Shown piece after piece: positions 1-64,000 of a stretch of 64,000 bases of DNA. The DNA is from Leifsonia sp. PS1209 (GTDB lineage: Bacteria > Actinomycetota > Actinomycetes > Actinomycetales > Microbacteriaceae), in assembly GCF_012317045.1 (NCBI RefSeq), contig NZ_CP051154.1, positions 434,001 through 498,000 of the forward strand. The letters run 5' to 3'. A model generated the notes under the pieces. It was not told the DNA's origin and made no database searches. It worked only from the letters and a program-made list of their open reading frames with translations. The translations under genes were made by a program, and so were the position numbers. Numbering within the stretch: position 1 is the stretch's first letter; each line of letters starts with the position of its first letter.

Positions 1-1
1 G

Positions 2-202
2 TCGATCCTCAAGCGGCTCGACGTCGAGTACGACATCACCACAGGGGATGTGTCCGTGAAAATCGCGCGACCCAAAGTGGGTCGCAGGTACGGGCTGGCT
101 GCATTGCCCTGGACGTACCCGGCTGACTTGCCCGACGCGACACTGGGCAACGCGACGTGGCCTCCGACGCACCTGTCCGCGGCCGCGCCAGCCGAGCGGT
201 AG
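2..202 (+). CDS. 3' end of a truncated unknown gene
   Basis: An open frame enters the window from the left and ends at a TAG at 200-202, leaving the last 66 residues (from SILKRLDVEYDITTG to LSAAAPAER). The codons have the G/C-rich third positions typical of this genome, so it is probably the real C-terminus of a gene beginning outside the window. It has a lysine/arginine-rich stretch (KIARPKVGRRYG) and no motif I recognise. No transmembrane segment is visible. It is followed after 13 bases by the convergent membrane-protein gene. Function unknown. Confidence 0.55.
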   Translation, partial: SILKRLDVEYDITTGDVSVKIARPKVGRRYGLAALPWTYPADLPDATLGNATWPPTHLSAAAPAER

Positions 203-215
203 CTGAGGGATGACA

Positions 216-1307
216 TCACCCCGGCGGCTTCGGCGTGCGTCGCGCCTTGCGCAGAACGCTCCGCGCCTCCCTCATCACTCCGTTCGCGTCTCCCAGGATG
301 CCGCTCGCCTGGTCGAGCGAACGGTCCGCCTTTGCTGCGGTTCTGCTCGGCAGGATGAACTCGATCGCCAGTGAGGTCGCGACACCGAGAAGGACACCCG
401 CTGCGAGGAGGAGCCCCTGGACCCACGCGGTTCCGGATGAGGTGGTCCAGCGCACCATCGTCGCGTCGAGCCTGGTGCGCGTTGCGGGGTCTGCGCCTTT
501 CGGGTCGGTGGATGCCCAGCTCCGCGACCAGGTCACGGACTGGGTGAGGGCGTTTCCCACGCCTTCGTCCGGCATGGTCTTGTCGACGAGGTCGGAGGTC
601 CGTCCCTCCAGGGAGGCTTCGAGGGTGGAGAACGGGCCGGGCACGGCTGCTCCGGGGGGTGGTGCGTAGCCGTCGATGAACTGGCCATATTGGAGCGGGG
701 GCGTGCGGGCGACACGTTGGTCGATCGTCGCGTCCGTCCATCGACCGACCGGTTCGGCCGAGAAGGAGGCGAGGTTGTCTCCGCTCAGGAAGGTCCGCGA
801 CTCCTCGCCGGCCGCGTTGATCTGTGGTGGCCCGTCGGCCTGGAGCTCCACCTTCGCGGTCTGGGACTGCGTGGGTTTCGTGCACGAACGACCGCCGCCG
901 GTGAATGTGACCGTGGCCTTGGGCGTGAACCCGAGCCGGACGGTGGACGGGTCGAGCTGCGAACTGCAGGTGAACTGGAGGTACACCACGTCCGCGATGG
1001 CGGAGACGGGTGGCCCGTCCATGGTCGCCTGTTGCTCCGGTCGGGTGACGGTCCAGCGGCCATCCTCGATGCTCGGCACCTGGGGGAACGACGAGACGAC
1101 GTAGAGATCGAGGCGGCCGTCTTCCTGCAGGGTGATTCTGAGTTTCACGGGCGCATCGCGAACGTTCGTCCAGACCACGATGCCTTCGTAGTCGCCGCGC
1201 GCAAGGTCGACAGACGGTGAACGGAGGGCCACCAGGCCGAGCGCGAGTCCCGCGCCCCCGACTGCGAGGACGGCCGCGGTCTTGATCAGCGCGCTGACGA
1301 CTCTCAT
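216..1307 (-). CDS. Membrane-anchored hypothetical protein with large extracellular region
   Basis: About 363 residues. There is a hydrophobic segment near the N-terminus (SALIKTAAVLAVGGAGLALG, about residues 5-27) and a second one near the C-terminus (LLLAAGVLLGVATSLAIEFI, about 298-318), followed by a basic, helical cytoplasmic tail. The intervening 270 residues are beta-rich, contain two cysteines (FTCSS and GRSCT) and probably lie outside the cell. I chose ATG at 1307 because the reading begins MRVVSALIK just before the membrane helix; a TTG at 1337 would add ten residues, and neither start has a strong ribosome site. It resembles no family I can name. The upstream gene (sigma factor) is divergent, with about 170 bases between start codons. 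Confidence 0.7.
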   Translation of the reverse strand: MRVVSALIKTAAVLAVGGAGLALGLVALRSPSVDLARGDYEGIVVWTNVRDAPVKLRITLQEDGRLDLYVVSSFPQVPSIEDGRWTVTRPEQQATMDGPPVSAIADVVYLQFTCSSQLDPSTVRLGFTPKATVTFTGGGRSCTKPTQSQTAKVELQADGPPQINAAGEESRTFLSGDNLASFSAEPVGRWTDATIDQRVARTPPLQYGQFIDGYAPPPGAAVPGPFSTLEASLEGRTSDLVDKTMPDEGVGNALTQSVTWSRSWASTDPKGADPATRTRLDATMVRWTTSSGTAWVQGLLLAAGVLLGVATSLAIEFILPSRTAAKADRSLDQASGILGDANGVMREARSVLRKARRTPKPPG

Positions 1308-1368
1308 CGTGATGTCCGCGGCACAGTCTACTGACAAAAACTCATCAATGGGGATGTCGTCGCGTCGG

Positions 1369-1395
1369 TGTCACAAACCGGCACCCTCCCCGGTC
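1369..1395 (+). promoter_or_regulatory. Predicted ECF41-type promoter of the sigma factor gene (autoregulation)
   Basis: TGTCACA at 1369-1375, then 16 bases, then GGTC at 1392-1395. As I recall, the ECF41 sigma group recognises TGTCACA, a 16-base spacer and CGTC, and usually controls itself or an adjacent reductase. The same arrangement (one mismatch at the -10 element) lies before the NmrA-like gene at 7841 and, with one further -35 mismatch, before the SnoaL-like gene at 10737. The sigma factor start codon is 80 bases downstream. Confidence 0.6.
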
Positions 1396-1475
1396 TCCCT
1401 GGTGAAGGAGTTCTGTGCCTGGCGTTCCCGCCGAGCGCTCGACGGACCAGAATCGGAAGACGGGACGGGGAACGG

Positions 1476-2363
1476 ATGAACGGGAGAACACGTGCGGCCG
1501 ACGAGTCGCTGGAGATCTTCAGCCGCGAACGGCGGCGGGTCTTCGGCACCGCATACCGGATGCTCGGGTCGGTCTCCGACGCCGAGGACATCGTGCAGGA
1601 CACCTGGCTGCGCTGGCAGGCCGTCGACCCCGCCGAGGTCGACCAGCCCGGGGCGTTCCTGACCACCATCGCCACCCGGCTGTCGATCAACGTGCTGCAG
1701 TCCGCCCGCTCGCGGCGGGAGACGTACATCGGGCCGTGGCTGCCGGAGCCGGTGAACACCGAGGCCGACCCGTCGCTCGGGGCCGAGAACGCGGAGGCGC
1801 TCGAGTTCGCCTGCCTCCTGCTCCTGGAGGCGCTGTCGCCGACCGAGCGGGCGGCATACGTGCTGCGGGAGGCGCTCGACTACCCGTACGAGCGCATCGC
1901 CGAGGTCATCGACTCGTCGCCCGCGAACGCCAGGCAGCTGGTGAGCCGCGCCCGCAAGCATCTGGCGTCCGGTCGCGGCGAGACGGTTCCCGCCAGCGAG
2001 TCGCGGCGACTGCTGGAGGCGTTCCTCAGTGCCGCGCGCACCGGGGACGTCGAGCAGCTCGAGCAGCTGTTCGCCTCCGATATCGTCAGCTACACCGACG
2101 GCAACGGCGTGAAGCAGGCCGCCCGCATCCCGGTGGTGGGGCGCTCGCGGGTGGCGAAGTTCGTCTCCGCGTTCTCCACCCACTTCTGGACGGGCAAGCG
2201 CATCGGCTGGACCACGCTCAACGGCCAGCCGGCGGTGACCGTCTCCGAGGACGGCGCGATCACCACCGTGCTTACCCTGACCGCGTCGCGCGAGGGCATC
2301 CTGCAGTTGCTCTGGGTGATGAGCCCGGACAAGCTGCGCCACGTCGCTCCGGTGGGGGCATGA
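1476..2363 (+). CDS. sigJ: ECF41-family RNA polymerase sigma factor (SigJ-like)
   Basis: 295 residues. The N-terminal half has sigma region 2 (FSRERRRVFGTAYRMLGSVSDAEDIVQDTWLRW, about 14-46) and region 4 (LSPTERAAYVLREALDYPYERIAEVIDSSPANARQLVSRARKHL, about 120-163). A C-terminal SnoaL-like domain of about 110 residues follows. The ECF41 hallmarks are visible: WLPEPV in the linker, DGNGVK in place of DGGGK, and SPDKL in place of NPDKL at the end. In this group the fused domain, rather than a membrane anti-sigma factor, controls activity. Start ATG 1476 follows a purine-rich stretch; upstream in-frame codons are poor in coding signal. The stop overlaps the start of the next gene (ATGA). Its own promoter carries the ECF41-like motif. 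Confidence 0.88.
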   Translation: MNGRTRAADESLEIFSRERRRVFGTAYRMLGSVSDAEDIVQDTWLRWQAVDPAEVDQPGAFLTTIATRLSINVLQSARSRRETYIGPWLPEPVNTEADPSLGAENAEALEFACLLLLEALSPTERAAYVLREALDYPYERIAEVIDSSPANARQLVSRARKHLASGRGETVPASESRRLLEAFLSAARTGDVEQLEQLFASDIVSYTDGNGVKQAARIPVVGRSRVAKFVSAFSTHFWTGKRIGWTTLNGQPAVTVSEDGAITTVLTLTASREGILQLLWVMSPDKLRHVAPVGA

Positions 2364-2776
2364 CGGGCGGCCCGTCCGGATCCTGGCAGCACGTCCCCAC
2401 CCGGTCGGCGGCGCGAGTGTACGCCCGGTCGATCGGCGCGATCCTGGCGATCCAGGATGCGTGCACGTCCGGCGAGGTCGCCGGGCTGGCCCCGCTGCTG
2501 CACGAGGACGCCCACCTGATCGTCGACACGGGCGGCAGGGTCGCCGCGCCGGAGTCCGCCTGCGGGCGCACCTCCGCCCTGCAGACGCTCGCACTGATCC
2601 TGGATGCGCGGAAGGTGGCGACCACGACGATCCACTCCATCAACGGCTCGGCCGGGCTCGCCCTGCGCGACGCAGGCGACCGGGTGATCGGGATCGTCAG
2701 CGTCGCCGTCCACCGTCGCATCGTGCACCGGATCTGGGTCGTGCTCAATCCGGACAAGCTGCGGCACTGGAACTGA
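2360..2776 (+). CDS. Stand-alone SnoaL-like protein resembling the ECF41 sigma C-terminal domain
   Basis: 138 residues, starting at an ATG that overlaps the sigma factor stop by four bases, so the two are translationally coupled. The sequence follows the layout of the sigma factor's own C-terminal extension: AILAIQDACTSGEVAGLAPLLHEDAHLIVDTGGR, then a central beta-rich part, then IWVVLNPDKLRHWN at the end. The sigma factor ends LLWVMSPDKLRHV, and NPDKL is the conserved ECF41 tail motif. There is no sigma region 2 or 4. I infer that it arose by duplication of the regulatory domain and may bind a small ligand or compete for contacts on the sigma factor; a plain NTF2-fold enzyme is the alternative. 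Confidence 0.8.
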   Translation: MTGGPSGSWQHVPTRSAARVYARSIGAILAIQDACTSGEVAGLAPLLHEDAHLIVDTGGRVAAPESACGRTSALQTLALILDARKVATTTIHSINGSAGLALRDAGDRVIGIVSVAVHRRIVHRIWVVLNPDKLRHWN

Positions 2777-2788
2777 GCATGGCAGATT

Positions 2789-2810
2789 CCTCCGCACGTG
2801 CCTGCGGAGG
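2789..2810 (+). promoter_or_regulatory. Hairpin that buries the ribosome-binding site of kup
   Basis: CCTCCGCA (2789-2796) and TGCGGAGG (2803-2810) form a perfect 8-bp stem with a 6-base loop. The right arm contains the GGAGG of the ribosome-binding site, six bases before the GTG start at 2817. The fold would block translation initiation until opened, for example by ribosomes arriving from the upstream gene or by an effector. Confidence 0.55.
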
Positions 2811-2816
2811 GGTAAC

Positions 2817-4739
2817 GTGACGACAATGCAGCCTCACCGTCATCCTGGTGGCCGCCGCGGGTCGCTGATGGTCGTCGCGGTGGCAGCGCTGGGGGTCGTG
2901 TTCGGCGATATCGGGACGAGCCCGCTCTACGCCCTGAAGACGGTCTTCCTGCTCGACGGCGGGGCCGTGCGCGCCAACGAGGGCGACGTGTTCGGCGTCA
3001 TCTCGCTGATGTTCTGGAGCATCACCATCATCGTGTCGATCAAGTATCTCGGCATCCTGATGCGCGCAGACAACGACGGCGAGGGCGGAGTGATGGCCCT
3101 GGCCGCGCTGGCGCAGCGACTGTATGCGAAGCGCGCAGGCAAGGCGGGCATCCTGCTCGTGATCGGCATCGTGGGGGTCTCGCTGTTCTACGGAGACTCG
3201 ATCATCACCCCCGCGATCAGCGTCCTCTCCGCCGTCGAAGGTCTGCACGTCACGGTGCCGGCGATCTCGCATCTGGTCATCCCGATCGCCGCGGTGATCC
3301 TCGTCGGCCTGTTCCTCGTGCAGCGCTACGGCACCGGCCGGGTCGGTGTGCTGTTCGGACCGATCATGGTGCTGTGGTTCGTGGTGCTCGCCGCGGCCGG
3401 CCTCGGCATGGTCATCCAGTACCCGTCGGTGCTACTCGGCCTGTCGCCCAGCTACGCGGTGGTCTTCATCTTCTCCCATCCCGCGATCTCGTTCATCGCG
3501 CTCGGTGCCGTGGTCCTCGTGATCACCGGCGCCGAGGCGCTCTACGCCGACATGGGCCACTTCGGGCGCTCGCCGATCCGGCGGGCCTGGTTCTTCCTGG
3601 TCTTCCCCGCCCTCACGATCAACTACCTCGGGCAGGCCGCGCTGGTGCTGCACGACCCGGCGGCGAAGGCCAACCCGTTCTTCCTGCTGATCCCGGATTG
3701 GGGCAGGCTGCCGGTGGTCATCCTCGCGACCGCCGCGACCGTGATCGCCAGCCAGGCCGTCATCTCCGGGGCGTTCTCGCTGTCCCGGCAGGCCGTGCAG
3801 CTCGGGCTGCTTCCGCCGCTCACCGTGCGGCAGACCTCCCGGCGCGAGGGCGGCCAGGTCTACCTGCCCGCCATCAACGCGCTGCTGCTGATCGGTGTGC
3901 TGGCGGTGATGCTCGCGTTCGGGTCGTCCGACCGGCTGTCCACCGCATACGGGATCTCGGTCACCGGCGCCCTCGTCGTCGACACGCTGCTGCTCGTGCT
4001 GGTCGCCCGGCCGCTGTGGGGTTGGGGGCCGTGGAAGATGGCGGCGGCCGCCATCGTGTTCGGCGGGCTCGAGCTGGCGTTCCTCGCCGGCAACCTCTCG
4101 AAGATCGTCAACGGCGGCTGGGTGCCGCTCCTCATCGCCGGCGCGGTCATCCTGGTGATGACGACCTGGCGCCGCGGCAGGCTGCTTGTGCAGGAGGACA
4201 GGAAGAAGAAGGAGGGTTCGCTCCAGCAGTTCATCGAGGACATCCGCGCGAAGAACCTCCCTCGCGTCCCCGGCATCGCGGTGTTCCCGCACCCGAACAA
4301 GGACAGCACGCCACTCGCCCTCCGCGCGAACGTCGAACACAACCACGTGCTGCACGAGTCCGTCATTATCGTCTCGATGAGCACGGCGTCCGTGCCGCAC
4401 GTGCCGCCGCTGGAGGCGTTCACCTACGACGAGCTCGGATACACCGACGACGGTATCGAGCACCTGACGATCCGGTTCGGCTTCTCGGACAAGCCGGACA
4501 TCCCGCGCGCGCTCCGTGCCGCCTGTTACGCAGGAGTGCTCCCGCTCGACGCCAGAGACTTCAAGGAAGCCTCGTACTTCATCTCCCGCGGGGCGATCCG
4601 CACCACCAAGAAGAGCAGCATGGTGCGCTGGCGCCGGTCGCTGTTCGTCGCGCTCGCGCACAACGCCGCCGACCCCGCCGCGCGGTTCGGGCTGCCTGCG
4701 TTGCGCACGGTGACGATGGGCAGTGACGTCGAGATCTGA
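2817..4739 (+). CDS. kup: Kup-family low-affinity potassium uptake protein
   Basis: 640 residues, the usual size for Kup/HAK/KT transporters, which import K+ with protons across the cytoplasmic membrane. The N-terminus carries the family signature GVVFGDIGTSPLYALKTVF (about 25-43), followed by about 12 hydrophobic helices to near residue 450 (including VSLFYGDSIITPAISVLSAVEG). A soluble C-terminal domain follows (VPGIAVFPHPN, DGIEHLTIRFGFSDKPDIPRAL). The GTG start at 2817 is favoured because GGAGGGG precedes it by about five bases; ATG 2826 is too far away. The ribosome site lies in a hairpin. The gene is 40 bases downstream of the SnoaL-like gene and could be read from the same transcript. 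Confidence 0.95.
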   Translation: MTTMQPHRHPGGRRGSLMVVAVAALGVVFGDIGTSPLYALKTVFLLDGGAVRANEGDVFGVISLMFWSITIIVSIKYLGILMRADNDGEGGVMALAALAQRLYAKRAGKAGILLVIGIVGVSLFYGDSIITPAISVLSAVEGLHVTVPAISHLVIPIAAVILVGLFLVQRYGTGRVGVLFGPIMVLWFVVLAAAGLGMVIQYPSVLLGLSPSYAVVFIFSHPAISFIALGAVVLVITGAEALYADMGHFGRSPIRRAWFFLVFPALTINYLGQAALVLHDPAAKANPFFLLIPDWGRLPVVILATAATVIASQAVISGAFSLSRQAVQLGLLPPLTVRQTSRREGGQVYLPAINALLLIGVLAVMLAFGSSDRLSTAYGISVTGALVVDTLLLVLVARPLWGWGPWKMAAAAIVFGGLELAFLAGNLSKIVNGGWVPLLIAGAVILVMTTWRRGRLLVQEDRKKKEGSLQQFIEDIRAKNLPRVPGIAVFPHPNKDSTPLALRANVEHNHVLHESVIIVSMSTASVPHVPPLEAFTYDELGYTDDGIEHLTIRFGFSDKPDIPRALRAACYAGVLPLDARDFKEASYFISRGAIRTTKKSSMVRWRRSLFVALAHNAADPAARFGLPALRTVTMGSDVEI

Positions 4740-4769
4740 CGCCGACCACTCCGGACGCGGGAGCGAGCG

Positions 4770-4883
4770 TCAGGGGACGTACGCCGCCAGCGGCTGCAGG
4801 GCGGGCTGCGACGCGGGATCCGCGACCGCGGCCTGGATGGTATGCGCGGAGGGCCCGGCCGTACCAAAAGTTACGCAGCGCAT
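4770..4883 (-). pseudogene. Possible truncated gene tail at the edge of the TIR insert
   Basis: A 37-residue frame ends SAHTIQAAVADPASQPALQPLAAYVP and stops at 4770. The part inside 4770-4861 has the host's G/C-rich codon pattern and the look of a genuine protein C-terminus, while the bases beyond about 4862 change abruptly to AT-richer sequence. I read it as the surviving 3' end of a host gene that lost its body when the TIR insert arrived. It could also be a chance open frame. Confidence 0.3.
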
Positions 4884-4915
4884 AGGTTAACGAGACGCGG
4901 TGGTAGTGACGCTGT

Positions 4916-6061
4916 TCAACTGCTGATTTGGGCCTCTTGAATGTTCTCTAGCCCAGTTTCGTCGATCAGGACAATCCAAGCCTTCATGACGGAAAGCCCT
5001 TCGACTAGGAGGGTCAGCCCCTCACGAAGAGTCCGAATCGGAGCGCGCAGGTCTCGAGAACTCTTCTCCAACGGGCTGAGGGCATCGACCATCGATTTGA
5101 CGGCACCTAGGCCAATCTCGGACTGAGCGACCATGGTGCGCACCGTCGAGAAGAATTGGACGAACTCCTCCCTAGCCTCGGGGTTCTCGCTGACCTCTAC
5201 TGGCGCCCGTTGGATGATGACACGGACGCCCTCGTCAACGTCATGCAATCGACTTGCAAATCGATTGCCATAGTCCCTGATTTCCTCGGCAGGCGCCTTT
5301 AGCTTTTGCGCGAGCTGTCGGGCTACGGTCAATCGCGCAGCTATTGCAGCTCCGGCGGCGTTCTGAGCTTCAATGTCCGTGGTGGCAGACGCCATGGCGT
5401 TGCCAATATCTTCGATTGTCTGCCCTACAGCGATGATCGTCTCAGACAGGTCCGGTAGGGCATCCTCCATGAGCCCAAGCTTGTCCAGGGTCCCCGATTC
5501 ATCGAGGTCCTCGGCCGCCTCGATTCCGGCCAATACACTTCCGTCTGCCGCAGCCTTGTCCGCCATGGCATTGGCTGCAACCAGCCGTTCCGCCAGCCCA
5601 GATACTGCGCGCTTGTAATCGCCCGAGGACGGGTCGGCGAATCGCAAGTCTGTCCAGTTGACCCACTGAAAGCGGGTGACCATTGCCATGAGATCGTCGG
5701 TCTGCGGCTCGCTGTGAAGGTTGGCAAAGTCGACATAGAGAATGGGGAGAACAAGTTCTTTGATGCCCAACTTCTCAGCATTGCGAGCGAAGAAATTGAG
5801 TTCCCGCCTACACTCGGCGCTCTGGAAATACCGAGGTGTGATAATTGGCATGAAGAAGGCGATAGACGACAAGCTTTCATCAATCCTTGGACGCCAGTCA
5901 TCTCCCCAGACGAGGTTGTCACGGTCAAGGAACAGTTGTACGGGTTCTCCAGTGAGCATTTCAAACTGACTTGCGACATCTCGCGCCAGTTGAGCGATTC
6001 TCCCGGTTTCGGCATCGTCGTCAGCGTGAACATAGGACCAGAAGCCGTCGATTACTGCCAT
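4916..6061 (-). CDS. TIR-domain protein with a long helical C-terminal region
   Basis: 381 residues. Residues 5-135 form a TIR domain: GFWSYVHADDD (first strand), VQLFLDRDNLVWGDDWRPRIDESL (BB-loop region), FFMPIITPRYFQSAECRREL (fourth strand and helix), where Glu87 in CRREL occupies the position of the NAD-hydrolase glutamate of bacterial TIR enzymes. The remaining 240 residues are helical and charged (VGQTIEDIGNAMASATTDIEAQNAAG and onward), suggesting coiled coils or a sensor/oligomerisation arm. There is no signal peptide or membrane helix. GC content and codon use (TTT, CTA, AGG, TTG) are clearly unlike the neighbours, indicating horizontal transfer. No Thoeris partner, STING, Argonaute or CRISPR gene is adjacent, so an antiphage role is only inferred. 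ATG 6061 is preferred over GTG 6076; neither has a good ribosome site. Confidence 0.85.
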   Translation of the reverse strand: MAVIDGFWSYVHADDDAETGRIAQLARDVASQFEMLTGEPVQLFLDRDNLVWGDDWRPRIDESLSSIAFFMPIITPRYFQSAECRRELNFFARNAEKLGIKELVLPILYVDFANLHSEPQTDDLMAMVTRFQWVNWTDLRFADPSSGDYKRAVSGLAERLVAANAMADKAAADGSVLAGIEAAEDLDESGTLDKLGLMEDALPDLSETIIAVGQTIEDIGNAMASATTDIEAQNAAGAAIAARLTVARQLAQKLKAPAEEIRDYGNRFASRLHDVDEGVRVIIQRAPVEVSENPEAREEFVQFFSTVRTMVAQSEIGLGAVKSMVDALSPLEKSSRDLRAPIRTLREGLTLLVEGLSVMKAWIVLIDETGLENIQEAQISS

Positions 6062-6076
6062 AGGGGAACCATACAC

Positions 6077-6500
6077 GCGGCGGAGACCGTTTCGAGATCC
6101 ACGGTTCCCGGGCCCATCCCGAGCTGTTTGGTCATCCGTTCCCGGCTGCCGACCGGCTGTTCAACTCCGACCGGTGAGACTTATCGGCTCGCGATCCCGG
6201 ACACCGAACGAATCGCGTTCAAGAGCCTCGGGGTCCCGCCCGACGCCTTCCGCGCCTTGGTGAACGAATCGTCACTTCCACCGCCAGTAATATCCACGCA
6301 TCCCGTTCGAGGTTGGGCGCGAAATACCCTAGCTGGTCGCGGGATCGAGCGTTGCAAGATGTGCTCGCCGTCGCGGACGGCGGCCCATGCGATGCCGAGC
6401 GAGAGCACGGAGCAGAACTCCCGCTAGACGCCGGGCGGCGATCGCAATACCCTCGCAGCAAGCGCTGAAACAGCGCGAGCGGGCAGCAGGGAGGCGCCGC
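6077..6500. other. Gene-poor boundary between the TIR insert and the AI-2E-type gene
   Basis: About 420 bases with no convincing gene. Short frames hint at decayed coding sequence: on the plus strand a frame reading GGDRFEIHGSRAHPELFGHP and ending at 6176-6178, and another containing RLAIPDTERIAFKSLG up to about 6270. Neither has a start with a ribosome site. A weak ATACCCT lies near 6324 and again near 6447, the latter 50 bases upstream of the next gene and a possible promoter element. I see no direct repeats marking insertion ends. Confidence 0.35.
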
Positions 6501-7742
6501 GTGACGAATCATTCCCAGCAGGCGGACGGCAAGCGGCGGCGGTGGTGGCCGTTCCACCGCCGCGCCGCGCGGCAGCAGACGCAACCGCCCGCCGATGCGG
6601 ACGCAGACGCCGGGGCAGGCGCGACCGGTCAGGGCGGCGGCCGCGGGGTGCGCATCCTACTCGGTTTCGCCAGCGCCGTGGTCGCCGCGTTCGGGATGCA
6701 CGCGATCGGCAGCATCCTCGCCCCCGCCCTGCTCGCGCTCGTGCTCACGATCTGCGCGCAGCCGGTGCGGGTGTGGCTGACCAGGCACGGCACACCGGCC
6801 GGCATCGCGACGGGTGCGGTCGCGCTGACCACCTTCGCGCTGCTGGCAGCGTTCGCCGGGCTGCTGATCTTCGCGATGGCGGACTTCGTCGGGATGCTGC
6901 CCCAGTATCAGGCGGAGCTGCAGGCGTTCGGCGCGCAGGTCGGGGCGTGGCTGAACAGCATCGGGATCGGGTCGGAAGACGTGAAGGCGATCACCGGCGG
7001 CTTCGACCCGTCCAAGTTCCTCAACTTCTTCACCAGTCTGCTCGGCGGCGCGTTCGGCCTGCTGTCGTTCGGCGTGATCGTGCTGACCATGCTCATCCTG
7101 ATGCCGGCGGACGCCGCGTACACGCCGACGCTGTTGCGGCAGCTGAAGCCGACAAAGCCGAACCTCGTGTACGCGATCTCGGCGTTCGCGACGAACGTGC
7201 GCAGGTACATGGTCGTCACCACGGGGCTCGGCATCGTGCAGGGCGTCATCAACGGTCTGGCGCTGTGGCTGCTCGGCGTGCCCGCCGCGCTGCTCTGGGC
7301 GATCCTCGCGTTCCTGTGCAGCTTCATCCCGAACGTCGGCTACTTCATCGCCATCGTGCCTCCGCTGGTGTTCGGCTACCTCACCGGCGGGTGGGAGACG
7401 GTGATCGCGATCATCGTGATCTACGGGCTCATCAACGCCGTCGTGCAGTCGGTCGTGCAGCCGAAGGTGGTCGGCAACGCTGTGGCGCTGAGCCAGACGC
7501 TCACCTTCTTCTCCGTGCTGTTCTGGGCGTTGGTGCTCGGAGCGATCGGCGCGATCCTGGCAGTCCCCCTGACGCTGCTGGTCCGCGCGGTGCTCGTCGA
7601 CGCCGACCCGCGCGCCCGCGTCTGGCGCGCGGCCATCGGCGACCTGAGCGAGACCCGCGCGATTATGCGCGCGGAGGCGAAGGACAGGAAGGACGCCAAG
7701 CGCGCAGGGGGCGTCCCGGATGCGGAGGAGCCGCCCGCCTGA
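6501..7742 (+). CDS. AI-2E family (UPF0118) membrane transporter
   Basis: 413 residues. A basic, glutamine-rich cytoplasmic N-terminus (about 55 residues) precedes about eight membrane helices of the AI-2E/UPF0118 family: ILLGFASAVVAAFGMHAIGSI, then LTTFALLAAFAGLLIFAM, a soluble stretch, then the conserved late block ALLWAILAFLCSFIPNVGYFIAIVPPLVFGYLTGGWETVIAIIVIYG and VVQPKVVGNAVALSQTLTFFSVLFWALVLGAIGAILAVPLTLL. Family members export small molecules or act in Na+/H+ exchange, so the substrate cannot be assigned. GTG 6501 has GGGAGG six bases upstream. A charged tail (RAEAKDRKDAKRAGG) ends the protein. Confidence 0.88.
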   Translation: MTNHSQQADGKRRRWWPFHRRAARQQTQPPADADADAGAGATGQGGGRGVRILLGFASAVVAAFGMHAIGSILAPALLALVLTICAQPVRVWLTRHGTPAGIATGAVALTTFALLAAFAGLLIFAMADFVGMLPQYQAELQAFGAQVGAWLNSIGIGSEDVKAITGGFDPSKFLNFFTSLLGGAFGLLSFGVIVLTMLILMPADAAYTPTLLRQLKPTKPNLVYAISAFATNVRRYMVVTTGLGIVQGVINGLALWLLGVPAALLWAILAFLCSFIPNVGYFIAIVPPLVFGYLTGGWETVIAIIVIYGLINAVVQSVVQPKVVGNAVALSQTLTFFSVLFWALVLGAIGAILAVPLTLLVRAVLVDADPRARVWRAAIGDLSETRAIMRAEAKDRKDAKRAGGVPDAEEPPA

Positions 7743-7779
7743 CGCGTTGCTCTTCGAGGTGCTCCCGATCGCGCGGAAC

Positions 7780-7806
7780 TGTCACAACGGTTCCCGCTGC
7801 CCGGTC
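7780..7806 (+). promoter_or_regulatory. Predicted ECF41-type promoter of the NmrA-like gene
   Basis: TGTCACA at 7780-7786, a 16-base spacer, and GGTC at 7803-7806, followed by 34 bases to the ATG at 7841. It is identical in both boxes and in spacing to the promoter of the sigma factor gene at 1369-1395. Genes for NmrA-like epimerase/oxidoreductases are typical targets of ECF41 sigma factors. Confidence 0.65.
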
Positions 7807-7840
7807 AGAGCTGGTGTAACCATCCAGCGAAAGGAATGCC

Positions 7841-8608
7841 ATGAAGATCGTGGTCATCGGCGGTACAGGACTCATCGGGGGGCCGCTCGTCGACCTGCTG
7901 CGGCAGGCGGGGCACGACGTGGTCGCCGCGTCGCCGTCGACGGGCGTGAACAGCGTCACCGGCGAGGGGCTCTCCGACGCGCTCGCCGGAGCGGACGTCG
8001 TCCTCGACATCCCCAACTCGCCGTCGTTCGCCGACGACGACGTGCTCGACTTCTTCCAGCGGTCCACCACCAACCTGGTCGAAGCGCAGAAGGCGGCGGG
8101 GGTCGGGCACCACATCGTGCTGTCCATCGTCGGCGCCGACCGGATGCACGACATCGGCTACATGCGAGCCAAGGTCGCGCAGGAGAACATCGTCACGGCC
8201 AGCGGTGTGCCGTACAGCATCGTGCGCGCCACCCAGTTCTTCGAGTTCATCCCACGGCTCGCGGAAGGCGCGGCGGACGGGGACACCATCCGGCTCTCGC
8301 CCGTGATGATGCAGCCCATCGCCGCCGCCGACGTGTCCGCGGCGCTCGCCGACATCGCCACCCGGCCGCCGACCAACGGCATCGCCGAACTCGCCGGACC
8401 GGAACAGCTCCGCCTCGCCGACCTCGGCCGCCGCGTGCTCGAAGCGCGCGGCGACACCCGCACCGTGGTGGCCGACCCGGATGCGGGCTACTACGGCGGC
8501 GTGGTCAGCGACACATCCCTGGTGCCGGGGAACGACCCGGCCATCACAGCGCTGCGGATCGGGCCGACCCGCTTCGAGGAGTGGCTGGGCGCTGCCGGGG
8601 GGAACTGA
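7841..8608 (+). CDS. NmrA-like NAD(P)-binding oxidoreductase/epimerase (SDR superfamily)
   Basis: 255 residues. It opens with a Rossmann dinucleotide site, MKIVVIGGTGLIGGPLVDLL (GGTGLIG), with an atypical-SDR layout: DVVLDIPNSPSF, GVGHHIVLSIVGADR, YMRAKVAQENIV, YSIVRATQFFEFIP. The canonical SDR YxxxK is represented only by YMRAK, so catalytic activity is uncertain. AAAGGA lies 5-10 bases before the ATG. Members of this family are regularly linked to ECF41 sigma factors and counted among their targets. Here the gene sits 5.5 kb from sigJ but retains the matching promoter, and a strong terminator follows. The substrate is unknown. Confidence 0.85.
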   Translation: MKIVVIGGTGLIGGPLVDLLRQAGHDVVAASPSTGVNSVTGEGLSDALAGADVVLDIPNSPSFADDDVLDFFQRSTTNLVEAQKAAGVGHHIVLSIVGADRMHDIGYMRAKVAQENIVTASGVPYSIVRATQFFEFIPRLAEGAADGDTIRLSPVMMQPIAAADVSAALADIATRPPTNGIAELAGPEQLRLADLGRRVLEARGDTRTVVADPDAGYYGGVVSDTSLVPGNDPAITALRIGPTRFEEWLGAAGGN

Positions 8609-8622
8609 GCGTCGCACGCACG

Positions 8623-8654
8623 GAACCCTCGCCCATCCCGGTGGGCGGGGGTTC
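8623..8654 (+). terminator. Intrinsic terminator after the NmrA-like gene
   Basis: GAACCCTCGCCCA (8623-8635) pairs with TGGGCGGGGGTTC (8642-8654) with one G-T wobble and a 6-base loop, followed by TTCGTG. It lies 15 bases after the stop and just before the next promoter. Confidence 0.7.
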
Positions 8655-8670
8655 TTCGTGTGCCCCGACC

Positions 8671-8697
8671 TGTCACATTCGCGCCCTCCCAGCTGTC
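8671..8697 (+). promoter_or_regulatory. Candidate ECF41-like promoter of the cytochrome b gene
   Basis: TGTCACA at 8671-8677, 16 bases, then TGTC at 8694-8697. The -35 box is perfect and the spacing is the same as at the other sites; the -10 element differs from CGTC at its first base. An overlapping CTTATCTAG (8697-8705) could serve a housekeeping promoter instead. Confidence 0.45.
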
Positions 8698-8722
8698 TTA
8701 TCTAGTGAGACAGGAGGACATC

Positions 8723-8767
8723 GTGCAAAGGATTCTTGTGGTGGGTAGCGATCATGTCCCGCTCTGA
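8723..8767 (+). CDS. Short upstream open frame overlapping the cytochrome b start
   Basis: A GTG at 8723 follows a strong AGGAGG (8712-8717) by five bases and opens a 14-codon frame, MQRILVVGSDHVPL, that stops at 8765-8767, just inside the cytochrome b gene (ATG 8754). This is the best ribosome site in the area, better than that of the cytochrome gene. It may be a leader peptide coupling translation, or the leftover start of a lost response-regulator-like gene. Confidence 0.4.
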   Translation: MQRILVVGSDHVPL

Positions 8768-10409
8768 CCGGCGCTCGCGCAGGCGCTCCATCACCGACAG
8801 GGCCGCGACCGGCTTCGCCACGCGGACCGCGCTCGGGCGCCGGCTCACCGCGCTCGCCGCCGAGCTCCGGCAGCGGCACATCACGCTGCACTGGACGAAC
8901 ATGTTCGGCGTCGTCTCGCTGGCCTGCGTGGTGGTCGTGTTCGTCAGCGGCGTCTTCCTGATGTTCTTCTACGCGCCGTCCAGCACGCCGGTCGTCTACG
9001 GCGGTGCGTACGCCCCGCTCGGTGGGGCGACCATGTCGAAGGCGATGCGGTCGACACTCGCCATCTCGTTCGAGGTGCCGGGCGGGCTGCTGATGCGGCA
9101 GGTGCACCACTGGGCGGCGCTGCTGCTGCCCGCCGCGCTCATCCTGCAGCTGCTGACCACGTTCTTCACCGGAGCGTTCCGCCGGCCGAGACGCCTCAGC
9201 TGGGTGCTGCTGTTCCTTCTCCTGATCCTGGCGCTGGCGGGAGGGTGGAGCGGGTACGCGCTGCCCGACGACATGCTCTCGGGCACCGGACTGCGCATCG
9301 TCGAGGGCATCGTGCTCGGGATCCCGGTGGTCGGGACGTGGGCGTCCGCTCTGCTGTTCGGCGGCGAGTTCCCCGGGCAGATCATCGAGCATCTGTACCC
9401 CGTCCACGTGCTCGTCGTCCCGGCGGCACTCGTCGGGCTTCTGGTCTGGCGCATCCGGATCGCGTACGTGGAGCGGCCGCCGCAGTTCGCCAGGGAGGGT
9501 GCGACGGAACGCGCCGTCGTCGGCGTCCCCGTGCTGCCGAACGCGGCCGTGCGCGCCGGAGGGCTGTTCGCGATCGTGACCGGGCTGCTGTTCCTGGTCG
9601 CTGCGACCGTGACCGTCAGCCCGATCTGGCTGTACGGCCCGTCGTCCGGCGGCGACGCATCGGCGGGCAGCCAGCCGGACTGGTACACGGGATTCCTCGA
9701 CGGAGCGCTGCGGCTCGTGCCTCCCGGCTGGGAGTTCGTCTGGCTCGGCCGCACCTGGACGCTCGCGATCCTCGTGCCGCTGGCCGTCGTCGGGGTGTAC
9801 CTCGCCGCTGTGCTGCTCTACCCGTTCGTGGAGGAGTGGATCACCGGCGACGCCCGCGAGCACCACATCCTGGATCGTCCGCGCAACACCCCGGCACGCA
9901 CCGGGATCGGGGTGGCGGGGATCGTCTTCTATGGCGCGCTGTGGGGTGCGGGCAGCGCCGACCTGGTCGCGACGCACTTCCAGCTCGGCATCGAGACGGT
10001 GGTGCACGTCTACCAGGCGGCGGTCGTCGTCGGCCCGCTCGTCGCGTTCGCCGTCACCAGCCGGGTCTGCCTCGCGCTGCAGAAGAAGGACGGCGAACTG
10101 CTGCTGCACGGCTTCGAGACCGGACGGATCGTGCGCCTGCCCGGCGGCGAGTACGTCGAGGTGCACCAGCAGCTCGACGAGCACGAACGCTGGAAGCTCG
10201 CGAACACCAGCGACGGCGAACCGTATCAGGCACGGCCGGACGCGCGCGGGCATCTCGGGATGGTCAGCAGGGTGCGGGCGGGCATCTCCCGGTTCTTCTT
10301 CGAAGACAGGGTCAGCCCGGTCGCTCGGAGCGTCGAGCCTCCGCAGCCGGTCACACGTGGTGACCGCGCCGCAGAGCCTGCGGGTGCAGGCGCACCCAGA
10401 TCACGCTGA
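8754..10409 (+). CDS. Orphan QcrB-like cytochrome b lacking the haem bH ligands
   Basis: 551 residues, the size and layout of actinobacterial QcrB, the cytochrome b subunit of the bc1 complex. Landmarks are SFEVPGGLLMRQVHHWAALL, FFTGAFRRPRR, YALPDDMLSGTGLR, GTWASALLFGGEFPG, the Qo-site PDWY (canonical PEWY), and the tail HGFETGRIVRLPGGEYVEVH. The first ligand of each haem pair remains (His118/119 and His218). The partners for haem bH are gone: Gln132 stands where QcrB has His in HMARIFFTG, and Arg233 where it has His in GLHLAL. There is no Rieske, cytochrome c1 or oxidase gene nearby, so this is not the respiratory operon copy. TTG 8736 is an alternative start. The 3' end overlaps the convergent SnoaL-like gene by 59 bases. 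It may be a one-haem electron carrier. Confidence 0.85.
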   Translation: MSRSDRRSRRRSITDRAATGFATRTALGRRLTALAAELRQRHITLHWTNMFGVVSLACVVVVFVSGVFLMFFYAPSSTPVVYGGAYAPLGGATMSKAMRSTLAISFEVPGGLLMRQVHHWAALLLPAALILQLLTTFFTGAFRRPRRLSWVLLFLLLILALAGGWSGYALPDDMLSGTGLRIVEGIVLGIPVVGTWASALLFGGEFPGQIIEHLYPVHVLVVPAALVGLLVWRIRIAYVERPPQFAREGATERAVVGVPVLPNAAVRAGGLFAIVTGLLFLVAATVTVSPIWLYGPSSGGDASAGSQPDWYTGFLDGALRLVPPGWEFVWLGRTWTLAILVPLAVVGVYLAAVLLYPFVEEWITGDAREHHILDRPRNTPARTGIGVAGIVFYGALWGAGSADLVATHFQLGIETVVHVYQAAVVVGPLVAFAVTSRVCLALQKKDGELLLHGFETGRIVRLPGGEYVEVHQQLDEHERWKLANTSDGEPYQARPDARGHLGMVSRVRAGISRFFFEDRVSPVARSVEPPQPVTRGDRAAEPAGAGAPRSR

Positions 10410-10737
10410 TCAGCGCCCCGGTGACGTCGACGGTCATGGCGGCCGTCGTCTCACCGCCGGCGCTGAGCAGCAGCCCGGCCTGACCGTTCACCGGCCGCTC
10501 CACCACGTCCAGCTCCGGCTTCCTCGCCATGCTGTGCAGCAGCAGCGAGACGGCGTCGAAGGTGCCGTTCACCATCCGCAGCGCTGGATGCTCGTCGTCG
10601 CCGGAATCGACCACGACGGCCACATCCGGGGCGAGCATCGACTCCAGCCGGTCGGCGTCGCCGGACACGGCCGCCAGCCGCAGCTCGCGGACGGCGCGGT
10701 GGTGCAGGGGGCGGGGGAGGAACGCGGAGATGTTCAT
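10351..10737 (-). CDS. SnoaL-like protein related to the ECF41 C-terminal domain
   Basis: 128 residues, a second stand-alone relative of the sigma factor's C-terminal extension. RELRLAAVSGDADRLESMLAPDVAVVVDSGDDEHPAL corresponds to the first helices and strand, and ISVIWVRLHPQALRRGHHV to the NPDKL tail, which is degenerate here. AAGGGT directly precedes ATG 10737. Its promoter has the same spacing as those of the sigma factor and the NmrA-like gene. The 3' end overlaps the cytochrome b gene tail-to-tail. Such domains may bind small hydrophobic ligands, but no catalytic residues can be assigned. Confidence 0.75.
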   Translation of the reverse strand: MNISAFLPRPLHHRAVRELRLAAVSGDADRLESMLAPDVAVVVDSGDDEHPALRMVNGTFDAVSLLLHSMARKPELDVVERPVNGQAGLLLSAGGETTAAMTVDVTGALISVIWVRLHPQALRRGHHV

Positions 10738-10745
10738 ACCCTTAA

Positions 10746-10772
10746 GACCGCCGGGGCGTGCGGAATGTGACC
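10746..10772 (-). promoter_or_regulatory. Predicted ECF41-type promoter of the second SnoaL-like gene
   Basis: Reading the minus strand: GGTCACA (10772-10766), a 16-base spacer, then GGTC (10749-10746), eight bases before the ATG. The -10 box and spacing match the sigma factor and NmrA-like promoters; the -35 box has one mismatch. The short distance suggests a transcript starting at or near the start codon. Confidence 0.55.
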
Positions 10773-10858
10773 ACCGATCCCGCAATACATCGAGCGACGG
10801 ATGCTGCGGCGACCACCGGATGACGCGGCGGCACACAGCGCGTCCGTAGCGTCGGAGC

Positions 10859-12034
10859 ATGCTCTCCGTCACGACAGCTTCACCGCCCGGCGCCGTCGCC
10901 GCGGCCGTCCCGTTCGCCACCCTCACCGTCGACCACGACGCCATCGCCCACAACGTCGGCGTGCTGCGCGCGGTCGCCGGGGTGCCCGTGCTCGCCGTCG
11001 TGAAGGCGGACGGCTTCGGGCTCGGGATGGCGACCGTCGCGCGCACCGCGTTGCGCGCGGGAGCGTCCGCGCTCGGCGTCGCGACGGTCGACGAGGCGCT
11101 GCAGCTGCGCTCGGCCGGGATCTCCGCGCGCCTGCTCGCCTGGCTCGCCGACCCGCTCACCGACCTCGCCTCCGCGATCCGGCTCGGGGTCGAGCTGGGG
11201 GTGCCGAGCGAGCGGATGCTCGACGCCGTCGCCGCGCAGGCGAGGGCCATCGGCGTCACGGCGCGCGTGCACCTCGAAGTCGACACCGGGCTGTCGCGCG
11301 GCGGTGCGGAGCCGACGGACTGGGCTGGCCTGTGCGGTGCGGCGGCCGAGCTGGAACGGTTCGGCACGGTGCGGGTGGTGGGGGTGTGGTCCCACCTCGC
11401 CAGGGCGAACGAGCCGCATCCATCGGCCACGGCTGTCGCCGTCGACGCCTTCCGCGAGGCCGTGGAGGTGGCCGTCGCCGCCGGTCTCACCCCCGACGTG
11501 CTGCACCTGGCCAGCTCGGGGGCGGCGCTCGCGCATCCCGCGACCCGGTTCTCGCTGGTGCGCTGCGGGCAGGCGCTGTTCGGCGTGCAGCCGGTGGACG
11601 GGCGCGTCTACGACCTGCGGCCGGTCGTCCGGCTGACCTCCCGCATCGTGCAGCTGCGGAGGGTGCCGCCCGGCACGCCCGTCTCGTACGGCGGCGAATA
11701 CCGCACGCCGGCGGAGACGGTGCTGGCGCTCGTGCCGCTCGGGTACGCCGACGGCATCCCGCGCGCGGCGGGCGACCGGGCGGAAGTGAGCATCCTGGGT
11801 CGACGCTGCCGGGTGGTCGGCCGGGTGTCGATGGACCAGCTGATCGTGGATGCGTCCCCGGTGGGCGCCGAGGTGCGCGAGGGCGAGGAGGTGGTCGTGC
11901 TCGGCGACCCGGAGGCGGGGGAGCCCGTGCTGGCCGAGTGGGGGCAGTGGGCCGGCACCATCCCGCAGGAGGTCATGACCGGCTTCGGCGGGCGCATCCA
12001 CCGGGTGCACCGTGGGGCGGCGCGCGTTGCTTAG
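10859..12034 (+). CDS. alr: Alanine racemase
   Basis: 391 residues. A pyridoxal-phosphate enzyme converting L-Ala to D-Ala for peptidoglycan. The PLP lysine lies in the signature AVVKADGFGLG (about 48-58) at the first strand of the barrel, and the catalytic tyrosine in PVSYGGEYRTPAE (about 276-288). Other conserved parts are HLEVDTGLSRGG, HLASSGAAL, LGYADGIPR, GRVSMDQ. TAGCGT at 10847-10852 stands exactly six bases before the ATG, so the mRNA is probably leaderless. The stop overlaps the start of ddl, so the two D-Ala enzymes form one unit. Whether this is the only racemase of the organism cannot be told. Confidence 0.95.
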   Translation: MLSVTTASPPGAVAAAVPFATLTVDHDAIAHNVGVLRAVAGVPVLAVVKADGFGLGMATVARTALRAGASALGVATVDEALQLRSAGISARLLAWLADPLTDLASAIRLGVELGVPSERMLDAVAAQARAIGVTARVHLEVDTGLSRGGAEPTDWAGLCGAAAELERFGTVRVVGVWSHLARANEPHPSATAVAVDAFREAVEVAVAAGLTPDVLHLASSGAALAHPATRFSLVRCGQALFGVQPVDGRVYDLRPVVRLTSRIVQLRRVPPGTPVSYGGEYRTPAETVLALVPLGYADGIPRAAGDRAEVSILGRRCRVVGRVSMDQLIVDASPVGAEVREGEEVVVLGDPEAGEPVLAEWGQWAGTIPQEVMTGFGGRIHRVHRGAARVA

Positions 12035-13061
12035 GGCGCACACGACGATCGCGGTGCTGTACGGAGGCGCCAACTCCGAGCACGAGGTGTCTGTGCGATC
12101 GGCCAGGGATGCGGTGGCCGCGTTGCGCGGGCTGGGGTTCGTGGTGCGGCCGGTCGGCATCGACCGCGCCGGGGTGTGGCACGCCGCGGAGGTGGATGCG
12201 CTGGGCGCTGTGGCCGCGCCGGGGCAGGGGCAGCAGCCGGGGCAGCTGCGGCAACTGCGCGGTGTCCGCCCCGAGCTGTGGCGCGGTGTCGACCTCGTCT
12301 TCCCGCTGCTGCACGGCCGCTACGGAGAGGACGGGACCGTGCAGGGGGCGATCGAGCTCGCAGGGCTGCCGTACGTCGGATCCGGCGTGCTGGCCAGCGC
12401 GCTCGCGATGGACAAGGCGATGACCTGGCGGGTCGCGTCCGCCGCCGGGGTGCCGATGGTCGAGACGCGCGTGGTCGACGCGGTGCGGACGCTACCGGAT
12501 GCGGTGCGCGGCCTGCCGTTGCCGCTGTTCGTGAAGCCGAACAGGGCAGGGTCGAGCGTCGGCGCATCCCTCGTCTCCGAGCTGGATGCTCTCGCCCCCG
12601 CCGTGCGGACGGCGCTCGCCCACGACACGCTCGCGCTGGTGCAGCCCGCCGTGCGCGCGGACGAGGTGAGCATCGGCGTCTACCGGACGCCGGGCGGCGC
12701 GACCCGCACCACCGGCCCGTCGCGGGTGACGGTCGCCGGCGACGGCGCGTTCTTCGACTACGACGGCAAGTACAGCGGACGCGGCCCGGCCATCGAGGTT
12801 CCCGGCCGCGTCGATCCGGCGCTCATCCCGCGACTGCAGCAGCTCGCCGCAGATGCATTCCGGGCGATTGGCGCAGACGGCCTCGCCCGCGTCGACTTCT
12901 TCGTGCAGCAGGACGGCACGGTGCTGCTCAACGAGGTCAACACGATGCCGGGTCTCACCGCGCGCTCGCACTTCCCGCGGCTCTGTGCGGAGGCGGGGCT
13001 GAGCTACCCGGATCTGCTCGGAACGCTGGTGGAGCGGGCGGTCGAGCTCGGGCCCCGCTGA
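12012..13061 (+). CDS. ddl: D-alanine--D-alanine ligase
   Basis: 349 residues. ATP-grasp enzyme joining two D-Ala for peptidoglycan. It shows IAVLYGGANSEHEVSVRSA at the N-terminus, FPLLHGRYGEDGTVQG, GSGVLASALAMDK, the ATP-grasp lysine strand FVKPNRAGSSVGAS, DEVSIGVY, and the metal/substrate end RVDFFVQQDGTVLLNEVNTMPGLTARSHFPRLCAEAG. The GTG start at 12012 lies inside alr (23-base overlap); a TTG at 12027 is the alternative. The N-terminus is slightly long (about 12 residues before IAVLYGG). It works directly after Alr. Confidence 0.94.
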   Translation: MGRRALLRAHTTIAVLYGGANSEHEVSVRSARDAVAALRGLGFVVRPVGIDRAGVWHAAEVDALGAVAAPGQGQQPGQLRQLRGVRPELWRGVDLVFPLLHGRYGEDGTVQGAIELAGLPYVGSGVLASALAMDKAMTWRVASAAGVPMVETRVVDAVRTLPDAVRGLPLPLFVKPNRAGSSVGASLVSELDALAPAVRTALAHDTLALVQPAVRADEVSIGVYRTPGGATRTTGPSRVTVAGDGAFFDYDGKYSGRGPAIEVPGRVDPALIPRLQQLAADAFRAIGADGLARVDFFVQQDGTVLLNEVNTMPGLTARSHFPRLCAEAGLSYPDLLGTLVERAVELGPR

Positions 13062-13101
13062 CGGCACCCCGCTGACGGCCCGGCGGGACCACAATGGGGG
13101 C

Positions 13102-14139
13102 ATGCAGCAACGCATCGGCTGGCTGACCACCGACGACGACGCCCGGATGGCGTTCGCCACGGTCGGCGACGGCCGCCCGCTGCTGTACGTCTCCGGCTGG
13201 CTCAGCCACCTCGAACGCGGCTGGGAGCTGCCGGAGGAGCGCGCCTTCTACGAAGGACTGGCCAATGGCTGCACGCTCGTCCGCTACGACCGGCCGGGCA
13301 CCGGGCTGTCTGCGCCGTCCGGACGCCCGCCCTCGCTCCAGCAGGAGCTCGCCCAGCTGGATGCGCTCGCCGCCACCCTCGGACCGCAGCCGTTCGACTT
13401 GATGGGCGCGTCGATGGGCGCGCCCGTCGCCGCGGCGTGGGCGGCCGCGCATCCGGAGTCCGTGCGGCGACTCGTGCTCTACGGCGGCTGGGTGTCCGGT
13501 GCCGCCATCTCGACGCCGGAGGTGCGCGACAGCGTGCTCGGGCTGGTCGAGTCGCACTGGGGGCTCGGCTCCGACGTGCTCACCGACATCTTCGCTCCGG
13601 ATGCGCCTGCCGGTTCCCGTGCGGCGTTCGCGCGCTACCAGCGGGCGGCGTCGACCGCATCCACGGCCCGGTCGTTGCTCGAACTGAGCTACGCGCTCGA
13701 CATCGGCGACGTGGTCGGGCAGGTGCAGGCGCCCACCCTGGTGGTGCACAGGGAGCACGACAGAGCCGCGCCCGTCGCGCAGGCGGTGGCGCTCGCCGAC
13801 GGCATCCCGGGCGCGCAGCTCGTGGTACTGCCCGGCCGGTCGCACCTGCCGTGGGCGGGGGACACGCACGCGCTCGTGGCGACGATCCGCCGATTCATCG
13901 GCCTGCGCGCACCCCGCACCGCGGCAGGACGGCTGACGGCCAGGCAGGACGAGGTGGCGGCGCTGGTCAGCGCAGGGCGCACCAACCGCGAGATCGCCGC
14001 CAGCCTCGGCATCGACGAACGCTCGGCGGAAGGCCACGTCGAGCGCATCCGGGTGCGCCTCGGCTTCCGGTCGCGTGCCCAGATTGCCGCGTGGTACGCC
14101 GCCCGCCACGAGCAGGCAGGGCCGGGGGAACTGAGGTAG
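13102..14139 (+). CDS. Alpha/beta-hydrolase fused to a LuxR-type DNA-binding domain
   Basis: 345 residues in two parts. Residues 1-270 are an alpha/beta-hydrolase: nucleophile serine in LMGASMGAP (about 104-112), acid in VVHREHDRAAP, and catalytic histidine in PGRSHLPW. Residues 280-335 are a LuxR helix-turn-helix: LTARQDEVAALVSAGRTNREIAASLGIDERSAEGHVERIRVRLG. This is a one-component architecture in which the hydrolase fold may act as the ligand sensor while the triad stays intact. CACAAT stands six bases before the ATG, suggesting a leaderless transcript. It lies 40 bases after ddl and 43 before a methyltransferase gene; targets are unknown. Confidence 0.87.
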   Translation: MQQRIGWLTTDDDARMAFATVGDGRPLLYVSGWLSHLERGWELPEERAFYEGLANGCTLVRYDRPGTGLSAPSGRPPSLQQELAQLDALAATLGPQPFDLMGASMGAPVAAAWAAAHPESVRRLVLYGGWVSGAAISTPEVRDSVLGLVESHWGLGSDVLTDIFAPDAPAGSRAAFARYQRAASTASTARSLLELSYALDIGDVVGQVQAPTLVVHREHDRAAPVAQAVALADGIPGAQLVVLPGRSHLPWAGDTHALVATIRRFIGLRAPRTAAGRLTARQDEVAALVSAGRTNREIAASLGIDERSAEGHVERIRVRLGFRSRAQIAAWYAARHEQAGPGELR

Positions 14140-14182
14140 TTCCACGCCTGACCGCGGGGCGGCGGCGGCGCACGCTGGAGCC

Positions 14183-14884
14183 ATGACAGACAGCGACACG
14201 ACAGCACCGGCCCCGACCCCGGCACCGGCCCCTGCACCGGCCGGCTTCGACCTGCACCCGGGGCGCGGCCGGTTCAACGCGGCGTTCTTCCACGCGATGG
14301 GCCCGACCCTCGAACGCAGTCTCCGGCACCAGAAGCAGCGCGTCTTCGCCGACCTCCCTGCCGAGGTGGTCGAACTCGGCACCGGCGTCGGCGCCAACCT
14401 CGGCTACCTCTCGCCCGGCGCGACCCTCATCGCCATCGAACCCAACCGCTACATGCACCCGGCGCTGCGGGATGCGGCCGGTCGCCACGACGTGCACCTC
14501 GACCTGCGCGAACGCACGGCGGAACAGACCGGCCTCCCCGACGACAGTGTGGACACCGTCATCTCCTCCCTGGTGCTCTGCACCGTTCACGACCCGGCGG
14601 CCGTGCTCGCGGAGGTCAGGCGCATCCTGCGACCGGGCGGCACCTTCCGCTTCGTGGAGCACGTGGCGGCGGACGACGGAACACTCACCCGAGCTGCCCA
14701 GCGGCTGTTCCGTCGGCCGTGGGCGTGGACGTTCGAAGGATGCTCGTGCGAGCGCGACCTCGAACACGCGGTGCGCGCGGCCGGCTTCGGAAGCGTGGAG
14801 GTGGAGCGGTACCGGGTGCACACGCCGCTGCTGCCGTTCAACACGCAGATCGCGGGGGTGGCGGTGGCCTCGGTGGTGGCCTAA
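14183..14884 (+). CDS. Class I SAM-dependent methyltransferase
   Basis: 233 residues. After a proline/alanine-rich N-terminal tail (PAPTPAPAPAPA), the SAM-binding motif I is VVELGTGVGANLGYL (about 61-75), with the acidic residue in LIAIEPN, motif II VDTVISSLVLCTV and post-motif RRILRPGGTFRFVEHV. The EHV step and C-terminal layout resemble METTL7/UbiE-like small-molecule methylases. The last four bases overlap the convergent SulP gene. No substrate can be assigned; it may be transcribed with the hydrolase-LuxR gene. Confidence 0.82.
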   Translation: MTDSDTTAPAPTPAPAPAPAGFDLHPGRGRFNAAFFHAMGPTLERSLRHQKQRVFADLPAEVVELGTGVGANLGYLSPGATLIAIEPNRYMHPALRDAAGRHDVHLDLRERTAEQTGLPDDSVDTVISSLVLCTVHDPAAVLAEVRRILRPGGTFRFVEHVAADDGTLTRAAQRLFRRPWAWTFEGCSCERDLEHAVRAAGFGSVEVERYRVHTPLLPFNTQIAGVAVASVVA

Positions 14885-16518
14885 CCCGCCCGCCCGGCCT
14901 CGCGCAGCATCCGGAACCAGTCTGTGCGTTCCAGCATCGCGAGCACCGCTGGCGCGAACCCCGTCAGGGCGAGGGTGATGCCGCGGCCGGTGAGTTCGCG
15001 GTCGAGGTCGCGGAGGCCTTCGATCACCGTCACGGACACGTCTTGCATCACCGAGCAGTCGACGGTGACACGGCGGGTGCCCGGGGCGGCGTCGACGGCT
15101 TCGAGCACCGCCTGCTCCGTCGCCAGCATGCTCGCCGTGTACAGCGGCGCGAGCAGTGTCACGACAAGCTCGCCGCCACCGCCACCGCCGCTGCCACCTT
15201 CACCACCGCCACCGTCACCACCCACCACCCGGATGCGCGGCTTGTTCAGCGCGGACAGCAGCAGGATCAGGGTCAGCACCACTCCCACCAGCACTGCCTG
15301 CAGGAGCCCGGCGGTCAGGCCGACCGCCATCGTCACGATCGCGACGGCGAAGTCGCGGCGGCTGATCCGCCAGAGGCGGCGGAGGGAGGAGATGTCGATC
15401 AGCCCGAACACCGCGACGAACACCAGGGCGGCGAGCGTGGCCTGGGGGAGAAGGCTCACCACCGGTCCGAGCCACAGCCCGACCAGCACGGCCAGCCCCG
15501 CCGTGACCAGGGCGCTCAGCTGGGAGCGGGCGCCCGCATCCCGGTTGACCGCGCTCTGCGAGAAGCCGCCCGCCGCCGGGAGGGTCTGGAAGATGCCGCC
15601 GACCAGGTTGGCCGCCGCGTCAGCGAGGAGTTCCTGGTTGTTGTCGATCGTCCGGTCGCCGGTGCCGCGGAGGCCTCGGGCGACCGCCGTCGTCTCGAGG
15701 AAGGCCATCACCGCGATGGCGAACGCGCCGGGCAGGAGGGCGACGATGTGCTCGAAAGAGGGGAGGGCCGGCAGCGGGAAACCGCCGGGCACCGGGGCGA
15801 TGCGGTCGACGCCCGCCTCCGGCAGCCCCGCGAACGCGCTCAGCAGGATGCCCGCCGCCACCACGATCAGCGGGCCGGGCACGCGCGGGGCGAAGCGCTT
15901 GAGCAGGAACAGCACGGCGACGGAGCCGACGGACAGCAGCACCGTGGCGAGGTTGGCGTGCGGCACGGCCTCCACCACGGCGACGAACGAGCGGATGAAG
16001 CCGCTGCCCGTCGTCGTCTGGGAGACCCCGAGCAGCTTGGGCAGCTGGCCGAGCGCCACCGTCGCACCAACGCCCACCTGGATGCCGAGCAGCGTCGGCT
16101 TGTTGATGATCTCCACGAGCGAGCCCAGCCGGAGCAGCCGGGCGACGGCGAGGATCGCGCCGACCAGCAGCGTCAGCGTGACCAGGTCGCGCGGGATGTC
16201 GTCCGAGCCGGAGACGACCCCGGCCGACACGAACGTGGTGGCGGTGAGCGTGGCGATCGTGGAGGTGGTCGACACGCTCATCGCCCGGGAGCCGCCGAGC
16301 AACGCGTAGACGATCATCGGAACGATGCAGGTGTACAGCCCGGCCTGCACGGGGAGGTTCGCGATGGTGGCGTACGCCATCGCCTGCGGCACGACCACCG
16401 CTCCCGCCGAGAGGCCCGCGAGCACGTCGCGGCCGATCCACGACCGGTGGTAGCCGGACAGGGTCGGCAGCAGCCAGGGATTCCGCGGGGGTCTCTGCGT
16501 GCCGTTCTGCGTCGTCAT
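14881..16518 (-). CDS. SulP-family anion (sulfate) transporter with STAS domain
   Basis: 545 residues. Twelve or more hydrophobic segments from about residue 30 to 400, with the SulP entry signature GLSAGAVVVPQAMAYATIANLPVQAGLYTCIVP and the LGGSRAMSVS step. A glycine-rich linker (GGDGGGGEGGSGGGGG, about 425-440) leads to a C-terminal STAS domain (RVTVDCSVMQDVSVTVIEGLRDL). SulP proteins take up sulfate, bicarbonate or other anions. It is the last gene of a three-gene minus-strand unit and lies nine bases after the GAP-family gene. The divergent sulfatase genes suggest sulfate, but other anions are possible. Confidence 0.92.
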   Translation of the reverse strand: MTTQNGTQRPPRNPWLLPTLSGYHRSWIGRDVLAGLSAGAVVVPQAMAYATIANLPVQAGLYTCIVPMIVYALLGGSRAMSVSTTSTIATLTATTFVSAGVVSGSDDIPRDLVTLTLLVGAILAVARLLRLGSLVEIINKPTLLGIQVGVGATVALGQLPKLLGVSQTTTGSGFIRSFVAVVEAVPHANLATVLLSVGSVAVLFLLKRFAPRVPGPLIVVAAGILLSAFAGLPEAGVDRIAPVPGGFPLPALPSFEHIVALLPGAFAIAVMAFLETTAVARGLRGTGDRTIDNNQELLADAAANLVGGIFQTLPAAGGFSQSAVNRDAGARSQLSALVTAGLAVLVGLWLGPVVSLLPQATLAALVFVAVFGLIDISSLRRLWRISRRDFAVAIVTMAVGLTAGLLQAVLVGVVLTLILLLSALNKPRIRVVGGDGGGGEGGSGGGGGGELVVTLLAPLYTASMLATEQAVLEAVDAAPGTRRVTVDCSVMQDVSVTVIEGLRDLDRELTGRGITLALTGFAPAVLAMLERTDWFRMLREAGRAG

Positions 16519-16527
16519 GGGGTCCGG

Positions 16528-17199
16528 CTAGAAGCTTCCGATGCCTTTGCCGATCACCGAGACGCCGATGACGAGCAGCAGGACGGCCATCACGGTCGCG
16601 TTGTTGTGGACCAGCCAGCCGCGCAGTGCGTCGAGCGGGCCGCGCATCCGGTCGGCGGCCACGAGGTAGGCGATGACGGGAGCGGCGACCGAGATGACGG
16701 CGATCACCGTGAAGACCGCGATGGCGAGGATCTCCGATCCCACGGACAGACCGGCGGAACCGATGACGATGCCCGCGCTCGCCGCGAGCAGCAGGTTCTT
16801 GGGGTTGACGGCGGCGAGGACGAAGCCGAGCAGGAGACCGCGGCCGGTGGTCATCGAGTCGATGGCGCTCATCCACTTCGGCAGGGCAGGCTCCTCTCCG
16901 TGCTTCGGCCGCGACCGCCACTGCCGCACCGCCAGCAGGAGCAGCAGGATGCCGAGGATGAGCTGGATGGTCCCGGCGATCGGCTTCGACGCATCCGGGT
17001 CGTTCTCCGGCAGCACGGCGGCGAGCAGGGTGAAGACGGTGACGGCGACGATCACGCCGACGAGCCAGCCGAGGAGGAAGCCGACGCCCGTGCTCCTCGC
17101 CCGCGGCGACAGCAGCATGAGGATCGCCGCGATGATCGGGATGGGGCTGATGGCGACACCGATCGCCAGCGGGAGGATCGCTCCGATCACTTGAGGCAT
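16528..17199 (-). CDS. GAP-family (Sap-like) membrane protein
   Basis: 223 residues with six hydrophobic segments: VIGAILPLAIGVAISPIPIIAAILML (with the family SPIPIIA step), GFLLGWLVGVIVAVTVFTLLAAVL, GTIQLILGILLLLLAVRQW, then GLLLGFVLAAVNPKNLLLAASAG (NPKN step), and two more. A short charged loop (RSRPKHGEEPALPKW) splits the halves. This matches the GAP/Sap group, related to LysE-type exporters and named from mycobacterial sulfolipid-addressing proteins. It lies between two SulP genes in one unit, so a role in sulfur-compound or anion movement is plausible but unproven. Confidence 0.82.
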   Translation of the reverse strand: MPQVIGAILPLAIGVAISPIPIIAAILMLLSPRARSTGVGFLLGWLVGVIVAVTVFTLLAAVLPENDPDASKPIAGTIQLILGILLLLLAVRQWRSRPKHGEEPALPKWMSAIDSMTTGRGLLLGFVLAAVNPKNLLLAASAGIVIGSAGLSVGSEILAIAVFTVIAVISVAAPVIAYLVAADRMRGPLDALRGWLVHNNATVMAVLLLVIGVSVIGKGIGSF

Positions 17200-17217
17200 G
17201 GTGGTCTCCTTCGTCTC

Positions 17218-18891
17218 TCAGGCTCCGGCACGGCTGGTGCTCCCCGGCGGTCGGGGGTCGGTCAGCCGGGCGAGCGCATCCCGGTTCGTGTCGTAGACGG
17301 TGACGCCGTCGAGCAGGCCGAGGCGCTGCATCCGGTCGCGGAGGCCGGGGCGCATCCTGCTCAGTCCGAGGTCGACGTGCCGGTCGGTCAGCCACTCGTG
17401 CACGCTGCGAAAGCCCTCTGCGCCGGTCACGTCCACGTCCGTGACCGCCTCCAGGTCGAGCACGACGTGCCGGACGCCGTCCGCGGAGGTCACCGCGCGC
17501 TGCACCGCCTGCCCGAAGGTGACGCTGTTCGCGAAGAACAGCGGGGCTGCGAGCCGCACGACCACGACGCCCGGCGCTGTCGGCTCGCCGGGCTGCGCGG
17601 TGTCGAGGAGGGAGCTCTGCGGGTCCCCGTCGGCTGCGAGCGTGTCGATCGCCGGGTTCGCCGCCCGCCGCGTCACGTTGACGACGGCGAGCACGAAGGC
17701 CACGACGATTCCGGCGATGGATCCGACGAACAGCGTCACCAGGAAGCACACGGCGCCGATGGCGAACTCGAACCTGTCCTGGCGCCACAGGGCGGCGAAG
17801 TCGGCGATCCCGAGCAGCGGCACCACGGCGACGGCGACGATCGCGCCGATGGCGGGCGACGGGATGTGCTCGAGCAGCGCCGTGCCGAAGATCAGCAGCG
17901 CGAGCGTGCCGATGGCGGTGACGATGGTCGGCAGCTGCGTCCGCGATCCCGCCTGGTCCATCGCGGCCGTGCGGGAGGTGGACGACCCGACCGAGAAGCC
18001 GCCGGACACCCCGGCCGCGAGGTTGGCTGCGCCGAAGGCGAGCAGCTCCCTGTTGGGCTTCGTCGGGTAGCCGCGTTTCTCCCCGTATGAGCGGGAGACG
18101 AGCAGCCCCTCGCCCATCGACACGATCGTCAGCGCGATGGCGGACGGGATGAGCGCGAGCCACAGCGACCAGTCGATCACCGGCCAGGTCAGTTTCGGCG
18201 GCCCGGCCTCGACGGCGCCGAGCACGGAGACGCCCGCCTTCTCCGCACCGCTCAGGACCACCACGATGGTCGCCACCACGAGCACCACGAGCGCCCACGG
18301 CACCGCGCGCGCCAGCACCCGGCCGACCAGCAGGATGATCAGCGCGCCCACGGAGATGAGCAGCGACCACACGTTGAGGTGGCCGAGGCCGGTGACCAGC
18401 CCGGCCAGTTTGTCGGTGAACTCGCCGCCGGAGTCGATCTTCACCCCCAGCATCTTGGCGACCTGGGACACCAGGATGTCGAGCGCCAGGCCGCCGACGA
18501 AGCCGATCAGGATGGGCTTGGACAGGAAGTTGGCGAGGAACCCGAGCTTGAAGAACGAGCAGAGCAGGAAGAGGACGCCGCAGATCAGCGCCTGGGCGAG
18601 CGCGAGCGTGATGTAGTCGGCGCTGCCCGCGACGGCGAGGCCGCCGAGCGACGAGGCGACGAGGGCAGCGGCAGCCGCATCCGGGGACGCCACCAGCTGG
18701 CGGGACGAGACAAGCAGCGCCCACACGATCCCTGGAAGCACCAGCGCGTACAGGCCGGCCGTCGGCGGCAGGCCGGCGATCTGCGCGTATCCGATGTTCA
18801 ACGGAACGGCGATGGCCAGCAGAGTGACACCCGACACGATCTCGCGCACCGCGTTGCGTCCGGTGAGCCCGGCGAGCGGGCGTGCTGACAT
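17218..18891 (-). CDS. SulP-family anion (sulfate) transporter with STAS domain
   Basis: 557 residues, first gene of the SulP-GAP-SulP unit. The SulP entry signature is present (SGVTLLAIAVPLNIGYAQIAGLPPTAGLYALVLPGIVWALL), then about a dozen membrane helices, then a STAS domain (VRHVVLDLEAVTDVDVTGAEGFRSVHEWL, about 460-490). GGAGGGG lies six bases before the ATG. It is only distantly similar to the third gene of the unit, so the two are not a recent duplication. A 235-base gap with a strong dyad separates it from the divergent sulfatase gene, consistent with shared control by sulfate supply. Confidence 0.92.
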   Translation of the reverse strand: MSARPLAGLTGRNAVREIVSGVTLLAIAVPLNIGYAQIAGLPPTAGLYALVLPGIVWALLVSSRQLVASPDAAAAALVASSLGGLAVAGSADYITLALAQALICGVLFLLCSFFKLGFLANFLSKPILIGFVGGLALDILVSQVAKMLGVKIDSGGEFTDKLAGLVTGLGHLNVWSLLISVGALIILLVGRVLARAVPWALVVLVVATIVVVLSGAEKAGVSVLGAVEAGPPKLTWPVIDWSLWLALIPSAIALTIVSMGEGLLVSRSYGEKRGYPTKPNRELLAFGAANLAAGVSGGFSVGSSTSRTAAMDQAGSRTQLPTIVTAIGTLALLIFGTALLEHIPSPAIGAIVAVAVVPLLGIADFAALWRQDRFEFAIGAVCFLVTLFVGSIAGIVVAFVLAVVNVTRRAANPAIDTLAADGDPQSSLLDTAQPGEPTAPGVVVVRLAAPLFFANSVTFGQAVQRAVTSADGVRHVVLDLEAVTDVDVTGAEGFRSVHEWLTDRHVDLGLSRMRPGLRDRMQRLGLLDGVTVYDTNRDALARLTDPRPPGSTSRAGA

Positions 18892-18956
18892 GTCGATCCC
18901 CTCCGATTGCCTCGGAACCGCGACTGTGAAGGAAGGCTAGTCAGTGCCGGGGCCCG

Positions 18957-18986
18957 CGTCTAGGGGGGGCACGTGGGCCCTAGACG
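18957..18986. promoter_or_regulatory. Dyad between the divergent SulP and sulfatase units
   Basis: CGTCTAGGG (18957-18965) and CCCTAGACG (18978-18986) are perfect inverted repeats separated by 12 bases. The element sits in the 235-base divergent spacer, 66 bases from the SulP start and 141 from the sulfatase start. A regulator dimer site controlling one or both units is the simplest reading; the protein is not identified. Confidence 0.45.
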
Positions 18987-19126
18987 AGACGGAGCGTCGC
19001 GGGTTACGTTCAAGTCGGAATCGTCTGAACGACAGCGCCGGATGCGCATTTCCCGACGCCGAGGGCGCACACGGTCGTGCGCCGCCTGTGTGGTGATGGG
19101 GTACGCAGAGACGTGGGGAACCGGCT

Positions 19127-21472
19127 GTGACGCGAGAATTCCAAGGCAAGATCGAACTCGATGTGCGGGACTCGGCGGCGGACTGGGACGCCTTCCTCCC
19201 GCCGAAAGCTCCCGAGGGGGCGCCGAACGTCCTCCTCGTGCTGTTCGACGACACGGGCCAGGCGGCGTGGTCGCCGTACGGCGGGCGCATCCAGATGCCG
19301 ACGATGGACAGGCTGGCGGCCGGGGGGCTCACGTACAGCCAGTGGCACACGACGGCCCTGTGCTCTCCCACACGCTCGACGCTGCTGACCGGCCGCAACC
19401 ACCACGCCAACGGGTTCGCGACCATCTCGGAGTCGAGCACCGGGTTCCCCGGGTACAACTCGCACATCCCCCCGGCGAACGCGACGATGGCGAACGTGCT
19501 GCGGGACGCCGGCTGGGCCACGTTCTGGGTCGGCAAGAACCACAACGTGCCGATCGACGAGTGGACGGCGGGGGCGTCGAAGAAGAACTGGCCGCTCGCG
19601 CAGGGCTTCGACCGCTTCTACGGTTTCGTCGGCGGCGAGACGAACAACTGGTTCCCGTCGCTCGCGGAGGACAACCATTACATCGACCAGCCGTACCTCC
19701 CCGAGCAGGGGTACCACCTGTCCAAAGACCTGGCGGACCAGGCGCTGAGGATGCTGCGGGATGTGAAGCAGACAGAGCCGGACAAGCCCTGGTACCTGTG
19801 GTTCTGCCCGGGAGCCAACCACGCGCCGCACCACGCCCCTCAGGAGTACATCGACAAGTACAAGGGCGCGTTCGACGACGGCTACGAGGCGTACCGCGAG
19901 TGGGTGCTGCCCCGGATGATCGAGCGCGGGCTGCTGCCGGAGGGAACGGAGCTGACCGCCATCAACCCGATGCCGCCGGGGACGTTCACCCAGACCGACG
20001 CCGTGCGCCCGTGGGCGGAGCTCACCGACGAGGAGAAGGCGATGTTCTCCCGGATGGCCGAGGTCTTCGCCGGATTCTCCGAGTACACGGACGCCCAGGT
20101 CGGCCGCATCGTCGACCACCTGGAGGAGTCGGGCCAGCTCGACAACACGCTCATCATCTACTGCGCGGACAACGGCGCATCCGGTGAGGGCAGCCCCAAC
20201 GGCTCCGTGAACGAAGGCAAGGTCTTCGGAGGGTACCCGGACGACGAGAAGCAGAATCTGACGATGGTGGACGAGCTCGGCTCGCCGAACACGTACAACC
20301 ACTACCCGACGGGATGGGCGGTCGCGTTCTCCACCCCGTACCGGATGTTCAAGCGGTACACGTACCAGGGCGGCGTCTGCGACCCGCTGGTGATCCACTG
20401 GCCGGCGGGCATCCGGAGTGCGGGGGAGGTGCGCAACCAGTACCACCACTCCACCGACATCGTCGCGACCATCCTGGATGTCTGCGGCGTGGAGATGCCG
20501 GACACGTATGCCGGCGTGGAGCAGCGCCCGCTGGACGGCGTGCCGATGACGTACACCTTCGACGCCGACCCGGACGGGCCGACCACGAAGGAGACGCAGT
20601 ACTACGAGATGCTCGGCAGCCGGGGCATCTGGCACAACGGCTGGAAGGCCGTCGCCGAGCACGGGCCGGTGAGCGGCATGAGCGGTTTCGCGAACGACAC
20701 CTGGCAGCTCTTCCACACCGATGTCGACCGGTCGGAGGCGCACGACCTCGCCGCAGACGACCCGGCCAGGCTGGAGGAGCTGAAGGCGCTCTGGATGGAG
20801 GAGGCGAAGCGCAACCTCGTGCTGCCGCTGAACGATCTGCAGATCATCGGCAACCCGAAAGACTACGAGACGTTCCTCGGCATGGAGTTCAAGGTGCCTG
20901 TGCCGCCGAGCGGCCAGTACACCTACTACCCGGGCACGTCCGAGGTCCCCGAACGGTCGGCGGCGAACACCCACGGCGTCTCGTACAAGGTGCTCGCCGA
21001 GCTCGACCTGACGGCCGACAGCCAGGGCGTCGTCTTTGCGCACGGCTCCCGCTTCGGCGGTCACGCCCTGTTCATCAAGGACGGGCAGGTGAACTACGTG
21101 TACAACTTCCTCGGCATCCCGCCGGAAGACGTCATCTCAGCACCCGTCCCCGGCCCGGGCAAGCACATCATCGGCGTGGAGTTCACCAAGGAGAGGATGG
21201 GCGAGTACCGGGAGGGCATCGGCCCGCTGGCGCTCTACATCGACGACCAGAAGGTCGGCGAGAAAGAGATCCGCACGGTCCTCGGGCACTTCTCGCTCTG
21301 CGGAGAGGGCCTCTGCATCGGCTACGACAGCGGGGATGCGGTGTCCAGCCAGTACACCGGCTCCCGGTTCGAATTCGAGGGAGGCACCATCGACAAGGTG
21401 GTGTTCGACATCGCCGACGACGCATACGTGGATGTGGAGGCGCACTACGCGGCGGCGATGGCCCGCGACTGA
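19127..21472 (+). CDS. Arylsulfatase, formylglycine-dependent type I sulfatase
   Basis: 781 residues, the size of actinobacterial AtsA-like arylsulfatases. The Cys-type signature CSPTRSTLLTGRN has Cys79, the residue converted to formylglycine. Metal-site segments are VLFDDTGQAAWSPYGG (about 37-52) and YCADNGASGEGSPNGS (about 345-360). The C-terminal 250 residues form a beta-rich domain (HGSRFGGHALFIKDGQVNYVYN). There is no signal peptide, so it is probably cytoplasmic. GTG 19127 is preceded by GGGG. The formylglycine-generating enzyme follows after 13 bases and two SulP transporters are divergent, so the set releases and moves sulfate from sulfate esters. Confidence 0.93.
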   Translation: MTREFQGKIELDVRDSAADWDAFLPPKAPEGAPNVLLVLFDDTGQAAWSPYGGRIQMPTMDRLAAGGLTYSQWHTTALCSPTRSTLLTGRNHHANGFATISESSTGFPGYNSHIPPANATMANVLRDAGWATFWVGKNHNVPIDEWTAGASKKNWPLAQGFDRFYGFVGGETNNWFPSLAEDNHYIDQPYLPEQGYHLSKDLADQALRMLRDVKQTEPDKPWYLWFCPGANHAPHHAPQEYIDKYKGAFDDGYEAYREWVLPRMIERGLLPEGTELTAINPMPPGTFTQTDAVRPWAELTDEEKAMFSRMAEVFAGFSEYTDAQVGRIVDHLEESGQLDNTLIIYCADNGASGEGSPNGSVNEGKVFGGYPDDEKQNLTMVDELGSPNTYNHYPTGWAVAFSTPYRMFKRYTYQGGVCDPLVIHWPAGIRSAGEVRNQYHHSTDIVATILDVCGVEMPDTYAGVEQRPLDGVPMTYTFDADPDGPTTKETQYYEMLGSRGIWHNGWKAVAEHGPVSGMSGFANDTWQLFHTDVDRSEAHDLAADDPARLEELKALWMEEAKRNLVLPLNDLQIIGNPKDYETFLGMEFKVPVPPSGQYTYYPGTSEVPERSAANTHGVSYKVLAELDLTADSQGVVFAHGSRFGGHALFIKDGQVNYVYNFLGIPPEDVISAPVPGPGKHIIGVEFTKERMGEYREGIGPLALYIDDQKVGEKEIRTVLGHFSLCGEGLCIGYDSGDAVSSQYTGSRFEFEGGTIDKVVFDIADDAYVDVEAHYAAAMARD

Positions 21473-21485
21473 GTACCCTTCAAGG

Positions 21486-22418
21486 GTGAGTGCACCCCTG
21501 ACCAGCCAGGTTCCTGTCCCCGCCGGTTCGTTCAGCATGGGCTCCGCCGAGTTCTACCCGGACGAGCAGCCCGTGCACGTCCGGACGGTGGATGCGTTCC
21601 TCATCGACGCGCATCCGGTGACGAACGAGCAGTTCGCCGCGTTCGTCTCCGCCACCGGGTACGTCACGGTGGCGGAGCGTCCGCTCGACCCTGCCGACTT
21701 CCCTGGCGCTGACCCAGCGGACCTCGTGCCTGGCGGGATGGTGTTCACGCCCACCGCAGGGCCCGTGGACCTGCGCGACTGGCGGCAGTGGTGGCGCTGG
21801 GGAGCGGGCGCGTACTGGCGCTTCCCGTTCGGCCCGGAGTCGTTCGACGCTCTCGCGGAGCGCCCGACGCATCCGGTGGTCCAGGTGAGCTTCGAGGACG
21901 CGTCCGCCTACGCATCCTGGGCCGGCCGCCGCCTGCCGACCGAGGTCGAGTTCGAGTACGCCGCCCGCGGCGGCCTCGACGGCGCCCGCTTCGCCTGGGG
22001 CGACGACGAGCGCCCGGACGGCACGCTGATGGTCAACCGCTGGCAGGGCAGCTTCCCGTACCGCAACACGGGCGCGGCCGGCTACGAAGGAACCACCCCG
22101 GTGCAGACGTTCCCCGCCAACGGCTACGGCCTCTACGACGTGACGGGCAACGTCTGGGAATGGACCACCGACTACTACGCGCCCCGCCATGTGCCCCCGG
22201 ATGCTGCCACCCCCATCGACGCAGGCTCCCGCCCCAGCCTCCTCGCCCCCGGCAGCGCGGAACCCGGCTCCCGCATCCCGCGCCGGGTGCTCAAGGGCGG
22301 CTCCCACCTGTGCTCGCCGGACTACTGCCTCCGCTACCGCCCGGCGGCGCGCTCGCCGGAGTCGGAGGACTCGGCGACGACGCACATCGGGTTCCGCTGC
22401 GCGGGGGATGCGGTGTAG
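21486..22418 (+). CDS. Formylglycine-generating enzyme (sulfatase-modifying factor)
   Basis: 310 residues of the FGE-sulfatase (SUMF1) fold: MGSAEFYPDEQPVHVRTVDAFLIDAHPVTNEQFAAFVSATGY at the start, HPVVQVSFEDASAYASWAGRRLPTEVEFEYAARGGLDGARFAWGDD in the middle, and RVLKGGSHLCSPDYCLRYRPAARSPESEDSATTHIGFRC at the end. Cys276 and Cys281 match the copper-binding redox pair of true FGEs (spacing five), so this should be an active enzyme rather than a look-alike. It converts the cysteine of the adjacent sulfatase to formylglycine. TACCCT lies six bases before GTG 21486, inside the palindrome ACCCTTCAAGGGT, so it may also have its own leaderless promoter. Confidence 0.94.
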   Translation: MSAPLTSQVPVPAGSFSMGSAEFYPDEQPVHVRTVDAFLIDAHPVTNEQFAAFVSATGYVTVAERPLDPADFPGADPADLVPGGMVFTPTAGPVDLRDWRQWWRWGAGAYWRFPFGPESFDALAERPTHPVVQVSFEDASAYASWAGRRLPTEVEFEYAARGGLDGARFAWGDDERPDGTLMVNRWQGSFPYRNTGAAGYEGTTPVQTFPANGYGLYDVTGNVWEWTTDYYAPRHVPPDAATPIDAGSRPSLLAPGSAEPGSRIPRRVLKGGSHLCSPDYCLRYRPAARSPESEDSATTHIGFRCAGDAV

Positions 22419-22600
22419 GGGACAGTGTCCACCGGGATATCGGATGCCGGACACCGCATGCGCGACTCCGGATGCTGGATGCGCCTCCACGACCCGTGCT
22501 AGGTTGCCGATGGGGCACCGCAGCGATTCCGGCCTTACCCGCTCGCCGGAACGCCAGCCGCTGCCTCGTCTGGGAAACACCAACCTCCGAGAGTTGACAC

Positions 22601-24256
22601 GTGACCTTCAGCGCGCCCGATCCGCGGCGCTCGTTCCAGGACGGGCGCGACCCATCGCCGGAAGAGACGTCGGACCCCGACGACATCCGGCTGCACGTCG
22701 ACCGGACCATGCGGCCGAAACTGATCGCGCTCATCGCCGCGGGGGCGTACCCGGCGGCGTCCGAGCTGGTCCGTGAGAACTGGTTCGATCTGCTGATGAG
22801 CGTCGACGAGGAGCTCGGCGGCATCATCGACCGTATCCCGGCGTCGGTGCTGAGGGAGTGGCCGCTGCTGATGATGCTGGCCGGGATCATCTACAACGTG
22901 GTCCCGCACCGCAGGGTGAGGGGTCTTCGGTACTTCGCCGCCGCCGCCCGGGCGGCCCGCGCATCCCGTCGCGACGTCGACCAGGTGGACCGCGCGCTGA
23001 TCCTCGCCAGCGAGAGCGCCGCGTACCGCTTGATCGGCCGGCCGACTCTGGGCATCGGTCCCGCGAGGGCGGCCGTGGCGGCACTCGACGGCCTCCCGGA
23101 ACAGGAGCGCCGGTCGGTGCAGGCTCTCAGCAGGGTCTACGCCCACGTCGGCACGACGCAGTACTACGCCGGTCAGGTGGACGAGGCGCTGGAGACCTTC
23201 GAGAAGGGTCTCGCCGAGTCGCCCGAGACGGGGTACTCACCCGGGTTCGGGAACCTCGCGATGCTGGCCGGTATCCGTGCTCTGCAGGGCGACCTGCTCG
23301 AGTCGGAGGCGTACATCGAACTCGCGAGGACCGGCGAATGGACCGAGATGCAGCGGTCCTGGTATCCGGGGACCTTCTACCGGATCGCCGAGGCGACCGT
23401 CGCCCTCGAACGGTTCGATGCAGCTGAGGCGCGCGAGCAGCTGGGCGCGATGGTGCACGACCGGCGCACGATCGAACACTGGCTCGCCATCGCCACCACG
23501 GAGGCGATGACCGAACTCGTCGCCGGCCGCGCCGCCGTTGCCCTCGCGGAGCTCGACGGCTTCGCTGCGATGCGCGCAGCGGAAGGTCGTTCGTCGTCCG
23601 CCAGGGCCGCACTCGCGCCGACGCGCGCCCTCCTCCAACTCGCCCTCGGCAACCCGGATGCGGCGGATGTGATCCTCCGCCGCGATCTGAGCGCCGGCGT
23701 CGAACGCCACATCGGCCGTGCGCGGGTGGAGCTCGCGCTCGGTCGTCACGGAGCAGCGCTCCAGGAGCTTCGCCACGTGGCGGGCGCGACGCCCACCCCG
23801 CGCCTCTCTGCCGCCGCCACCACGCTCGAAGCGGCAGCACTGCTGCGGTTCTCCGAGAGGATGCGCGCACGCGCGGCCGTCGAGCAGCTCGGTGCACTGC
23901 TCGACAGGACGGGTCAGCGGCTCGTGGTCGCCCTGCTGCCCCCGCGCGACGTCGAGCGCCTCGTCGCCGCGCTCGACGAGGCCGGCTTCGGGCACCTGTT
24001 CGACGGGATGCCGTTCCGCTCCCTGCTGCCCGAGATCGACAGGGAGAGCGTGCTGAGCGAACGTGAGCTGGCCGTCCTGCGCGCGCTGGTCGATACGCCG
24101 ACGATCTCCGTCATCGCCGCGCAGCTCGTCGTCTCGACGAACACCGTCAAGACGCAGCTCCGCAGCATCTACCGCAAGCTCGGGGTCTCCAGCCGCGACG
24201 AGGCGATCGCGATCGCGCTGGAGCGCCACCTCGTCGTGCCCAGGGAGGAGGATTGA
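22601..24256 (+). CDS. LuxR-family regulator with helical-repeat sensor region
   Basis: 551 residues. About 460 residues of tetratricopeptide-like helices (for example VYAHVGTTQYYAGQVDEALETFEKGLAES and RVELALGRHGAALQELRHVAG) precede a C-terminal LuxR helix-turn-helix, LSERELAVLRALVDTPTISVIAAQLVVSTNTVKTQLRSIYRKLGVSSRDEAI (about 485-537). It resembles the C-terminal two thirds of MalT-type regulators, but has no Walker A/B ATPase module. GTG 22601 follows only a weak GAGAG. The stop overlaps the TTG start of the membrane-protein gene, so that protein is a probable partner or target. Confidence 0.85.
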   Translation: MTFSAPDPRRSFQDGRDPSPEETSDPDDIRLHVDRTMRPKLIALIAAGAYPAASELVRENWFDLLMSVDEELGGIIDRIPASVLREWPLLMMLAGIIYNVVPHRRVRGLRYFAAAARAARASRRDVDQVDRALILASESAAYRLIGRPTLGIGPARAAVAALDGLPEQERRSVQALSRVYAHVGTTQYYAGQVDEALETFEKGLAESPETGYSPGFGNLAMLAGIRALQGDLLESEAYIELARTGEWTEMQRSWYPGTFYRIAEATVALERFDAAEAREQLGAMVHDRRTIEHWLAIATTEAMTELVAGRAAVALAELDGFAAMRAAEGRSSSARAALAPTRALLQLALGNPDAADVILRRDLSAGVERHIGRARVELALGRHGAALQELRHVAGATPTPRLSAAATTLEAAALLRFSERMRARAAVEQLGALLDRTGQRLVVALLPPRDVERLVAALDEAGFGHLFDGMPFRSLLPEIDRESVLSERELAVLRALVDTPTISVIAAQLVVSTNTVKTQLRSIYRKLGVSSRDEAIAIALERHLVVPREED

Positions 24257-24789
24257 CGCCGTCGACGCGCATCCTGCTGGTGCTGGCTTCGCTGGGTGCA
24301 CTCACCGCCCTCGTGCTGCTGGCCCTCATCCCGGTCGGGGGACCGCTCGCCGCGTTCTCGCCGCCGCTCTACGCCCTGGTGGTCGCCGTCAACAGCGTGC
24401 TGCCGTTCCTGGCCAGGCGGATGCTCGGCTTCCCGTTCGCTGCGACGTTCGTGTCGTTCTTCGCCGGGCTTCTCACCGGTGCCTTCAGCTCCATCGGCTT
24501 CCTCGTGCTCGTCCCTCTGGTGGCAGGAAGCCTGACCTTCGACCTCGTCGTCAGCCTTCTGAACCGGATCCGGCGTGACCGGCGACCGGGCGAGTGGCGG
24601 TGGGCGGTCGCGGCGGCCGCATCCGGTGTCGTGCTGTTCCTCGTGTCGCTCCCGGTCTTCTCGCCGGGCGACCTGATCCCGTCGATCCTCGTCGTCACGC
24701 TGGTGGCGAGGGTCGCCGGGCAGCTGGCCGCGTCGCTGCTCTCGCGCGTGCTGGCCGCGCGGCTCGCGCGCGCCGGCATCTCGGCCTGA
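24253..24789 (+). CDS. Small integral membrane protein coupled to the LuxR regulator
   Basis: 178 residues with five hydrophobic helices (about 6-27, 31-55, 62-92, 118-135, 140-160), short loops, and a basic middle loop (NRIRRDRRPGEWRW). The helix pattern recalls S-components of energy-coupling vitamin transporters, but I cannot see a binding signature, and that call is weak. It starts at TTG 24253, which overlaps the regulator's TGA by three bases (TTGA), so translation is coupled. A small hairpin follows. Confidence 0.7.
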   Translation: MTPSTRILLVLASLGALTALVLLALIPVGGPLAAFSPPLYALVVAVNSVLPFLARRMLGFPFAATFVSFFAGLLTGAFSSIGFLVLVPLVAGSLTFDLVVSLLNRIRRDRRPGEWRWAVAAAASGVVLFLVSLPVFSPGDLIPSILVVTLVARVAGQLAASLLSRVLAARLARAGISA

Positions 24790-24799
24790 CGCGCGTTCG

Positions 24800-24816
24800 C
24801 ACCTCCTTCGGGGGTG
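24800..24816 (+). terminator. Weak hairpin terminator after the LuxR-membrane protein pair
   Basis: CACCTCC (24800-24806) pairs with GGGGGTG (24810-24816), one wobble, around a TTC loop. No T-run follows, so termination strength is uncertain. Confidence 0.35.
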
Positions 24817-24926
24817 GACGGGCGGGATGTTCGGGCGCTGTGCGCTCGCGGAAGGTGATCGCGGGGTGAAAACCGTCCCGCGCGGTCGCGGCGGTTGATA
24901 TTCCTGAGGTTGGCTCGGCCTCCGTT

Positions 24927-24954
24927 GCCGACGATCTCGCCCGACATCGTCGGC
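24927..24954 (+). promoter_or_regulatory. Hairpin upstream of the giant surface-protein gene
   Basis: GCCGACGAT (24927-24935) and ATCGTCGGC (24946-24954) form a perfect 9-bp stem with a 10-base loop, 38 bases before the TTG start. It may be an operator or a structure in the mRNA leader. Nothing else recognisable lies in this 200-base gap. Confidence 0.35.
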
Positions 24955-24991
24955 GCCGTGCCCATCCCTTCTGTGTTCTTGGGGGACACGC

Positions 24992-27900
24992 TTGCTCACG
25001 CGCCTTCGCTCCATTCTGTCCACCCGTCTGTCCGCTCGCGCGGCAGGACGGCACGCCGCACGTCGTACACTTCGCGCTCCGGCGTCCGTCGCGGTCGGTG
25101 TCGTCATCGCCCTCGTCGGGGCCGTTGCCATCGGCGCGCCGGCGGCCAACGCCGACGACCTCGGATCGGGCGTCCTCAACCTGTCGAAGACGTCCACGGT
25201 GGCCGACGCCGACCAGGGCACGCAGTTCATCTACACGCTCAACTTCGGCTGCTCGTCGACTACGACCGGATGCGTGGACGCCACGATCACCGACCCGGTC
25301 CCCGCCCCGCTGACCGTCGTCGGCACCCCCACCGTCGTCGGCGGAGGCGCGGTCGTCACCGTCACGGGCGGCACGGTGAAGGCCGTCTTCAACGACCCCG
25401 TCCCCAACACCACCCCGGCGAGCACCGGACTGGCGGCGGGCGCGACGGGCACCGTGCAGATCCAGGTGAAGGTGCCGGATGCGCTGGCCAAATCGTTCGA
25501 CGGACAGGTCCTGACCAACACCGCCGGCTTCACCGCGTCCAACGCGACGACGGTGAACGCATCTACGCCTGTCACCCTGCACGTGCCCGACGTCATCGGA
25601 GCGACCGCGTCGAAGACCTGGACACCGTCGTCCACCCAGTACACGCCCGGCGAGCAGTCGACCGCGACCATCACCGCTGTCAACGCCTCCAACATCGGCG
25701 CGACCACCATGACCATCGCCGAGCCGGCCGACCCGACGGCCGTCGGCGGCGTCTTCGACTTCTACGACGTCGCCGGATTCGGAGCAGTGGACTTCCCCGA
25801 CGGCGCCGACCGGGTGCAGGTCGTGGCGATCACGGCCGGCGGAACGGTGCCAGGTCCTGTCGGCACGACCGCCGTCCTTCCCTCGTCCGTGAACGCGGGA
25901 GACGTGATCGGCCTGAAGCTCGTGTTCAGTTCGAGCAGCGGCTCGGCGATCACGCCGGCCGCCTCCGGCTCCGTCGACGTCACGTTCGCGCAGCGCGCAG
26001 CGAACCGCAGGGACGCCTCCCCGCTCGTGACGGGCGGCACGCGCGTCAACGGGGTCACCGCGAGTGTCAGCACCGGGGGAGGCGACGCGACCTCCTCGGT
26101 CGCCACGGCCTCCCAGGTGGTGGCGCCGCTGACCGTCAGCGTCTCCGCCGACAAGAGCTTCAGCATCCAGCAGCTGCCAGCCGGTCAGTCCACCACCGCC
26201 ACGCTGACAGCCAAGAACACCTCGACGGGACGTCTGAGCTCGCTGTCGATTCAGGAGCCGGGAAGCGGGACGTTCTTCTCGAACACGATCGTGTTCGGCG
26301 GCTTCGGCTCCGGCGCTGCGTGGCCGGAGGGCGCGACGGCAGCGGTCGTGAAGTGGTCGGTCAACACCGGCACGGCCCCTGCCGACTCGTCGTTCACGGA
26401 AGCGTCCGGCCTGCCGGCGCCACCGACGCTGTCCGGTGGCCAGTACATCTCCGCGTTCACGGTGACATACACCGGCTCCATCGCGACCGGCGCGACCGCG
26501 AAGCTCCCCGTCACGGTGAACACCACGACGGCGGCCGGGCCGGCCGGTTCCGGATTCACGACATACCCGAACGTGGCGACCGTGACAGGAAGCAACGCGG
26601 CGGGCAGCGCGAGCGACACGGCCTCCGCGAACCTCGACGTGTACTTCCCCGAGGTCGACCTCGCGCTCGACAAGACCATCACCCCCGCGACGGTCATCCC
26701 CGGCGGCGCCAGCCTGGTGCAGCTCTCCGCGCAGACTCCTGCCGGCACGAGTTCGGTGCGACCGACCTCGATCGTCGTCACCGAACCGCAGGACACCGCT
26801 TCCGCTCCGTATTGGAACGCGTTCGACGCCACGGCCATCGCCCCGACCTCCGTGCCGGAGGGCTCGACGCTGACGGTCGAGTACACGACCGACGGAACGA
26901 CCTGGAAGACCCTCGACACCGTCGACGCCACCTCCAGCGCGAAGACGTACTCCGCCGTGCTCGACACCGAGCTCCCGAACGGGACCACGCACACCGACGT
27001 GCGCGGCCTCCGGTTCACCTTCGCCGACGCCGACGGCTTCGGCCAGGCCACCAACGTGCGCCCCGCCATCGTCTTCGTCGCCCGCGGAACGCTGCGCGAC
27101 AACTCCGGGCCGACGAACCCCGGTGCATACCCGGCCACCACACCGTACGAGAACTGTGCGCTGAGCACGGCGAGCGGCACCGTCAACGGCGGCACCGCCA
27201 TCACGAGCCGTCCCGCCGTCGACTGCGCCACCGCGAACGTGCAGGCGACCGCCGGCGGCCCTGGCCCGCTGATCGCGAGCAAGTCGTGGGACGGCACCAA
27301 GGTCCTGCAGGCCCAGTCCGGCACCACCACCGGCGTCACCCTCGGCTGGGGCACCCAGACGACGGGCGTCCAGTCGATGACGATCCAGGACTCCGCGACG
27401 CCCTCCCCGGTGTCCGGCAGCGTCTTCCAGGCGTTCGACCTGGTGAGGATCGACGCCATCACCCCCACGTCGACCGGCGGCGCGACGTTCGACCCGCTGA
27501 TCCGCTACGACAAGGTCTCGAAGGTCGAACTGTTCGACGGCTCCAGCTGGAACGACATCACGGCCAAGGCCTGCCCGTCGGCGAACAGCTGCGACGGCAC
27601 CTTCCCCGGATACACCCTGAGCACGGCCGAGCGCGCGAGCACTCAGGGTGTGCGGCTGACCGTGATCGAGAGCCCGAATCGCGCAGCGGCGATCGCGTCC
27701 ACCGGCGACCCGACAGCCCCGAGCGTCGGAAGCGGCGTCGCCAGCGCGTCGGCCGGTGCATTCCCCGGTGCCAGCACCTCGGCGCGCACGATGCACCTGG
27801 ACCTCCGCATCCGGAACACGGTGCGCGGAGGGGCGGCGACCGACTGGGTCACCGGCACCCGCGAGTACAACATGGCCGGCTCGCCCGGCGCGGTCGACAA

Positions 27901-30900
27901 CAGCGTGCTCGTCGGTGGCATCCCGTTCACCGGGGCGCCGTTCCAGCGCACCGCGGACGACCACGTGACGATCATCGACCCGACCTTCACCACCAAGGTG
28001 ACCAAGACGGCCAACCCGACCACGCTCGTGATCCCGCAGCTGGATGTGCCCGCCGCGTCGTACCCGTCGACCACGTACACGACCACCATCGCGAACTCCT
28101 CGACGAGCAACACCTGGCAGCTCAGGATCAGCGACCCGGTCGACTGCACGAACGCCGCCAGCACCGCTCCGTGCGTCTTCGGGCCGTACGATCCAGCGGC
28201 GAACCCGTTCGACAAGCTGGCCCTGACCAAGATCGCCGTCGACCTGAGCGCCGCCGCCGGCGTGCAGACGTCGCAGAGCGTCGTATCGCTGCTGCACCGC
28301 GCCTCCGACGGCACGCTCAGCACTGACACGAAGACCGTCGCGCAGGCCACCGCGCTCACCGCCGCACAGCTCGCCGATGTGGTGGGCGTGAGCGTGCTGC
28401 TGCGCGGCACGAACGCGCAGGGCACGGACGGCAGCGGCGCCACCATCGCCCCGGGACAGAAGGCCACCGTCACCCTGACCGGTCAGCTGCTCCCGGCCAG
28501 CCGCGAGGCCGGCACCGCCCCTGCCGCCGGGATGTTCAACAACACCGTGTTCGGCACGCTGCACGACGACGTCTACCCGGCGGTCGTGGCCGCTGACACG
28601 CAGTCGGCCGGAGTGACGCTCGCCAACGGCAACCTCCAGGTCACGACGGCGAAGACCTTCAACCCGGCGAGCACCCTGCAGGCCAACCCGGTCAACCCGA
28701 TCCAGGTCAACCTGCGCGCTCGGTCGACGGGGACCCTCTCGCCGAAGTCGGTCACGATCGAGGACTCTGCTCCGACCTTCTGGAACGCGTTCACATTCAG
28801 CAGCTTCAGCATCCTGGCCGTTCCCACCGGCGCCGACCGGGTGACAGTGGATGCGCAGACCGGCCAGGGCTCGACGGCCACCTGGCACGCTGGAACCGCA
28901 TCCACTGTCGGCAGTGCTGCACTCCCGTCCGGGGTGTCAGCGGCGGACGTGACAGGCGTGCGCGTCACCTTCACCAGGGCGGACGGCGCCAGCTTCGCCG
29001 CCAGCAACAACGTCGACAACCTCCGGGTGAATGTCAGCCTGCGCTCCGCGCTGCGCGACGGCTCCGGGCCGGTCACCTCCACGGTCTCGCCGACCCCGAT
29101 GCCGGGTGAGACCGCGGCAGGCGCGGTCACGAACACCGTGTTCGCCGACGCCGCGTACAACGACGTCCACGCCACCAGGGCGCAGGCGACGGCCACCTTC
29201 ACGGTGAGCCCGGGAACCGCAGCCATTGCCGTGGAGAAGACCAGCCCCGGCCAGGCGGCTGCGGGCAAGGAGGTCAACTGGACGCTGCGGTTCAAGAACA
29301 CCGGCACCGGCCTCCTCCCCGATCCGGTCGTCGTCGACACGCTTCCGGCGGACGGCTCGTTGCTGTTCGTCCCGACCAACGTGCCGATCTACTCGACGTC
29401 GACCGGTGGAAAGTTGCCGACCGACCCCGCCACGGTGACGCGCGCCTTCGACCCGGCGACGGGAACCATCCGGTTCACCTGGCCGGCCGGTTCGCAGCTC
29501 GCGCCGGGGGAGACGTACAGCATCACCATCGCGCTGCAGATCAAGCCGGGGCTCGCCCCGGCCAGCTCCGCCGTCAACACCTTCGGCGTCAGCACCGGGC
29601 GCACGCTCACGGCTCCCGCGTGCACGGCGCTCAACCCCGGAAACGGTCGTGGTGCTTCGTTCGCTGCCAACACCTGCTCGACCACGAACGTCGTGACCAC
29701 TCTCTCGCAGGGCTCGTTCACCGCATCCAAGGGCGTCGCCTCCGACAGCGGCATCGCTCAGAACGTCAACAACGCGGCGATCCCGTGCACGGCGGACACG
29801 GACGGCTTCTATCGCTACCCGTGCGCGGCGGTCAGCGCCATCGGCGACACCGACCACTGGAAACTCGAGATGGTCAACGGCGGCAACGTCGCTGCGAAGA
29901 ACCTGACGGCGGTGGATGTGTTCCCGTACCCCGGTGACGTCGGCGTCGTCGACCCGTCCCCGCGCGGCTCGGTGTTCACTCCGCGGTTCAACGGCGACGT
30001 CGCGTTCCAGGCGACCGGCGGCACCGCGGGAGCCAGGATGGACTGGTTCGTCACCACAGCGGCCCTGCCGTGCGCCAAGGAGATCTCGCCGGGTGCCGGC
30101 GCCTGCCCGGCGGGCGCGTGGCTGCCGTCCTCGGCGGTCGGTTCGTCCGTCGACGCGGCCGACGTGACCGGCATCAAGATGGTGTTCGACTTCAGCGGCG
30201 CCCCTGGCGCGGTGCTTCCTGCGGGGGCGGGCGTGAAGGTCACGTACTCGACGACCAACATCCCGACCACCGCATCCGGTGACCACCGGGCACCGGTGAA
30301 TGCCCCTGTCACCGGTGTGCGGGCCTGGAACTCGTTCGGCTTCTACCCGACGTACGCGACGGGAACGCAGCCGGCCGGACCGCAGGAGCCGATCAAGGCG
30401 GGCGTCATCCTGACCGGCGGCCCCCTGCAGATCACGAAGTCGGTCACCGGGGCAGCCGCGGCGTACGCCCCGACGAGCTTCGACGCCGACGTGGCCTGCA
30501 CGGTCGCCGGCGCGAACGTGGACCTCGGCGCGGCGAAGACGGTGACGCTCAGCGACGCGAACGCGTACACCGCGCGCATCGACGGCATCCCGGTCGGCGC
30601 ATCCTGTGCGGTGACCGAGCATGGCGCTCCCGGATCGTACGGGGAGTCGACCCGCACGGTGACACCGTCGGCCGTGACCATCGCGGCGGCAGCGGACGCG
30701 AGCCAGCCGGTGCCGGCCGGGCAGTCGGTGGCGATCGTCAACGACTACGCGACCACGCAGCTGACCGTCACCAAGAAGGTCGACACCGCGGCGACGGGCG
30801 CCTCGTTCGGGCCGTTCGCCTTCGCACTGACCTGCACGAGCGCGCTCGGCGCGGCGATCCCGCTGGCCGCCGGAGACGAGGCGTTCACCCTCGCCGACGG

Positions 30901-32593
30901 CGCATCCCGCACCATCGCCGATCTCCCGATCGGCGCGAAGTGCGCTATCACGGAGACCGACAGCGACGGCGCGGCGACGAGCCCCAACCACGTCGGCATC
31001 GCGTTCGACGGCGCCGCGGAGACGGCGGGCGACACCGCGACCGTCACCCTGGCGGGAGCCGTGGGCGGCGACACCGTGCTGGTGACCAACCACTACGCTG
31101 CGGGAACGCTGGCCGTCACCAAGACGGTCGACGGGGATGCGGCGGCCGGCTACGGCGACGGACCGTTCACCATCCACGTGCAGTGCGTCTACGACGGTGC
31201 GCAGACGCTCTTCGACGGGGACCTCTCCATCCTCGGCGGGCAGACGCTGCCCGTGCCGGGCGTGTTCCCCGCGGGCACGGAGTGCTCCGTGGTCGAGACC
31301 GTGGACGGTGGCGCGACGGCGAGCACGGTCGATACCCCGACCGTCGTGATCCCCGGCGCGGCGGACGGCACGGTGCCGGTCGTCACCGTCAATGTGACCA
31401 ACACGTTCTCCGCCGGTGCTGTCACCATCACCAAGAAGCGGACAGGCGACGGGGCGGCGACCTACGGCGATGGTCCGTTCACCGCTCAGCTCACCTGCAC
31501 CTGGGTGAAGGACGGCGTGACCTCCACCATCCCGCTTCCCGCCGGAGGGAAGGTCGTGCTCGACAAGGCCAACGGATACACGGCCACCGTCAGCGGGCTG
31601 ATCCAGGGTGCGCACTGCGACACCGTGGAGTCGGCGACGGGCGGCGCGTCCGCCGTCACCGTCGCACCGGCAGCGGGCGTCACCGTTCCGGCGGGCACAC
31701 CTGCGGAGGTGACCATCACCAACACCTTCGACACGGGATCCCTCGTCATCGACAAGAAGCGGATCGGTGACGGCGTCAAGCAGTTCGGCGACGGACCGTT
31801 CACCGTCGAGGTGACCTGCACGTACCGGGTCGACGGGGTCACCACGCCGATCGACCTCGGCGCGCGCTCGAAAGTGGTGCTCGACGCGGCCAATGGATAC
31901 ACGGCGACCATCGACGACCTCATCGCCGGGGCATCCTGCTCCATCGAGGAGACGGACGCCGGGCTCGCCACGTCCACGACGCTCGATCCGGCGGATGGCA
32001 TCGTGACCATCGCCGACGGCGCTGCGGTGACCGTGACGGTCACCAACCGCTTCGACGTCGGTCACCTGAGCATCCAGAAGAGCGCGAACCGGCCGACGGC
32101 CACGGTCGGCGACACCATCGTCTACACGATCGTCGTCACCAACGACGGCCAGCTCGACGCGAAGGGCGTCGCTGTCACGGACACGATGCCGAAGGGCCTG
32201 AGCGTCGTCTCGACCTCCCCGGCGGCGACGGCGAAGGACGGTGTGCTCGCCTGGACGATCCCCGCGATCGCTCGCGGCGCGTCCGCGACGGTCACGGTGA
32301 CCGCGAAGCTGATCGCGCCGGTGACCACCACGAACCGCGCCAGTGTCGAGACGCCGACCGGACCGTGGGATCCGTCCAGCGCATCCGGCACCTGTGGCGC
32401 CGCGGGAGTGGCCTGTGCGACGGTGACCGACCCTCCAGCGGCATCGACCGGCTCGGGCACCGGATCCGGCCTCGCGGCCACCGGTTCCGACCTGCTGGCT
32501 CCGCTGTGGCTGGCGCTGCTCGCACTGACCGGAGGGGCACTGCTGGTGACCGCAGGACGGCTGAGCAGGAAGCTGCGCCCGCGGAAGCGCTGA
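24992..32593 (+). CDS. Giant secreted, LAXTG-anchored repeat surface protein
   Basis: 2,533 residues. An extended signal peptide (arginine-rich start, hydrophobic VAVGVVIALVGAVAIGA, cleavage likely after ANA at residue 54) leads to a threonine/serine/alanine-rich body. From residues about 60 to 1,410 there are at least five related blocks, starting near 62, 204, 383, 556, 760 and 1,220, each opening with a SKTW/DKSF/AKTF-like motif and later a PxGADRVxV step. DUF11-like modules lie near 1,411 and 2,359. Five tandem DUF5979-like repeats start at 1,812, 1,924, 2,040, 2,144 and 2,251. The C-terminus is LAATG (residue 2,494), a hydrophobic helix and RLSRKLRPRKR, a class E sortase signal. The TTG start has GGGGGA five bases upstream. 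Likely an adhesin or cell-wall stalk; ligand unknown and no sortase gene nearby. Confidence 0.9.
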   Translation: MLTRLRSILSTRLSARAAGRHAARRTLRAPASVAVGVVIALVGAVAIGAPAANADDLGSGVLNLSKTSTVADADQGTQFIYTLNFGCSSTTTGCVDATITDPVPAPLTVVGTPTVVGGGAVVTVTGGTVKAVFNDPVPNTTPASTGLAAGATGTVQIQVKVPDALAKSFDGQVLTNTAGFTASNATTVNASTPVTLHVPDVIGATASKTWTPSSTQYTPGEQSTATITAVNASNIGATTMTIAEPADPTAVGGVFDFYDVAGFGAVDFPDGADRVQVVAITAGGTVPGPVGTTAVLPSSVNAGDVIGLKLVFSSSSGSAITPAASGSVDVTFAQRAANRRDASPLVTGGTRVNGVTASVSTGGGDATSSVATASQVVAPLTVSVSADKSFSIQQLPAGQSTTATLTAKNTSTGRLSSLSIQEPGSGTFFSNTIVFGGFGSGAAWPEGATAAVVKWSVNTGTAPADSSFTEASGLPAPPTLSGGQYISAFTVTYTGSIATGATAKLPVTVNTTTAAGPAGSGFTTYPNVATVTGSNAAGSASDTASANLDVYFPEVDLALDKTITPATVIPGGASLVQLSAQTPAGTSSVRPTSIVVTEPQDTASAPYWNAFDATAIAPTSVPEGSTLTVEYTTDGTTWKTLDTVDATSSAKTYSAVLDTELPNGTTHTDVRGLRFTFADADGFGQATNVRPAIVFVARGTLRDNSGPTNPGAYPATTPYENCALSTASGTVNGGTAITSRPAVDCATANVQATAGGPGPLIASKSWDGTKVLQAQSGTTTGVTLGWGTQTTGVQSMTIQDSATPSPVSGSVFQAFDLVRIDAITPTSTGGATFDPLIRYDKVSKVELFDGSSWNDITAKACPSANSCDGTFPGYTLSTAERASTQGVRLTVIESPNRAAAIASTGDPTAPSVGSGVASASAGAFPGASTSARTMHLDLRIRNTVRGGAATDWVTGTREYNMAGSPGAVDNSVLVGGIPFTGAPFQRTADDHVTIIDPTFTTKVTKTANPTTLVIPQLDVPAASYPSTTYTTTIANSSTSNTWQLRISDPVDCTNAASTAPCVFGPYDPAANPFDKLALTKIAVDLSAAAGVQTSQSVVSLLHRASDGTLSTDTKTVAQATALTAAQLADVVGVSVLLRGTNAQGTDGSGATIAPGQKATVTLTGQLLPASREAGTAPAAGMFNNTVFGTLHDDVYPAVVAADTQSAGVTLANGNLQVTTAKTFNPASTLQANPVNPIQVNLRARSTGTLSPKSVTIEDSAPTFWNAFTFSSFSILAVPTGADRVTVDAQTGQGSTATWHAGTASTVGSAALPSGVSAADVTGVRVTFTRADGASFAASNNVDNLRVNVSLRSALRDGSGPVTSTVSPTPMPGETAAGAVTNTVFADAAYNDVHATRAQATATFTVSPGTAAIAVEKTSPGQAAAGKEVNWTLRFKNTGTGLLPDPVVVDTLPADGSLLFVPTNVPIYSTSTGGKLPTDPATVTRAFDPATGTIRFTWPAGSQLAPGETYSITIALQIKPGLAPASSAVNTFGVSTGRTLTAPACTALNPGNGRGASFAANTCSTTNVVTTLSQGSFTASKGVASDSGIAQNVNNAAIPCTADTDGFYRYPCAAVSAIGDTDHWKLEMVNGGNVAAKNLTAVDVFPYPGDVGVVDPSPRGSVFTPRFNGDVAFQATGGTAGARMDWFVTTAALPCAKEISPGAGACPAGAWLPSSAVGSSVDAADVTGIKMVFDFSGAPGAVLPAGAGVKVTYSTTNIPTTASGDHRAPVNAPVTGVRAWNSFGFYPTYATGTQPAGPQEPIKAGVILTGGPLQITKSVTGAAAAYAPTSFDADVACTVAGANVDLGAAKTVTLSDANAYTARIDGIPVGASCAVTEHGAPGSYGESTRTVTPSAVTIAAAADASQPVPAGQSVAIVNDYATTQLTVTKKVDTAATGASFGPFAFALTCTSALGAAIPLAAGDEAFTLADGASRTIADLPIGAKCAITETDSDGAATSPNHVGIAFDGAAETAGDTATVTLAGAVGGDTVLVTNHYAAGTLAVTKTVDGDAAAGYGDGPFTIHVQCVYDGAQTLFDGDLSILGGQTLPVPGVFPAGTECSVVETVDGGATASTVDTPTVVIPGAADGTVPVVTVNVTNTFSAGAVTITKKRTGDGAATYGDGPFTAQLTCTWVKDGVTSTIPLPAGGKVVLDKANGYTATVSGLIQGAHCDTVESATGGASAVTVAPAAGVTVPAGTPAEVTITNTFDTGSLVIDKKRIGDGVKQFGDGPFTVEVTCTYRVDGVTTPIDLGARSKVVLDAANGYTATIDDLIAGASCSIEETDAGLATSTTLDPADGIVTIADGAAVTVTVTNRFDVGHLSIQKSANRPTATVGDTIVYTIVVTNDGQLDAKGVAVTDTMPKGLSVVSTSPAATAKDGVLAWTIPAIARGASATVTVTAKLIAPVTTTNRASVETPTGPWDPSSASGTCGAAGVACATVTDPPAASTGSGTGSGLAATGSDLLAPLWLALLALTGGALLVTAGRLSRKLRPRKR
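30425..32065 (+). repeat. Five tandem DUF5979-like coding repeats
   Basis: Units start at 30425, 30761, 31109, 31421 and 31742 and are 104-116 residues long. Each opens with (L/V)xxTKxV or VIDKKR, continues with (Y/F)GDGPF, a cysteine in (V/L)xC, a GYTATI-like strand, a second cysteine in GAxC, an acidic E(T/S), and closes with VTNxF or VNDY. Units 4 and 5 are most alike (KKRTGDG / KKRIGDG), suggesting the latest duplication. Confidence 0.75.
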
Positions 32594-32608
32594 GGTCGCT
32601 GACGTGAG

Positions 32609-32645
32609 GGATGCGGGGGGCGCCGTACAGGCCACCCCCGCATCC
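32609..32645. terminator. Bidirectional terminator between the surface-protein and CDGSH genes
   Basis: GGATGCGGGGG (32609-32619) and CCCCCGCATCC (32635-32645) form a perfect 11-bp stem with a 15-base loop, lying between two convergent stops. Confidence 0.65.
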
Positions 32646-32649
32646 GGCG

Positions 32650-32868
32650 TCACCCCTCCAGCTGCGGGTCGGTCTTGAAGCCGACCAGCTTGTGCGTCCC
32701 GTCGCAGTACGGCTTGATGGTCGACACCCCGCAGCGGCACAGCGCCACCGTGCGCCGATGCTGCGGGATGGGCTCGCCGTCGGAGCCGAGGATCGTCACC
32801 TCGCCGCGCACGAGCAGCGGGCCGTCCGTGCAGGCGACGATGGTCGGCTGACGCTCTGCGGCGGTCAC
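32650..32868 (-). CDS. CDGSH-type iron-sulfur protein
   Basis: 72 residues. The 2Fe-2S binding motif is complete: CRCGVSTIKPYCDGTH, three cysteines and one histidine in the CxC...CDG(S/T)H pattern of mitoNEET-like proteins. The N-terminal half (GPLLVRGEVTILGSDGEPI) is the usual small beta-cap. The GTG start overlaps the stop of the upstream iron-containing oxidase gene by four bases, so the two are translationally coupled. It is probably an electron-transfer partner or iron-sulfur store for that enzyme. Confidence 0.92.
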   Translation of the reverse strand: MTAAERQPTIVACTDGPLLVRGEVTILGSDGEPIPQHRRTVALCRCGVSTIKPYCDGTHKLVGFKTDPQLEG

Positions 32869-33902
32869 GCGAGCACCGGCTCCCTGTCGCGCAGCGAGCT
32901 GCGGCCCGCCTGCCAGCACTCGATCATGTGCGCGCCGACCAGGCCGTCGACATAGAGGCACGCACGTGCGCCGAAGACGATGTCCGGCAGCAGCTCCGGA
33001 TGCTCCTCCGCGAGCCCGCCGGCGAGGTCGCGCCCCGCGATCTGCTCGTGCACGGCGTCCGCCTCGACGTGCTCGTCGAAGTAGTCGGTTACGTCGTCGC
33101 CGAAGCCGAGGCGGCGGAAGCCGTTGCCGTACATCCTGTTGGGGATGGAGGACGTCATCTCGAACGCGGCCAGGTGCCCGGCGATGGCGCCGCGGAGGCG
33201 ACGGTTGATGCCGAACATCGACATCATGGTGAACGAGGCGAGCGTCACGGCCGGAACGCTGTCGATGTATGCGCCGTACGTGTCGTCCAGGCCGACGCCG
33301 CGGACCGTCTTCGCGAAGATGGCGGAGTGCATCCGGTCGGGGTCGCCTCCGCCGTACTCGTCGGACTGCACCTCGACCAGTGCGGCCTTCGCCCGTCCGG
33401 TGAGGCGGGGGATCGCCCAGGAGTGCGGGTCCGCCTCCTTGAGCGTGTAGATGGAGCGCTGCATGACGAACTCGATCGCCTGCTCCTTCGTGGCCTTCTT
33501 CGCCAGGTAGCGGGACAGGCTGGGTCCGGAGTCCTCGCCGGTGACGGCGAACAGGTACGACGCGACGGCCTCCGCGTCTGCGGCGGGAAGCTCGCCGAGG
33601 TCGATGCGCTCGCGCAGCTGCCGCTCGAACAGGTCCTCGATGGAGGTGCGCATGGTCACTTGGGTGGGGTGCCACTCCCAGCGGTCGTCGGTGTCGACGA
33701 CGCCGCCATAGGAGAGTCCGTAGCTGAGCAGCAGGGTGAGCTGGAGGTCGTCGTCGGTGAGGAGGTCCGGCTCGCCCGCGAGTGCTTCGGTGGCGAGGTC
33801 GAGTGCGCGCGTCATCGCGGCGGAGTCGCGGTCCGCCGGCTCGGAGAGCGCGGCGAGCAGCTGCGCGCTGACGGGTCCGCGCGGGGTTATCGGTGCAGTC
33901 AT
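32865..33902 (-). CDS. Iron-containing redox enzyme, haem-oxygenase-like diiron fold
   Basis: 345 residues, almost all helical. It carries the late metal-ligand pattern of the iron-containing redox enzyme family (PF14518): YFDEHVEADAVHEQIAG (E-H-x2-D-x2-H spacing), with an earlier WEWHPTQ and a conserved-looking SDEYGGGDPDRMHSAIF block around residue 190. Relatives in the haem-oxygenase-like superfamily are non-haem diiron oxidases that cleave or oxidise small substrates. GGAG precedes ATG 33902. It is transcribed first in a two-gene unit with the CDGSH protein, which may supply electrons. Substrate unknown. Confidence 0.82.
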   Translation of the reverse strand: MTAPITPRGPVSAQLLAALSEPADRDSAAMTRALDLATEALAGEPDLLTDDDLQLTLLLSYGLSYGGVVDTDDRWEWHPTQVTMRTSIEDLFERQLRERIDLGELPAADAEAVASYLFAVTGEDSGPSLSRYLAKKATKEQAIEFVMQRSIYTLKEADPHSWAIPRLTGRAKAALVEVQSDEYGGGDPDRMHSAIFAKTVRGVGLDDTYGAYIDSVPAVTLASFTMMSMFGINRRLRGAIAGHLAAFEMTSSIPNRMYGNGFRRLGFGDDVTDYFDEHVEADAVHEQIAGRDLAGGLAEEHPELLPDIVFGARACLYVDGLVGAHMIECWQAGRSSLRDREPVLA

Positions 33903-33925
33903 GCTCCGACCGTGACCCCAACCCC

Positions 33926-33969
33926 GGATGCAGTCAACCGGGTTGTGATCCGCCGGTTTCACTGCATCC
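33926..33969. promoter_or_regulatory. Nested dyad between the diiron-enzyme and arsenate-reductase genes
   Basis: GGATGCAGT (33926-33934) is mirrored by ACTGCATCC (33961-33969), and inside these arms ACCGG (33937-33941) is mirrored by CCGGT (33953-33957). The element lies 24 bases upstream of the diiron-enzyme start and 68 upstream of the divergent gene. An operator or a cruciform-forming site is possible. Confidence 0.35.
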
Positions 33970-34036
33970 CGTGGTCAGCTGACGCCGCCGTTCACCGCCG
34001 CCGCGTAGACTCCGCTCCCGACCCGGAAGGAACCCC

Positions 34037-34468
34037 ATGTCCGACAAGCCCACCGTGCTCTTCGTCTGCGTCCACAACGCGGGCCGCTCCCAGATGGCCG
34101 CCGGCTTCCTGCGGGAACTGTCCGGCGGGGCGGTCGACGTGCTCTCTGCCGGCTCGGAGCCCAAAGCCGACCTGAACCCGGTGGCCGTGCAGGTGATGGC
34201 GGAGGAGGGGATCGACATCGCGAATCAGGTGCCGAAGATCCTCACCACGGAGGCGGTGGCGGACTCCGACGTGGTGATCACGATGGGCTGCGGAGACACC
34301 TGCCCGATCTTCCCCGGCAAGCGCTACGAGGACTGGGAGCTCACCGACCCCGCCGGGCGCCCCGCCGAGGAGGTGCGCCCGATCAGGGACGAGATCAAGC
34401 AGCGGGTGCAGCGCCTCCTCGCGGAGATCCTGCCTCAGGCGGCGTCCGGCGGGAACTCTGCGGGGTAG
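34037..34468 (+). CDS. arsC: Arsenate reductase-like protein (low-MW phosphatase fold)
   Basis: 143 residues. The P-loop CVHNAGRSQ (CX5R) lies at residues 11-19, followed by SAGSEP, then MGCGDTCPIFPGKRYEDWELTDPAGRP, where the second and third cysteines (GCGDTC) and the DP acid loop match arsenate reductases that depend on thiol relays (mycothiol/mycoredoxin in actinobacteria). AAGGAA lies about five bases before the ATG. There is no arsR, acr3 or other arsenic gene nearby, so it could act alone or be a general tyrosine-phosphatase-like enzyme. The last 34 bases overlap the convergent SDR gene. Confidence 0.85.
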   Translation: MSDKPTVLFVCVHNAGRSQMAAGFLRELSGGAVDVLSAGSEPKADLNPVAVQVMAEEGIDIANQVPKILTTEAVADSDVVITMGCGDTCPIFPGKRYEDWELTDPAGRPAEEVRPIRDEIKQRVQRLLAEILPQAASGGNSAG

Positions 34469-35301
34469 GGCTCCGCGAAGTCGGCCGAGCGGCTGACGGG
34501 CGCCCAGGCGAGGTCGTCGGCGAGCAGGCGACGGTCCTGGGCGACGCTCATCTCGGTGGCGTTCACGCCGAGCGGGAGGTGCTCGGGGATGCTGCTGCGC
34601 TTGGCCACGGCCACCAGGATCCCTGCGGCGCGTGCCGGGTCTCCTGCCGGGCCGTCCGTGTTCTGGCGCATCCGCCTGTTCATCGCGCCGACCGTCTGCT
34701 CGTACTGCTCTGGTACATCGCGGACCTCCATTGACGAGCCGGCCCAGTCCGTTGCGAAGCCACTCGGCTCCACGACGAGTACCTTCACGCCGAAGGGCGC
34801 CGTCTCCACGCGGAGCACGCGGCTGAACCCGTCGATGGCGAACTTCGCCGCCTGGTACGACGCGATGCCGGGGGAGCCGCCGACGCGGCCGCCGACGGAC
34901 GAGAACTGGATGACCAGACCGCCGCCCTGCGCCCGCAGCAGCGGGATCGCCGCCTTGGAGACGTTGTACACGCCCCAGAAATTGGTCTCGAACTGGGTGC
35001 GGAAGTCGTCGTCGTCCGTCGACTCGATCGGCGACACGTTCGCGTAGCCGGCGTTGTTGACGATGACGTCGACCGAGCCGAACCTGTCGCGGGCGGCGCC
35101 GAGCGCATCCCCGGCCTGGGCGGGGTCTGTGACGTCGAGCTGCAGCGGGAGGATGCGGTCGCCGTACGAGGCGACGAGGTCGTCGAGCTGTTCGGGGCGG
35201 CGGGCCGTGGCCGCGACGCTGTCGCCCGCCTCGAGGGCGGCGACGGTGAGTGCGCGGCCGAAGCCGCGGGATGAGCCGGTGATGAACCATGTCTGTGTCA
35301 T
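34435..35301 (-). CDS. Short-chain dehydrogenase/reductase
   Basis: 288 residues of classical SDR type: cofactor loop TGSSRGFGR (residues 9-17), TARR after strand 2 (NADPH preference), LDVTD, NNAGY, catalytic serine in QFSSVGG and SYQAAK (YxxxK). The C-terminal 100 residues are extended as in SDRs that use larger ketones. It is divergent from a TetR gene over a 59-base spacer with a near-perfect 25-base dyad, so it is almost certainly that repressor's target. Tail-to-tail overlap with the arsenate-reductase-like gene. Confidence 0.9.
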   Translation of the reverse strand: MTQTWFITGSSRGFGRALTVAALEAGDSVAATARRPEQLDDLVASYGDRILPLQLDVTDPAQAGDALGAARDRFGSVDVIVNNAGYANVSPIESTDDDDFRTQFETNFWGVYNVSKAAIPLLRAQGGGLVIQFSSVGGRVGGSPGIASYQAAKFAIDGFSRVLRVETAPFGVKVLVVEPSGFATDWAGSSMEVRDVPEQYEQTVGAMNRRMRQNTDGPAGDPARAAGILVAVAKRSSIPEHLPLGVNATEMSVAQDRRLLADDLAWAPVSRSADFAEPYPAEFPPDAA

Positions 35302-35304
35302 GCA

Positions 35305-35329
35305 GTTAATAAAACACTGTTTCTTTAAC
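35305..35329. promoter_or_regulatory. TetR operator between the SDR and TetR genes
   Basis: A 25-base dyad centred on 35317: GTTAA, 2 bases, AAACA, 1 base, TGTTT, 2 bases, TTAAC. It is AT-rich in a GC-rich region, overlaps the predicted -35 (TTAACT, 35325-35330) of the TetR gene, and lies four bases from the SDR start codon. Confidence 0.75.
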
Positions 35330-35360
35330 TAATGCAACCTCGTTGCGCTAAACTCGTCCC

Positions 35361-36026
35361 GTGACGCCGACCGAGCAAGCAGACACCGCGTTCCAGCGCG
35401 CCCGTTCCCCCGAGGCGAAGGCCGCCAGAGAGCAGGCGATCCTGGATGCGGCACGCGCGCTCGCCACGCGCCGCGGCATCCGCGAGGTCACCCTCACCGA
35501 CATCGCCGACGAGGTCGGGATGCACAAATCGGCCATGCTGCGCTACTTCGAGACCCGCGAGGAGATCTTCCTGCGCCTCACCGCCGACGGCTGGCGCGAG
35601 TGGACCCCGGCGGTCTGTGAGCGCATCCTGGCCGCATCGTCGACGTCCGGCGTCGCCGCTGCCTTCGCCGCGACCCTCGCCGAGCGCGGCACCTTCTGCG
35701 ACCTGCTCGCCCAGGCCCCCATGAACCTGGAACGCAACGTGTCCGTCGATGCCGTCCGCGCGTTCAAGCTCACGACAGGCGCCTCCCTCGACCAGCTCGT
35801 CGACGCGACGACCGCGACGCTTCCCGGCCTCACCCGCCCGGCCGCCGTCGACCTCGTGGCCACGGCCACGTCGCTCGCCGGAACGTTCTGGCAGATCTCC
35901 ACGCCGCCCCCGCCGATCGCCGAGCTCTACCGCTCCGACCCGCGCCTCGGACACGCGCTGATCGACCTCGAACCGCGCCTCCGCCGCATCCTGACGGCGT
36001 ACCTGGATGGCGCGGTGAAGGCGTAG
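35361..36026 (+). CDS. TetR-family repressor of the adjacent SDR gene
   Basis: 221 residues. The helix-turn-helix is at about residues 25-65: AILDAARALATRRGIREVTLTDIADEVGMHKSAMLRYFETREEIFLRL. The remainder is the helical ligand-binding part with a TetR_C-like pattern (QAPMNLERNVSVDAVRAFK). TAAACT at 35349-35354 lies exactly six bases before GTG 35361, with TTAACT 18 bases further upstream, so the transcript is probably leaderless and self-repressed through the dyad. The inducer is probably a substrate of the SDR. Confidence 0.9.
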   Translation: MTPTEQADTAFQRARSPEAKAAREQAILDAARALATRRGIREVTLTDIADEVGMHKSAMLRYFETREEIFLRLTADGWREWTPAVCERILAASSTSGVAAAFAATLAERGTFCDLLAQAPMNLERNVSVDAVRAFKLTTGASLDQLVDATTATLPGLTRPAAVDLVATATSLAGTFWQISTPPPPIAELYRSDPRLGHALIDLEPRLRRILTAYLDGAVKA

Positions 36027-36028
36027 CG

Positions 36029-36053
36029 GGCAGGGTGTCGACCTATCTGCCCA
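36029..36053. terminator. Small hairpin between convergent genes
   Basis: GGGCAG (36029-36034) and CTGCCC (36048-36053) pair between the TetR gene stop (36026) and the stop of the convergent membrane-protein gene (36057). Confidence 0.4.
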
Positions 36054-36056
36054 ACG

Positions 36057-36458
36057 TCACGCCGCCCGCACGCCACGCGGACGCCGCAGGGCGACGGTGG
36101 TCGTGATCGCGAGCACCACCACGCCGATCGCCTCAACGATCACGGTCTCCGGCACCAAGGTGAAGTTCCAGGACTCGGTGATGCCGAACAGGCCGACGGT
36201 GAGCGCCAGAAGCAGGGAGGCCAGGCTCGCGATGACGAACAGCAGGCTCAGCACCGTCGCGATGGCGAGGAACCGGCCGCGGAGGGCGAGCATCCCGATG
36301 GCCAGCACGATGCCCGCGATGCCGTTGAGCACGAAGAGCACGCCGAGCAGGCCGCCGACGCCGTCGAAGAGAAGGAAGATGTGGATTCCGGCGATCACGA
36401 GGAGCACGATCGCGCTGATGATGCGAAGGACCCTGAGGGCCGAGCCGCTGTCGTTCAT
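36057..36458 (-). CDS. Small four-helix membrane protein
   Basis: 133 residues with four hydrophobic helices (IISAIVLLVIAGIHIFLLF, LGVLFVLNGIAGIVLAIGMLAL, FLAIATVLSLLFVIASLASLLLALTVGLFG, VIVEAIGVVVLAITTTVAL) and a basic tail (RRPRGVRAA). ATG 36458 is preferred because the frame upstream has no coding character and the helices begin soon after. It lies 105 bases downstream of the seven-gene envelope operon on the same strand and could be its last member. No family or function assigned. Confidence 0.7.
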   Translation of the reverse strand: MNDSGSALRVLRIISAIVLLVIAGIHIFLLFDGVGGLLGVLFVLNGIAGIVLAIGMLALRGRFLAIATVLSLLFVIASLASLLLALTVGLFGITESWNFTLVPETVIVEAIGVVVLAITTTVALRRPRGVRAA

Positions 36459-36563
36459 GAGTGGTGTACCTGCTTCCGGGGAGATCGAGTGGATGGGGAC
36501 CACAGGGAGAACACGAGATGGATGCGCGAGAGGTTCACGAGGGCGCCGACGGGCCGGTCGGTG

Positions 36564-38216
36564 TCAGTTTCCGTATGCCGAGAGGAATCGGTCGCGGAAC
36601 GCATCCATCCGCCACACCGGCGCCGTGGGTGATGGCAGCATCCCGGGCTGCCAGCCCCAGGAGGAGATGCGCTGCATCACCGCCGGGTCTTTGGCGATGA
36701 TGCTGATCGGGACATCGTGGGTCGCGTCCGCGCCGCTGACAACGCGCGCAGGCTGGTGGTCGCCGAGCACGACGAGCACCAGGTTCGGGTCGTCGAACGT
36801 GGTGAGGAACGAGAACAGGGAGCCCATCGTGTACTGGATCGACTGCCCGTAGAGCTGCTGGACGTGAGAGGGGTCCTGCCAGACGACGCTCGGCGGCAGA
36901 CCCTGCTCCGGCTGCCCGTCGAAGATCGAGCCGTCTCCGACCGCCGACCAGGGCACGGGATGCGGCAGCGGCGTCCACGGGGTGTGCGACGAGACGAAGT
37001 CGATCTCGGCCATCAGCGGTGCGTGCGGCTTCGCGAGCTCGTGCTGTTGGAAGGAGGAGAGCGTGTACTGATCCGGCACTCTGGCATAACTGAATTTCGG
37101 GCCTCGGTAGCCGACGTTCTTCGCGTTGAGCTGGCTGTCGAAATGGTAGAACGAGCGCCCCACCGGCCACGGTTTGGTGTCGGACGGCACGTCGCTGATG
37201 GTCCGCCAGCCCGCACGCCGGAAGGCGTCGCTGAGGGTGAGCCGCTGACCGGAGGTGACCTGGTCGTACTTCTGCTGCGAGTCGATCCAGAGGCCGGTCT
37301 GCAGGGTCGAGTGCGCGAGCCAGCTGACGCCACCGAAGGTCGGAGAGGTGAGGAAGGCACTGCGCTCGGAGTATCCGTGGGCCGCGAGTTGCGCATCCCC
37401 GTCGCGGAGCACGGCATCCACGCCGGGGGAGAACGAGGAGCCCTGCACGGCGGTCTGGCCGTAGCTCTCGACGAACGCGACGATGACGTCTTTGCCCTTC
37501 AGTCCGGTGAGGAGGTCGGTCGGAGGCAGCTGCGCATACGGGTCTTCGGCTCCTGCTCGGTCGAATGCGGCCTGATCGCGGGCGGCCGCGACGGCCTGGT
37601 CGGCCTTCGCCACGGTGACGGTGACGGCGTCCGCCGCGGCCACCGGCTCGCCGGGCACGAGCTGCACCCCGACGATGGCCAGGGCGAGCCAGCCAGCGGT
37701 GACCGCCGATGCGCCGATCACGGTGGGCGCCCTGCGGTGGCCGAGGACGGCGGCCAGGTGCAGCAGGGAGGCGGCGACCGCGGCGGTCGCGCCGACCACG
37801 GCCACGGCGAGCAGCACCAGGATGAGCACGGCGAGCAGCGGGCCGGTGGAGTCGCTGACCACGCCGTAGCCGTCGGCGAGCTCCGGCCAGCCGGTCAGCA
37901 CGTCGAAGGTGCGCCCGACGGTCTCGGTGAACGCGCGGTCGAGCGCTGCGCCCAGGGTGACGAGCACGATGAGCACCGCGAACAGGATCGCGACGACGCG
38001 GCGCGCGGCGGCCCACGGCAGGAATACGAGCAGCACGAGCGCGACGACCGCGTCGAGCGGGACGCGCAGGAGGGCGAGCGTCGACCAGGATGCGACGATG
38101 CCGGGCGCGAGGGAGGCGACGAACAGGGTGACCGCGGAGAGGACGGTCGCGGTGGCGGCCCTGAGCCGGGGGCGGCGAGGGCGGCGGGGGCCAGAAGGGC
38201 GGGGGCGCGACGCCAT
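36564..38216 (-). CDS. Membrane-anchored alkaline-phosphatase-superfamily protein (sulfatase / LTA-synthase-like)
   Basis: 550 residues. A basic N-terminus is followed by five hydrophobic helices up to about residue 220, then a soluble sulfatase-fold domain facing outward: GKDVIVAFVESYGQTAVQ (metal site), GGVSWLAHSTLQTGLW (nucleophile region, Ser/Thr not Cys), AFRRAGWRTISDVPSD, FVSSHTPW, and VLVVLGDHQPA (metal-binding Asp-His). There is no Cys/Ser-x-Pro-x-Arg motif, so it is not a formylglycine sulfatase. The layout recalls lipoteichoic-acid-synthase-like phosphotransferases. It is the distal gene of the operon, with its ATG overlapping the RibD-like stop by one base. Probable envelope-polymer or glycolipid modification. 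Confidence 0.82.
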   Translation of the reverse strand: MASRPRPSGPRRPRRPRLRAATATVLSAVTLFVASLAPGIVASWSTLALLRVPLDAVVALVLLVFLPWAAARRVVAILFAVLIVLVTLGAALDRAFTETVGRTFDVLTGWPELADGYGVVSDSTGPLLAVLILVLLAVAVVGATAAVAASLLHLAAVLGHRRAPTVIGASAVTAGWLALAIVGVQLVPGEPVAAADAVTVTVAKADQAVAAARDQAAFDRAGAEDPYAQLPPTDLLTGLKGKDVIVAFVESYGQTAVQGSSFSPGVDAVLRDGDAQLAAHGYSERSAFLTSPTFGGVSWLAHSTLQTGLWIDSQQKYDQVTSGQRLTLSDAFRRAGWRTISDVPSDTKPWPVGRSFYHFDSQLNAKNVGYRGPKFSYARVPDQYTLSSFQQHELAKPHAPLMAEIDFVSSHTPWTPLPHPVPWSAVGDGSIFDGQPEQGLPPSVVWQDPSHVQQLYGQSIQYTMGSLFSFLTTFDDPNLVLVVLGDHQPARVVSGADATHDVPISIIAKDPAVMQRISSWGWQPGMLPSPTAPVWRMDAFRDRFLSAYGN

Positions 38217-38959
38217 CAGAGCCGCCTCGCCGCCACGCTCGCCGCCATTCCCGTCCCCGCCGCGCCCACACCCTCGGCGAACCGCCCGGACAGCGCATAC
38301 CGCAGCAGCACCACATCCCCGATCGTGCGCGCCTCGGCCAGCGTCGCCCTCCGCTCGCCCGTCCACGGGAACAGCGCGTCGCCCACGAACCGCGGCGCCC
38401 TCCTGTCCCCGACGAACAGCGGGGCGACCGCCAGCTGCAGCTCGTCCACGATGTCGTCGGCGAGGAACTGGGTCAGCGTCGTCCCTCCGCCCTCGACCAT
38501 GAGCCGCCGCACGCCGCGGTCGCCGAGGTCGGAGAGCAGGTCGGCCATCCGCACGTCGTCCCCGAGCTGCACCACCGTCGCCGTGCCGCCCAGCCGCCGC
38601 CGGATGCGCCGCTCCGCACCGCGCGGACAGTAGACGAGCTTCTCGGTGTCGTCTTCGGCGAAGAACGCCGACCGGGGGTCGAGGTCGCCGGAGGCGGTCA
38701 CGGTGACCTTCCAGGGCGAGCGCCCGCGTCCCGTCTCCGCGCGGCGGCCCTGCCGTTCCTTGCTGTGCACGAGCAGCCGCGGGTTGTCGAGCCGGATCGT
38801 GCGCGCGCCGACCATGATGGCGTCGCTCGCCGCCCTGACCTCATCGACCCTGTCGAAGTCCGCCGGGTTCGAGAGCGCCAGCCTCGGCGGGCGTGCCGTG
38901 TCGAGGTAGCCGTCGAGTGAGACGGCGCAGCTGATGGTCACGTACGGGGAGTCGGCCAT
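38216..38959 (-). CDS. RibD C-terminal / dihydrofolate-reductase-fold protein
   Basis: 247 residues. PYVTISCAVSLDGYLD at the N-terminus, AIMVGARTIRLDNPRLLV, KLVYCPRG and the late LMVEGGGTTLTQFLADDIVDELQLAVAPLFVG are the marks of the RibD_C reductase fold that reduces pyrimidine or pterin precursors with NADPH. No deaminase domain is present. AGAAGGAG lies five bases before the ATG. The upstream flippase-like gene reads 119 bases into this gene in another frame, an unusually long same-strand overlap. In this operon it may reduce the product of the pterin-synthase-like partner. Confidence 0.86.
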   Translation of the reverse strand: MADSPYVTISCAVSLDGYLDTARPPRLALSNPADFDRVDEVRAASDAIMVGARTIRLDNPRLLVHSKERQGRRAETGRGRSPWKVTVTASGDLDPRSAFFAEDDTEKLVYCPRGAERRIRRRLGGTATVVQLGDDVRMADLLSDLGDRGVRRLMVEGGGTTLTQFLADDIVDELQLAVAPLFVGDRRAPRFVGDALFPWTGERRATLAEARTIGDVVLLRYALSGRFAEGVGAAGTGMAASVAARRL

Positions 38960-39881
38960 GATGGCTCCTTCTGTGGACGATGGATGCGAGTGCCGCCGCG
39001 ATCACTCCCGGTAGGAGGGACAGGATGGCGAGCACGCCGAACAGGGTGGCGGCGGAGATGCCGGCCGCGGTGCCGAAGCCCGCCACGGCGAACGCCCACC
39101 CCGCCGCTCCCTCGCGGGGACCCCATCCACCGAGGTTGACGGGGATGGATGCGGCGAGCAGCACGACCACGGCGATGGCGAGCATCCGGAGCGGAGGCAC
39201 GCTCGCGCCGACCGCCGCCGTTGCAATGGCGAAGGTGGCGAGGTGGCAGGCGACGACGACGATGGATGCGCCCACCACGCGCACGGCGACCGTCGCGGAG
39301 CCGAGGCCCAGCCGCACCGCAGCCGCCTCGCGCCGGAGCACGGTGCGCACCCGCGCGCTCGCCAGGGCGGCGACGGCCACCACCGCGACGACGAGCACGA
39401 CGCCCGCCCCGGCGACGGGCAGGAGTACGCCGCCGAACCCGGCGCCGGCGACCGCCAGGACGATCACGGTGAGCACGAGCTGCACCAGCTGTCCGACCGT
39501 GCGCTCCACCGCGACCGCCCGCGCGGCCATCGCGAGGCTCTGCGCACGGCGGCCGTGGTCGACGGCGCGGTGCACGTCGCCCACCACCCCGCCCGGCAGC
39601 ACGCTGTTGATGAACTGCGACCGGTAGTACATCCCGACCGCGCGCGGCCAGGGCATCCCCACGCCCAGCCGTCCGGCGATGACGTTCCACCGCCAGGCGG
39701 CGGCTGCCGTCGCGGTGGCGGTGAGCAGGATCGACGCACCGATCACCGGCGGGTCTATGCTCTGCAGCCCGTGCAGGAACGGGCCGGTGCCGACGTGCAG
39801 CGCGACCGCCACGAGGATGCCCCCGCCGACGATCACCCGGACGGCGACGCCGAACCAGCTGGACCGCACGATCGCACGCAT
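38841..39881 (-). CDS. Flippase-like / LPG-synthase transmembrane-domain protein (UPF0104)
   Basis: 346 residues with about eight membrane helices and the family signature YYRSQFINSVLPGGVVGDVHRAVDHGRR (about 89-116) plus IPVNLGGWGPREGAAGWAF near the end, as in the transmembrane half of lysylphosphatidylglycerol synthases and dolichol-mannose-type flippase proteins. The aminoacyl-transferase domain is absent. Natural family ends would be expected near ASIVHRRSHHG, but the frame runs on about 38 residues into the RibD-like gene. The start overlaps the methyltransferase stop (TGATG). It probably moves or recognises a lipid-linked product of this operon. Confidence 0.83.
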   Translation of the reverse strand: MRAIVRSSWFGVAVRVIVGGGILVAVALHVGTGPFLHGLQSIDPPVIGASILLTATATAAAAWRWNVIAGRLGVGMPWPRAVGMYYRSQFINSVLPGGVVGDVHRAVDHGRRAQSLAMAARAVAVERTVGQLVQLVLTVIVLAVAGAGFGGVLLPVAGAGVVLVVAVVAVAALASARVRTVLRREAAAVRLGLGSATVAVRVVGASIVVVACHLATFAIATAAVGASVPPLRMLAIAVVVLLAASIPVNLGGWGPREGAAGWAFAVAGFGTAAGISAATLFGVLAILSLLPGVIAAALASIVHRRSHHGRLPVRDHQLRRLTRRLPRHGTPAEAGALEPGGLRQGR

Positions 39882-40699
39882 CAGCGCGGCCAGGCCAGCA
39901 CGTCGAGGTGGTAGACCACGGCGGAGAGCTCCCCGCGGTCGAGGTGGCGGCCGCGCAGCTCCCGGTAGCCGCCGAGCGTTTCGACCAGTTCGGGCTCCTG
40001 TTCCTCGGCGGCGCCCACCCACCCGTCGAACCACTCGCGCAGCAGGCGCGGTTCGTGGTCGCCGAGATGCCAGCTGGTGCGGGCCTGGCGCACCCGCCAG
40101 CCCGCCTGCTCGAACAGCCCGCGCACGATCGGTCCGGCATACCGCCCGAGCAGCCGCCGACCGCCGACCTCCCGCCGCTGGTGCGCGTTGAATGCGTCGC
40201 CGACGGCCTTGTCGCGCGCATCCCACGGCCGCAGCTCGACCTCGCCCGTCACGCTCAGCGAGAGGAAGGCGGGGGCGCCCGCCAGCACGCACGCGTCCAC
40301 GATGGCGTGCGCCTCGGCCGCGGTGAGCACGTCGAGCAGCGCGGACGCCGTGACCAGGGATGCTCCGCCCAGGTCGGCGGCGGTGAGCCGGTCGAGTTCG
40401 CCGACGGAGGTGCGGAGCGCGATGGGCGCGCCGTCGGTATCGAGCGGACGCGGCCCGTCGAAGGCCCGGGCGGTGAGCGCTTCGTTCCAGTCGTGCAGCA
40501 CCCACGTCTGCGGCCCGGGCAGCAGGGGAGCGAGCCAGCGCATCATCGAGCCCGTCCCGCTGCCGAGATCGTGCACGGTGTGGCGGCCGTGCGGCAGCAG
40601 TGGAGGGATGTGCGCCGCCAGGTCGCCGGAACGCGCCGTGGCGTCCTCGCCCTCGCGGAGCGCCAGCCAGTCGCTGCTGACCTCCAGGATGTCGCTCAC
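39881..40699 (-). CDS. Class I SAM-dependent methyltransferase
   Basis: 272 residues. Motif I is VHDLGSGTGSMMRWLAPLL (about 39-57), then VLHDWNEAL for the ribose-binding acid, SLVTASALLDVLT for motif II, and a late AFLSLSVTGEVEL strand. The C-terminal part (LRQARTSWHLGDHEPRLLREWFDGWVGAA) is helical and specific. The GTG start overlaps the glycosyltransferase stop by four bases, and its own stop overlaps the flippase gene. Probably methylates the small molecule or glycan made by the neighbours. Confidence 0.84.
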   Translation of the reverse strand: MSDILEVSSDWLALREGEDATARSGDLAAHIPPLLPHGRHTVHDLGSGTGSMMRWLAPLLPGPQTWVLHDWNEALTARAFDGPRPLDTDGAPIALRTSVGELDRLTAADLGGASLVTASALLDVLTAAEAHAIVDACVLAGAPAFLSLSVTGEVELRPWDARDKAVGDAFNAHQRREVGGRRLLGRYAGPIVRGLFEQAGWRVRQARTSWHLGDHEPRLLREWFDGWVGAAEEQEPELVETLGGYRELRGRHLDRGELSAVVYHLDVLAWPR

Positions 40700-41739
40700 G
40701 ATCGCACCGCTGTTTCCGCACTCGCCGCATCCGGCACCCGGGCGAGCGCAGCGGCGACCACCTGCGCGGTCGACGCCCACGTCGTGGAGGCGCCCCGCGC
40801 ATCCATCGCCGCCGCGCGCAGCTGGTGTCGCCGGGCCGGGTCCTTCCACCACTGCCGCAGCGCGACGCGCAGCGCCCATGGGTCGCCGGGCGGCACGATC
40901 ATCGCCGCCCTCCCGTCGCCGACCGCCTCCACGATGCCGCCGACGCCCGTGGCGAGCACCGGGATGCCGCGCGCGATGGCTTCGGCGGCGACCATCCCGT
41001 AGCTCTCGACGCGCGACGGCACGACCACGAGGTCGGCCTGCCCGTACGCCTCGTCGAGCGCGCGGCCGGCGAGCACCCCGGTGAACGTGACCCGCTCTGC
41101 GATCCCGGACGCTGCTGCGCGCGCGGTGAGCGCCGCAGCGAACTCCGGTGTCGTCGCCAGCGAGCCGACGAACGTGCACGACCAGCCGTCGATGTCCGCC
41201 AGCCCGGCGAGCGCCGACACCAGCAGGTCCTGCCCTTTGTGCGGCGCGACGGCGGCCACGCAGAGCAGGCGACCACCGGTTGCGGACGGTTCGGACGGCG
41301 GCGCCGCATCCACCCCCGGATGCGCGACCACGATGCTGCGCGGGTCTGCGGCATCGCGCGCGATCAGCTCGGAACGCGTCCAGGCGCTGGTGGCGACGAT
41401 CAGCTCCGCCGAGCGCAGGGCGTCGCGTTCGCGGTCGTCCTGCTCGGGCGCGACCATGTGCGCCAGCACGACGACGTGGAGGCGTCCGGACTGGTCGGCC
41501 ACCGCATCCGGGTGCTGCGCGACGAGCAGGCCGTCGATGAGGACGAGCGCACCGTGGGGCAGCCCGCTCAGGATGCGCCCTGCGTGCCCTCCGCCGTCGG
41601 CGACCGCGAGCATCCGGAGGTCGCAGCCGTCGGCCAGCAGCCCGTCGCGGAGGTGCAGGTCGTAGACATTTCCGCCGCTCACCCGTGCTGGGTCGTCCAC
41701 CGCCTCTGGCACGAGGAAGAACACCGGCCGCCCGCTCAC
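40696..41739 (-). CDS. Family 4 glycosyltransferase
   Basis: 347 residues of GT-B fold. The N-terminal domain has VFFLVPEAVDDPARVSGGNVYDLHLRDGL; the nucleotide-sugar domain has LLCVAAVAPHKGQDLLVSALAGL, FVGSL, VTFTGVLAGRALDEAYGQADLVVVPSRVESYGMVAAEAIARGIPVLATGVGGIVEAV, with the EX7E pair in ESYGMVAAE. No signal or membrane helix. Start GTG 41739 and stop 40696 both overlap neighbours by four bases. It retains a sugar-donor site, whereas the adjacent pterin-synthase-like protein has lost its catalytic residues. Confidence 0.9.
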   Translation of the reverse strand: MSGRPVFFLVPEAVDDPARVSGGNVYDLHLRDGLLADGCDLRMLAVADGGGHAGRILSGLPHGALVLIDGLLVAQHPDAVADQSGRLHVVVLAHMVAPEQDDRERDALRSAELIVATSAWTRSELIARDAADPRSIVVAHPGVDAAPPSEPSATGGRLLCVAAVAPHKGQDLLVSALAGLADIDGWSCTFVGSLATTPEFAAALTARAAASGIAERVTFTGVLAGRALDEAYGQADLVVVPSRVESYGMVAAEAIARGIPVLATGVGGIVEAVGDGRAAMIVPPGDPWALRVALRQWWKDPARRHQLRAAAMDARGASTTWASTAQVVAAALARVPDAASAETAVRS

Positions 41740-42131
41740 AGCGACCTCGAGTAGCTCGCCCACGCGATGTGCGACTCGTGCATGGTGACGGAGATCGTGG
41801 TGACGCTGTTTCCGCCGAGCTCGCGCTCCGCCACCCGTGCAGCGAGCCGGTCGGCCACCACCCGGCAGAGCACTTCGGTGGTCGTGTTGATCCCCGCGAA
41901 CGCGGGATCGTCGTCCAGGTTGCGGTAGGTCAGCGAACCGGTGATCTCCGCGAGGGCAGCGCCGGCCCGGCCGATGTCGATCACGACGCCGTCCGCATCC
42001 ACGTCGTCGGCGCCGAAGGTGGCATCGACGATGAACGTGGCGCCGTGCAGTCGCTGGGCGGGGCCGAAGAGGTCGCCGCTGAAGCTGTGGGCGATCATCA
42101 GGTGGTCGCGCACCGTCACGGTGTATGGCAT
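41736..42131 (-). CDS. 6-pyruvoyl-tetrahydropterin-synthase-fold protein with lost active site
   Basis: 131 residues of the tunnelling (T-) fold: YTVTVRDHLMIAHSFSGDLFGPAQRLHGATFIVDATFGA, VVIDIGRAGAALAEI, YRNLDDDPAFAGINTTTEVLCRVVADRL, ISVTMHESHIAWASY. Compared with QueD/PTPS, the catalytic Cys of CxxLHGH is Ala (AQRLHGA), the last zinc histidine of HGH is Ala, and the LDHxxLN block is altered. The C-terminal glutamate (HESH) remains. It is therefore unlikely to make tetrahydropterin in the standard way, and may have a different substrate or be a binding partner. Both ends overlap neighbouring genes. Confidence 0.83.
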   Translation of the reverse strand: MPYTVTVRDHLMIAHSFSGDLFGPAQRLHGATFIVDATFGADDVDADGVVIDIGRAGAALAEITGSLTYRNLDDDPAFAGINTTTEVLCRVVADRLAARVAERELGGNSVTTISVTMHESHIAWASYSRSL

Positions 42132-43108
42132 CAGGCATCCGTCCAATCGATCGTGTGGCAGAGGTCGGCCGTGCGTCCGTCGGCGAGCGCGGCCATCACC
42201 CGCGGCAGGTCGCGCCACGACGACTCGCCGGTCAGCAGCGCGTCGAACGCCGGGTCGCGCAGCAGGTCGACGGCGAGCGCGAGGCGATCGCGGGTGGTGC
42301 GGCTGCCCCGCCGCCGCGGGGGTACCGAGCCCACCTGGCTGGCCCGGATGGTGAGGCGCCTGGCGTGGAAGTCGGCCCCGAGCGGCAGGCTGACCGGCCG
42401 ATCCCCGTACCAGCTGGCCTCGATCACCTCACCCTCGGTGACGACGGTTTCGAGGGCGAGCCGCAGCCCGGCCTCCGCGCCGCTCGCGTTGACGACGATG
42501 TCCCTGTCGAGCGGAGCATCCTCCGGCAGGGCGAACCCGACCCCGAGCCGCGCGGCGACCTTGCGCTTCGACGGGTCGGTGTCCACCAGCACCACCTCCA
42601 CACCCGGGATCCCGGCCGCGAGCCGGGCGACGCTGCACCCGATCATCCCGGCGCCGACCACTGTGAGCCGGTCGCCCAGCAGCGGGGCAGCATCCCACAG
42701 CACGGTGACGGCCGTCTCGACCGCGCCCGCCAGCACCGCCCGCCTGGCCGGCACGGCATCCGGGACGGGCACGACAGCATCCACGGGGACGACGAACGCC
42801 GACTGGTGCGGGAACAGGGTGAAGACGGTGCGCCCACGCAGCGCGGACGGTCCGTCCTCGACGACGCCGACGTTGAGGTAGCCGTATTTCACCGGCCACG
42901 GGAAGTCGCCCTCCTGGAACGGGGCGCGCATCCTGTCGTGCTCGCTCTGCGGCACGCGCCCGCCGAGCACGGTCGTCTCCGTGCCCCTGCTGACGCCGGT
43001 GTGGAGCGTGCGCACGAGCAGCTCGCCGTCGCCGGGCGCCGTCAGCGGTGCCGAGCGCAACGATCCGGTGCCAGGACCGTCGATCCAGAATGCGGTTGCC
43101 TCGACCAC
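42131..43108 (-). CDS. Zinc-binding-type (MDR) dehydrogenase without the catalytic cysteine
   Basis: 325 residues of the medium-chain dehydrogenase fold: GELLVRTLHTGVSRGTETTVLGG at the catalytic end, where the usual GICGTD cysteine is Ser (GVSRGTE), VKYGYLNVGVV, then the Rossmann site LTVVGAGMIGCSVARLAA and VLVDTDPSKRKVAARLG. Members with SxGTE are typically zinc-independent at the active site. GTG 43108 is chosen because GAGGAGG precedes it by a few bases; ATG 43129 would add seven residues. First gene of the seven-gene operon, divergent from the CDP-alcohol phosphatidyltransferase. Confidence 0.86.
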   Translation of the reverse strand: MVEATAFWIDGPGTGSLRSAPLTAPGDGELLVRTLHTGVSRGTETTVLGGRVPQSEHDRMRAPFQEGDFPWPVKYGYLNVGVVEDGPSALRGRTVFTLFPHQSAFVVPVDAVVPVPDAVPARRAVLAGAVETAVTVLWDAAPLLGDRLTVVGAGMIGCSVARLAAGIPGVEVVLVDTDPSKRKVAARLGVGFALPEDAPLDRDIVVNASGAEAGLRLALETVVTEGEVIEASWYGDRPVSLPLGADFHARRLTIRASQVGSVPPRRRGSRTTRDRLALAVDLLRDPAFDALLTGESSWRDLPRVMAALADGRTADLCHTIDWTDA

Positions 43109-43187
43109 GTCCCCTCCTCGGTGAACCATCGGTGCGCGCGTGGCGTGTTAACGGACAGGTGCCATACACGGGAGACACGAGGCGCAC

Positions 43188-43934
43188 GTGAAAAGGGTTC
43201 AACTCGCAGCAGCAGGATGGGCGATCGGCGGCGCGCTACTGGTGGCGCTCGTCTACGCGGCATCACCCCCACCCCCGGCCGGATGGGCTGCCGCCGCCGT
43301 CTACCTGGCCGTCGCGCACGCCCTCCTCGCCACCGGTCTGCGGCGTCGCGCCACCACCCGCTTCGGCCAGGCCAACGTGGTCACCTCGCTCCGCTCATCC
43401 CTGGTCGGCGCGATCACCGGCCTGGTCGTCGCATCCTTCACCGCCCCCATCCCGGCCTGGATGCTCGTGGCCCTGATCGTCCCTGCCCTCGCCCTCGACG
43501 CCGTCGACGGCTGGGTCGCCCGCCGCACAGGATCGGCCAGCGACCTCGGCGCCCGCTACGACATGGAGGTGGATGCGTTCCTCCTGCTCGTGCTCAGCGC
43601 ATATGTCGCCGCCGACCTGGGCGCCTGGGTGCTCGCCATCGGCGCGCTGCGGTATCTGTTCGTGGCGGTCGGCTGGGCGCTGCCGTGGTTCCGCGCCCAG
43701 CTGCCGTACCGCTACTGGCGCAAGGTGGTGACGGCGGTGGCCGGCATCGCGCTGGCGCTGGCTGTGGCGGGGACCGCGCCGGGGGTGGAGCTGGGGGCCG
43801 CGGGTGTGCTGGGGGTTGTGGTGGCGCTGGGGCTGCTGGTGGAGTCGTTCGGGCGGGATGTGGTGTGGCTGGTGGTACGGCGGGGTGCTGGGGCGCAGGC
43901 AGACGCGGAGCGCACGAGAACCGTGAAGACCTAG
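43188..43934 (+). CDS. CDP-alcohol phosphatidyltransferase-family protein
   Basis: 248 residues with six to eight membrane helices. The family motif DGX2ARX8GX3DX3D is intact: DGWVARRTGSASDLGARYDMEVD (about 105-127, preceded by ALALDAV). Such enzymes link an alcohol (glycerol phosphate, inositol phosphate, sugar-like alcohols) to a CDP-activated lipid in the membrane. It starts at GTG 43188 after CGAGG. It is divergent from the MDR-led operon over a 79-base spacer, and the pairing suggests it supplies or finishes the lipid part of that pathway. Confidence 0.88.
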   Translation: MKRVQLAAAGWAIGGALLVALVYAASPPPPAGWAAAAVYLAVAHALLATGLRRRATTRFGQANVVTSLRSSLVGAITGLVVASFTAPIPAWMLVALIVPALALDAVDGWVARRTGSASDLGARYDMEVDAFLLLVLSAYVAADLGAWVLAIGALRYLFVAVGWALPWFRAQLPYRYWRKVVTAVAGIALALAVAGTAPGVELGAAGVLGVVVALGLLVESFGRDVVWLVVRRGAGAQADAERTRTVKT

Positions 43935-43963
43935 GAGCGGGTTCTCAGCGGAAGAGGCCGCGC

Positions 43964-44311
43964 CTAGATCGCAGCTGCGTCATCCTTGATCGGGATCACC
44001 GTGTACGAGAGGCTCAGCCCACTGTGCTCGAGCCGATCGGACGCCGAAGCGAGGAACGTGAGCAAGCGGTCCGAGGGCTCTGAGCCGACGTCGACCTGCA
44101 CGACCGCGCGGAGATCTTCCGTTGTGCCGAGAAAGGCATGGAGGCCACCGCTGGTCACGAAGGCGGCATAATTCCGCAGCTTGCTGTCGAGCAGGCGGAG
44201 GTCCTTCTTCGTCTCGATGCGCCGGTCCGCGGAGGCGACGATCAGAGCATACGTGCCGTCGGCCCTGCGCGAGATAAGATCGACAACCCCTGGGTCGGTT
44301 ATGCCCGCCAT
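43964..44311 (-). CDS. Small soluble hypothetical protein (DUF6572-like)
   Basis: 115 residues, no membrane segment. It begins DPGVVDLISRRADGTYALIVASADRRIETKKDLRLLDSKLRNYAAFVTSGG, the layout I associate with DUF6572 proteins of unknown role, and continues with a beta-rich second half (LRAVVQVDVGSEP, LSLSYTVIPIKDD). TAGGAT stands exactly six bases before the ATG, so it probably has its own leaderless promoter, located in the last bases of the upstream EamA gene. Confidence 0.7.
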   Translation of the reverse strand: MAGITDPGVVDLISRRADGTYALIVASADRRIETKKDLRLLDSKLRNYAAFVTSGGLHAFLGTTEDLRAVVQVDVGSEPSDRLLTFLASASDRLEHSGLSLSYTVIPIKDDAAAI

Positions 44312-44320
44312 GGATGCATC

Positions 44321-45271
44321 CTACGTCTTCGCGAGAGCCTCGACGTCGCGGCCCACAACCTCCACCTCCCCTTTCTCCGACCGCACGAACCCGATCCCCA
44401 CCAAAATCAGCGCACCGCCGACGAACTGCAGCAGCCCCAGGTTTTCGCCGAGCAGCAGCCACGCGTAGAAGGTCGCCGCCACCACTTCGAGCAGTCCCGT
44501 GAACGACGCCAGCCGCGAACCGAGCATCTCCGTGGCGGTGATGCTCGCCGCGTATGCGATGGCGGTCGCGAACACCCCGATCACCAGGATCGGCACCCAC
44601 CACGGCGTCTGGCCGCCGAACAGGTTCACCGGCGCGAAGCTGACCTGGAACGGCACGAGTCCCGTTGCACCCACCAGCGCAAGGGCCACGCCGCCCACCA
44701 GCAGCCCCGACGACGCCAGCGCCACCGGCGGCAGCCCGTCGCTCGGCCGCGCCGCGATCAGGTAGAACGCCGCGCAGCCGACCATTGCCGCGATGGCCAG
44801 GGCGAGTCCCAGTGGGTCGATGCCGCCGGAGCCGTCCGGGGAGACCACCATGACGAGCCCGCTGACCGCGACCACAGAGCCGATGATCACCACCGCCTTC
44901 GGTGGACGCCGGGTGCGCGCCCAGGCGATCGCGACCAGCAGCAGCGGTGCGATGTACTCGATCAGGATGGCCGTGCTGACCGGGATGCGCTGGATGGCGG
45001 CGAAGTAGAGCAGCTGGGTCGCCGCCACGCCGACCAGCCCCATCCCGAGCACGCGCCAGCGTCCGCGCCACAGGGCCGACCAGCGGCCGCGCAGCAGCAG
45101 GATCGCGACGGGGGCGAGCACGATGCCGCCGGTGAACGCGCGCACAGTGACGGCGGCGGCCGGGCTCCAGCCGGATTCGAGCAGCGGTTTCACGAAGGCG
45201 CCGGACAGGCCGAAGGTGGCCGCGGAGACGACGGCGATGAGGAGTCCGAGGGTGGTGTGGCTGCGCTTCAT
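44321..45271 (-). CDS. EamA-family (drug/metabolite) membrane transporter
   Basis: 316 residues with ten membrane helices in two EamA repeats: LLIAVVSAATFGLSGAFVKPLLESGW and AILIEYIAPLLLVAIAW in the first, and LALAIAAMVGCAAFYLIAA and GVFATAIAYAASITATEMLGSRLASFTGLLEVVAATFYAWLLLGE in the second. Such proteins export metabolites or amino acids. A divergent CGNR zinc-finger gene starts 70 bases away, a common partner arrangement in actinobacteria, and probably regulates it. Confidence 0.9.
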   Translation of the reverse strand: MKRSHTTLGLLIAVVSAATFGLSGAFVKPLLESGWSPAAAVTVRAFTGGIVLAPVAILLLRGRWSALWRGRWRVLGMGLVGVAATQLLYFAAIQRIPVSTAILIEYIAPLLLVAIAWARTRRPPKAVVIIGSVVAVSGLVMVVSPDGSGGIDPLGLALAIAAMVGCAAFYLIAARPSDGLPPVALASSGLLVGGVALALVGATGLVPFQVSFAPVNLFGGQTPWWVPILVIGVFATAIAYAASITATEMLGSRLASFTGLLEVVAATFYAWLLLGENLGLLQFVGGALILVGIGFVRSEKGEVEVVGRDVEALAKT

Positions 45272-45341
45272 GGCGAATCCTGGTCAGGGTCAAGGTGGAT
45301 GATGGTCCTGACGCTAGTCTTGTCACGGATAAGGAGTCAAC

Positions 45342-45890
45342 TTGCATTTTGCCCCTGACACCGAGGATGCCCTGGTCTTCGCCGTCGCCCTCTGCAACAC
45401 CGTGCCCAGCGCATCCAGGAGCGGAGAGGACGAGCTCGCGACAGCCGACCAGGTGGCCGACTTCGTGATCGCCCAGAAGTACTCCGGCCGCATCGACCGC
45501 GACGCTACCGAACTGCGCGAGGTGCACGAGACCCGCGAGCGCCTGCGCCGCACCTGGTCCCTCTCCCGCGACGACGCGGCCGTCGAGGTCAACGCCATGC
45601 TCGCCGACGCCAACGCGCGGCCGTACCTGATGCGTCACGACGGCTTCGACTGGCACCTGCACGCGACAGCCCAGGATGCGCCCCTCGCCGAGCGCATCCG
45701 GGTGGAGGTCGCCCTCGCCCTGGTCGACGTCATCCGCTCCGGCGAAACCGGCCGCCTCCGCGTCTGTGCCGCCGACGACTGCACCGGCCTGCTCCTCGAC
45801 CTGTCCCGCAACGGCTCCAAGCGGTTCTGCAGCGTGCGCTGTGGCAACCGGATGAACATGGTCGCGTTCCGCCGGCGGCAGGGGGAGTAG
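45342..45890 (+). CDS. CGNR zinc-finger (ABATE-domain) regulator
   Basis: 182 residues. The N-terminal 130 residues are helical, and the C-terminal zinc finger reads RLRVCAADDCTGLLLDLSRNGSKRFCSVRCGNRMNMVAFRRRQ, with four cysteines and the diagnostic CGNR. TTG 45342 has AAGGAG six bases upstream. These proteins are predicted DNA-binding regulators of divergently encoded transporters or enzymes, here the EamA exporter. It stops eight bases before the convergent HAD gene. Confidence 0.88.
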   Translation: MHFAPDTEDALVFAVALCNTVPSASRSGEDELATADQVADFVIAQKYSGRIDRDATELREVHETRERLRRTWSLSRDDAAVEVNAMLADANARPYLMRHDGFDWHLHATAQDAPLAERIRVEVALALVDVIRSGETGRLRVCAADDCTGLLLDLSRNGSKRFCSVRCGNRMNMVAFRRRQGE

Positions 45891-45898
45891 CGCCCGCG

Positions 45899-46783
45899 CT
45901 ACGACGTAGCCAGCCCCAGCTCCTGCCGCCAGTGCGCCAGGAACTCCGCCCCGGCGTCGTCGTGGATCGCGTCGCCGATCGTGATCACCTCGTACGGCTT
46001 CTCCAGGATGCCGTCGCTCGGCCGCACGTCCACGTGGGCGACGTCGAAGCCGGCGCTGTGGACGTAGTCGGCCATCTTGTAGTCGCTGCGGGAGTCGCCG
46101 ATGGAGCGCCAGCGGCGGGGGAGCGGGCCGAGTTTGGCGAAGTAGTCGAGGGCGCGCTGGGCGCCGCGGTCCTTGTCGAGCAGCACCGATTCGATGTCGG
46201 TGGAGATGATCGTCTGGTCGATGCGGAACGGCAGCTCGCCGTTCGCATCCGGTGCCGTGCGGTCGCCGTAGCGCAGCCCGACGCCCTGCGCCGTCAGCAG
46301 CGTGAAGGCGTCGTCCTGGAAACGCGCCTGCGCCGCGGCGTACGTGTCAGCGTCCACGTCGGTGCGCTGCTCGACGGAGATCATCGCGCGCTTGGTCTCG
46401 TCGAAGAACATCGTGTCCGCGTAGCGCTCGCGCACCAGGTTCCGGATGCCGTCGACCGCCTCAGCGCCGAACGCCACCGTCTCGTCGACGGTCACCTCGC
46501 CCATCCCATCCCCGGTGATCGGCGCCCAGGCTCCGCCCTTCTCGAACACGCCGAACATCCGGGCGCCATGCTCGTCGAGTGCGTCGCGCAGGCCGGCGTC
46601 GCACAGCGGGGTGACCACCTGGTTGCGGATGAAGTCGCCCGAGCGGCCCGTGATGAACGCGATCGGCACGCCGGCCGCTGTCATCGCGACCAGGTCGGTG
46701 ACGATGCTCCGGATGTTGATGGTCCGGGTGATCGGGCTGGCGATGGGGCCGTCGACGTCGAAGAGGAGTCCGAGATTGTGCAC
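45899..46783 (-). CDS. HAD-superfamily phosphohydrolase
   Basis: 294 residues. Motif I is LGLLFDVDGPIASP (nucleophile and acid Asp at residues 9 and 11), motif II VPIAFITGRSGDF, and motif IV IGDSRSDYKMADY, with a central cap domain (about 75-215). It resembles Cof/trehalose- or sucrose-phosphatase-like HADs. GTG 46783 is the only sensible start; the ATG nearby is out of frame. Same strand as the next two genes, with a 29-base gap upstream, so the three may be co-transcribed. Substrate unknown. Confidence 0.83.
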   Translation of the reverse strand: MHNLGLLFDVDGPIASPITRTINIRSIVTDLVAMTAAGVPIAFITGRSGDFIRNQVVTPLCDAGLRDALDEHGARMFGVFEKGGAWAPITGDGMGEVTVDETVAFGAEAVDGIRNLVRERYADTMFFDETKRAMISVEQRTDVDADTYAAAQARFQDDAFTLLTAQGVGLRYGDRTAPDANGELPFRIDQTIISTDIESVLLDKDRGAQRALDYFAKLGPLPRRWRSIGDSRSDYKMADYVHSAGFDVAHVDVRPSDGILEKPYEVITIGDAIHDDAGAEFLAHWRQELGLATS

Positions 46784-46812
46784 AGTCCATTGTCGCCGAA
46801 CGGCGGGGCCGG

Positions 46813-47307
46813 TCAGTGCTTCAGGTCGTTGCGCAGCCCATCCAGGATGTGGTCGAGCGACGCCCGCTTCTGCGCGGTGTCGACAACACTGGACGGGATG
46901 GTCACCTCCAGGCCGGAGCCGTACGTCGCCTTCATCCGGAACTTGCCCGGCCACTCGGTGTACGAGGCGGGGTCGAATGCCGGGATGCCGCCGCTGATGT
47001 CGAGACGCACGAGGTCGCCCCTCCGCTGCAGCTTGGTCGACACCGACGCCTCGCCGACAGCGCCGCCGCGGGCCTCGCCGATGGCGATCGTCTCCGGCGT
47101 GAACGCTCCGACCCGGAACGTGAAGCCCAGCTCCGACTGTTCGAGGGCGGCGCCGAGGTAGACGATCGGGTCGTCGCCGATGGCGAGGGTGAGGCCGGTG
47201 AGGAGCCGGCCGTACCAGTTCGGGCGGGCGGCGAGTATCGCATCCAGCCCGGTCTCCGAAGAGATGAGGCGATGCAACGTGTCTCGTGTCTCCTCGAGTG
47301 TCGCCAT
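46813..47307 (-). CDS. Hypothetical soluble protein
   Basis: 164 residues, no signal or membrane segment. It has a short helical start (LEETRDTLHRLISSETGLDAILAARPNWYGRLLTGL) and a beta-rich middle (LGFTFRVGAFTPETIAIGEARGG, GDLVRLDISGGIPAFDP) ending in a helix (RASLDHILDGLRNDLKH). GGGAGGA lies six bases before ATG 47307. No family recognised. It lies between a HAD phosphatase and cardiolipin synthase, all on the minus strand. Confidence 0.7.
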   Translation of the reverse strand: MATLEETRDTLHRLISSETGLDAILAARPNWYGRLLTGLTLAIGDDPIVYLGAALEQSELGFTFRVGAFTPETIAIGEARGGAVGEASVSTKLQRRGDLVRLDISGGIPAFDPASYTEWPGKFRMKATYGSGLEVTIPSSVVDTAQKRASLDHILDGLRNDLKH

Positions 47308-47373
47308 GCCGGTCCTCCCACTTTCCTCCTGCGCGCGTGCGCGCGGCACTCGCAAGGGTACGCCTCTCTTCGG

Positions 47374-48834
47374 CTACTGCAGAGCCGAGGTGAGCCGGGC
47401 GGCGTTGTCCGCGATGCGGCCGAGCACCGGGCGGGCGCGCCACTCTGCCAGGGACAGCTCGCTGCTCTGCGCCCGGTAGTGGTCCTCGACGGCGCGCAGC
47501 CTGTCGACCGCCTCCCGGCCGTGCACCAGCACGGACACCTCCATGTTGAGGCTGAACGACCGGATGTCCATGTTGCTCGACCCGATGATGGCCACGTCGT
47601 CGTCGATCGAGAAGTGCTTGGAGTGCAGCACCGTCGGCGACCGGTACAGGAAGACGCGCACGCCGGAGCGCAGCAGCGCCTCGTAGTACGAACGCTGCGC
47701 GTGGTAGACGAGCGCCTGGTCGCCCACCTCGGACGCGAACAGCTCCACCTCCACGCCACGCGCCGCCGCTGTGGCGAGCGCGAGCATGATCGACTCCTCC
47801 GGCACGAAGTACGGGCTGGTGATGCTGATGCGCCGCTCCGCTTTGTGCAGCAGCGCCGCGAACAGTTTCAGGTTGTTCTCCGCGTCGAAGCTCGGTCCGC
47901 TCGGCAGCACCTGCACGTCGAAACGCCGGCCGACCGCCGCCCCGCCGAGCGTCACGGGCGTCTCGTCGATCGGCAGCAGTTCCCTGCTCTCGCTGAACCA
48001 GTCGGTGACGAACACCGCGTCCAGCTCCCGCACGGCGGGCCCGTCGATCCTGACCATCAGCTCCAGCCAGTGCAGTCCGCGGGAGACGTTCTTGCGCTTG
48101 TTGTACGAGGCGTCGACGAGGTTCTGCGACCCGGTGAAGCCGACCAGCCCATCCACCACGACCAGCTTGCGGTGGTTGCGAAGGTCGGGGCGCTGCCACT
48201 GGCCGCGCAGAGGGCGGAGGGGGAGCATCCCGTGCCAGTGGATGCGGTGCGCGGCGAGGAACCGCATGGTCGCCTTCCTGCCCGGGTTCATGAACCCGGC
48301 GAGGTGGTCGGAGAGCACGCGCACGTCGACGCCCCGCTCGGCAGCGCGGGCGAGTGCGTCGAAGAACGGCCGGGTGGTGTCGTCGAGCACGAGGATGTAG
48401 AACTCGACGTGCACGAACCGCTGCGCCGTGTCGATCTCGGCGATCATGGCGTCGAACGATCCGACGTAGTCCTCGATGAGGTCGACGGTGTTGCCTCCGA
48501 CCATCGGCAGGGCGCCGAGCCGCTCCGTCATGGCGACGATGCCGGGAAGCCAGTCCGGCCACTCGTCGCGGTGACCAACCGCAGCCAGGCTGGGGACGCG
48601 CTCGCGCATCCTGGCGGTGACGAACGCCTGGTCGGCCCTTCGCCGGGCAGGCAGCGTGGTGCGCCCGACCAGCAGGAACGCGATCAGCGCCAGCACCGGC
48701 AGGAACACGACCGCAAGCAGCCAGGCGATGGCCGCGGACGGCCGCCGGTTCGCCGACACCACCACGGCGGCGAGGATCACCAGCACGCCGTGCGCGATCA
48801 GCAGCAGGATCGCCAGCACCTCGCCGTCCATCAT
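47374..48834 (-). CDS. cls: Cardiolipin synthase (phospholipase D superfamily)
   Basis: 486 residues. Two N-terminal membrane helices (about 8-27 and 36-57), then two PLD HKD motifs: NHRKLVVVDGLVGFTGSQNLVD (about 220) and HSKHFSIDDDVAIIGSSNMDIRSF (about 400). SPYFVPEESI is also conserved. The length and layout match bacterial Cls, which condenses phosphatidylglycerol to cardiolipin. The start is M1 or M2 (ATGATG); GGAGGAG lies within 20-25 bases upstream. Convergent or close to envelope genes only by chance, as far as can be seen. Confidence 0.93.
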   Translation of the reverse strand: MMDGEVLAILLLIAHGVLVILAAVVVSANRRPSAAIAWLLAVVFLPVLALIAFLLVGRTTLPARRRADQAFVTARMRERVPSLAAVGHRDEWPDWLPGIVAMTERLGALPMVGGNTVDLIEDYVGSFDAMIAEIDTAQRFVHVEFYILVLDDTTRPFFDALARAAERGVDVRVLSDHLAGFMNPGRKATMRFLAAHRIHWHGMLPLRPLRGQWQRPDLRNHRKLVVVDGLVGFTGSQNLVDASYNKRKNVSRGLHWLELMVRIDGPAVRELDAVFVTDWFSESRELLPIDETPVTLGGAAVGRRFDVQVLPSGPSFDAENNLKLFAALLHKAERRISITSPYFVPEESIMLALATAAARGVEVELFASEVGDQALVYHAQRSYYEALLRSGVRVFLYRSPTVLHSKHFSIDDDVAIIGSSNMDIRSFSLNMEVSVLVHGREAVDRLRAVEDHYRAQSSELSLAEWRARPVLGRIADNAARLTSALQ

Positions 48835-48988
48835 GCGGCGTCGGTGAGGGAGGAGCTGGGGGTCACAGCACGGAGCCTAGCGCCCGTCGATCCCCACGAC
48901 TGGGGTGATGCGATGGTCGGTGGCCGTCGATAGCGTGTGGCGTACCCGAACCGAGTCATCGCGACTCGCCTCCACCCGAAGGAAAGCT

Positions 48989-50731
48989 GTGAGACGCTCG
49001 ATCCTCGCGGCGGCCGTGCTGGCCGTCGTCGCCTCCGTCTGCGGTTCCGTCGTCGTCGCTCTGCCGGCGACCGCCGCGTCCGCCACCGGCAGCGCCGTGC
49101 TCGCCGGCCTGCCGGTCGCCGCGCCCGTGCAGACCACCACGTACAACCGGAGCCTGTTCCCCACCTGGGTCGACGCCGACCACGACGGCTGCGACACGCG
49201 CTCCGAAGTGCTGCAGGCGCAGACCACGGTCGCGGTCACGTTCACGACGGCCACCGGATGCACGGTCGCCACCGGCAGCTGGAACTCCTGGTACGACGCC
49301 CAGACCTGGACGCTCGCCTCCGATGTCGACATCGACCACCTGGTTCCGCTGAAAGAAGCGTGGATCTCCGGCGCCTGGGCGTGGACGACCGCGCAGCGGC
49401 AGGACTACGCCAACGATCTGAGCATCCCGTACGCGCTGCAGGCGGTGACGGACAACGTCAACCAGTCGAAGAGCGACAAGGACCCGGCGGCGTGGATGCC
49501 TCCCGTGGCTGCCGTCGCCTGCCAGTACGCGCAGGACTGGGTGCTGGTGAAGTACAAGTGGGGTCTGGCGATCGACCCCGCCGAGCAGGCGAAGCTGGCC
49601 TCGATCTTCACGACAGGTGGATGCGGTGCGCAGCCGCTCACCCTGCCCGCCACGGTGACCACGTCCAGCGGTGCGGGCGTGCAGCGCATCGCGGGCTCCG
49701 ACCGGTTCGGCACCTCCGTCGCGATCTCGCAGAGCGGGTTCCCGACCGGTGCAGGGGTCGCATACCTTGCCACGGGCACGAACTACGCGGACGCCCTCTC
49801 CGCTGCTCCGGCCGCTGCCGCGCAGGGCGGGCCGCTGCTGCTGACCACGCCGGGCGGCCTCCCCGCCTCGGTGGCCTCCGAACTCGCCAGGCTGAAGCCG
49901 GCGCGCATCGTGATCGTCGGCGGGACATCGGTGGTGTCTGCGGCGGTCGAGCGGCAGGCGCACAGCTACGCGCCGCAGGTGGACAGGATCGCGGGAGACG
50001 ACCGCTTCGCCACCTCGCGGGCGGTCAGCGCCGCGGCGTTCCCGAGCGCGGCGACCGCCTTCATCGCGACCGGCCGCAACTTCCCCGACGCGCTCTCCGC
50101 TGCAGCAGCGGCAGGCGCATCCGGATCGCCGGTGGTGCTCGTCGACGGCGCTGCCGGAGCGGCGGACGCGGCGACCGTCTCGCTGCTGCGCGGGATGCAC
50201 GTGACCTCCATCGTCCTCGCGGGCGGCACGAGCGCGGTGAGCGGAGGGATCGCGTCGTCGCTCGGCTCGGTGGGGTCGGTGACCAGGCTGTCCGGCGGCG
50301 ACCGCTACGAGACGTCGAACGCGATCAACCAGGCGCGGTTCCCGTCCGCATCCCGGGTGTACTTCGCGACGGGAACGAACTTCGCCGACGCGCTCGCCGG
50401 TGCAGCGCTGGCCGGGCGCGACGGCTCCCCGCTGTTCGTGGTGCCGTCCGGATGCCTTCCGCCGAGCACGGCCGCGACGGTCGCGACATACGGAGCGGTC
50501 GGCCGGGTGCTGCTCGGCGGCCCGAACGCACTGAGCAACGCGGTCGGCGCAGGAACCGTCTGCGCGCCGCCGCCCGCGCCTCCCGCGCCGCCGGCGCCTC
50601 CGGTGCCGCCTGCGCCTCCCGCGCCTCCCGCCGGAGCCACCGCCCTGTGCAATGACGGCACGTACTCCTACGCCGCGCATCACCAGGGAGCGTGCTCGCA
50701 TCACGGTGGCGTCGCCATCTTCTACAAGTAG
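48989..50731 (+). CDS. Secreted HNH nuclease with three cell-wall-binding repeats and DUF3761 tail
   Basis: 580 residues. A signal peptide (RRSILAAAVLAVVASVCGSVVVALPATAASA) is followed by a DUF1524-type HNH nuclease domain, residues about 50-215: DHDGCDTRSEVL, DVDIDHLVPLKEAW with His117, then YANDL and TDNVNQSKSDKDPAAWMP. Three CWB2 repeats follow, each starting RIAGSDRFGTS, RIAGDDRFATS or RLSGGDRYETS (near 234, 332, 431) with ATGxNxADALSAAPAAA-like cores. A proline-rich linker (about 527-550) leads to a DUF3761 tail, CNDGTYSYAAHHQGACSHHGG. GAAGGAAAG precedes GTG 48989. The protein should be held on the cell wall and cut extracellular nucleic acid. No immunity-like gene is adjacent. Confidence 0.9.
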   Translation: MRRSILAAAVLAVVASVCGSVVVALPATAASATGSAVLAGLPVAAPVQTTTYNRSLFPTWVDADHDGCDTRSEVLQAQTTVAVTFTTATGCTVATGSWNSWYDAQTWTLASDVDIDHLVPLKEAWISGAWAWTTAQRQDYANDLSIPYALQAVTDNVNQSKSDKDPAAWMPPVAAVACQYAQDWVLVKYKWGLAIDPAEQAKLASIFTTGGCGAQPLTLPATVTTSSGAGVQRIAGSDRFGTSVAISQSGFPTGAGVAYLATGTNYADALSAAPAAAAQGGPLLLTTPGGLPASVASELARLKPARIVIVGGTSVVSAAVERQAHSYAPQVDRIAGDDRFATSRAVSAAAFPSAATAFIATGRNFPDALSAAAAAGASGSPVVLVDGAAGAADAATVSLLRGMHVTSIVLAGGTSAVSGGIASSLGSVGSVTRLSGGDRYETSNAINQARFPSASRVYFATGTNFADALAGAALAGRDGSPLFVVPSGCLPPSTAATVATYGAVGRVLLGGPNALSNAVGAGTVCAPPPAPPAPPAPPVPPAPPAPPAGATALCNDGTYSYAAHHQGACSHHGGVAIFYK

Positions 50732-50764
50732 GAATTCCCCGGCCCCGGTGACGTTGTACGCGGC

Positions 50765-51406
50765 ATGACCAACGTAGGAATCATCGGGGCCGGGCACATC
50801 GGCACCGCACTCGCACGCACGTTCATTGAGCACGGGTACACCGTCACCATCGCGAACTCGCGCGGGCCGGAGACGCTCGCAGAGCTCGTCGCCGACCTCG
50901 GCCCGTCCGCCACAGCCGCGACCGCCGCAGAGGCCGGTGCCGCCGGGGACTTCGTGGTGGTGACCGTGCCGCTCAAGGCGCTCGCGGACATCCCGGTCGA
51001 GCCGCTCGCGGGCAAGATCGTCATCGACACGAACAACTACTACTTCGAGCGCGACGGCCACATCCCGGCCCTCGACGACGGCACGGCCACCGTGTCCGGG
51101 ATGCTGCAGGAGCACCTCCCGGAGTCCAGGGTCGCCAAGGGGTTCAACCACATCGGCGCCCGCGACATCCAGGGCAGCGGCTCGCCCGCCGGCACGCCGA
51201 ACCGTCGCGCTCTCGCCACCGCGAGCGACTTCGACGACGCGGCCGCTCTCGTCACCTCGATCTACGACGAGTTCGGCTACGACACGGTCAACGTCGGACC
51301 GCTGTCGGAGAGCTGGCGGGTCGAGCGCGACCGCCCGGCGTATGTCGTCCGCCAGAACCGCGAGGAGCTCGAAGCCAACCTCGCCAAGGCGCCGCGCACC
51401 ATCTGA
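50765..51406 (+). CDS. NADPH:F420-oxidoreductase-like NADP-binding protein
   Basis: 213 residues. Rossmann site MTNVGIIGAGHIGTALARTF (residues 5-15), NSRGPETLAEL for the NADP phosphate, VVVTVPLKALADIP, VIDTNNYYFERDGHIPALDDG, and RVAKGFNHIGARDI, as in the F420-dependent NADP reductase family and its many non-F420 relatives. Length is standard for the family. Located 33 bases after the nuclease gene, with no good ribosome site, and TTGTAC five bases before the ATG. Whether it uses F420 cannot be told. Confidence 0.87.
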   Translation: MTNVGIIGAGHIGTALARTFIEHGYTVTIANSRGPETLAELVADLGPSATAATAAEAGAAGDFVVVTVPLKALADIPVEPLAGKIVIDTNNYYFERDGHIPALDDGTATVSGMLQEHLPESRVAKGFNHIGARDIQGSGSPAGTPNRRALATASDFDDAAALVTSIYDEFGYDTVNVGPLSESWRVERDRPAYVVRQNREELEANLAKAPRTI

Positions 51407-51430
51407 TCGCCGACGCCCGCACGCCGACTC

Positions 51431-53302
51431 TCACGGGGTGACGATGGCGAAGTCCGGGTCTCCTGTCGACAGGACCGCGAGGAGGGCAGGCAGCGTCCCG
51501 GCGTCTCCGCTCACGGTGACGCCGGGTGAGACGCTGTCCCCTCCGAGCAACCCGATCAGTCGCGCCTTCGTGACGGTGAGCGTCGTGGGGGCGGTGCCGT
51601 CCGCCGGCCGCTTCCGGTAGACGAGCACGCCGTTCTTGAGCGTCACGCGGTAGGTGGCGTCGAGGTCGGTGAACGTGATGTCGAACGCCAGGTCGAGGTC
51701 CCAAGCCTTCGGACCGTCGACGGAGAGCGCGATCGAGTCGAGCAGCTGCTCGGCGGTGAGCTGGGCCACGATCGCGGGCGCCGACGTCTCCGTGGGCGTG
51801 CCGAAGGCGCCCTCGCGCAGCTCCGTCGCCCCGGACAGGAAGAAGTTGCGCCAGGTGCCGTTCTCCGCGCCGTACGCCAGCTGTTCCAGCGTGTCGGCGT
51901 AGAGGGCGCGCGCCGCGGCGTGCTCGGCGTCCGTGAACACGGCGTGGTCGAGCAGGGTCGCCGCCCAGCGGAAGTCGCCGGAGTCGAACGCCTCCTGCGC
52001 GAGCGCGACGACCCTGTCGACGCCGCCCAGCGCATCCACGTAGCGTTTCGCCTGCTCGACAGGGGGATGCGGCCACAGCCTCGCGGGGTTGCCGTCGAAC
52101 CAGCCCATGTATCGCTGGTAGATCGCCTTCACGTTGTGGCTGACCGAGCCGTAGTAGCCGTGCGTGTTCCACGCCTTCTCGAGCGCAGGCGGCAACTGGA
52201 TCGTCTCGGCGATCTCCGCCCCGGTGTATCCGTGGTTGATCATCCGGAGCGTCTGATCGTGCAGGTAGGCGTAGAGGTCGCGCTGGGTGGAAAGGAACCG
52301 GATCACGTTCTCCGTGCCCCAGGTGGGCCAGTGGTGGGAGGCGAACGCCACGTCGGTGCGGTCTCCGAACGTGTCGACGGCCTCCGTGAGGTATTCGGAC
52401 CAGACGTGCGGGTCGCGCACCAAAGCTCCGCGCAGCGTCAGCAGGTTGTGCAGGTTGTGTGTGGCGTTCTCGGCCATGCAGAGCGCCCGGCGCTGCGGGA
52501 AGTAGAAGTGCATCTCCGACGGTGCCTCGGTGCCCGGCGCCATCTGGAACTCGATCTCGACCCCGTCGACCGTGTGCTTCTCCCCGGTCTCCGTGATGAA
52601 CAGCGTCGGCACGATCATCCCGACCTCACCGGACGACGTGGTCTGCCCGAGCCCGGCCCCCACCTGCCCGAGCGGCCCGCGCGCGAGCACAGCGCCGTAC
52701 ATGTACCCCGCCCTGCGGCTCATCGCCGTTCCGGCGTAGACGTTCTCCGCAACGGCGTGCTCCACGAACCCTTCCGGGGCGATCACCTGGATGCGCCCGG
52801 CCTCCACATCCTCCACCGACGCCACCCCGAATACCCCGCCGAAGTGGTCGACATGGCTGTGCGAGAAGATGACGGCGACGACAGGGCGGTCTCCGCGATT
52901 GGCCCGGTACAGGCCGAGGGCGGCAGCGGCGGTCTCGGTGGAGATGAGCGGGTCGATCACGATCACGCCGGTGTCGCCCTCCACGAACGTGATGTTTGAC
53001 AGGTCGAGCCCGCGCACCTGGTAGATGCCGTCCGTCACCTCGTAGAGGCCCTGGCGGGCGACGAGCTGCGACTGCCGCCACAGGCTCGGGTTGACGCTGG
53101 TGGGCGCGTCGCCGGCGAGGAAGGAGTAGCTGTCGTTGTCCCACACCACCCGCCCGTCCTGCGCTTTCACGACCCCGGGTTCGAGGGCGGCGACGAAACC
53201 GCGGTCGGCGTCCGCGAAGTCGTCCGTATCGTCGAACGGCAGTGAGTCGAGGAGTTCGCGATGTGCGGCTTCGACGGTCGGTGTCGGCGGCTTCTGGTCC
53301 AT
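51431..53302 (-). CDS. SdsA-type alkyl sulfatase (metallo-beta-lactamase fold)
   Basis: 623 residues in three parts: a metallo-beta-lactamase domain with the zinc motif FSHSHVDHFGGVFG (about 145-158) and further ligands in CMAENATHNLHNL and SHHWPTWG; a dimerisation domain (NVIRFLSTQRDLYAYLHDQTLRMINHGYTGAEIAE); and a C-terminal SCP2-like sterol-carrier domain (about 500-620, DLAFDITFTDLDATYRVTLKNGVLVY). This is the layout of SdsA1, which releases sulfate from primary alkyl sulfates such as SDS. There is no signal peptide. The divergent neighbour is a HerA-like ATPase. It is the second sulfate-ester hydrolase in the window. Confidence 0.93.
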   Translation of the reverse strand: MDQKPPTPTVEAAHRELLDSLPFDDTDDFADADRGFVAALEPGVVKAQDGRVVWDNDSYSFLAGDAPTSVNPSLWRQSQLVARQGLYEVTDGIYQVRGLDLSNITFVEGDTGVIVIDPLISTETAAAALGLYRANRGDRPVVAVIFSHSHVDHFGGVFGVASVEDVEAGRIQVIAPEGFVEHAVAENVYAGTAMSRRAGYMYGAVLARGPLGQVGAGLGQTTSSGEVGMIVPTLFITETGEKHTVDGVEIEFQMAPGTEAPSEMHFYFPQRRALCMAENATHNLHNLLTLRGALVRDPHVWSEYLTEAVDTFGDRTDVAFASHHWPTWGTENVIRFLSTQRDLYAYLHDQTLRMINHGYTGAEIAETIQLPPALEKAWNTHGYYGSVSHNVKAIYQRYMGWFDGNPARLWPHPPVEQAKRYVDALGGVDRVVALAQEAFDSGDFRWAATLLDHAVFTDAEHAAARALYADTLEQLAYGAENGTWRNFFLSGATELREGAFGTPTETSAPAIVAQLTAEQLLDSIALSVDGPKAWDLDLAFDITFTDLDATYRVTLKNGVLVYRKRPADGTAPTTLTVTKARLIGLLGGDSVSPGVTVSGDAGTLPALLAVLSTGDPDFAIVTP

Positions 53303-53436
53303 CTCCAGTCCCCTTCGCTCGCGGTCCCACCCGACGGCGGGCCATCACGCCCGACTATCCTCCGGGCCATCGGGGGCTGTCTAGTACTGAGATTCGGCCC
53401 TTGCCGCGGGCGCACCCGCGGTCATACCCTGACCAC

Positions 53437-54855
53437 GTGACCTCGGCGCCCGATGGTGTTGCAACGTCGCTCGACGGAAGACAGTTCCGGTTCAGGACCC
53501 CCGTCGAGACGCCGTTCGTGCCCGGCGGGTTCGTCACCCTCCGCGACGGAGGCGCCGCGGGCGGCGCGGCAGAGGCCCGCGAACAGCTCGGGCAGGTCGA
53601 CGATCTCGACTTCGACGGCGACGACACGCTCGCGGGCACCGGAAAGCTGCTGGGGGAGCGCAGAGCGGACGGCAGCCTCGACACCGGGGCGACGCATCCC
53701 TTCGCCTGGGCGGCCGTGGATGCGGCGGACGACGAGGCGGTCGAGCTCGTCTTCCGCGCGGCGAGGGCCACCCTCGACGTCGGATCGCTGATCGGCGTCG
53801 ACAACGTGCGGGCCAGGCTGCTCACCCACCGGTTCAACCGGCACACCTTCTGGTGCGGCCAGAGCGGGTCGGGCAAGACGTACGCGCTCGGCGTGCTGCT
53901 CGAACAGCTGCTCGTCGACACCGAGCTGCCGATGGTGATCTTCGACCCGAACGGCGACTTCGTGCGGCTTCGCGAGCTGCGCACCGTCGTCGACACGGAG
54001 GCGGAGCGCACGCTCGCCGGGAAGGACATCCGGGTGCTGCGGCCCGGCGACAGTGAGAACCCGCTGCTCGCGCGGTTCATCGACTTCCCGATGCGGTCGA
54101 AGGCGGCGGTGCTGCGGCTCGACCCGATCGAGGACAGGGCGGAGTACAACGCCCTCGTCCACCTCGACGTGCGCGAGGAAGCCAGGCGCCCCGACGGGAT
54201 TGTCCCGGCGCTGCTCGCCTCGGGCGACCCGGCGGCGGAAGCCCTCGCCCGCCGCATCGAGAACCTGCGCCTGATCGACTGGGAGGTCTGGGCCGAAGGG
54301 CGGGAGGCGGTCACCGACATCCTCGACGACCGGCCGGATGCGACCGTGCTCGACCTGGGCGGGTTCGCCTACCCGGACGAGCATCTGGTCGTTGCCCTCG
54401 CCGTGCTCGACGACCTCTGGGCCAAACGGGAGTCGCGGCGACCGCTCCTCATCGTCATCGACGAGGCGCACAACCTCTGCTCGCCAGACGACGACCGGCC
54501 GCTGCAGCGCGCGGTGCGCGAACGGATCATCCAGATCGCGGCCGAGGGACGCAAATTCGGCCTGTGGCTGCTGCTGTCGACGCAGCGGCCGTCGAAGGTG
54601 CACCCGAACATCGTCTCCCAGTGCGACAACCTCGCCCTGATGCGGATGAGCTCACCGCTCGACCTGGAGGAGCTCGGCACGATCTTCGGCTTCGCGCCGC
54701 CGTCGCTGCTCGCGCACGCGCCCAGCTTCCGGCAGGGCGAGGCGCTGCTGGCCGGGGGATTCGCGCCGGCGCCGATGCTCGTTAAGGTGCGGGACAGGCT
54801 CACGGAGGAGGGCGGCGCCGACGTGCGCGTGCCCCTGCGGAATCCGGCCGGCTAG
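53437..54855 (+). CDS. HerA-like / DUF87 ATP-binding protein
   Basis: 472 residues. Walker A is WCGQSGSGKTYAL (about 142-154) and Walker B RPLLIVIDEAHNLCS (about 336-350), followed by an arginine-finger-like LLLSTQRPSKVHPNIVSQCDNLALMRM. IFDPNGDFVRL and the N-terminal beta-rich 100 residues (a HAS-barrel-like cap) fit the HerA/FtsK superfamily of hexameric DNA motors. TACCCT lies exactly six bases before GTG 53437, so it is probably leaderless. No NurA nuclease or defence partner is adjacent. The next gene, 12 bases on, is a membrane protein. Confidence 0.88.
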   Translation: MTSAPDGVATSLDGRQFRFRTPVETPFVPGGFVTLRDGGAAGGAAEAREQLGQVDDLDFDGDDTLAGTGKLLGERRADGSLDTGATHPFAWAAVDAADDEAVELVFRAARATLDVGSLIGVDNVRARLLTHRFNRHTFWCGQSGSGKTYALGVLLEQLLVDTELPMVIFDPNGDFVRLRELRTVVDTEAERTLAGKDIRVLRPGDSENPLLARFIDFPMRSKAAVLRLDPIEDRAEYNALVHLDVREEARRPDGIVPALLASGDPAAEALARRIENLRLIDWEVWAEGREAVTDILDDRPDATVLDLGGFAYPDEHLVVALAVLDDLWAKRESRRPLLIVIDEAHNLCSPDDDRPLQRAVRERIIQIAAEGRKFGLWLLLSTQRPSKVHPNIVSQCDNLALMRMSSPLDLEELGTIFGFAPPSLLAHAPSFRQGEALLAGGFAPAPMLVKVRDRLTEEGGADVRVPLRNPAG

Positions 54856-54867
54856 GGTCGGGGAACC

Positions 54868-55953
54868 GTGACGACCCAGGAAGTGACCGCCGAGGCGCCG
54901 ACGCGGGGTGCGCATCCACTGTCCCGTGTGCTGCGAAGGCCGGTGGGCAGCGTCGAGTCCGTCGAGTCGTCTGCGCTTGTCATCGGAGCCGCGGTCTTCG
55001 TCGTCGGCGGCATCGTCGCGCTGTTCGTGTTCTGGGACAGGGACCTGCCCATCTCCGGCCGCGGCTCGATCGGCGAGTTCGCCGCGATCGGCGGCGCCGT
55101 GACCGCCGCTGTGGTGTTCGCGCTCGGGCGCATCCTGATCGACGTGGTTCCGCACCGGGATGCGGGAGCGCGCCCATCGCTGCGCCTGGCCGTGTTCGAC
55201 GTGGTGGCGCTCGCCGTGGCGGTCGGGCTGATCGCGCTGCTCGCCTGGACGGCCATTTCGGACGTGGTGGAGCGCAGCTTCCAGGGCGCCGTGGTGTTCA
55301 CACTGCCGGGCGCTGTGCTGGCCGGGGTCTCGCTGGCGCTCACCGCCTACGTCGTGTTCCTGACCGCCGTGCAGCTGACGTCGATGCTGCTCTCGCTCGT
55401 GCTCGCCGTCTTCCTGGTGGTCGGCGTGTTCACGAGCATGCTGAGTTCGTCCGACCCGCTCTGGTGGCAGAAGAACCTGTCGGCGCTCGGGATGACGGAC
55501 GATCTCTCCGCCTTCGCGTTCAACCTGACGCTGATCGTGGCCGGAGCGATCGTCGTGATCATCGCGCGGGTGGCGACGGCGGGCATCCCGACCCCGGATC
55601 ACGCGAGTCGCAGGGGCCGCGACCTCGTGCGGTGGGCGTTCGTGCTGATCGGGGTGTTCCTCGGCTGCGTCGGCGTGTTCCCCGTCGACCGGTTCTTCGT
55701 GCTGCACAACACCGTCGCATCCGGGATGGCCGTGGTGTTCGCCGCCCTCGTGGTCGGGTTGCGCTGGTGGGTGCCCGCGATGCCGCGCGTGTTCCTGCTG
55801 CTCGGCTACGTCTACGTGGGCGTGGTGGTGGTGCTCGCCGTGTTCTTCGCCGTCGGCTACTACAATCTCACCGCGGTCGAGCTCGTGGCGGCCATCCTCA
55901 TCTTCAGCTGGATCATCCTGTTCCTGCGGAACACCGCCGCGAGATACCCGTAA
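54868..55953 (+). CDS. Multi-pass membrane protein (DUF998-like)
   Basis: 361 residues with about nine hydrophobic helices, and a characteristic loop SSDPLWWQKNLSALGMTDDLSAFAFNL (about 191-217) that I associate with DUF998 proteins. The C-terminal helices are VFAALVVGLRWW, VFLLLGYVYVGVVVVLAVFFAVGYY and ELVAAILIFSWIILFL. It begins at GTG 54868, 12 bases after the HerA-like gene, with TAGGGT nine bases further upstream as a possible promoter. The role is unknown. The 3' end lies inside a long inverted repeat. Confidence 0.75.
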   Translation: MTTQEVTAEAPTRGAHPLSRVLRRPVGSVESVESSALVIGAAVFVVGGIVALFVFWDRDLPISGRGSIGEFAAIGGAVTAAVVFALGRILIDVVPHRDAGARPSLRLAVFDVVALAVAVGLIALLAWTAISDVVERSFQGAVVFTLPGAVLAGVSLALTAYVVFLTAVQLTSMLLSLVLAVFLVVGVFTSMLSSSDPLWWQKNLSALGMTDDLSAFAFNLTLIVAGAIVVIIARVATAGIPTPDHASRRGRDLVRWAFVLIGVFLGCVGVFPVDRFFVLHNTVASGMAVVFAALVVGLRWWVPAMPRVFLLLGYVYVGVVVVLAVFFAVGYYNLTAVELVAAILIFSWIILFLRNTAARYP

Positions 55954-55999
55954 CTGTCGCGTATCCCCGGCGTTTTGCGACAGTTGCCGGCATCTCGCG
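55938..55999. repeat. Long imperfect inverted repeat overlapping the end of the DUF998-like gene
   Basis: The 23-base arms 55938-55960 and 55977-55999 match at 20 positions around a 16-base loop. The inner 9 bases (AACTGTCGC / GCGACAGTT) and outer 8 (CGCGAGAT / ATCTCGCG) are perfect. The arm carries the stop codon. It may act as a terminator or be a mobile intergenic palindrome. Confidence 0.6.
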
Positions 56000-56128
56000 A
56001 AAACCGAGGCTGGGGATTTGCCCGGGTCGCGCCGGGCTCCCAGGGAGTGCGGGATATGGTGGGGCCATCCGGGCGAGCAGCCCACCCCCATATTGGCTGG
56101 GAAGTCGATCCAACCGAACGGCCCGCAT

Positions 56129-57241
56129 ATGGTTTCGCTCGCCCCTACCGCCGCACCCCGGGCATCCACGCTCGGCCCGATTCGCCGCACCGGCCCCCGC
56201 ATCGAAGCGGCGCCCCCGGTCACCCAGAGCTTCAAGATCCTGCTGAACACCGTCCGCGACCAGGGCCTGCTCCGCAGGGCGAAGCTGTTCTACGCTCTCG
56301 TCGCCGGCGCTCTCGTCCTCGCCCTCGGCGGCGCGGTCGCCGGGATGATCCTGCTCGGTGACAGCTGGTTCCAGCTGCTCATCGCCGCAGCCCTCGGCCT
56401 GATCTTCACGCAGTTCGCGTTCCTCGCCCACGAGGCGTCGCACCGCCAGATCGCCGCATCCGGCCCCACGAACGACCGCCTCGGCAGGATGCTCGCCACG
56501 CTGGTCGTCGGCATCAGCTACTCGTGGTGGATGACGAAGCACACCCGTCACCACGCCAACCCCAACACCATCGGCAAAGACCCGGACATCGAGGTCGACA
56601 CCATCTCGTTCGTCGAGGAGGACGCCGCGAAGCGCACCGGGTTCCTCGCCTTCATCACCAGGAAGCAGGGCTACCTGTTCTTCCCGCTGCTGCTGCTCGA
56701 GGGCTTCAACCTGCACGGCCGCTCGTTCGGCACCCTGTTCCAGCGCGGCAAGGTGGATGGGCGCGGCAAGGAGTTCGCGTTCCTCGCGATCCGTTTCAGC
56801 CTCTACTTCGGCGCCATCTTCTGGCTGCTGCCGCTCGGGATGGCGTTCGCCTTCATCGGCGTGCAGCTCGCCGTCTTCGGCCTGTACATGGGTGCAAGCT
56901 TCGCCCCGAACCACAAGGGCATGCCGCTGATCGCCCCCGGCGTGAAGGTCGACTTCCTCAGCCGCCAGGTGCTCACCTCGCGCAACGTGGTCGGCTTCGG
57001 CATGACCGGTCTGCTGGGCGGCCTGAACTACCAGGTCGAGCACCACCTGTTCCCGAGCATGGCCAGGCCGCACCTGCGCAAGGCCGCCGCCATCGTGCGC
57101 GAGCACTGCCAGACCGAGAACATCCCGTACACCGAGACGTCGCTGATGAACTCGTACGGCATCGTCATCGAATACCTCAACCGTGTCGGCCTGTCCGCGC
57201 GCGACCCGTTCGACTGCCCGGCCGCCGCCTCGATGCGCTGA
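56129..57241 (+). CDS. Membrane fatty-acid desaturase
   Basis: 370 residues. Three histidine boxes of the di-iron desaturases are present: HEASH (with FLAHEASHRQ), HTRHH (with WWMTKHTRHHANP) and the QVEHHLFPSM box near the C-terminus, separated by four hydrophobic stretches (for example LVAGALVLALGGAVAGMILL and IRFSLYFGAIFWLLPLGMAFAFIGVQLAVFGLYMG). The QxxHH form of the third box is typical of front-end or acyl-lipid desaturases. No cytochrome b5 domain is fused. The ATG at 56129 lacks a strong ribosome site. It would adjust membrane fluidity, for example in the cold. Confidence 0.92.
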   Translation: MVSLAPTAAPRASTLGPIRRTGPRIEAAPPVTQSFKILLNTVRDQGLLRRAKLFYALVAGALVLALGGAVAGMILLGDSWFQLLIAAALGLIFTQFAFLAHEASHRQIAASGPTNDRLGRMLATLVVGISYSWWMTKHTRHHANPNTIGKDPDIEVDTISFVEEDAAKRTGFLAFITRKQGYLFFPLLLLEGFNLHGRSFGTLFQRGKVDGRGKEFAFLAIRFSLYFGAIFWLLPLGMAFAFIGVQLAVFGLYMGASFAPNHKGMPLIAPGVKVDFLSRQVLTSRNVVGFGMTGLLGGLNYQVEHHLFPSMARPHLRKAAAIVREHCQTENIPYTETSLMNSYGIVIEYLNRVGLSARDPFDCPAAASMR

Positions 57242-57378
57242 CGCGCTGACGCCTTCGCGGCTGTCCCCCGAAGAGTGGACATGCGCTCTGCACAGAGCGG
57301 TCTACCGTATGGAGTGATCGCCGGATGGCAGGCCGGACCGTATTCGGGACGGACGGCAGAACTGCACTCCCGGTTTGT

Positions 57379-57417
57379 GGCGGCGGCGCGAGCTTTCGGG
57401 TAGCGAGCGCCGCCGCC
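57379..57417. terminator. Hairpin between the desaturase and YCII genes
   Basis: GGCGGCGGCGC (57379-57389) and GCGCCGCCGCC (57407-57417) form a perfect 11-bp stem with a 17-base loop in the convergent spacer. No T-run. Confidence 0.5.
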
Positions 57418-57437
57418 GATCTCGTCCCCGGATGCGG

Positions 57438-57779
57438 CTACGCCCCGAGCGCCCGCACCTCGACCGGCGCGAAGCGCGCTTCGACGAACCGCGCCGCCAG
57501 CTCGACCGCCCTGTCGATGCCGGAGACGTCGACCAGGTAGTAGCCGCCGACGAACTCCTTGCTCTCGGTGAACGGCCCGTCGGTGACGTGCACGCCGTGG
57601 GCGTCGGTCCTCACGACACGCGCGTCCGTCACGCTGAGCTCTTGGGTATCGACCAGCTCGCCGCTCGCCGTCAGCTCGCGCTGGAGCCCCTGGTGCGCCC
57701 TCTCGAATTCGTCCTTGAGGTCTGTCTCCATCCTGGTCACGAACTCGTCGGTGTTGTAGATCGTCAGCAGATACTTCAT
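57438..57779 (-). CDS. YCII/DGPF-family protein
   Basis: 113 residues. MKYLLTIYNTDEF at the start and the diagnostic DGPFTESKEFVGGYYLVDVSGIDRAVELAARF in the middle identify the DGPF group of YCII proteins, small ferredoxin-like alpha/beta proteins of unknown catalytic role. AAGGAGA lies seven bases before ATG 57779. In actinobacteria such genes are the standard partners of ECF42 sigma factors, which is supported here by the promoter motif, although the sigma gene itself is not in the window. Confidence 0.88.
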   Translation of the reverse strand: MKYLLTIYNTDEFVTRMETDLKDEFERAHQGLQRELTASGELVDTQELSVTDARVVRTDAHGVHVTDGPFTESKEFVGGYYLVDVSGIDRAVELAARFVEARFAPVEVRALGA

Positions 57780-57811
57780 CGTCGTCTCCTTATCGGCCCT
57801 GTCTCCTTCAC

Positions 57812-57838
57812 GTCGAACGGGGTGCGGCCGATTCGACA
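57812..57838 (-). promoter_or_regulatory. Candidate ECF42-type promoter of the YCII gene
   Basis: Minus strand: TGTCGA (57838-57833), 17 bases, CGAC (57815-57812), then 32 bases to the ATG. As I recall, ECF42 sigma factors recognise TGTCGA and CG(A/T)C and control DGPF proteins. The two boxes are also part of a GTCGAA/TTCGAC inverted repeat. Confidence 0.5.
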
Positions 57839-57945
57839 GCTCGTGAGCGGTCCTTCCCAGAATGTACGCACGCTCAGGCGCGCGGTGCACCGAATCCGCG
57901 GATCCCGGTGACCTTTCCGCGGGCCTTTGCTACCCTCGAACGGGT

Positions 57946-58677
57946 ATGCAGTCCGCATCCACCAGCCCCCGCAGTCATGGCCGCCGCTCGGCGGAACGCC
58001 GTGCTGCCCTGCGCACGCCGGGGCCGAGGGTGCCCGTGCACCACAGGATCGGCGTGACGCTGGCCGTCCTGGCGCTCATCACCGGCTTCTCGATCGTGCC
58101 GACGGATGCCGCCCTCGCGGCGACTCTGGCCGCCCCGGTCAGCACCGTCGCCCCCGGCACGGATGCGCCGGAGCACACCCCCGCGCAGCGCATCGACGTG
58201 GATGCGACCATCGCCGCCCCGGTCGTCGCCCGCGACCAGCTCTCGGCGACCGACGGCGTGCAGACCCTCAGCAACAACGGCACGAACGCCGACTGGGCGA
58301 AGCTCGTCCTGATGTTCGGCGGGTGGCCGCAGACCGACGCGAACGTGCAGGTGATGCTGCGCTGGATGCGCCAGGAGAACGGTCCTCCCGACTGGTGGAA
58401 CCGCAACAACCCGCTGAACAACGGCTACGGCTCCGGCGGAGGGGCGGGTCTCGGCAGCTATCCGGACCTCACCACCGCCGCCGAGTACGCGGCGAAGAAC
58501 CTGCAGCGCGGCTACCCGGGCATCGTCGCGGGCCTCACGGCCGGCACCTCCGCCGACGCGACCGCCGCGGCCATCTGGGCGTCTCCGTGGGCCACCAGCC
58601 ATTACGGCAACGGCTCCCACTGGAGCACCGCCCCCGTGCAGCTGGTCAAGGCGCCCGCCTCCGCCTGGGGCAACTGA
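57946..58677 (+). CDS. Exported protein with lysozyme-like domain
   Basis: 243 residues. A long basic N-terminus (SPRSHGRRSAERRAALRTPG) precedes a hydrophobic segment VTLAVLALITGFSIVPTDAALA (about 37-59), acting as signal or anchor. After a variable linker, residues 110-240 form a compact domain: DWAKLVLMFGGWPQTDANVQVMLRWMRQENGPPDWWNRNNPLNNGYGSG, SYPDLTTAAEYAAKNLQRGYPGIVAGL, and AAAIWASPWATSHYGNG. The ExG...WWNRNNPLN pattern resembles lysozyme/transglycosylase-like domains of phage and actinobacterial exoproteins, with the glutamate in RQENG as candidate acid. TACCCT lies nine bases before the ATG. Confidence 0.7.
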   Translation: MQSASTSPRSHGRRSAERRAALRTPGPRVPVHHRIGVTLAVLALITGFSIVPTDAALAATLAAPVSTVAPGTDAPEHTPAQRIDVDATIAAPVVARDQLSATDGVQTLSNNGTNADWAKLVLMFGGWPQTDANVQVMLRWMRQENGPPDWWNRNNPLNNGYGSGGGAGLGSYPDLTTAAEYAAKNLQRGYPGIVAGLTAGTSADATAAAIWASPWATSHYGNGSHWSTAPVQLVKAPASAWGN

Positions 58678-58710
58678 CCCCGGCTCCTTCCTCAGCCCCG
58701 TCCCGCAGCC

Positions 58711-58772
58711 ATCGAGCCGGGACTTGTGTACGCTCCAGACCGGCGTGTCGCGTGCACAAGTCCCGGCTCGAT
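58711..58772. terminator. Bidirectional terminator between convergent genes
   Basis: Perfect 18-base arms at 58711-58728 and 58755-58772 (ATCGAGCCGGGACTTGTG and its complement), extendable to about 23 bp by one wobble and four more pairs. The right arm reaches the first base of the PHP gene's stop codon. Confidence 0.7.
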
Positions 58773-59791
58773 TATTTGGGGGCCAGCCAGGCGCGGAGGC
58801 GGGGGAGCGGCCAGGTGGTGACGATGCGGTCGGCGGGGACGCCGTTGGCGGCGGCACGGGCCGCACCGTACGCGAGGAAGTCGAGCTGGCCGGGAGCGTG
58901 GGCGTCGGTGTCGATGCTGAACACGCATCCGGCCGCCAGGGCCAGCTGGATGAGGTCGTCCGGCGGGTCCTGCCGTTCCGGCCGCGAGTTGATCTCCACC
59001 GCGACATCGTTCTCCGCGCACGCGGCGAACACCCGCTCCGCGTCGAACTCCGACGGCGGCCGGGTGCCGCGCGAACCGGAGACCAGCCGTCCCGTGCAGT
59101 GCCCGAGCACGTTGGTGTGCTGGTCGCGGATGCCGCCGAGCATCCTGGCGGTCATCGTGGCCTTGTCCGAGCGCAGCTTGGAGTGCACGCTCGCGACCAC
59201 CACGTCGAGCCTGCCGAGCAGCTCGGGCGTCTGGTCGAGCTCTCCGCTCTCCAGGATGTCCACCTCGATCCCGGTGAGCAGTTGCACGCTCCCGGTGTCG
59301 AGCGCCGCGATCACGTCGAGCTGTTCGGCGAGACGTTCGGCGCTCAGCCCGTTGGCGACGGTGAGGTTGGGCGAGTGGTCGGTGATCGCCTGGTACTCGC
59401 GGCCGAGCGTCGCGGCCGCCGCGGCCATCGCCTCGATCGGCGTCGTGCCGTCCGACCACTCGGTGTGCGCGTGCAGGTCTCCGCGCAGCGCCGCCCGCAA
59501 CTCGTCGCCGCCCTCGGCCAGTGGATGCGCGTTCTTCTCGCGCAGATCGGCCAGGTAGTCCGGCACCTGTCCGTCCACCGCCTGCGAGATCACCTGGAAG
59601 GTGCGGTCGCCGATGCCCTTCGTGCGCTTCAGCCGCCCGTCCGCCACGCGCTCCCGCAGCTCGTCGGCGCTGAGCGGGGCGATGGTGCCCGCCGCCCTCC
59701 GGAAGGCCTGCACTTTGAACGTGGGGGCGAGTTCCCGTTCCAGCCAGAAGGCGATCTCGTTCAGGGCGTCGACAGCATCCATGGAGACCAT
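58772..59791 (-). CDS. PHP-domain phosphoesterase with PolX-like N-terminus
   Basis: 339 residues. Residues 1-85 are a helix-hairpin-helix region like the N-terminus of DNA polymerase X (ALNEIAFWLERELAPTFKVQAFRRAAGTI and KGIGDRTFQVISQAV), without polymerase palm or thumb. The PHP domain follows with metal ligands in LRGDLHAHTEWSDG (about 105-118), ITDHSPN, TGIEVDIL, VVASVHSKL, ILGHCTGR-like VLGHCTGR, INSRPERQD and IDTDAHAPGQLD. Such proteins are metal-dependent phosphoesterases or nucleases. Its start (ATG 59794, 59791 or 59782) overlaps the MFS gene stop, so it is expressed with that exporter. Confidence 0.87.
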   Translation of the reverse strand: MVSMDAVDALNEIAFWLERELAPTFKVQAFRRAAGTIAPLSADELRERVADGRLKRTKGIGDRTFQVISQAVDGQVPDYLADLREKNAHPLAEGGDELRAALRGDLHAHTEWSDGTTPIEAMAAAAATLGREYQAITDHSPNLTVANGLSAERLAEQLDVIAALDTGSVQLLTGIEVDILESGELDQTPELLGRLDVVVASVHSKLRSDKATMTARMLGGIRDQHTNVLGHCTGRLVSGSRGTRPPSEFDAERVFAACAENDVAVEINSRPERQDPPDDLIQLALAAGCVFSIDTDAHAPGQLDFLAYGAARAAANGVPADRIVTTWPLPRLRAWLAPK

Positions 59792-61224
59792 CATGCTCCC
59801 GTTCGGCGCTGACGCAGCAGGACGACGACGACCGCGCCGATGATCGCGAGGACGGCGGTTCCGACGAACAGCAGGGAGAAGCCGTCGGAGACCGCGGTGG
59901 CAGCAGGGTCGCCGGCGCTGAGTCCCGCCGTGGTGCGGGCGGCCGCCACGCTGCCGAGGACCGCCAGTCCGAGCGCCCCTCCGATCTGCTGGCTGGTGTT
60001 GACGAGCCCGCTCGCGAGTCCGGAGTCCTGGGCGGTTGCGCCGTCGACCGCGAGCTGCGTGGCCGTGATGAAGCCTGCTCCCAGCCCGGCGCCGATCAGG
60101 ATGCTCGGGCCGAGCAGCCCGCCCACGAACGAGGCGTGCGGTCCTGCGGCGGCGAGCCAGAGCATCCCGCCGGCGAAGACCACGAGGGCGGCCACGAGGG
60201 TCGGCCGCAGTCCGAGCTTGGCGATCAGGGCCGGCACGACGGCGGCGATCACCACGAGCGACCCGGCGAGGGGGAGCTGGCTGATTCCCGCGGTGAGGGC
60301 GTCGTAGCCGAGCACCTCCTGCAGGTAAACGGAGAGGGCGAAGAAGAGCGCTGTCGTCGCGCCGCCGGCGAGGAGCATGACGATGTTTCCGGTGGCTGCG
60401 TCCCTGTTGCGGAAGAACGCGAACGGCACCAGCGGATGCGCAGCGCGCCGTTCGACCAGCACGAACGCGGCCAGGAGGGCGAGCGCGGCGGCCGACGTGC
60501 CGAGGGTGACCGGGCTCGCCCAGCCGAGCTGACCGGCGAAGCTGAGAGCGGCGACGAGCGCGGTGAGCCCTGCGGTGATCGTGGCCGCCCCCGCGATGTC
60601 CATGCGCTGGCGGTCGCCGGCAGGATCGCGACCGACCAGGAACGGGATGGCGACGAGCACCACGACGCCCACCGGCACGTTCACGAAGAACACGGCCTGC
60701 CAGCCGAGCAGCGCGGTGAGCACGCCGCCGAGGAGCACGCCGGCCGCGCTCCCGATCCCGGCGACGGCGCCCCAGACGCCGAGAGCCTTCGCGCGGTCCC
60801 GTCCGGTGACGAACAGCTGGGTGACCAGCGCGAGGGAGGCCGGCGCGAGCAGAGCGGCGGATGCGCCCTGGACGGCGCGGGCCGCGAGCAGCATCCCGCC
60901 GCTCACCGAGAGCCCGGCGATGGCGGACGCCACCACGAAGCCGGCGACGCCGATCAGGAAGACGCGGCGGTGGCCGTAGCGGTCGGCGAGTCGCCCGCCG
61001 AGCAGGAGGAGTCCGCCGAAGGGCAGCACGTATGCGGTGATGACCCAGGCGAGCGCGGCGGTGTCGAGGTGGAGCTGCGTGCCGAGCGCCGGGAGGGCGA
61101 TGTTCACGATGGAGGCGTCGAGCACGACGAGGAACTGGGCGAGGGCGAGCACGCCGAGCGCCCACCAGCGATGCGCGCTGCGGGTGACGGCCGGGGCGCC
61201 GACAGTGGTGGATTCGAGGGACAT
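59791..61224 (-). CDS. MFS drug-efflux transporter, 14-helix DHA2 type
   Basis: 477 residues with 14 hydrophobic helices. Motif C-like and entry signatures are LAQFLVVLDASIVNIALPALGTQLHLDTAALAWVITAYVLPFGGLLLLGGRLADRYGHRR (about 26-84, motif A GGRLADRYGHRR) and VLLGGVLTALLGWQAVFFVNVPVGVVVLVAIPFL (about 155-190), typical of EmrB/QacA-like exporters. GGAAGGA lies eight bases before the ATG. A perfect 20-base TetR operator lies 21 bases upstream of the start, and the TetR gene follows on the same strand, upstream. Probably an inducible antibiotic or toxic-compound exporter. Confidence 0.93.
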   Translation of the reverse strand: MSLESTTVGAPAVTRSAHRWWALGVLALAQFLVVLDASIVNIALPALGTQLHLDTAALAWVITAYVLPFGGLLLLGGRLADRYGHRRVFLIGVAGFVVASAIAGLSVSGGMLLAARAVQGASAALLAPASLALVTQLFVTGRDRAKALGVWGAVAGIGSAAGVLLGGVLTALLGWQAVFFVNVPVGVVVLVAIPFLVGRDPAGDRQRMDIAGAATITAGLTALVAALSFAGQLGWASPVTLGTSAAALALLAAFVLVERRAAHPLVPFAFFRNRDAATGNIVMLLAGGATTALFFALSVYLQEVLGYDALTAGISQLPLAGSLVVIAAVVPALIAKLGLRPTLVAALVVFAGGMLWLAAAGPHASFVGGLLGPSILIGAGLGAGFITATQLAVDGATAQDSGLASGLVNTSQQIGGALGLAVLGSVAAARTTAGLSAGDPAATAVSDGFSLLFVGTAVLAIIGAVVVVLLRQRRTGA

Positions 61225-61244
61225 GAGCGATTCCTTCCGGTAGT

Positions 61245-61264
61245 GAGTGACTGATCAGTCACTC
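61245..61264. promoter_or_regulatory. TetR operator of the MFS gene
   Basis: Fully palindromic 20-base site GAGTGACTGATCAGTCACTC between the MFS start (61224) and the TetR gene stop (61331). It shares GAGTGA...TCACTC half-sites with the site in front of the TetR gene. Confidence 0.8.
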
Positions 61265-61330
61265 TTGAGGGTGTGGAAAACGGATGGTGCGACGAGAAGT
61301 GTGAGAAGGAGGGGAGCGGGGCAGGGACGG

Positions 61331-61894
61331 CTACGGGTGCCGGATGCCCGCGGTGAGGATGCGGGCCCAGTCGGACGAGTCGCTCTCGATCCCGGCGGTC
61401 ACGATGAGGTGGCACAGCTGCCCGAAGGCGATGAAGCGCTGCACCTCGTCGTCCGTCGCGCCGGAGCGCGTCTTGGTGAAGCGGGTGATCCTGGCCATGC
61501 CCCGCCGCAGGGCAGCACCGATCTCCGGTTCTGCCGCTGCCGACTGGGCGTGTACCTGGAGCATGAGCAGCGAGCGGTCCGCGATGAGCTCCGCGTATGC
61601 GTCCCCCATCGTGTAGAGGATGTCGGAGGGCGACTGGCTCGCGCTCGCCGCCGCGCCCGTGTCGAGGGCGTCCTCGATGCGGTCGAAGCAGCGATCCAGG
61701 GCGGCCACGAACAGCTTCTCCTTGCCGGGGAACAGCTTGAACACGTAGGCGGGGGAGATCCGGGCGTGCTCGGCGACCGCCGAGATCGGGGTGCCGAGGT
61801 AGCCGGACGCCCCGAACACGTCGATGGCGCTGGCGATCACAGTCTCGCGCCGTTCTTCGGCGGTCGAGAGGGTGGAGCGCGAGGAGGAAGACAT
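61331..61894 (-). CDS. TetR-family repressor of the MFS exporter
   Basis: 187 residues. DNA-binding part at about 12-55: RRETVIASAIDVFGASGYLGTPISAVAEHARISPAYVFKLFPGKEKLFVAAL. The remainder is the helical sensor domain. A promoter is readable: TTGACC (61931-61926), 18 bases, TACAGT (61907-61902), seven bases to the ATG, so the transcript is nearly leaderless. The -10 element lies inside the operator, giving autorepression. The inducer is presumably a substrate of the exporter. Confidence 0.92.
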   Translation of the reverse strand: MSSSSRSTLSTAEERRETVIASAIDVFGASGYLGTPISAVAEHARISPAYVFKLFPGKEKLFVAALDRCFDRIEDALDTGAAASASQSPSDILYTMGDAYAELIADRSLLMLQVHAQSAAAEPEIGAALRRGMARITRFTKTRSGATDDEVQRFIAFGQLCHLIVTAGIESDSSDWARILTAGIRHP

Positions 61895-61896
61895 GT

Positions 61897-61916
61897 GAGT
61901 GACTGTACACTCACTC
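61897..61916. promoter_or_regulatory. TetR operator of the repressor gene itself
   Basis: GAGTGACTGTACACTCACTC, a dyad with one mismatched pair, overlaps the -10 element and ends three bases before the start codon. Same half-sites as at 61245-61264. Confidence 0.78.
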
Positions 61917-61992
61917 TTTGCGCGCGGTCAAGCGTTACGTCCCCTTACGCCGCCCAGCGCCCGGCCGCGGCCCCCGCCGCTAGCGTCGGAGG

Positions 61993-63981
61993 GTGAGCTC
62001 CACCATCGAGAACCTCGGCCGCGAGACCCGCCTCTATCCGCCGACCGACGCGTTCGCGGCGCAGGCGAACGTGGGGGCGGATGCGTTCGACGACGCCAGC
62101 GATCCCGTCGCGTTCTGGGAGCGTCAGGCCGCGCGGCTGGACTGGGCGGAGCCGTGGCACACCGCTCACACCTGGGAGCCCGCGACCGCCGGCACGGACG
62201 GCGAGCTGAGCATCCCGCGCGCCGAGTGGTTCGCGGGCGGCCGGCTGAACGCCGCCGTCAACTGCGTCGACCGGCACGTGGACGCCGGCAACGGAGACAG
62301 GGTCGCCATCCACTTCGTCGGGGAGCCGGGCGACACGGAGACCATCACATACGGCGAGCTGCAGCGCCGGGTCGCGAAGGCGGCCAACGCGCTCACGGCC
62401 CTCGGCATCGGGCAGGGCGACCGGGTGGTCGTCTACCTGCCGGTGATCCCGGAGACCATCGTCATCACGCTCGCCATCGCGCGCGTCGGCGCCATCCACT
62501 CGCTCGTGTTCGGCGGGTTCTCGGCGGAGGCGCTGCGCTTCCGGGTGGAGGACACCGGCGCGAAGCTGCTCGTCACGTCCGACGGCCAGTTCCGGCGCGG
62601 CACCGCGGTTCCGGTGAAGGCCAACGCCGACGCGGCCGTCGCGGGGGACAACGCCATCGAGCACGTGCTCGTGGTGCGCCGCACCGGCGACCTGACCCCG
62701 GACATCCCGTGGCAGGAGGGCCGCGATGTCTGGTGGCACGACATCGTGGATGCGGCGCCGGACACCCACGAGCCGGAGTTCTTCGACGCGGAGACGCCGC
62801 TGTTCATCATCTACACCTCCGGCACGACCGGCACGCCGAAGGGCGTCGTGCACACGACGGGCGGCTACCTCACCCAAGCGTCGTGGAGCCACTGGGCGCT
62901 GTTCGACGCCAAGGAGTCCGACGTGTACTGGTGCACGGCCGACCTCGCCTGGGTGACGGCGCACACCTACGTGCTCTACGGTCCGTTCTCCAACGGCGCC
63001 ACCTCCGTCATCTACGAGGGGACGCCGAACACCCCGCATCCCGGGAGGCACTTCGAGATCATCGAGCGCTACGGGGTCACCACGTACTACACGGCGCCGA
63101 CGCTCATCCGGACGTTCATGACCTGGTTCCCGCATGGCCTGGGCGACGGGTGGGAGCTGTCGAGCATCCGGCTGCTCGGCACGGTCGGCGAGGCCATCAA
63201 CCCGGAGGCGTGGGTGTGGTTCAGGGAGCAGCTCGGTGCGGGAAGCGCTCCCGTGGTCGACACCTGGTGGCAGTCGGAGTCCGGTTCCGCCATCGTCGCG
63301 CCGCTGCCCGGGGTGACCGCGCTGAAACCCGGATCGGCGACCACGGCCGTGCCCGGCGTGACGGTGCGTGTCGTGGACGAGAACGGCGTGGACGTCCCGC
63401 GCGGCTCCGGCGGCTCCATCGTGATCGACGGCACCTGGCCGTCGATGGCGCGCACGGTGTGGGGCAACCCGGAGCGCTACCGGGACTCGTACTGGGCGAC
63501 GTTCGCCGACCGCGGCTACTTCCTCGCCGGTGACGGCGCCGCCGTGGACGAGGACGGCTACATCTGGCTGCTCGGCCGCCTGGACGACGTCATCAACGTG
63601 TCGGGGCACCGCCTGTCGACGATCGAGATCGAGTCGGCGCTGGTCGCGCATCCCCAGGTCGGAGAGGCCGCCGTCGTCGGCGTCGACGACGCGACCACCG
63701 GCCAGGCCGTCGCCGCGTTCGTCGTGCCGAGCGGCCAGGCGTCCACCGGGCAGCCGCCCAGCGAGCAGGTGCTGCGCGATCAGGTGACGCGGGAGATCGG
63801 CGCCATCGCGAAGCCGCGTCACATCGTCATCGTCCCCGACCTCCCCAAGACCCGCTCGGGCAAGATCATGCGCAGGCTCCTCGTCGACCTCTTCGACGGA
63901 CGCCCTCTCGGTGACACCACGTCCCTCCAGGACGAGACCGTGCCCCACACCATTCGCGCCCTGCTGCAGAACCGGGTCTGA
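61993..63981 (+). CDS. acs: Acetyl-CoA synthetase (acetate--CoA ligase)
   Basis: 662 residues, the standard Acs length. AMP-binding motif IIYTSGTTGTPKGVVHTTGGYL (about 270-290), WCTADLAWVTAHTYVLYGPFSNGATSVIYEG, DTWWQSESGSAIVAPLPG (about 422-440), YFLAGDGAAVDEDGYIWLLGRLDDVINVSGHRLSTIEIESAL, and the acetylatable lysine in PKTRSGKIMRRLL (about 620-632). It activates acetate to acetyl-CoA in the cytoplasm. TAGCGT at 61981-61986 lies exactly six bases before GTG 61993, suggesting a leaderless transcript, although GGAGG also overlaps the gap. The last 19 bases of the window after it hold nothing recognisable. Confidence 0.95.
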   Translation: MSSTIENLGRETRLYPPTDAFAAQANVGADAFDDASDPVAFWERQAARLDWAEPWHTAHTWEPATAGTDGELSIPRAEWFAGGRLNAAVNCVDRHVDAGNGDRVAIHFVGEPGDTETITYGELQRRVAKAANALTALGIGQGDRVVVYLPVIPETIVITLAIARVGAIHSLVFGGFSAEALRFRVEDTGAKLLVTSDGQFRRGTAVPVKANADAAVAGDNAIEHVLVVRRTGDLTPDIPWQEGRDVWWHDIVDAAPDTHEPEFFDAETPLFIIYTSGTTGTPKGVVHTTGGYLTQASWSHWALFDAKESDVYWCTADLAWVTAHTYVLYGPFSNGATSVIYEGTPNTPHPGRHFEIIERYGVTTYYTAPTLIRTFMTWFPHGLGDGWELSSIRLLGTVGEAINPEAWVWFREQLGAGSAPVVDTWWQSESGSAIVAPLPGVTALKPGSATTAVPGVTVRVVDENGVDVPRGSGGSIVIDGTWPSMARTVWGNPERYRDSYWATFADRGYFLAGDGAAVDEDGYIWLLGRLDDVINVSGHRLSTIEIESALVAHPQVGEAAVVGVDDATTGQAVAAFVVPSGQASTGQPPSEQVLRDQVTREIGAIAKPRHIVIVPDLPKTRSGKIMRRLLVDLFDGRPLGDTTSLQDETVPHTIRALLQNRV

Positions 63982-64000
63982 GGCTAGTCGCGCGAAACCC

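Follow-up and report, generated by a model that had tools for sequence, protein, structure and literature searches.

ECF41 is a widespread group of ECF sigma factors for which the accessible parts of the literature report no obvious anti-sigma factor and no known signal. The closest described systems are the factors of Bacillus licheniformis and Rhodobacter sphaeroides (Wecke et al., 2012; PMC3426412). In the accessible portion of that paper their only detectable targets are the COE genes and the sigma gene itself, with no further conserved regulon members; a single target is also given for RpoE9 of S. meliloti in the part of the source available. To judge from the same portion of Wecke et al. 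(2012), the locus presented here resembles those systems in the C-terminal domain fused to the sigma factor, the WLPEP linker, the −35 element TGTCACA, the spacer of 16 bases, a COE-type (NmrA-like) target and its predicted autoregulation. On the other hand, it differs from them in a −10 element that reads GGTC or TGTC instead of CGTC, in having four promoters against one target, and in counting a respiratory paralogue and free-standing regulatory domains among the putative targets.

The sigma factor also resembles SigJ of Mycobacterium tuberculosis (PDB 5xe7), in that the SigJ family models score over their cut-offs and a profile of the free-standing domains, SnoaA and SnoaB, matches the SigJ extension. 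A comparable layout is found in the ECF56 system SigG1-RsfG of Streptomyces tsukubaensis, where, as far as the accessible text goes (PMC7730460), a sigma factor extended by a SnoaL_2 domain has a separate small regulator encoded alongside. In that text, however, SigG1 lacks NPDKL and RsfG is called an anti-sigma protein and is not described as a copy of the sigma domain. The cytochrome b of our locus is like QcrB of the actinobacterial bcc-aa3 supercomplex (e.g., PDB 7q21) in exceeding the NF050120 cut-off and in keeping the bL ligands and PDWY, but it has both bH ligands replaced and sits in an ECF41 locus.

The stretch under study, hereafter the window, comprises 64 kb (G000:C1:434001-498000) of a 4.09-Mb, single-contig Leifsonia genome (Microbacteriaceae). 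The gene at 1476..2363 (plus strand) had been taken for an ECF41/SigJ factor from its letters, and the family models agreed, with 348.7 bits for TIGR02957 (cut-off 323.25) and 292.3 bits for NF007214 (cut-off 271). Its linker carries GPWLPEP and leads into a fused C-terminal SnoaL domain, an extension of ~125 aa that reads DGNG, and SPDKL near its end, where ECF41 has DGGG and NPDKL; DGGGR we take to be a conserved motif of the ECF41 extension. The gene at 7841..8608 (plus strand; Pfam NAD_binding_10 and NmrA over cut-off) encodes an NAD(P)-binding oxidoreductase of the NmrA-like kind, which is the usual COE-type target of ECF41.

Direct reading together with a pattern search confirmed all four promoter sites that the sequence-only reading had described, each with a spacer of 16 bases: TGTCACA-N16-GGTC before the sigma gene (P1, 1369..1395, plus strand) and before the NmrA-like gene (P2, 7780..7806, plus strand), TGTCACA-N16-TGTC before the cytochrome b gene (P3, 8671..8697, plus strand) and GGTCACA-N16-GGTC before the free-standing SnoaL gene snoaB (P4, 10746..10772, minus strand). 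The ECF41 −35 element TGTCACA with a spacer of 16 ± 1 bases is therefore found in the window; the −10 element CGTC is not, the sites reading GGTC, GGTC, TGTC and GGTC. CGTC is a consensus and no requirement, as the R. sphaeroides and B. licheniformis promoter tables vary in the accessible portion of PMC3426412.

The regulon had also been claimed to be readable from promoter sequence alone, and this did not hold. The window has two strict matches where shuffles predict 0.19, but the genome scan proposed with the claim, for TGTCACA-N15/17-SGTC, returned six matches and six more in the reversed control, which is background and, by the refuting condition set with the claim, tells against the pattern alone. 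Since the strict pattern stands at six against six, the consensus by itself is no proof of a regulon; we dropped the scan as such a proof, and comparison with relatives was required. The looser pattern KGTCACA-N16-NGTC occurs 16 times genome-wide against two for the reversed pattern, and seven of the 16 matches fall at the three ECF41 loci of the genome, four of them in the window. At the second of these loci, two facing sites lie between an ECF41 gene, whose 228 bits are below the cut-off of the SigJ model, and an epimerase-type gene; at the third, one site precedes an FAD oxidoreductase gene that adjoins the ECF41 gene.

The decisive evidence for the predicted four-site regulon is a matrix built from 65 distinct sites of relatives, with the window excluded. 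Applied to the two strands of the window, it ranked the four sites first, at 38.3 bits (7780, before the NmrA-like gene), 33.7 bits (8671), 27.9 bits (1369) and 14.5 bits (10772), and the next best position reached 1.9 bits. The matrix contains a box right after the −10 element, about TTAGCTGGTGA, worth 8.2 bits. Sites 7780 and 8671 carry this box, and in site 1369 it is present as CTGGTGA, shifted one base early; site 10772 is the weakest of the four, with most of the box absent and no added spacer support. The sites at the other two ECF41 loci of the genome scored 1.0, 4.1 and 10.8 bits. We consider it very probable that the four window promoters belong to the sigma factor type of the window, and the earlier idea of one regulon is supported as a prediction. 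It would count at least five genes and not four, because a second SnoaL gene overlaps the sigma stop codon. We do not claim a wider regulon in the genome: the nine KGTCACA-N16-NGTC matches outside the ECF41 loci score 5.7 bits or less in a genome-wide scoring that covered matches to this pattern only, so that promoters breaking the pattern would escape it.

The comparison set comprised 41 loci (639,663 bases), namely 40 loci from relatives, picked because they had homologues of the module genes or of ECF41 factors, and the first 14 kb of the window; genes were called with our own open-frame heuristics and BLAST. Counts over these loci are not independent samples, because the loci were selected by module homology and the species are related. 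When the spacer of KGTCACA-Nk-NGTC was varied, matches peaked at k = 16 with 77, against three for the reversed control at the same spacing. Other values of k from 8 to 30 gave zero to six matches except k = 11, whose 30 matches arise because TGTC occurs five bases before the −10 element. When the −35 element was shuffled about 60 times, with the spacing kept at 16, the same loci yielded 2.8 matches on average and 17 at most. Moreover, 73 of the 77 sites lie between −12 and 181 bases from the projected starts of the listed gene families: NmrA (22), the QcrB paralogue, the free-standing SnoaL domains and the NDH-2-like NDHx described below (11 each), alpha/beta hydrolase (5), the window sigma type (4) and others (9). 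Two of the four sites outside these families (in L088 and L128) precede epimerase-type genes in the layouts.

The first base of the −10 element followed the sigma factor. At loci with a factor of the window type (at least 58% identity over the sigma regions) it was G or T in all 75 distinct sites (59 G, 16 T), against nine C, two G, two T and one A at other ECF41 loci (n = 14); stretches without a sigma gene gave five C, five T and two G (n = 12). Because the base tracks the subtype (75 of 75 lack C, 9 of 14 have it), the departure from CGTC, which the sequence-only reading had pointed out, is a real trait of the sigma subtype, although the 75 sites come from related species and are not independent samples.

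The SnoaL-like gene behind P4 was correctly seen to have a site before it, but its identity had to be corrected: it encodes, as a free-standing protein, a homologue of the C-terminal regulatory domain that the sigma factor itself carries. This gene, snoaB (10360..10737, minus strand), is convergent with the cytochrome b gene and overlaps the end of that gene; it matches positions 171-287 of the 293 of NF007214 only and lacks the PxKL docking motif. A second gene of this kind, absent from the earlier account, lies directly behind the sigma gene. Its product, SnoaA (snoaA, 2360..2776, plus strand; ATG overlapping the sigma stop codon as ATGA), matches only positions 176-289 of the same model, carries NPDKL and shares 96% identity with a Leifsonia sp. 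Le1 protein. In a Pfam scan of the two proteins no family reached its cut-off. A profile of 14 free-standing proteins found SigJ (5xe7), over its extension, as the sole PDB relative below E 0.001. At E 1e-10 the same profile matches 212 of the 394 genomes of the class; among the matches listed these are mostly long, sigma-sized frames, with a few short frames outside the family in G506, G366 and G592. The AlphaFold2 model of SnoaB (14 sequences, pLDDT 88.7) has an NTF2/SnoaL fold with the SnoaL domain of SigG1 as its top structural match (Z 12.5); NTF2-like proteins and ketosteroid isomerases follow at 10-12, and the fold comparison does not separate relatives of sigma domains from ketosteroid isomerases.

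BLAST at E 1e-4 gave 36 free-standing domains, 12 labelled A and 24 labelled B, a count that leaves out further ones such as those that follow the sigma genes of L096 and L104. In the accessible text of PMC7730460, NPDKL is named as the motif that ties the extension to the sigma2-sigma4 linker. The docking motif [NDS]PxKL is present in 10 of the 12 A domains and in one of the 24 B domains, the latter (in L114) labelled B by best hit and resembling A. A-type genes sit behind a sigma gene or a cytochrome b gene and none of the 12 has a KGTCACA site within 200 bases, against 11 of the 24 B-type genes. With any first base allowed, GTCACA-N16-KGTC stands within 175 bases upstream of 15 of the 24 snoaB homologues, and no such site was found within 350 bases in the other nine. 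In L115, the nearest relative compared, CGTCACA-N16-GGTC lies eight bases before the snoaB ATG, the same distance as in the window, and the stretch from the −10 element to the ATG is identical in both. Because the promoter ends so close to the ATG in the two genomes, these data suggest that the snoaB mRNA is leaderless.

For SnoaA, the retained docking motif and the coupling to the sigma gene are consistent with action in trans on the sigma factor, to which we give a little less than an even chance. The main competitor, itself a credible minority reading, holds that the free-standing SnoaL proteins convert the inducer enzymatically, as an isomerase, cyclase or hydrolase, and do not regulate, and that the loop is closed by removal of the ligand. 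It would explain why SnoaB has no docking motif, and ketosteroid isomerases and epoxide hydrolases have the same fold; in addition, a tree split the 36 free-standing domains from 60 sampled sigma-fused ones with 99/90 support, in an unrooted tree of few columns and with long branches flagged. The motif in 10 of 12 SnoaA proteins, the position of their genes behind sigma or cytochrome b genes and the fact that the PDB search by sequence gave SigJ and no other entry below E 0.001 argue for the regulatory reading instead. From the same split, read with the same reservations on root, columns and branches, we do not favour a recent duplication of snoaA or snoaB from the window sigma gene.

The cytochrome b gene (8754..10409, plus strand; NF050120 559.7 bits, cut-off 500) had been called unusual. 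It is indeed an orphan paralogue of qcrB, its product being 54% identical to the other QcrB of the genome, whose gene lies 1.96 Mb away; what had been overlooked is the loss of the heme-bH ligands. The window protein keeps His 111 and His 212, the bL pair, and has Gln at 125 and Arg at 227 in place of the bH pair, with the histidines presumably assigned correctly by homology to mitochondrial cytochrome b. Alignment with the QcrB of C. glutamicum gave the same two replacements. Among 33 unique orphan sequences, 31 have Gln at 125 and 30 have Arg at 227; the exceptions are Leu at 227 in L126, His and Tyr in L097, and a fragment in L102. Both bH histidines are present in 70 of the 71 other unique qcrB-type sequences, and histidines 111 and 212, likewise PDWY, are retained in all aligned sequences but one fragment. 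The remaining one of the 71, a Rhodoglobus MAG protein (L189) that is 61% identical to that of the window and encoded next to an ECF41 gene, has His and Tyr. Genes of the Gln/Arg type were also found in Agromyces, Okibacterium and one Microbacterium. These alignments make it highly probable that heme bH is missing from the paralogue. A cytochrome b deprived of the bH ligands should be unable to pass electrons across the membrane or to run the Q-cycle.

To relate these genes to the promoter, 106 distinct qcrB-type genes of the collected loci were searched for an ECF41-type site (spacing 15-17, same strand) within 1.7 kb upstream, and one Gln-type and one His-type gene were dropped for too little upstream sequence. 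Such a site precedes 28 of 32 Gln-type genes against one of 72 His-type genes. The sole His-type case (L261), whose QcrB keeps both bH histidines, lies in an ECF41 cluster with NDHx, SnoaA, NmrA and a fumarate-reductase-like flavoprotein and belongs to another taxonomic order; L259, likewise from outside the order, has NDHx, a Gln/Arg cytochrome b, sigma and NmrA. Of 28 Leifsonia genomes, 16 have the cytochrome b (E 1e-200 or better) and 15 the sigma type (at least 56% identity, next best 45%): both are present in 15 genomes, the cytochrome b only in one, the sigma factor only in none and neither in 12 (Fisher p 4e-7, not corrected for ancestry). The two genes are at most about 6.4 kb apart in the 15 genomes with both. 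The one exception, G026, has the cytochrome b and snoaB with KGTC sites, yet no sigma factor of the window type, and in several cases from other genera no sigma gene appears in the stretch examined around the cytochrome b gene.

In 10 of the 16 Leifsonia genomes with the cytochrome b, its gene adjoins the one for NDHx (at least 79% identity to that of G011); NDHx is absent in the other six and is in two pieces in G013. Its Pfam match is Pyr_redox_2 and no family model named it; NDH-2-like is our reading. It is ~60% identical to a protein that is full-length in 27 of the 28 genus genomes and a fragment in G024, and a search of the window genome gave no match to NDHx above 60%. The window nevertheless holds a remnant of the start of this gene, which in relatives stands between the promoter and the cytochrome b gene: a 14-codon frame, VQRILVVGSDHVPL (8723..8767, plus strand), follows the promoter and a ribosome site and reads VQRILVVGS, where L114 has the NDHx start VRRILVVGGGYAGF. 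In L115 and L126 the NDHx start is fused in frame to the cytochrome b, in L124 the frame is cut, and L125 and L127 have no legible scar. From this start remnant in front of the cytochrome b gene, we infer that NDHx was deleted and that the ECF41 promoter was left before the cytochrome b.

We considered it improbable that the paralogue is a spare or decaying qcrB with no function of its own. Two of the four heme ligands are gone, no qcrA or qcrC was recognised beside the orphan gene in the layouts of the loci, and the NDH-2-like partner is missing in 6 of 16 genus genomes, all of which decay would account for. Against it, the identical two replacements recur across genera with the bL ligands and PDWY retained, the promoter is kept, and dN/dS against L115 is 0.19 (0.19-0.25 for the cytochrome b, NmrA and SnoaB). 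Still less likely is an ordinary ECF41 circuit in which the factor controls itself and the NmrA gene and the cytochrome b and snoaB sites are chance or decayed, for while the accessible sources give published ECF41 factors one COE-type target, the strict consensus is at genome background and site 10772 has the lowest score with no spacer or box support, the cytochrome b site scores 33.7 bits against 1.9 for the best non-site, its promoter precedes 28 of 32 Gln-type genes and outlasted even the deletion of the intervening gene, and the snoaB site is retained in 15 of 24 homologues.

We therefore return to an autoregulated, multi-promoter regulon of one Leifsonia ECF41 subtype, to which, taken as a whole and with its mechanism, we assign about an even chance. 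At rest, the fused SnoaL domain would dock on the sigma core, as known for ECF41. A small hydrophobic ligand would shift this docking, and the sigma factor would then transcribe its own gene and the targets, with an NAD(P)H oxidoreductase and an altered respiratory protein as the outputs. With one heme site and not two, the cytochrome b would be unable to run a Q-cycle and would probably still bind menaquinol. SnoaA, with its docking motif kept and its gene coupled to that of sigma, may act on the sigma core in trans; SnoaB, with the motif lost, may bind or buffer the ligand. A quinone-like or aromatic signal, or a respiratory inhibitor in that role, is a rather unlikely guess, drawn only from the pocket in the fold and the nature of the targets. 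More tentative than the regulon itself is the proposal that this subtype rewires respiration: the signal would induce the NDH-2 paralogue, lost in the window lineage, and the one-heme QcrB paralogue, either as a short relay from NADH to menaquinone or as a QcrB replacement that blocks or bypasses the Q-cycle, with SnoaA tuning the sigma core and SnoaB the ligand, in trans.

Relative to published ECF41 systems, the multi-promoter regulon with a respiratory paralogue and free-standing regulatory domains appears to be new. We judge it a new variation on ECF41 control because our literature search turned up no account of qcrB or NDH-2 paralogues under ECF41 control, although published ECF41 subgroup tables may record part of the context, and none of free-standing ECF41 SnoaL domains, with several key papers outside the search. 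The one paper that pairs ECF41 with cytochrome b assigns, in its accessible part, the cytochrome b-like target to other sigma factors. Congruently with the earlier remark that a cytochrome b is no standard ECF41 target, none is among the targets in the accessible portion of Wecke et al. (2012; PMC3426412), where the word cytochrome is missing. A conserved regulon with paralogues of respiratory quinone proteins would offer a concrete hypothesis on the ECF41 signal, the free-standing domains would make control in trans testable, and conserved QcrB paralogues that lack the heme-bH ligands would serve as a natural experiment on what a cytochrome b can do without the Q-cycle.

Finally, the gene order of the module varies. 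In several relatives sigma-snoaA and nmrA adjoin each other; in the window they are separated by kup and the genes for a TIR-domain protein and an AI-2E transporter.

Beyond the promoter elements themselves, the ECF41-type promoters contain a conserved box (~TTAGCTGGTGA) directly 3' of the −10 element, at promoter positions 27-37, which covers the predicted start site; in the window it lies, for example, at 7807-7817 before nmrA and at 8698-8708 before the cytochrome b gene. Next to the second ECF41 gene of the same genome we found two facing TGTCACA-N16-CGTC sites (NZ_CP051154.1 407507-407568; 4508-4569 of L215, the stretch around this gene) that are common to the ECF41 gene and a divergent epimerase-type gene, a layout that matches the canonical ECF41 arrangement.

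ECF41 genes also adjoin the QcrB paralogues of loci L097 (7291-8850) and L189 (9890-11482), in which only one heme-bH ligand is gone, the two positions being occupied by His and Tyr. These paralogues possibly represent an intermediate. Furthermore, a flavoprotein of the SdhA/FrdA/L-aspartate-oxidase kind was repeatedly encoded near ECF41 loci, in L088 (8370-10121), L114 (4434-6179), L142 (5200-7074) and L261 (9681-11588). The L142 and L261 proteins are 80-82% identical to that of L088, and the best family models scored below their cut-offs.

In the window, divergent from the sigma gene, lies a gene for a 373-aa protein (216-1337, minus strand), for which neither a Pfam search at E 0.1 nor a PADLOC search returned any match. 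On the other side, a Kup-type potassium transporter gene (2823-4739, plus strand) follows snoaA after a gap of ~40 bases, and read-through from the sigma promoter may extend into it. Between the sigma operon and nmrA there is also a TIR-domain protein gene (4916-6076, minus strand; Pfam TIR_2). The C-terminal half of its product has a weak ZorA-like match (19.6 bits), and it is possibly a defence gene.

Finally, loci with the same sigma type in other genera encode alpha/beta hydrolases (L087, L096, L102, L103, L104, L264 and L265), some of whose genes are preceded by ECF41-type sites, and L087 and L265 also encode an OhrR-like MarR regulator.
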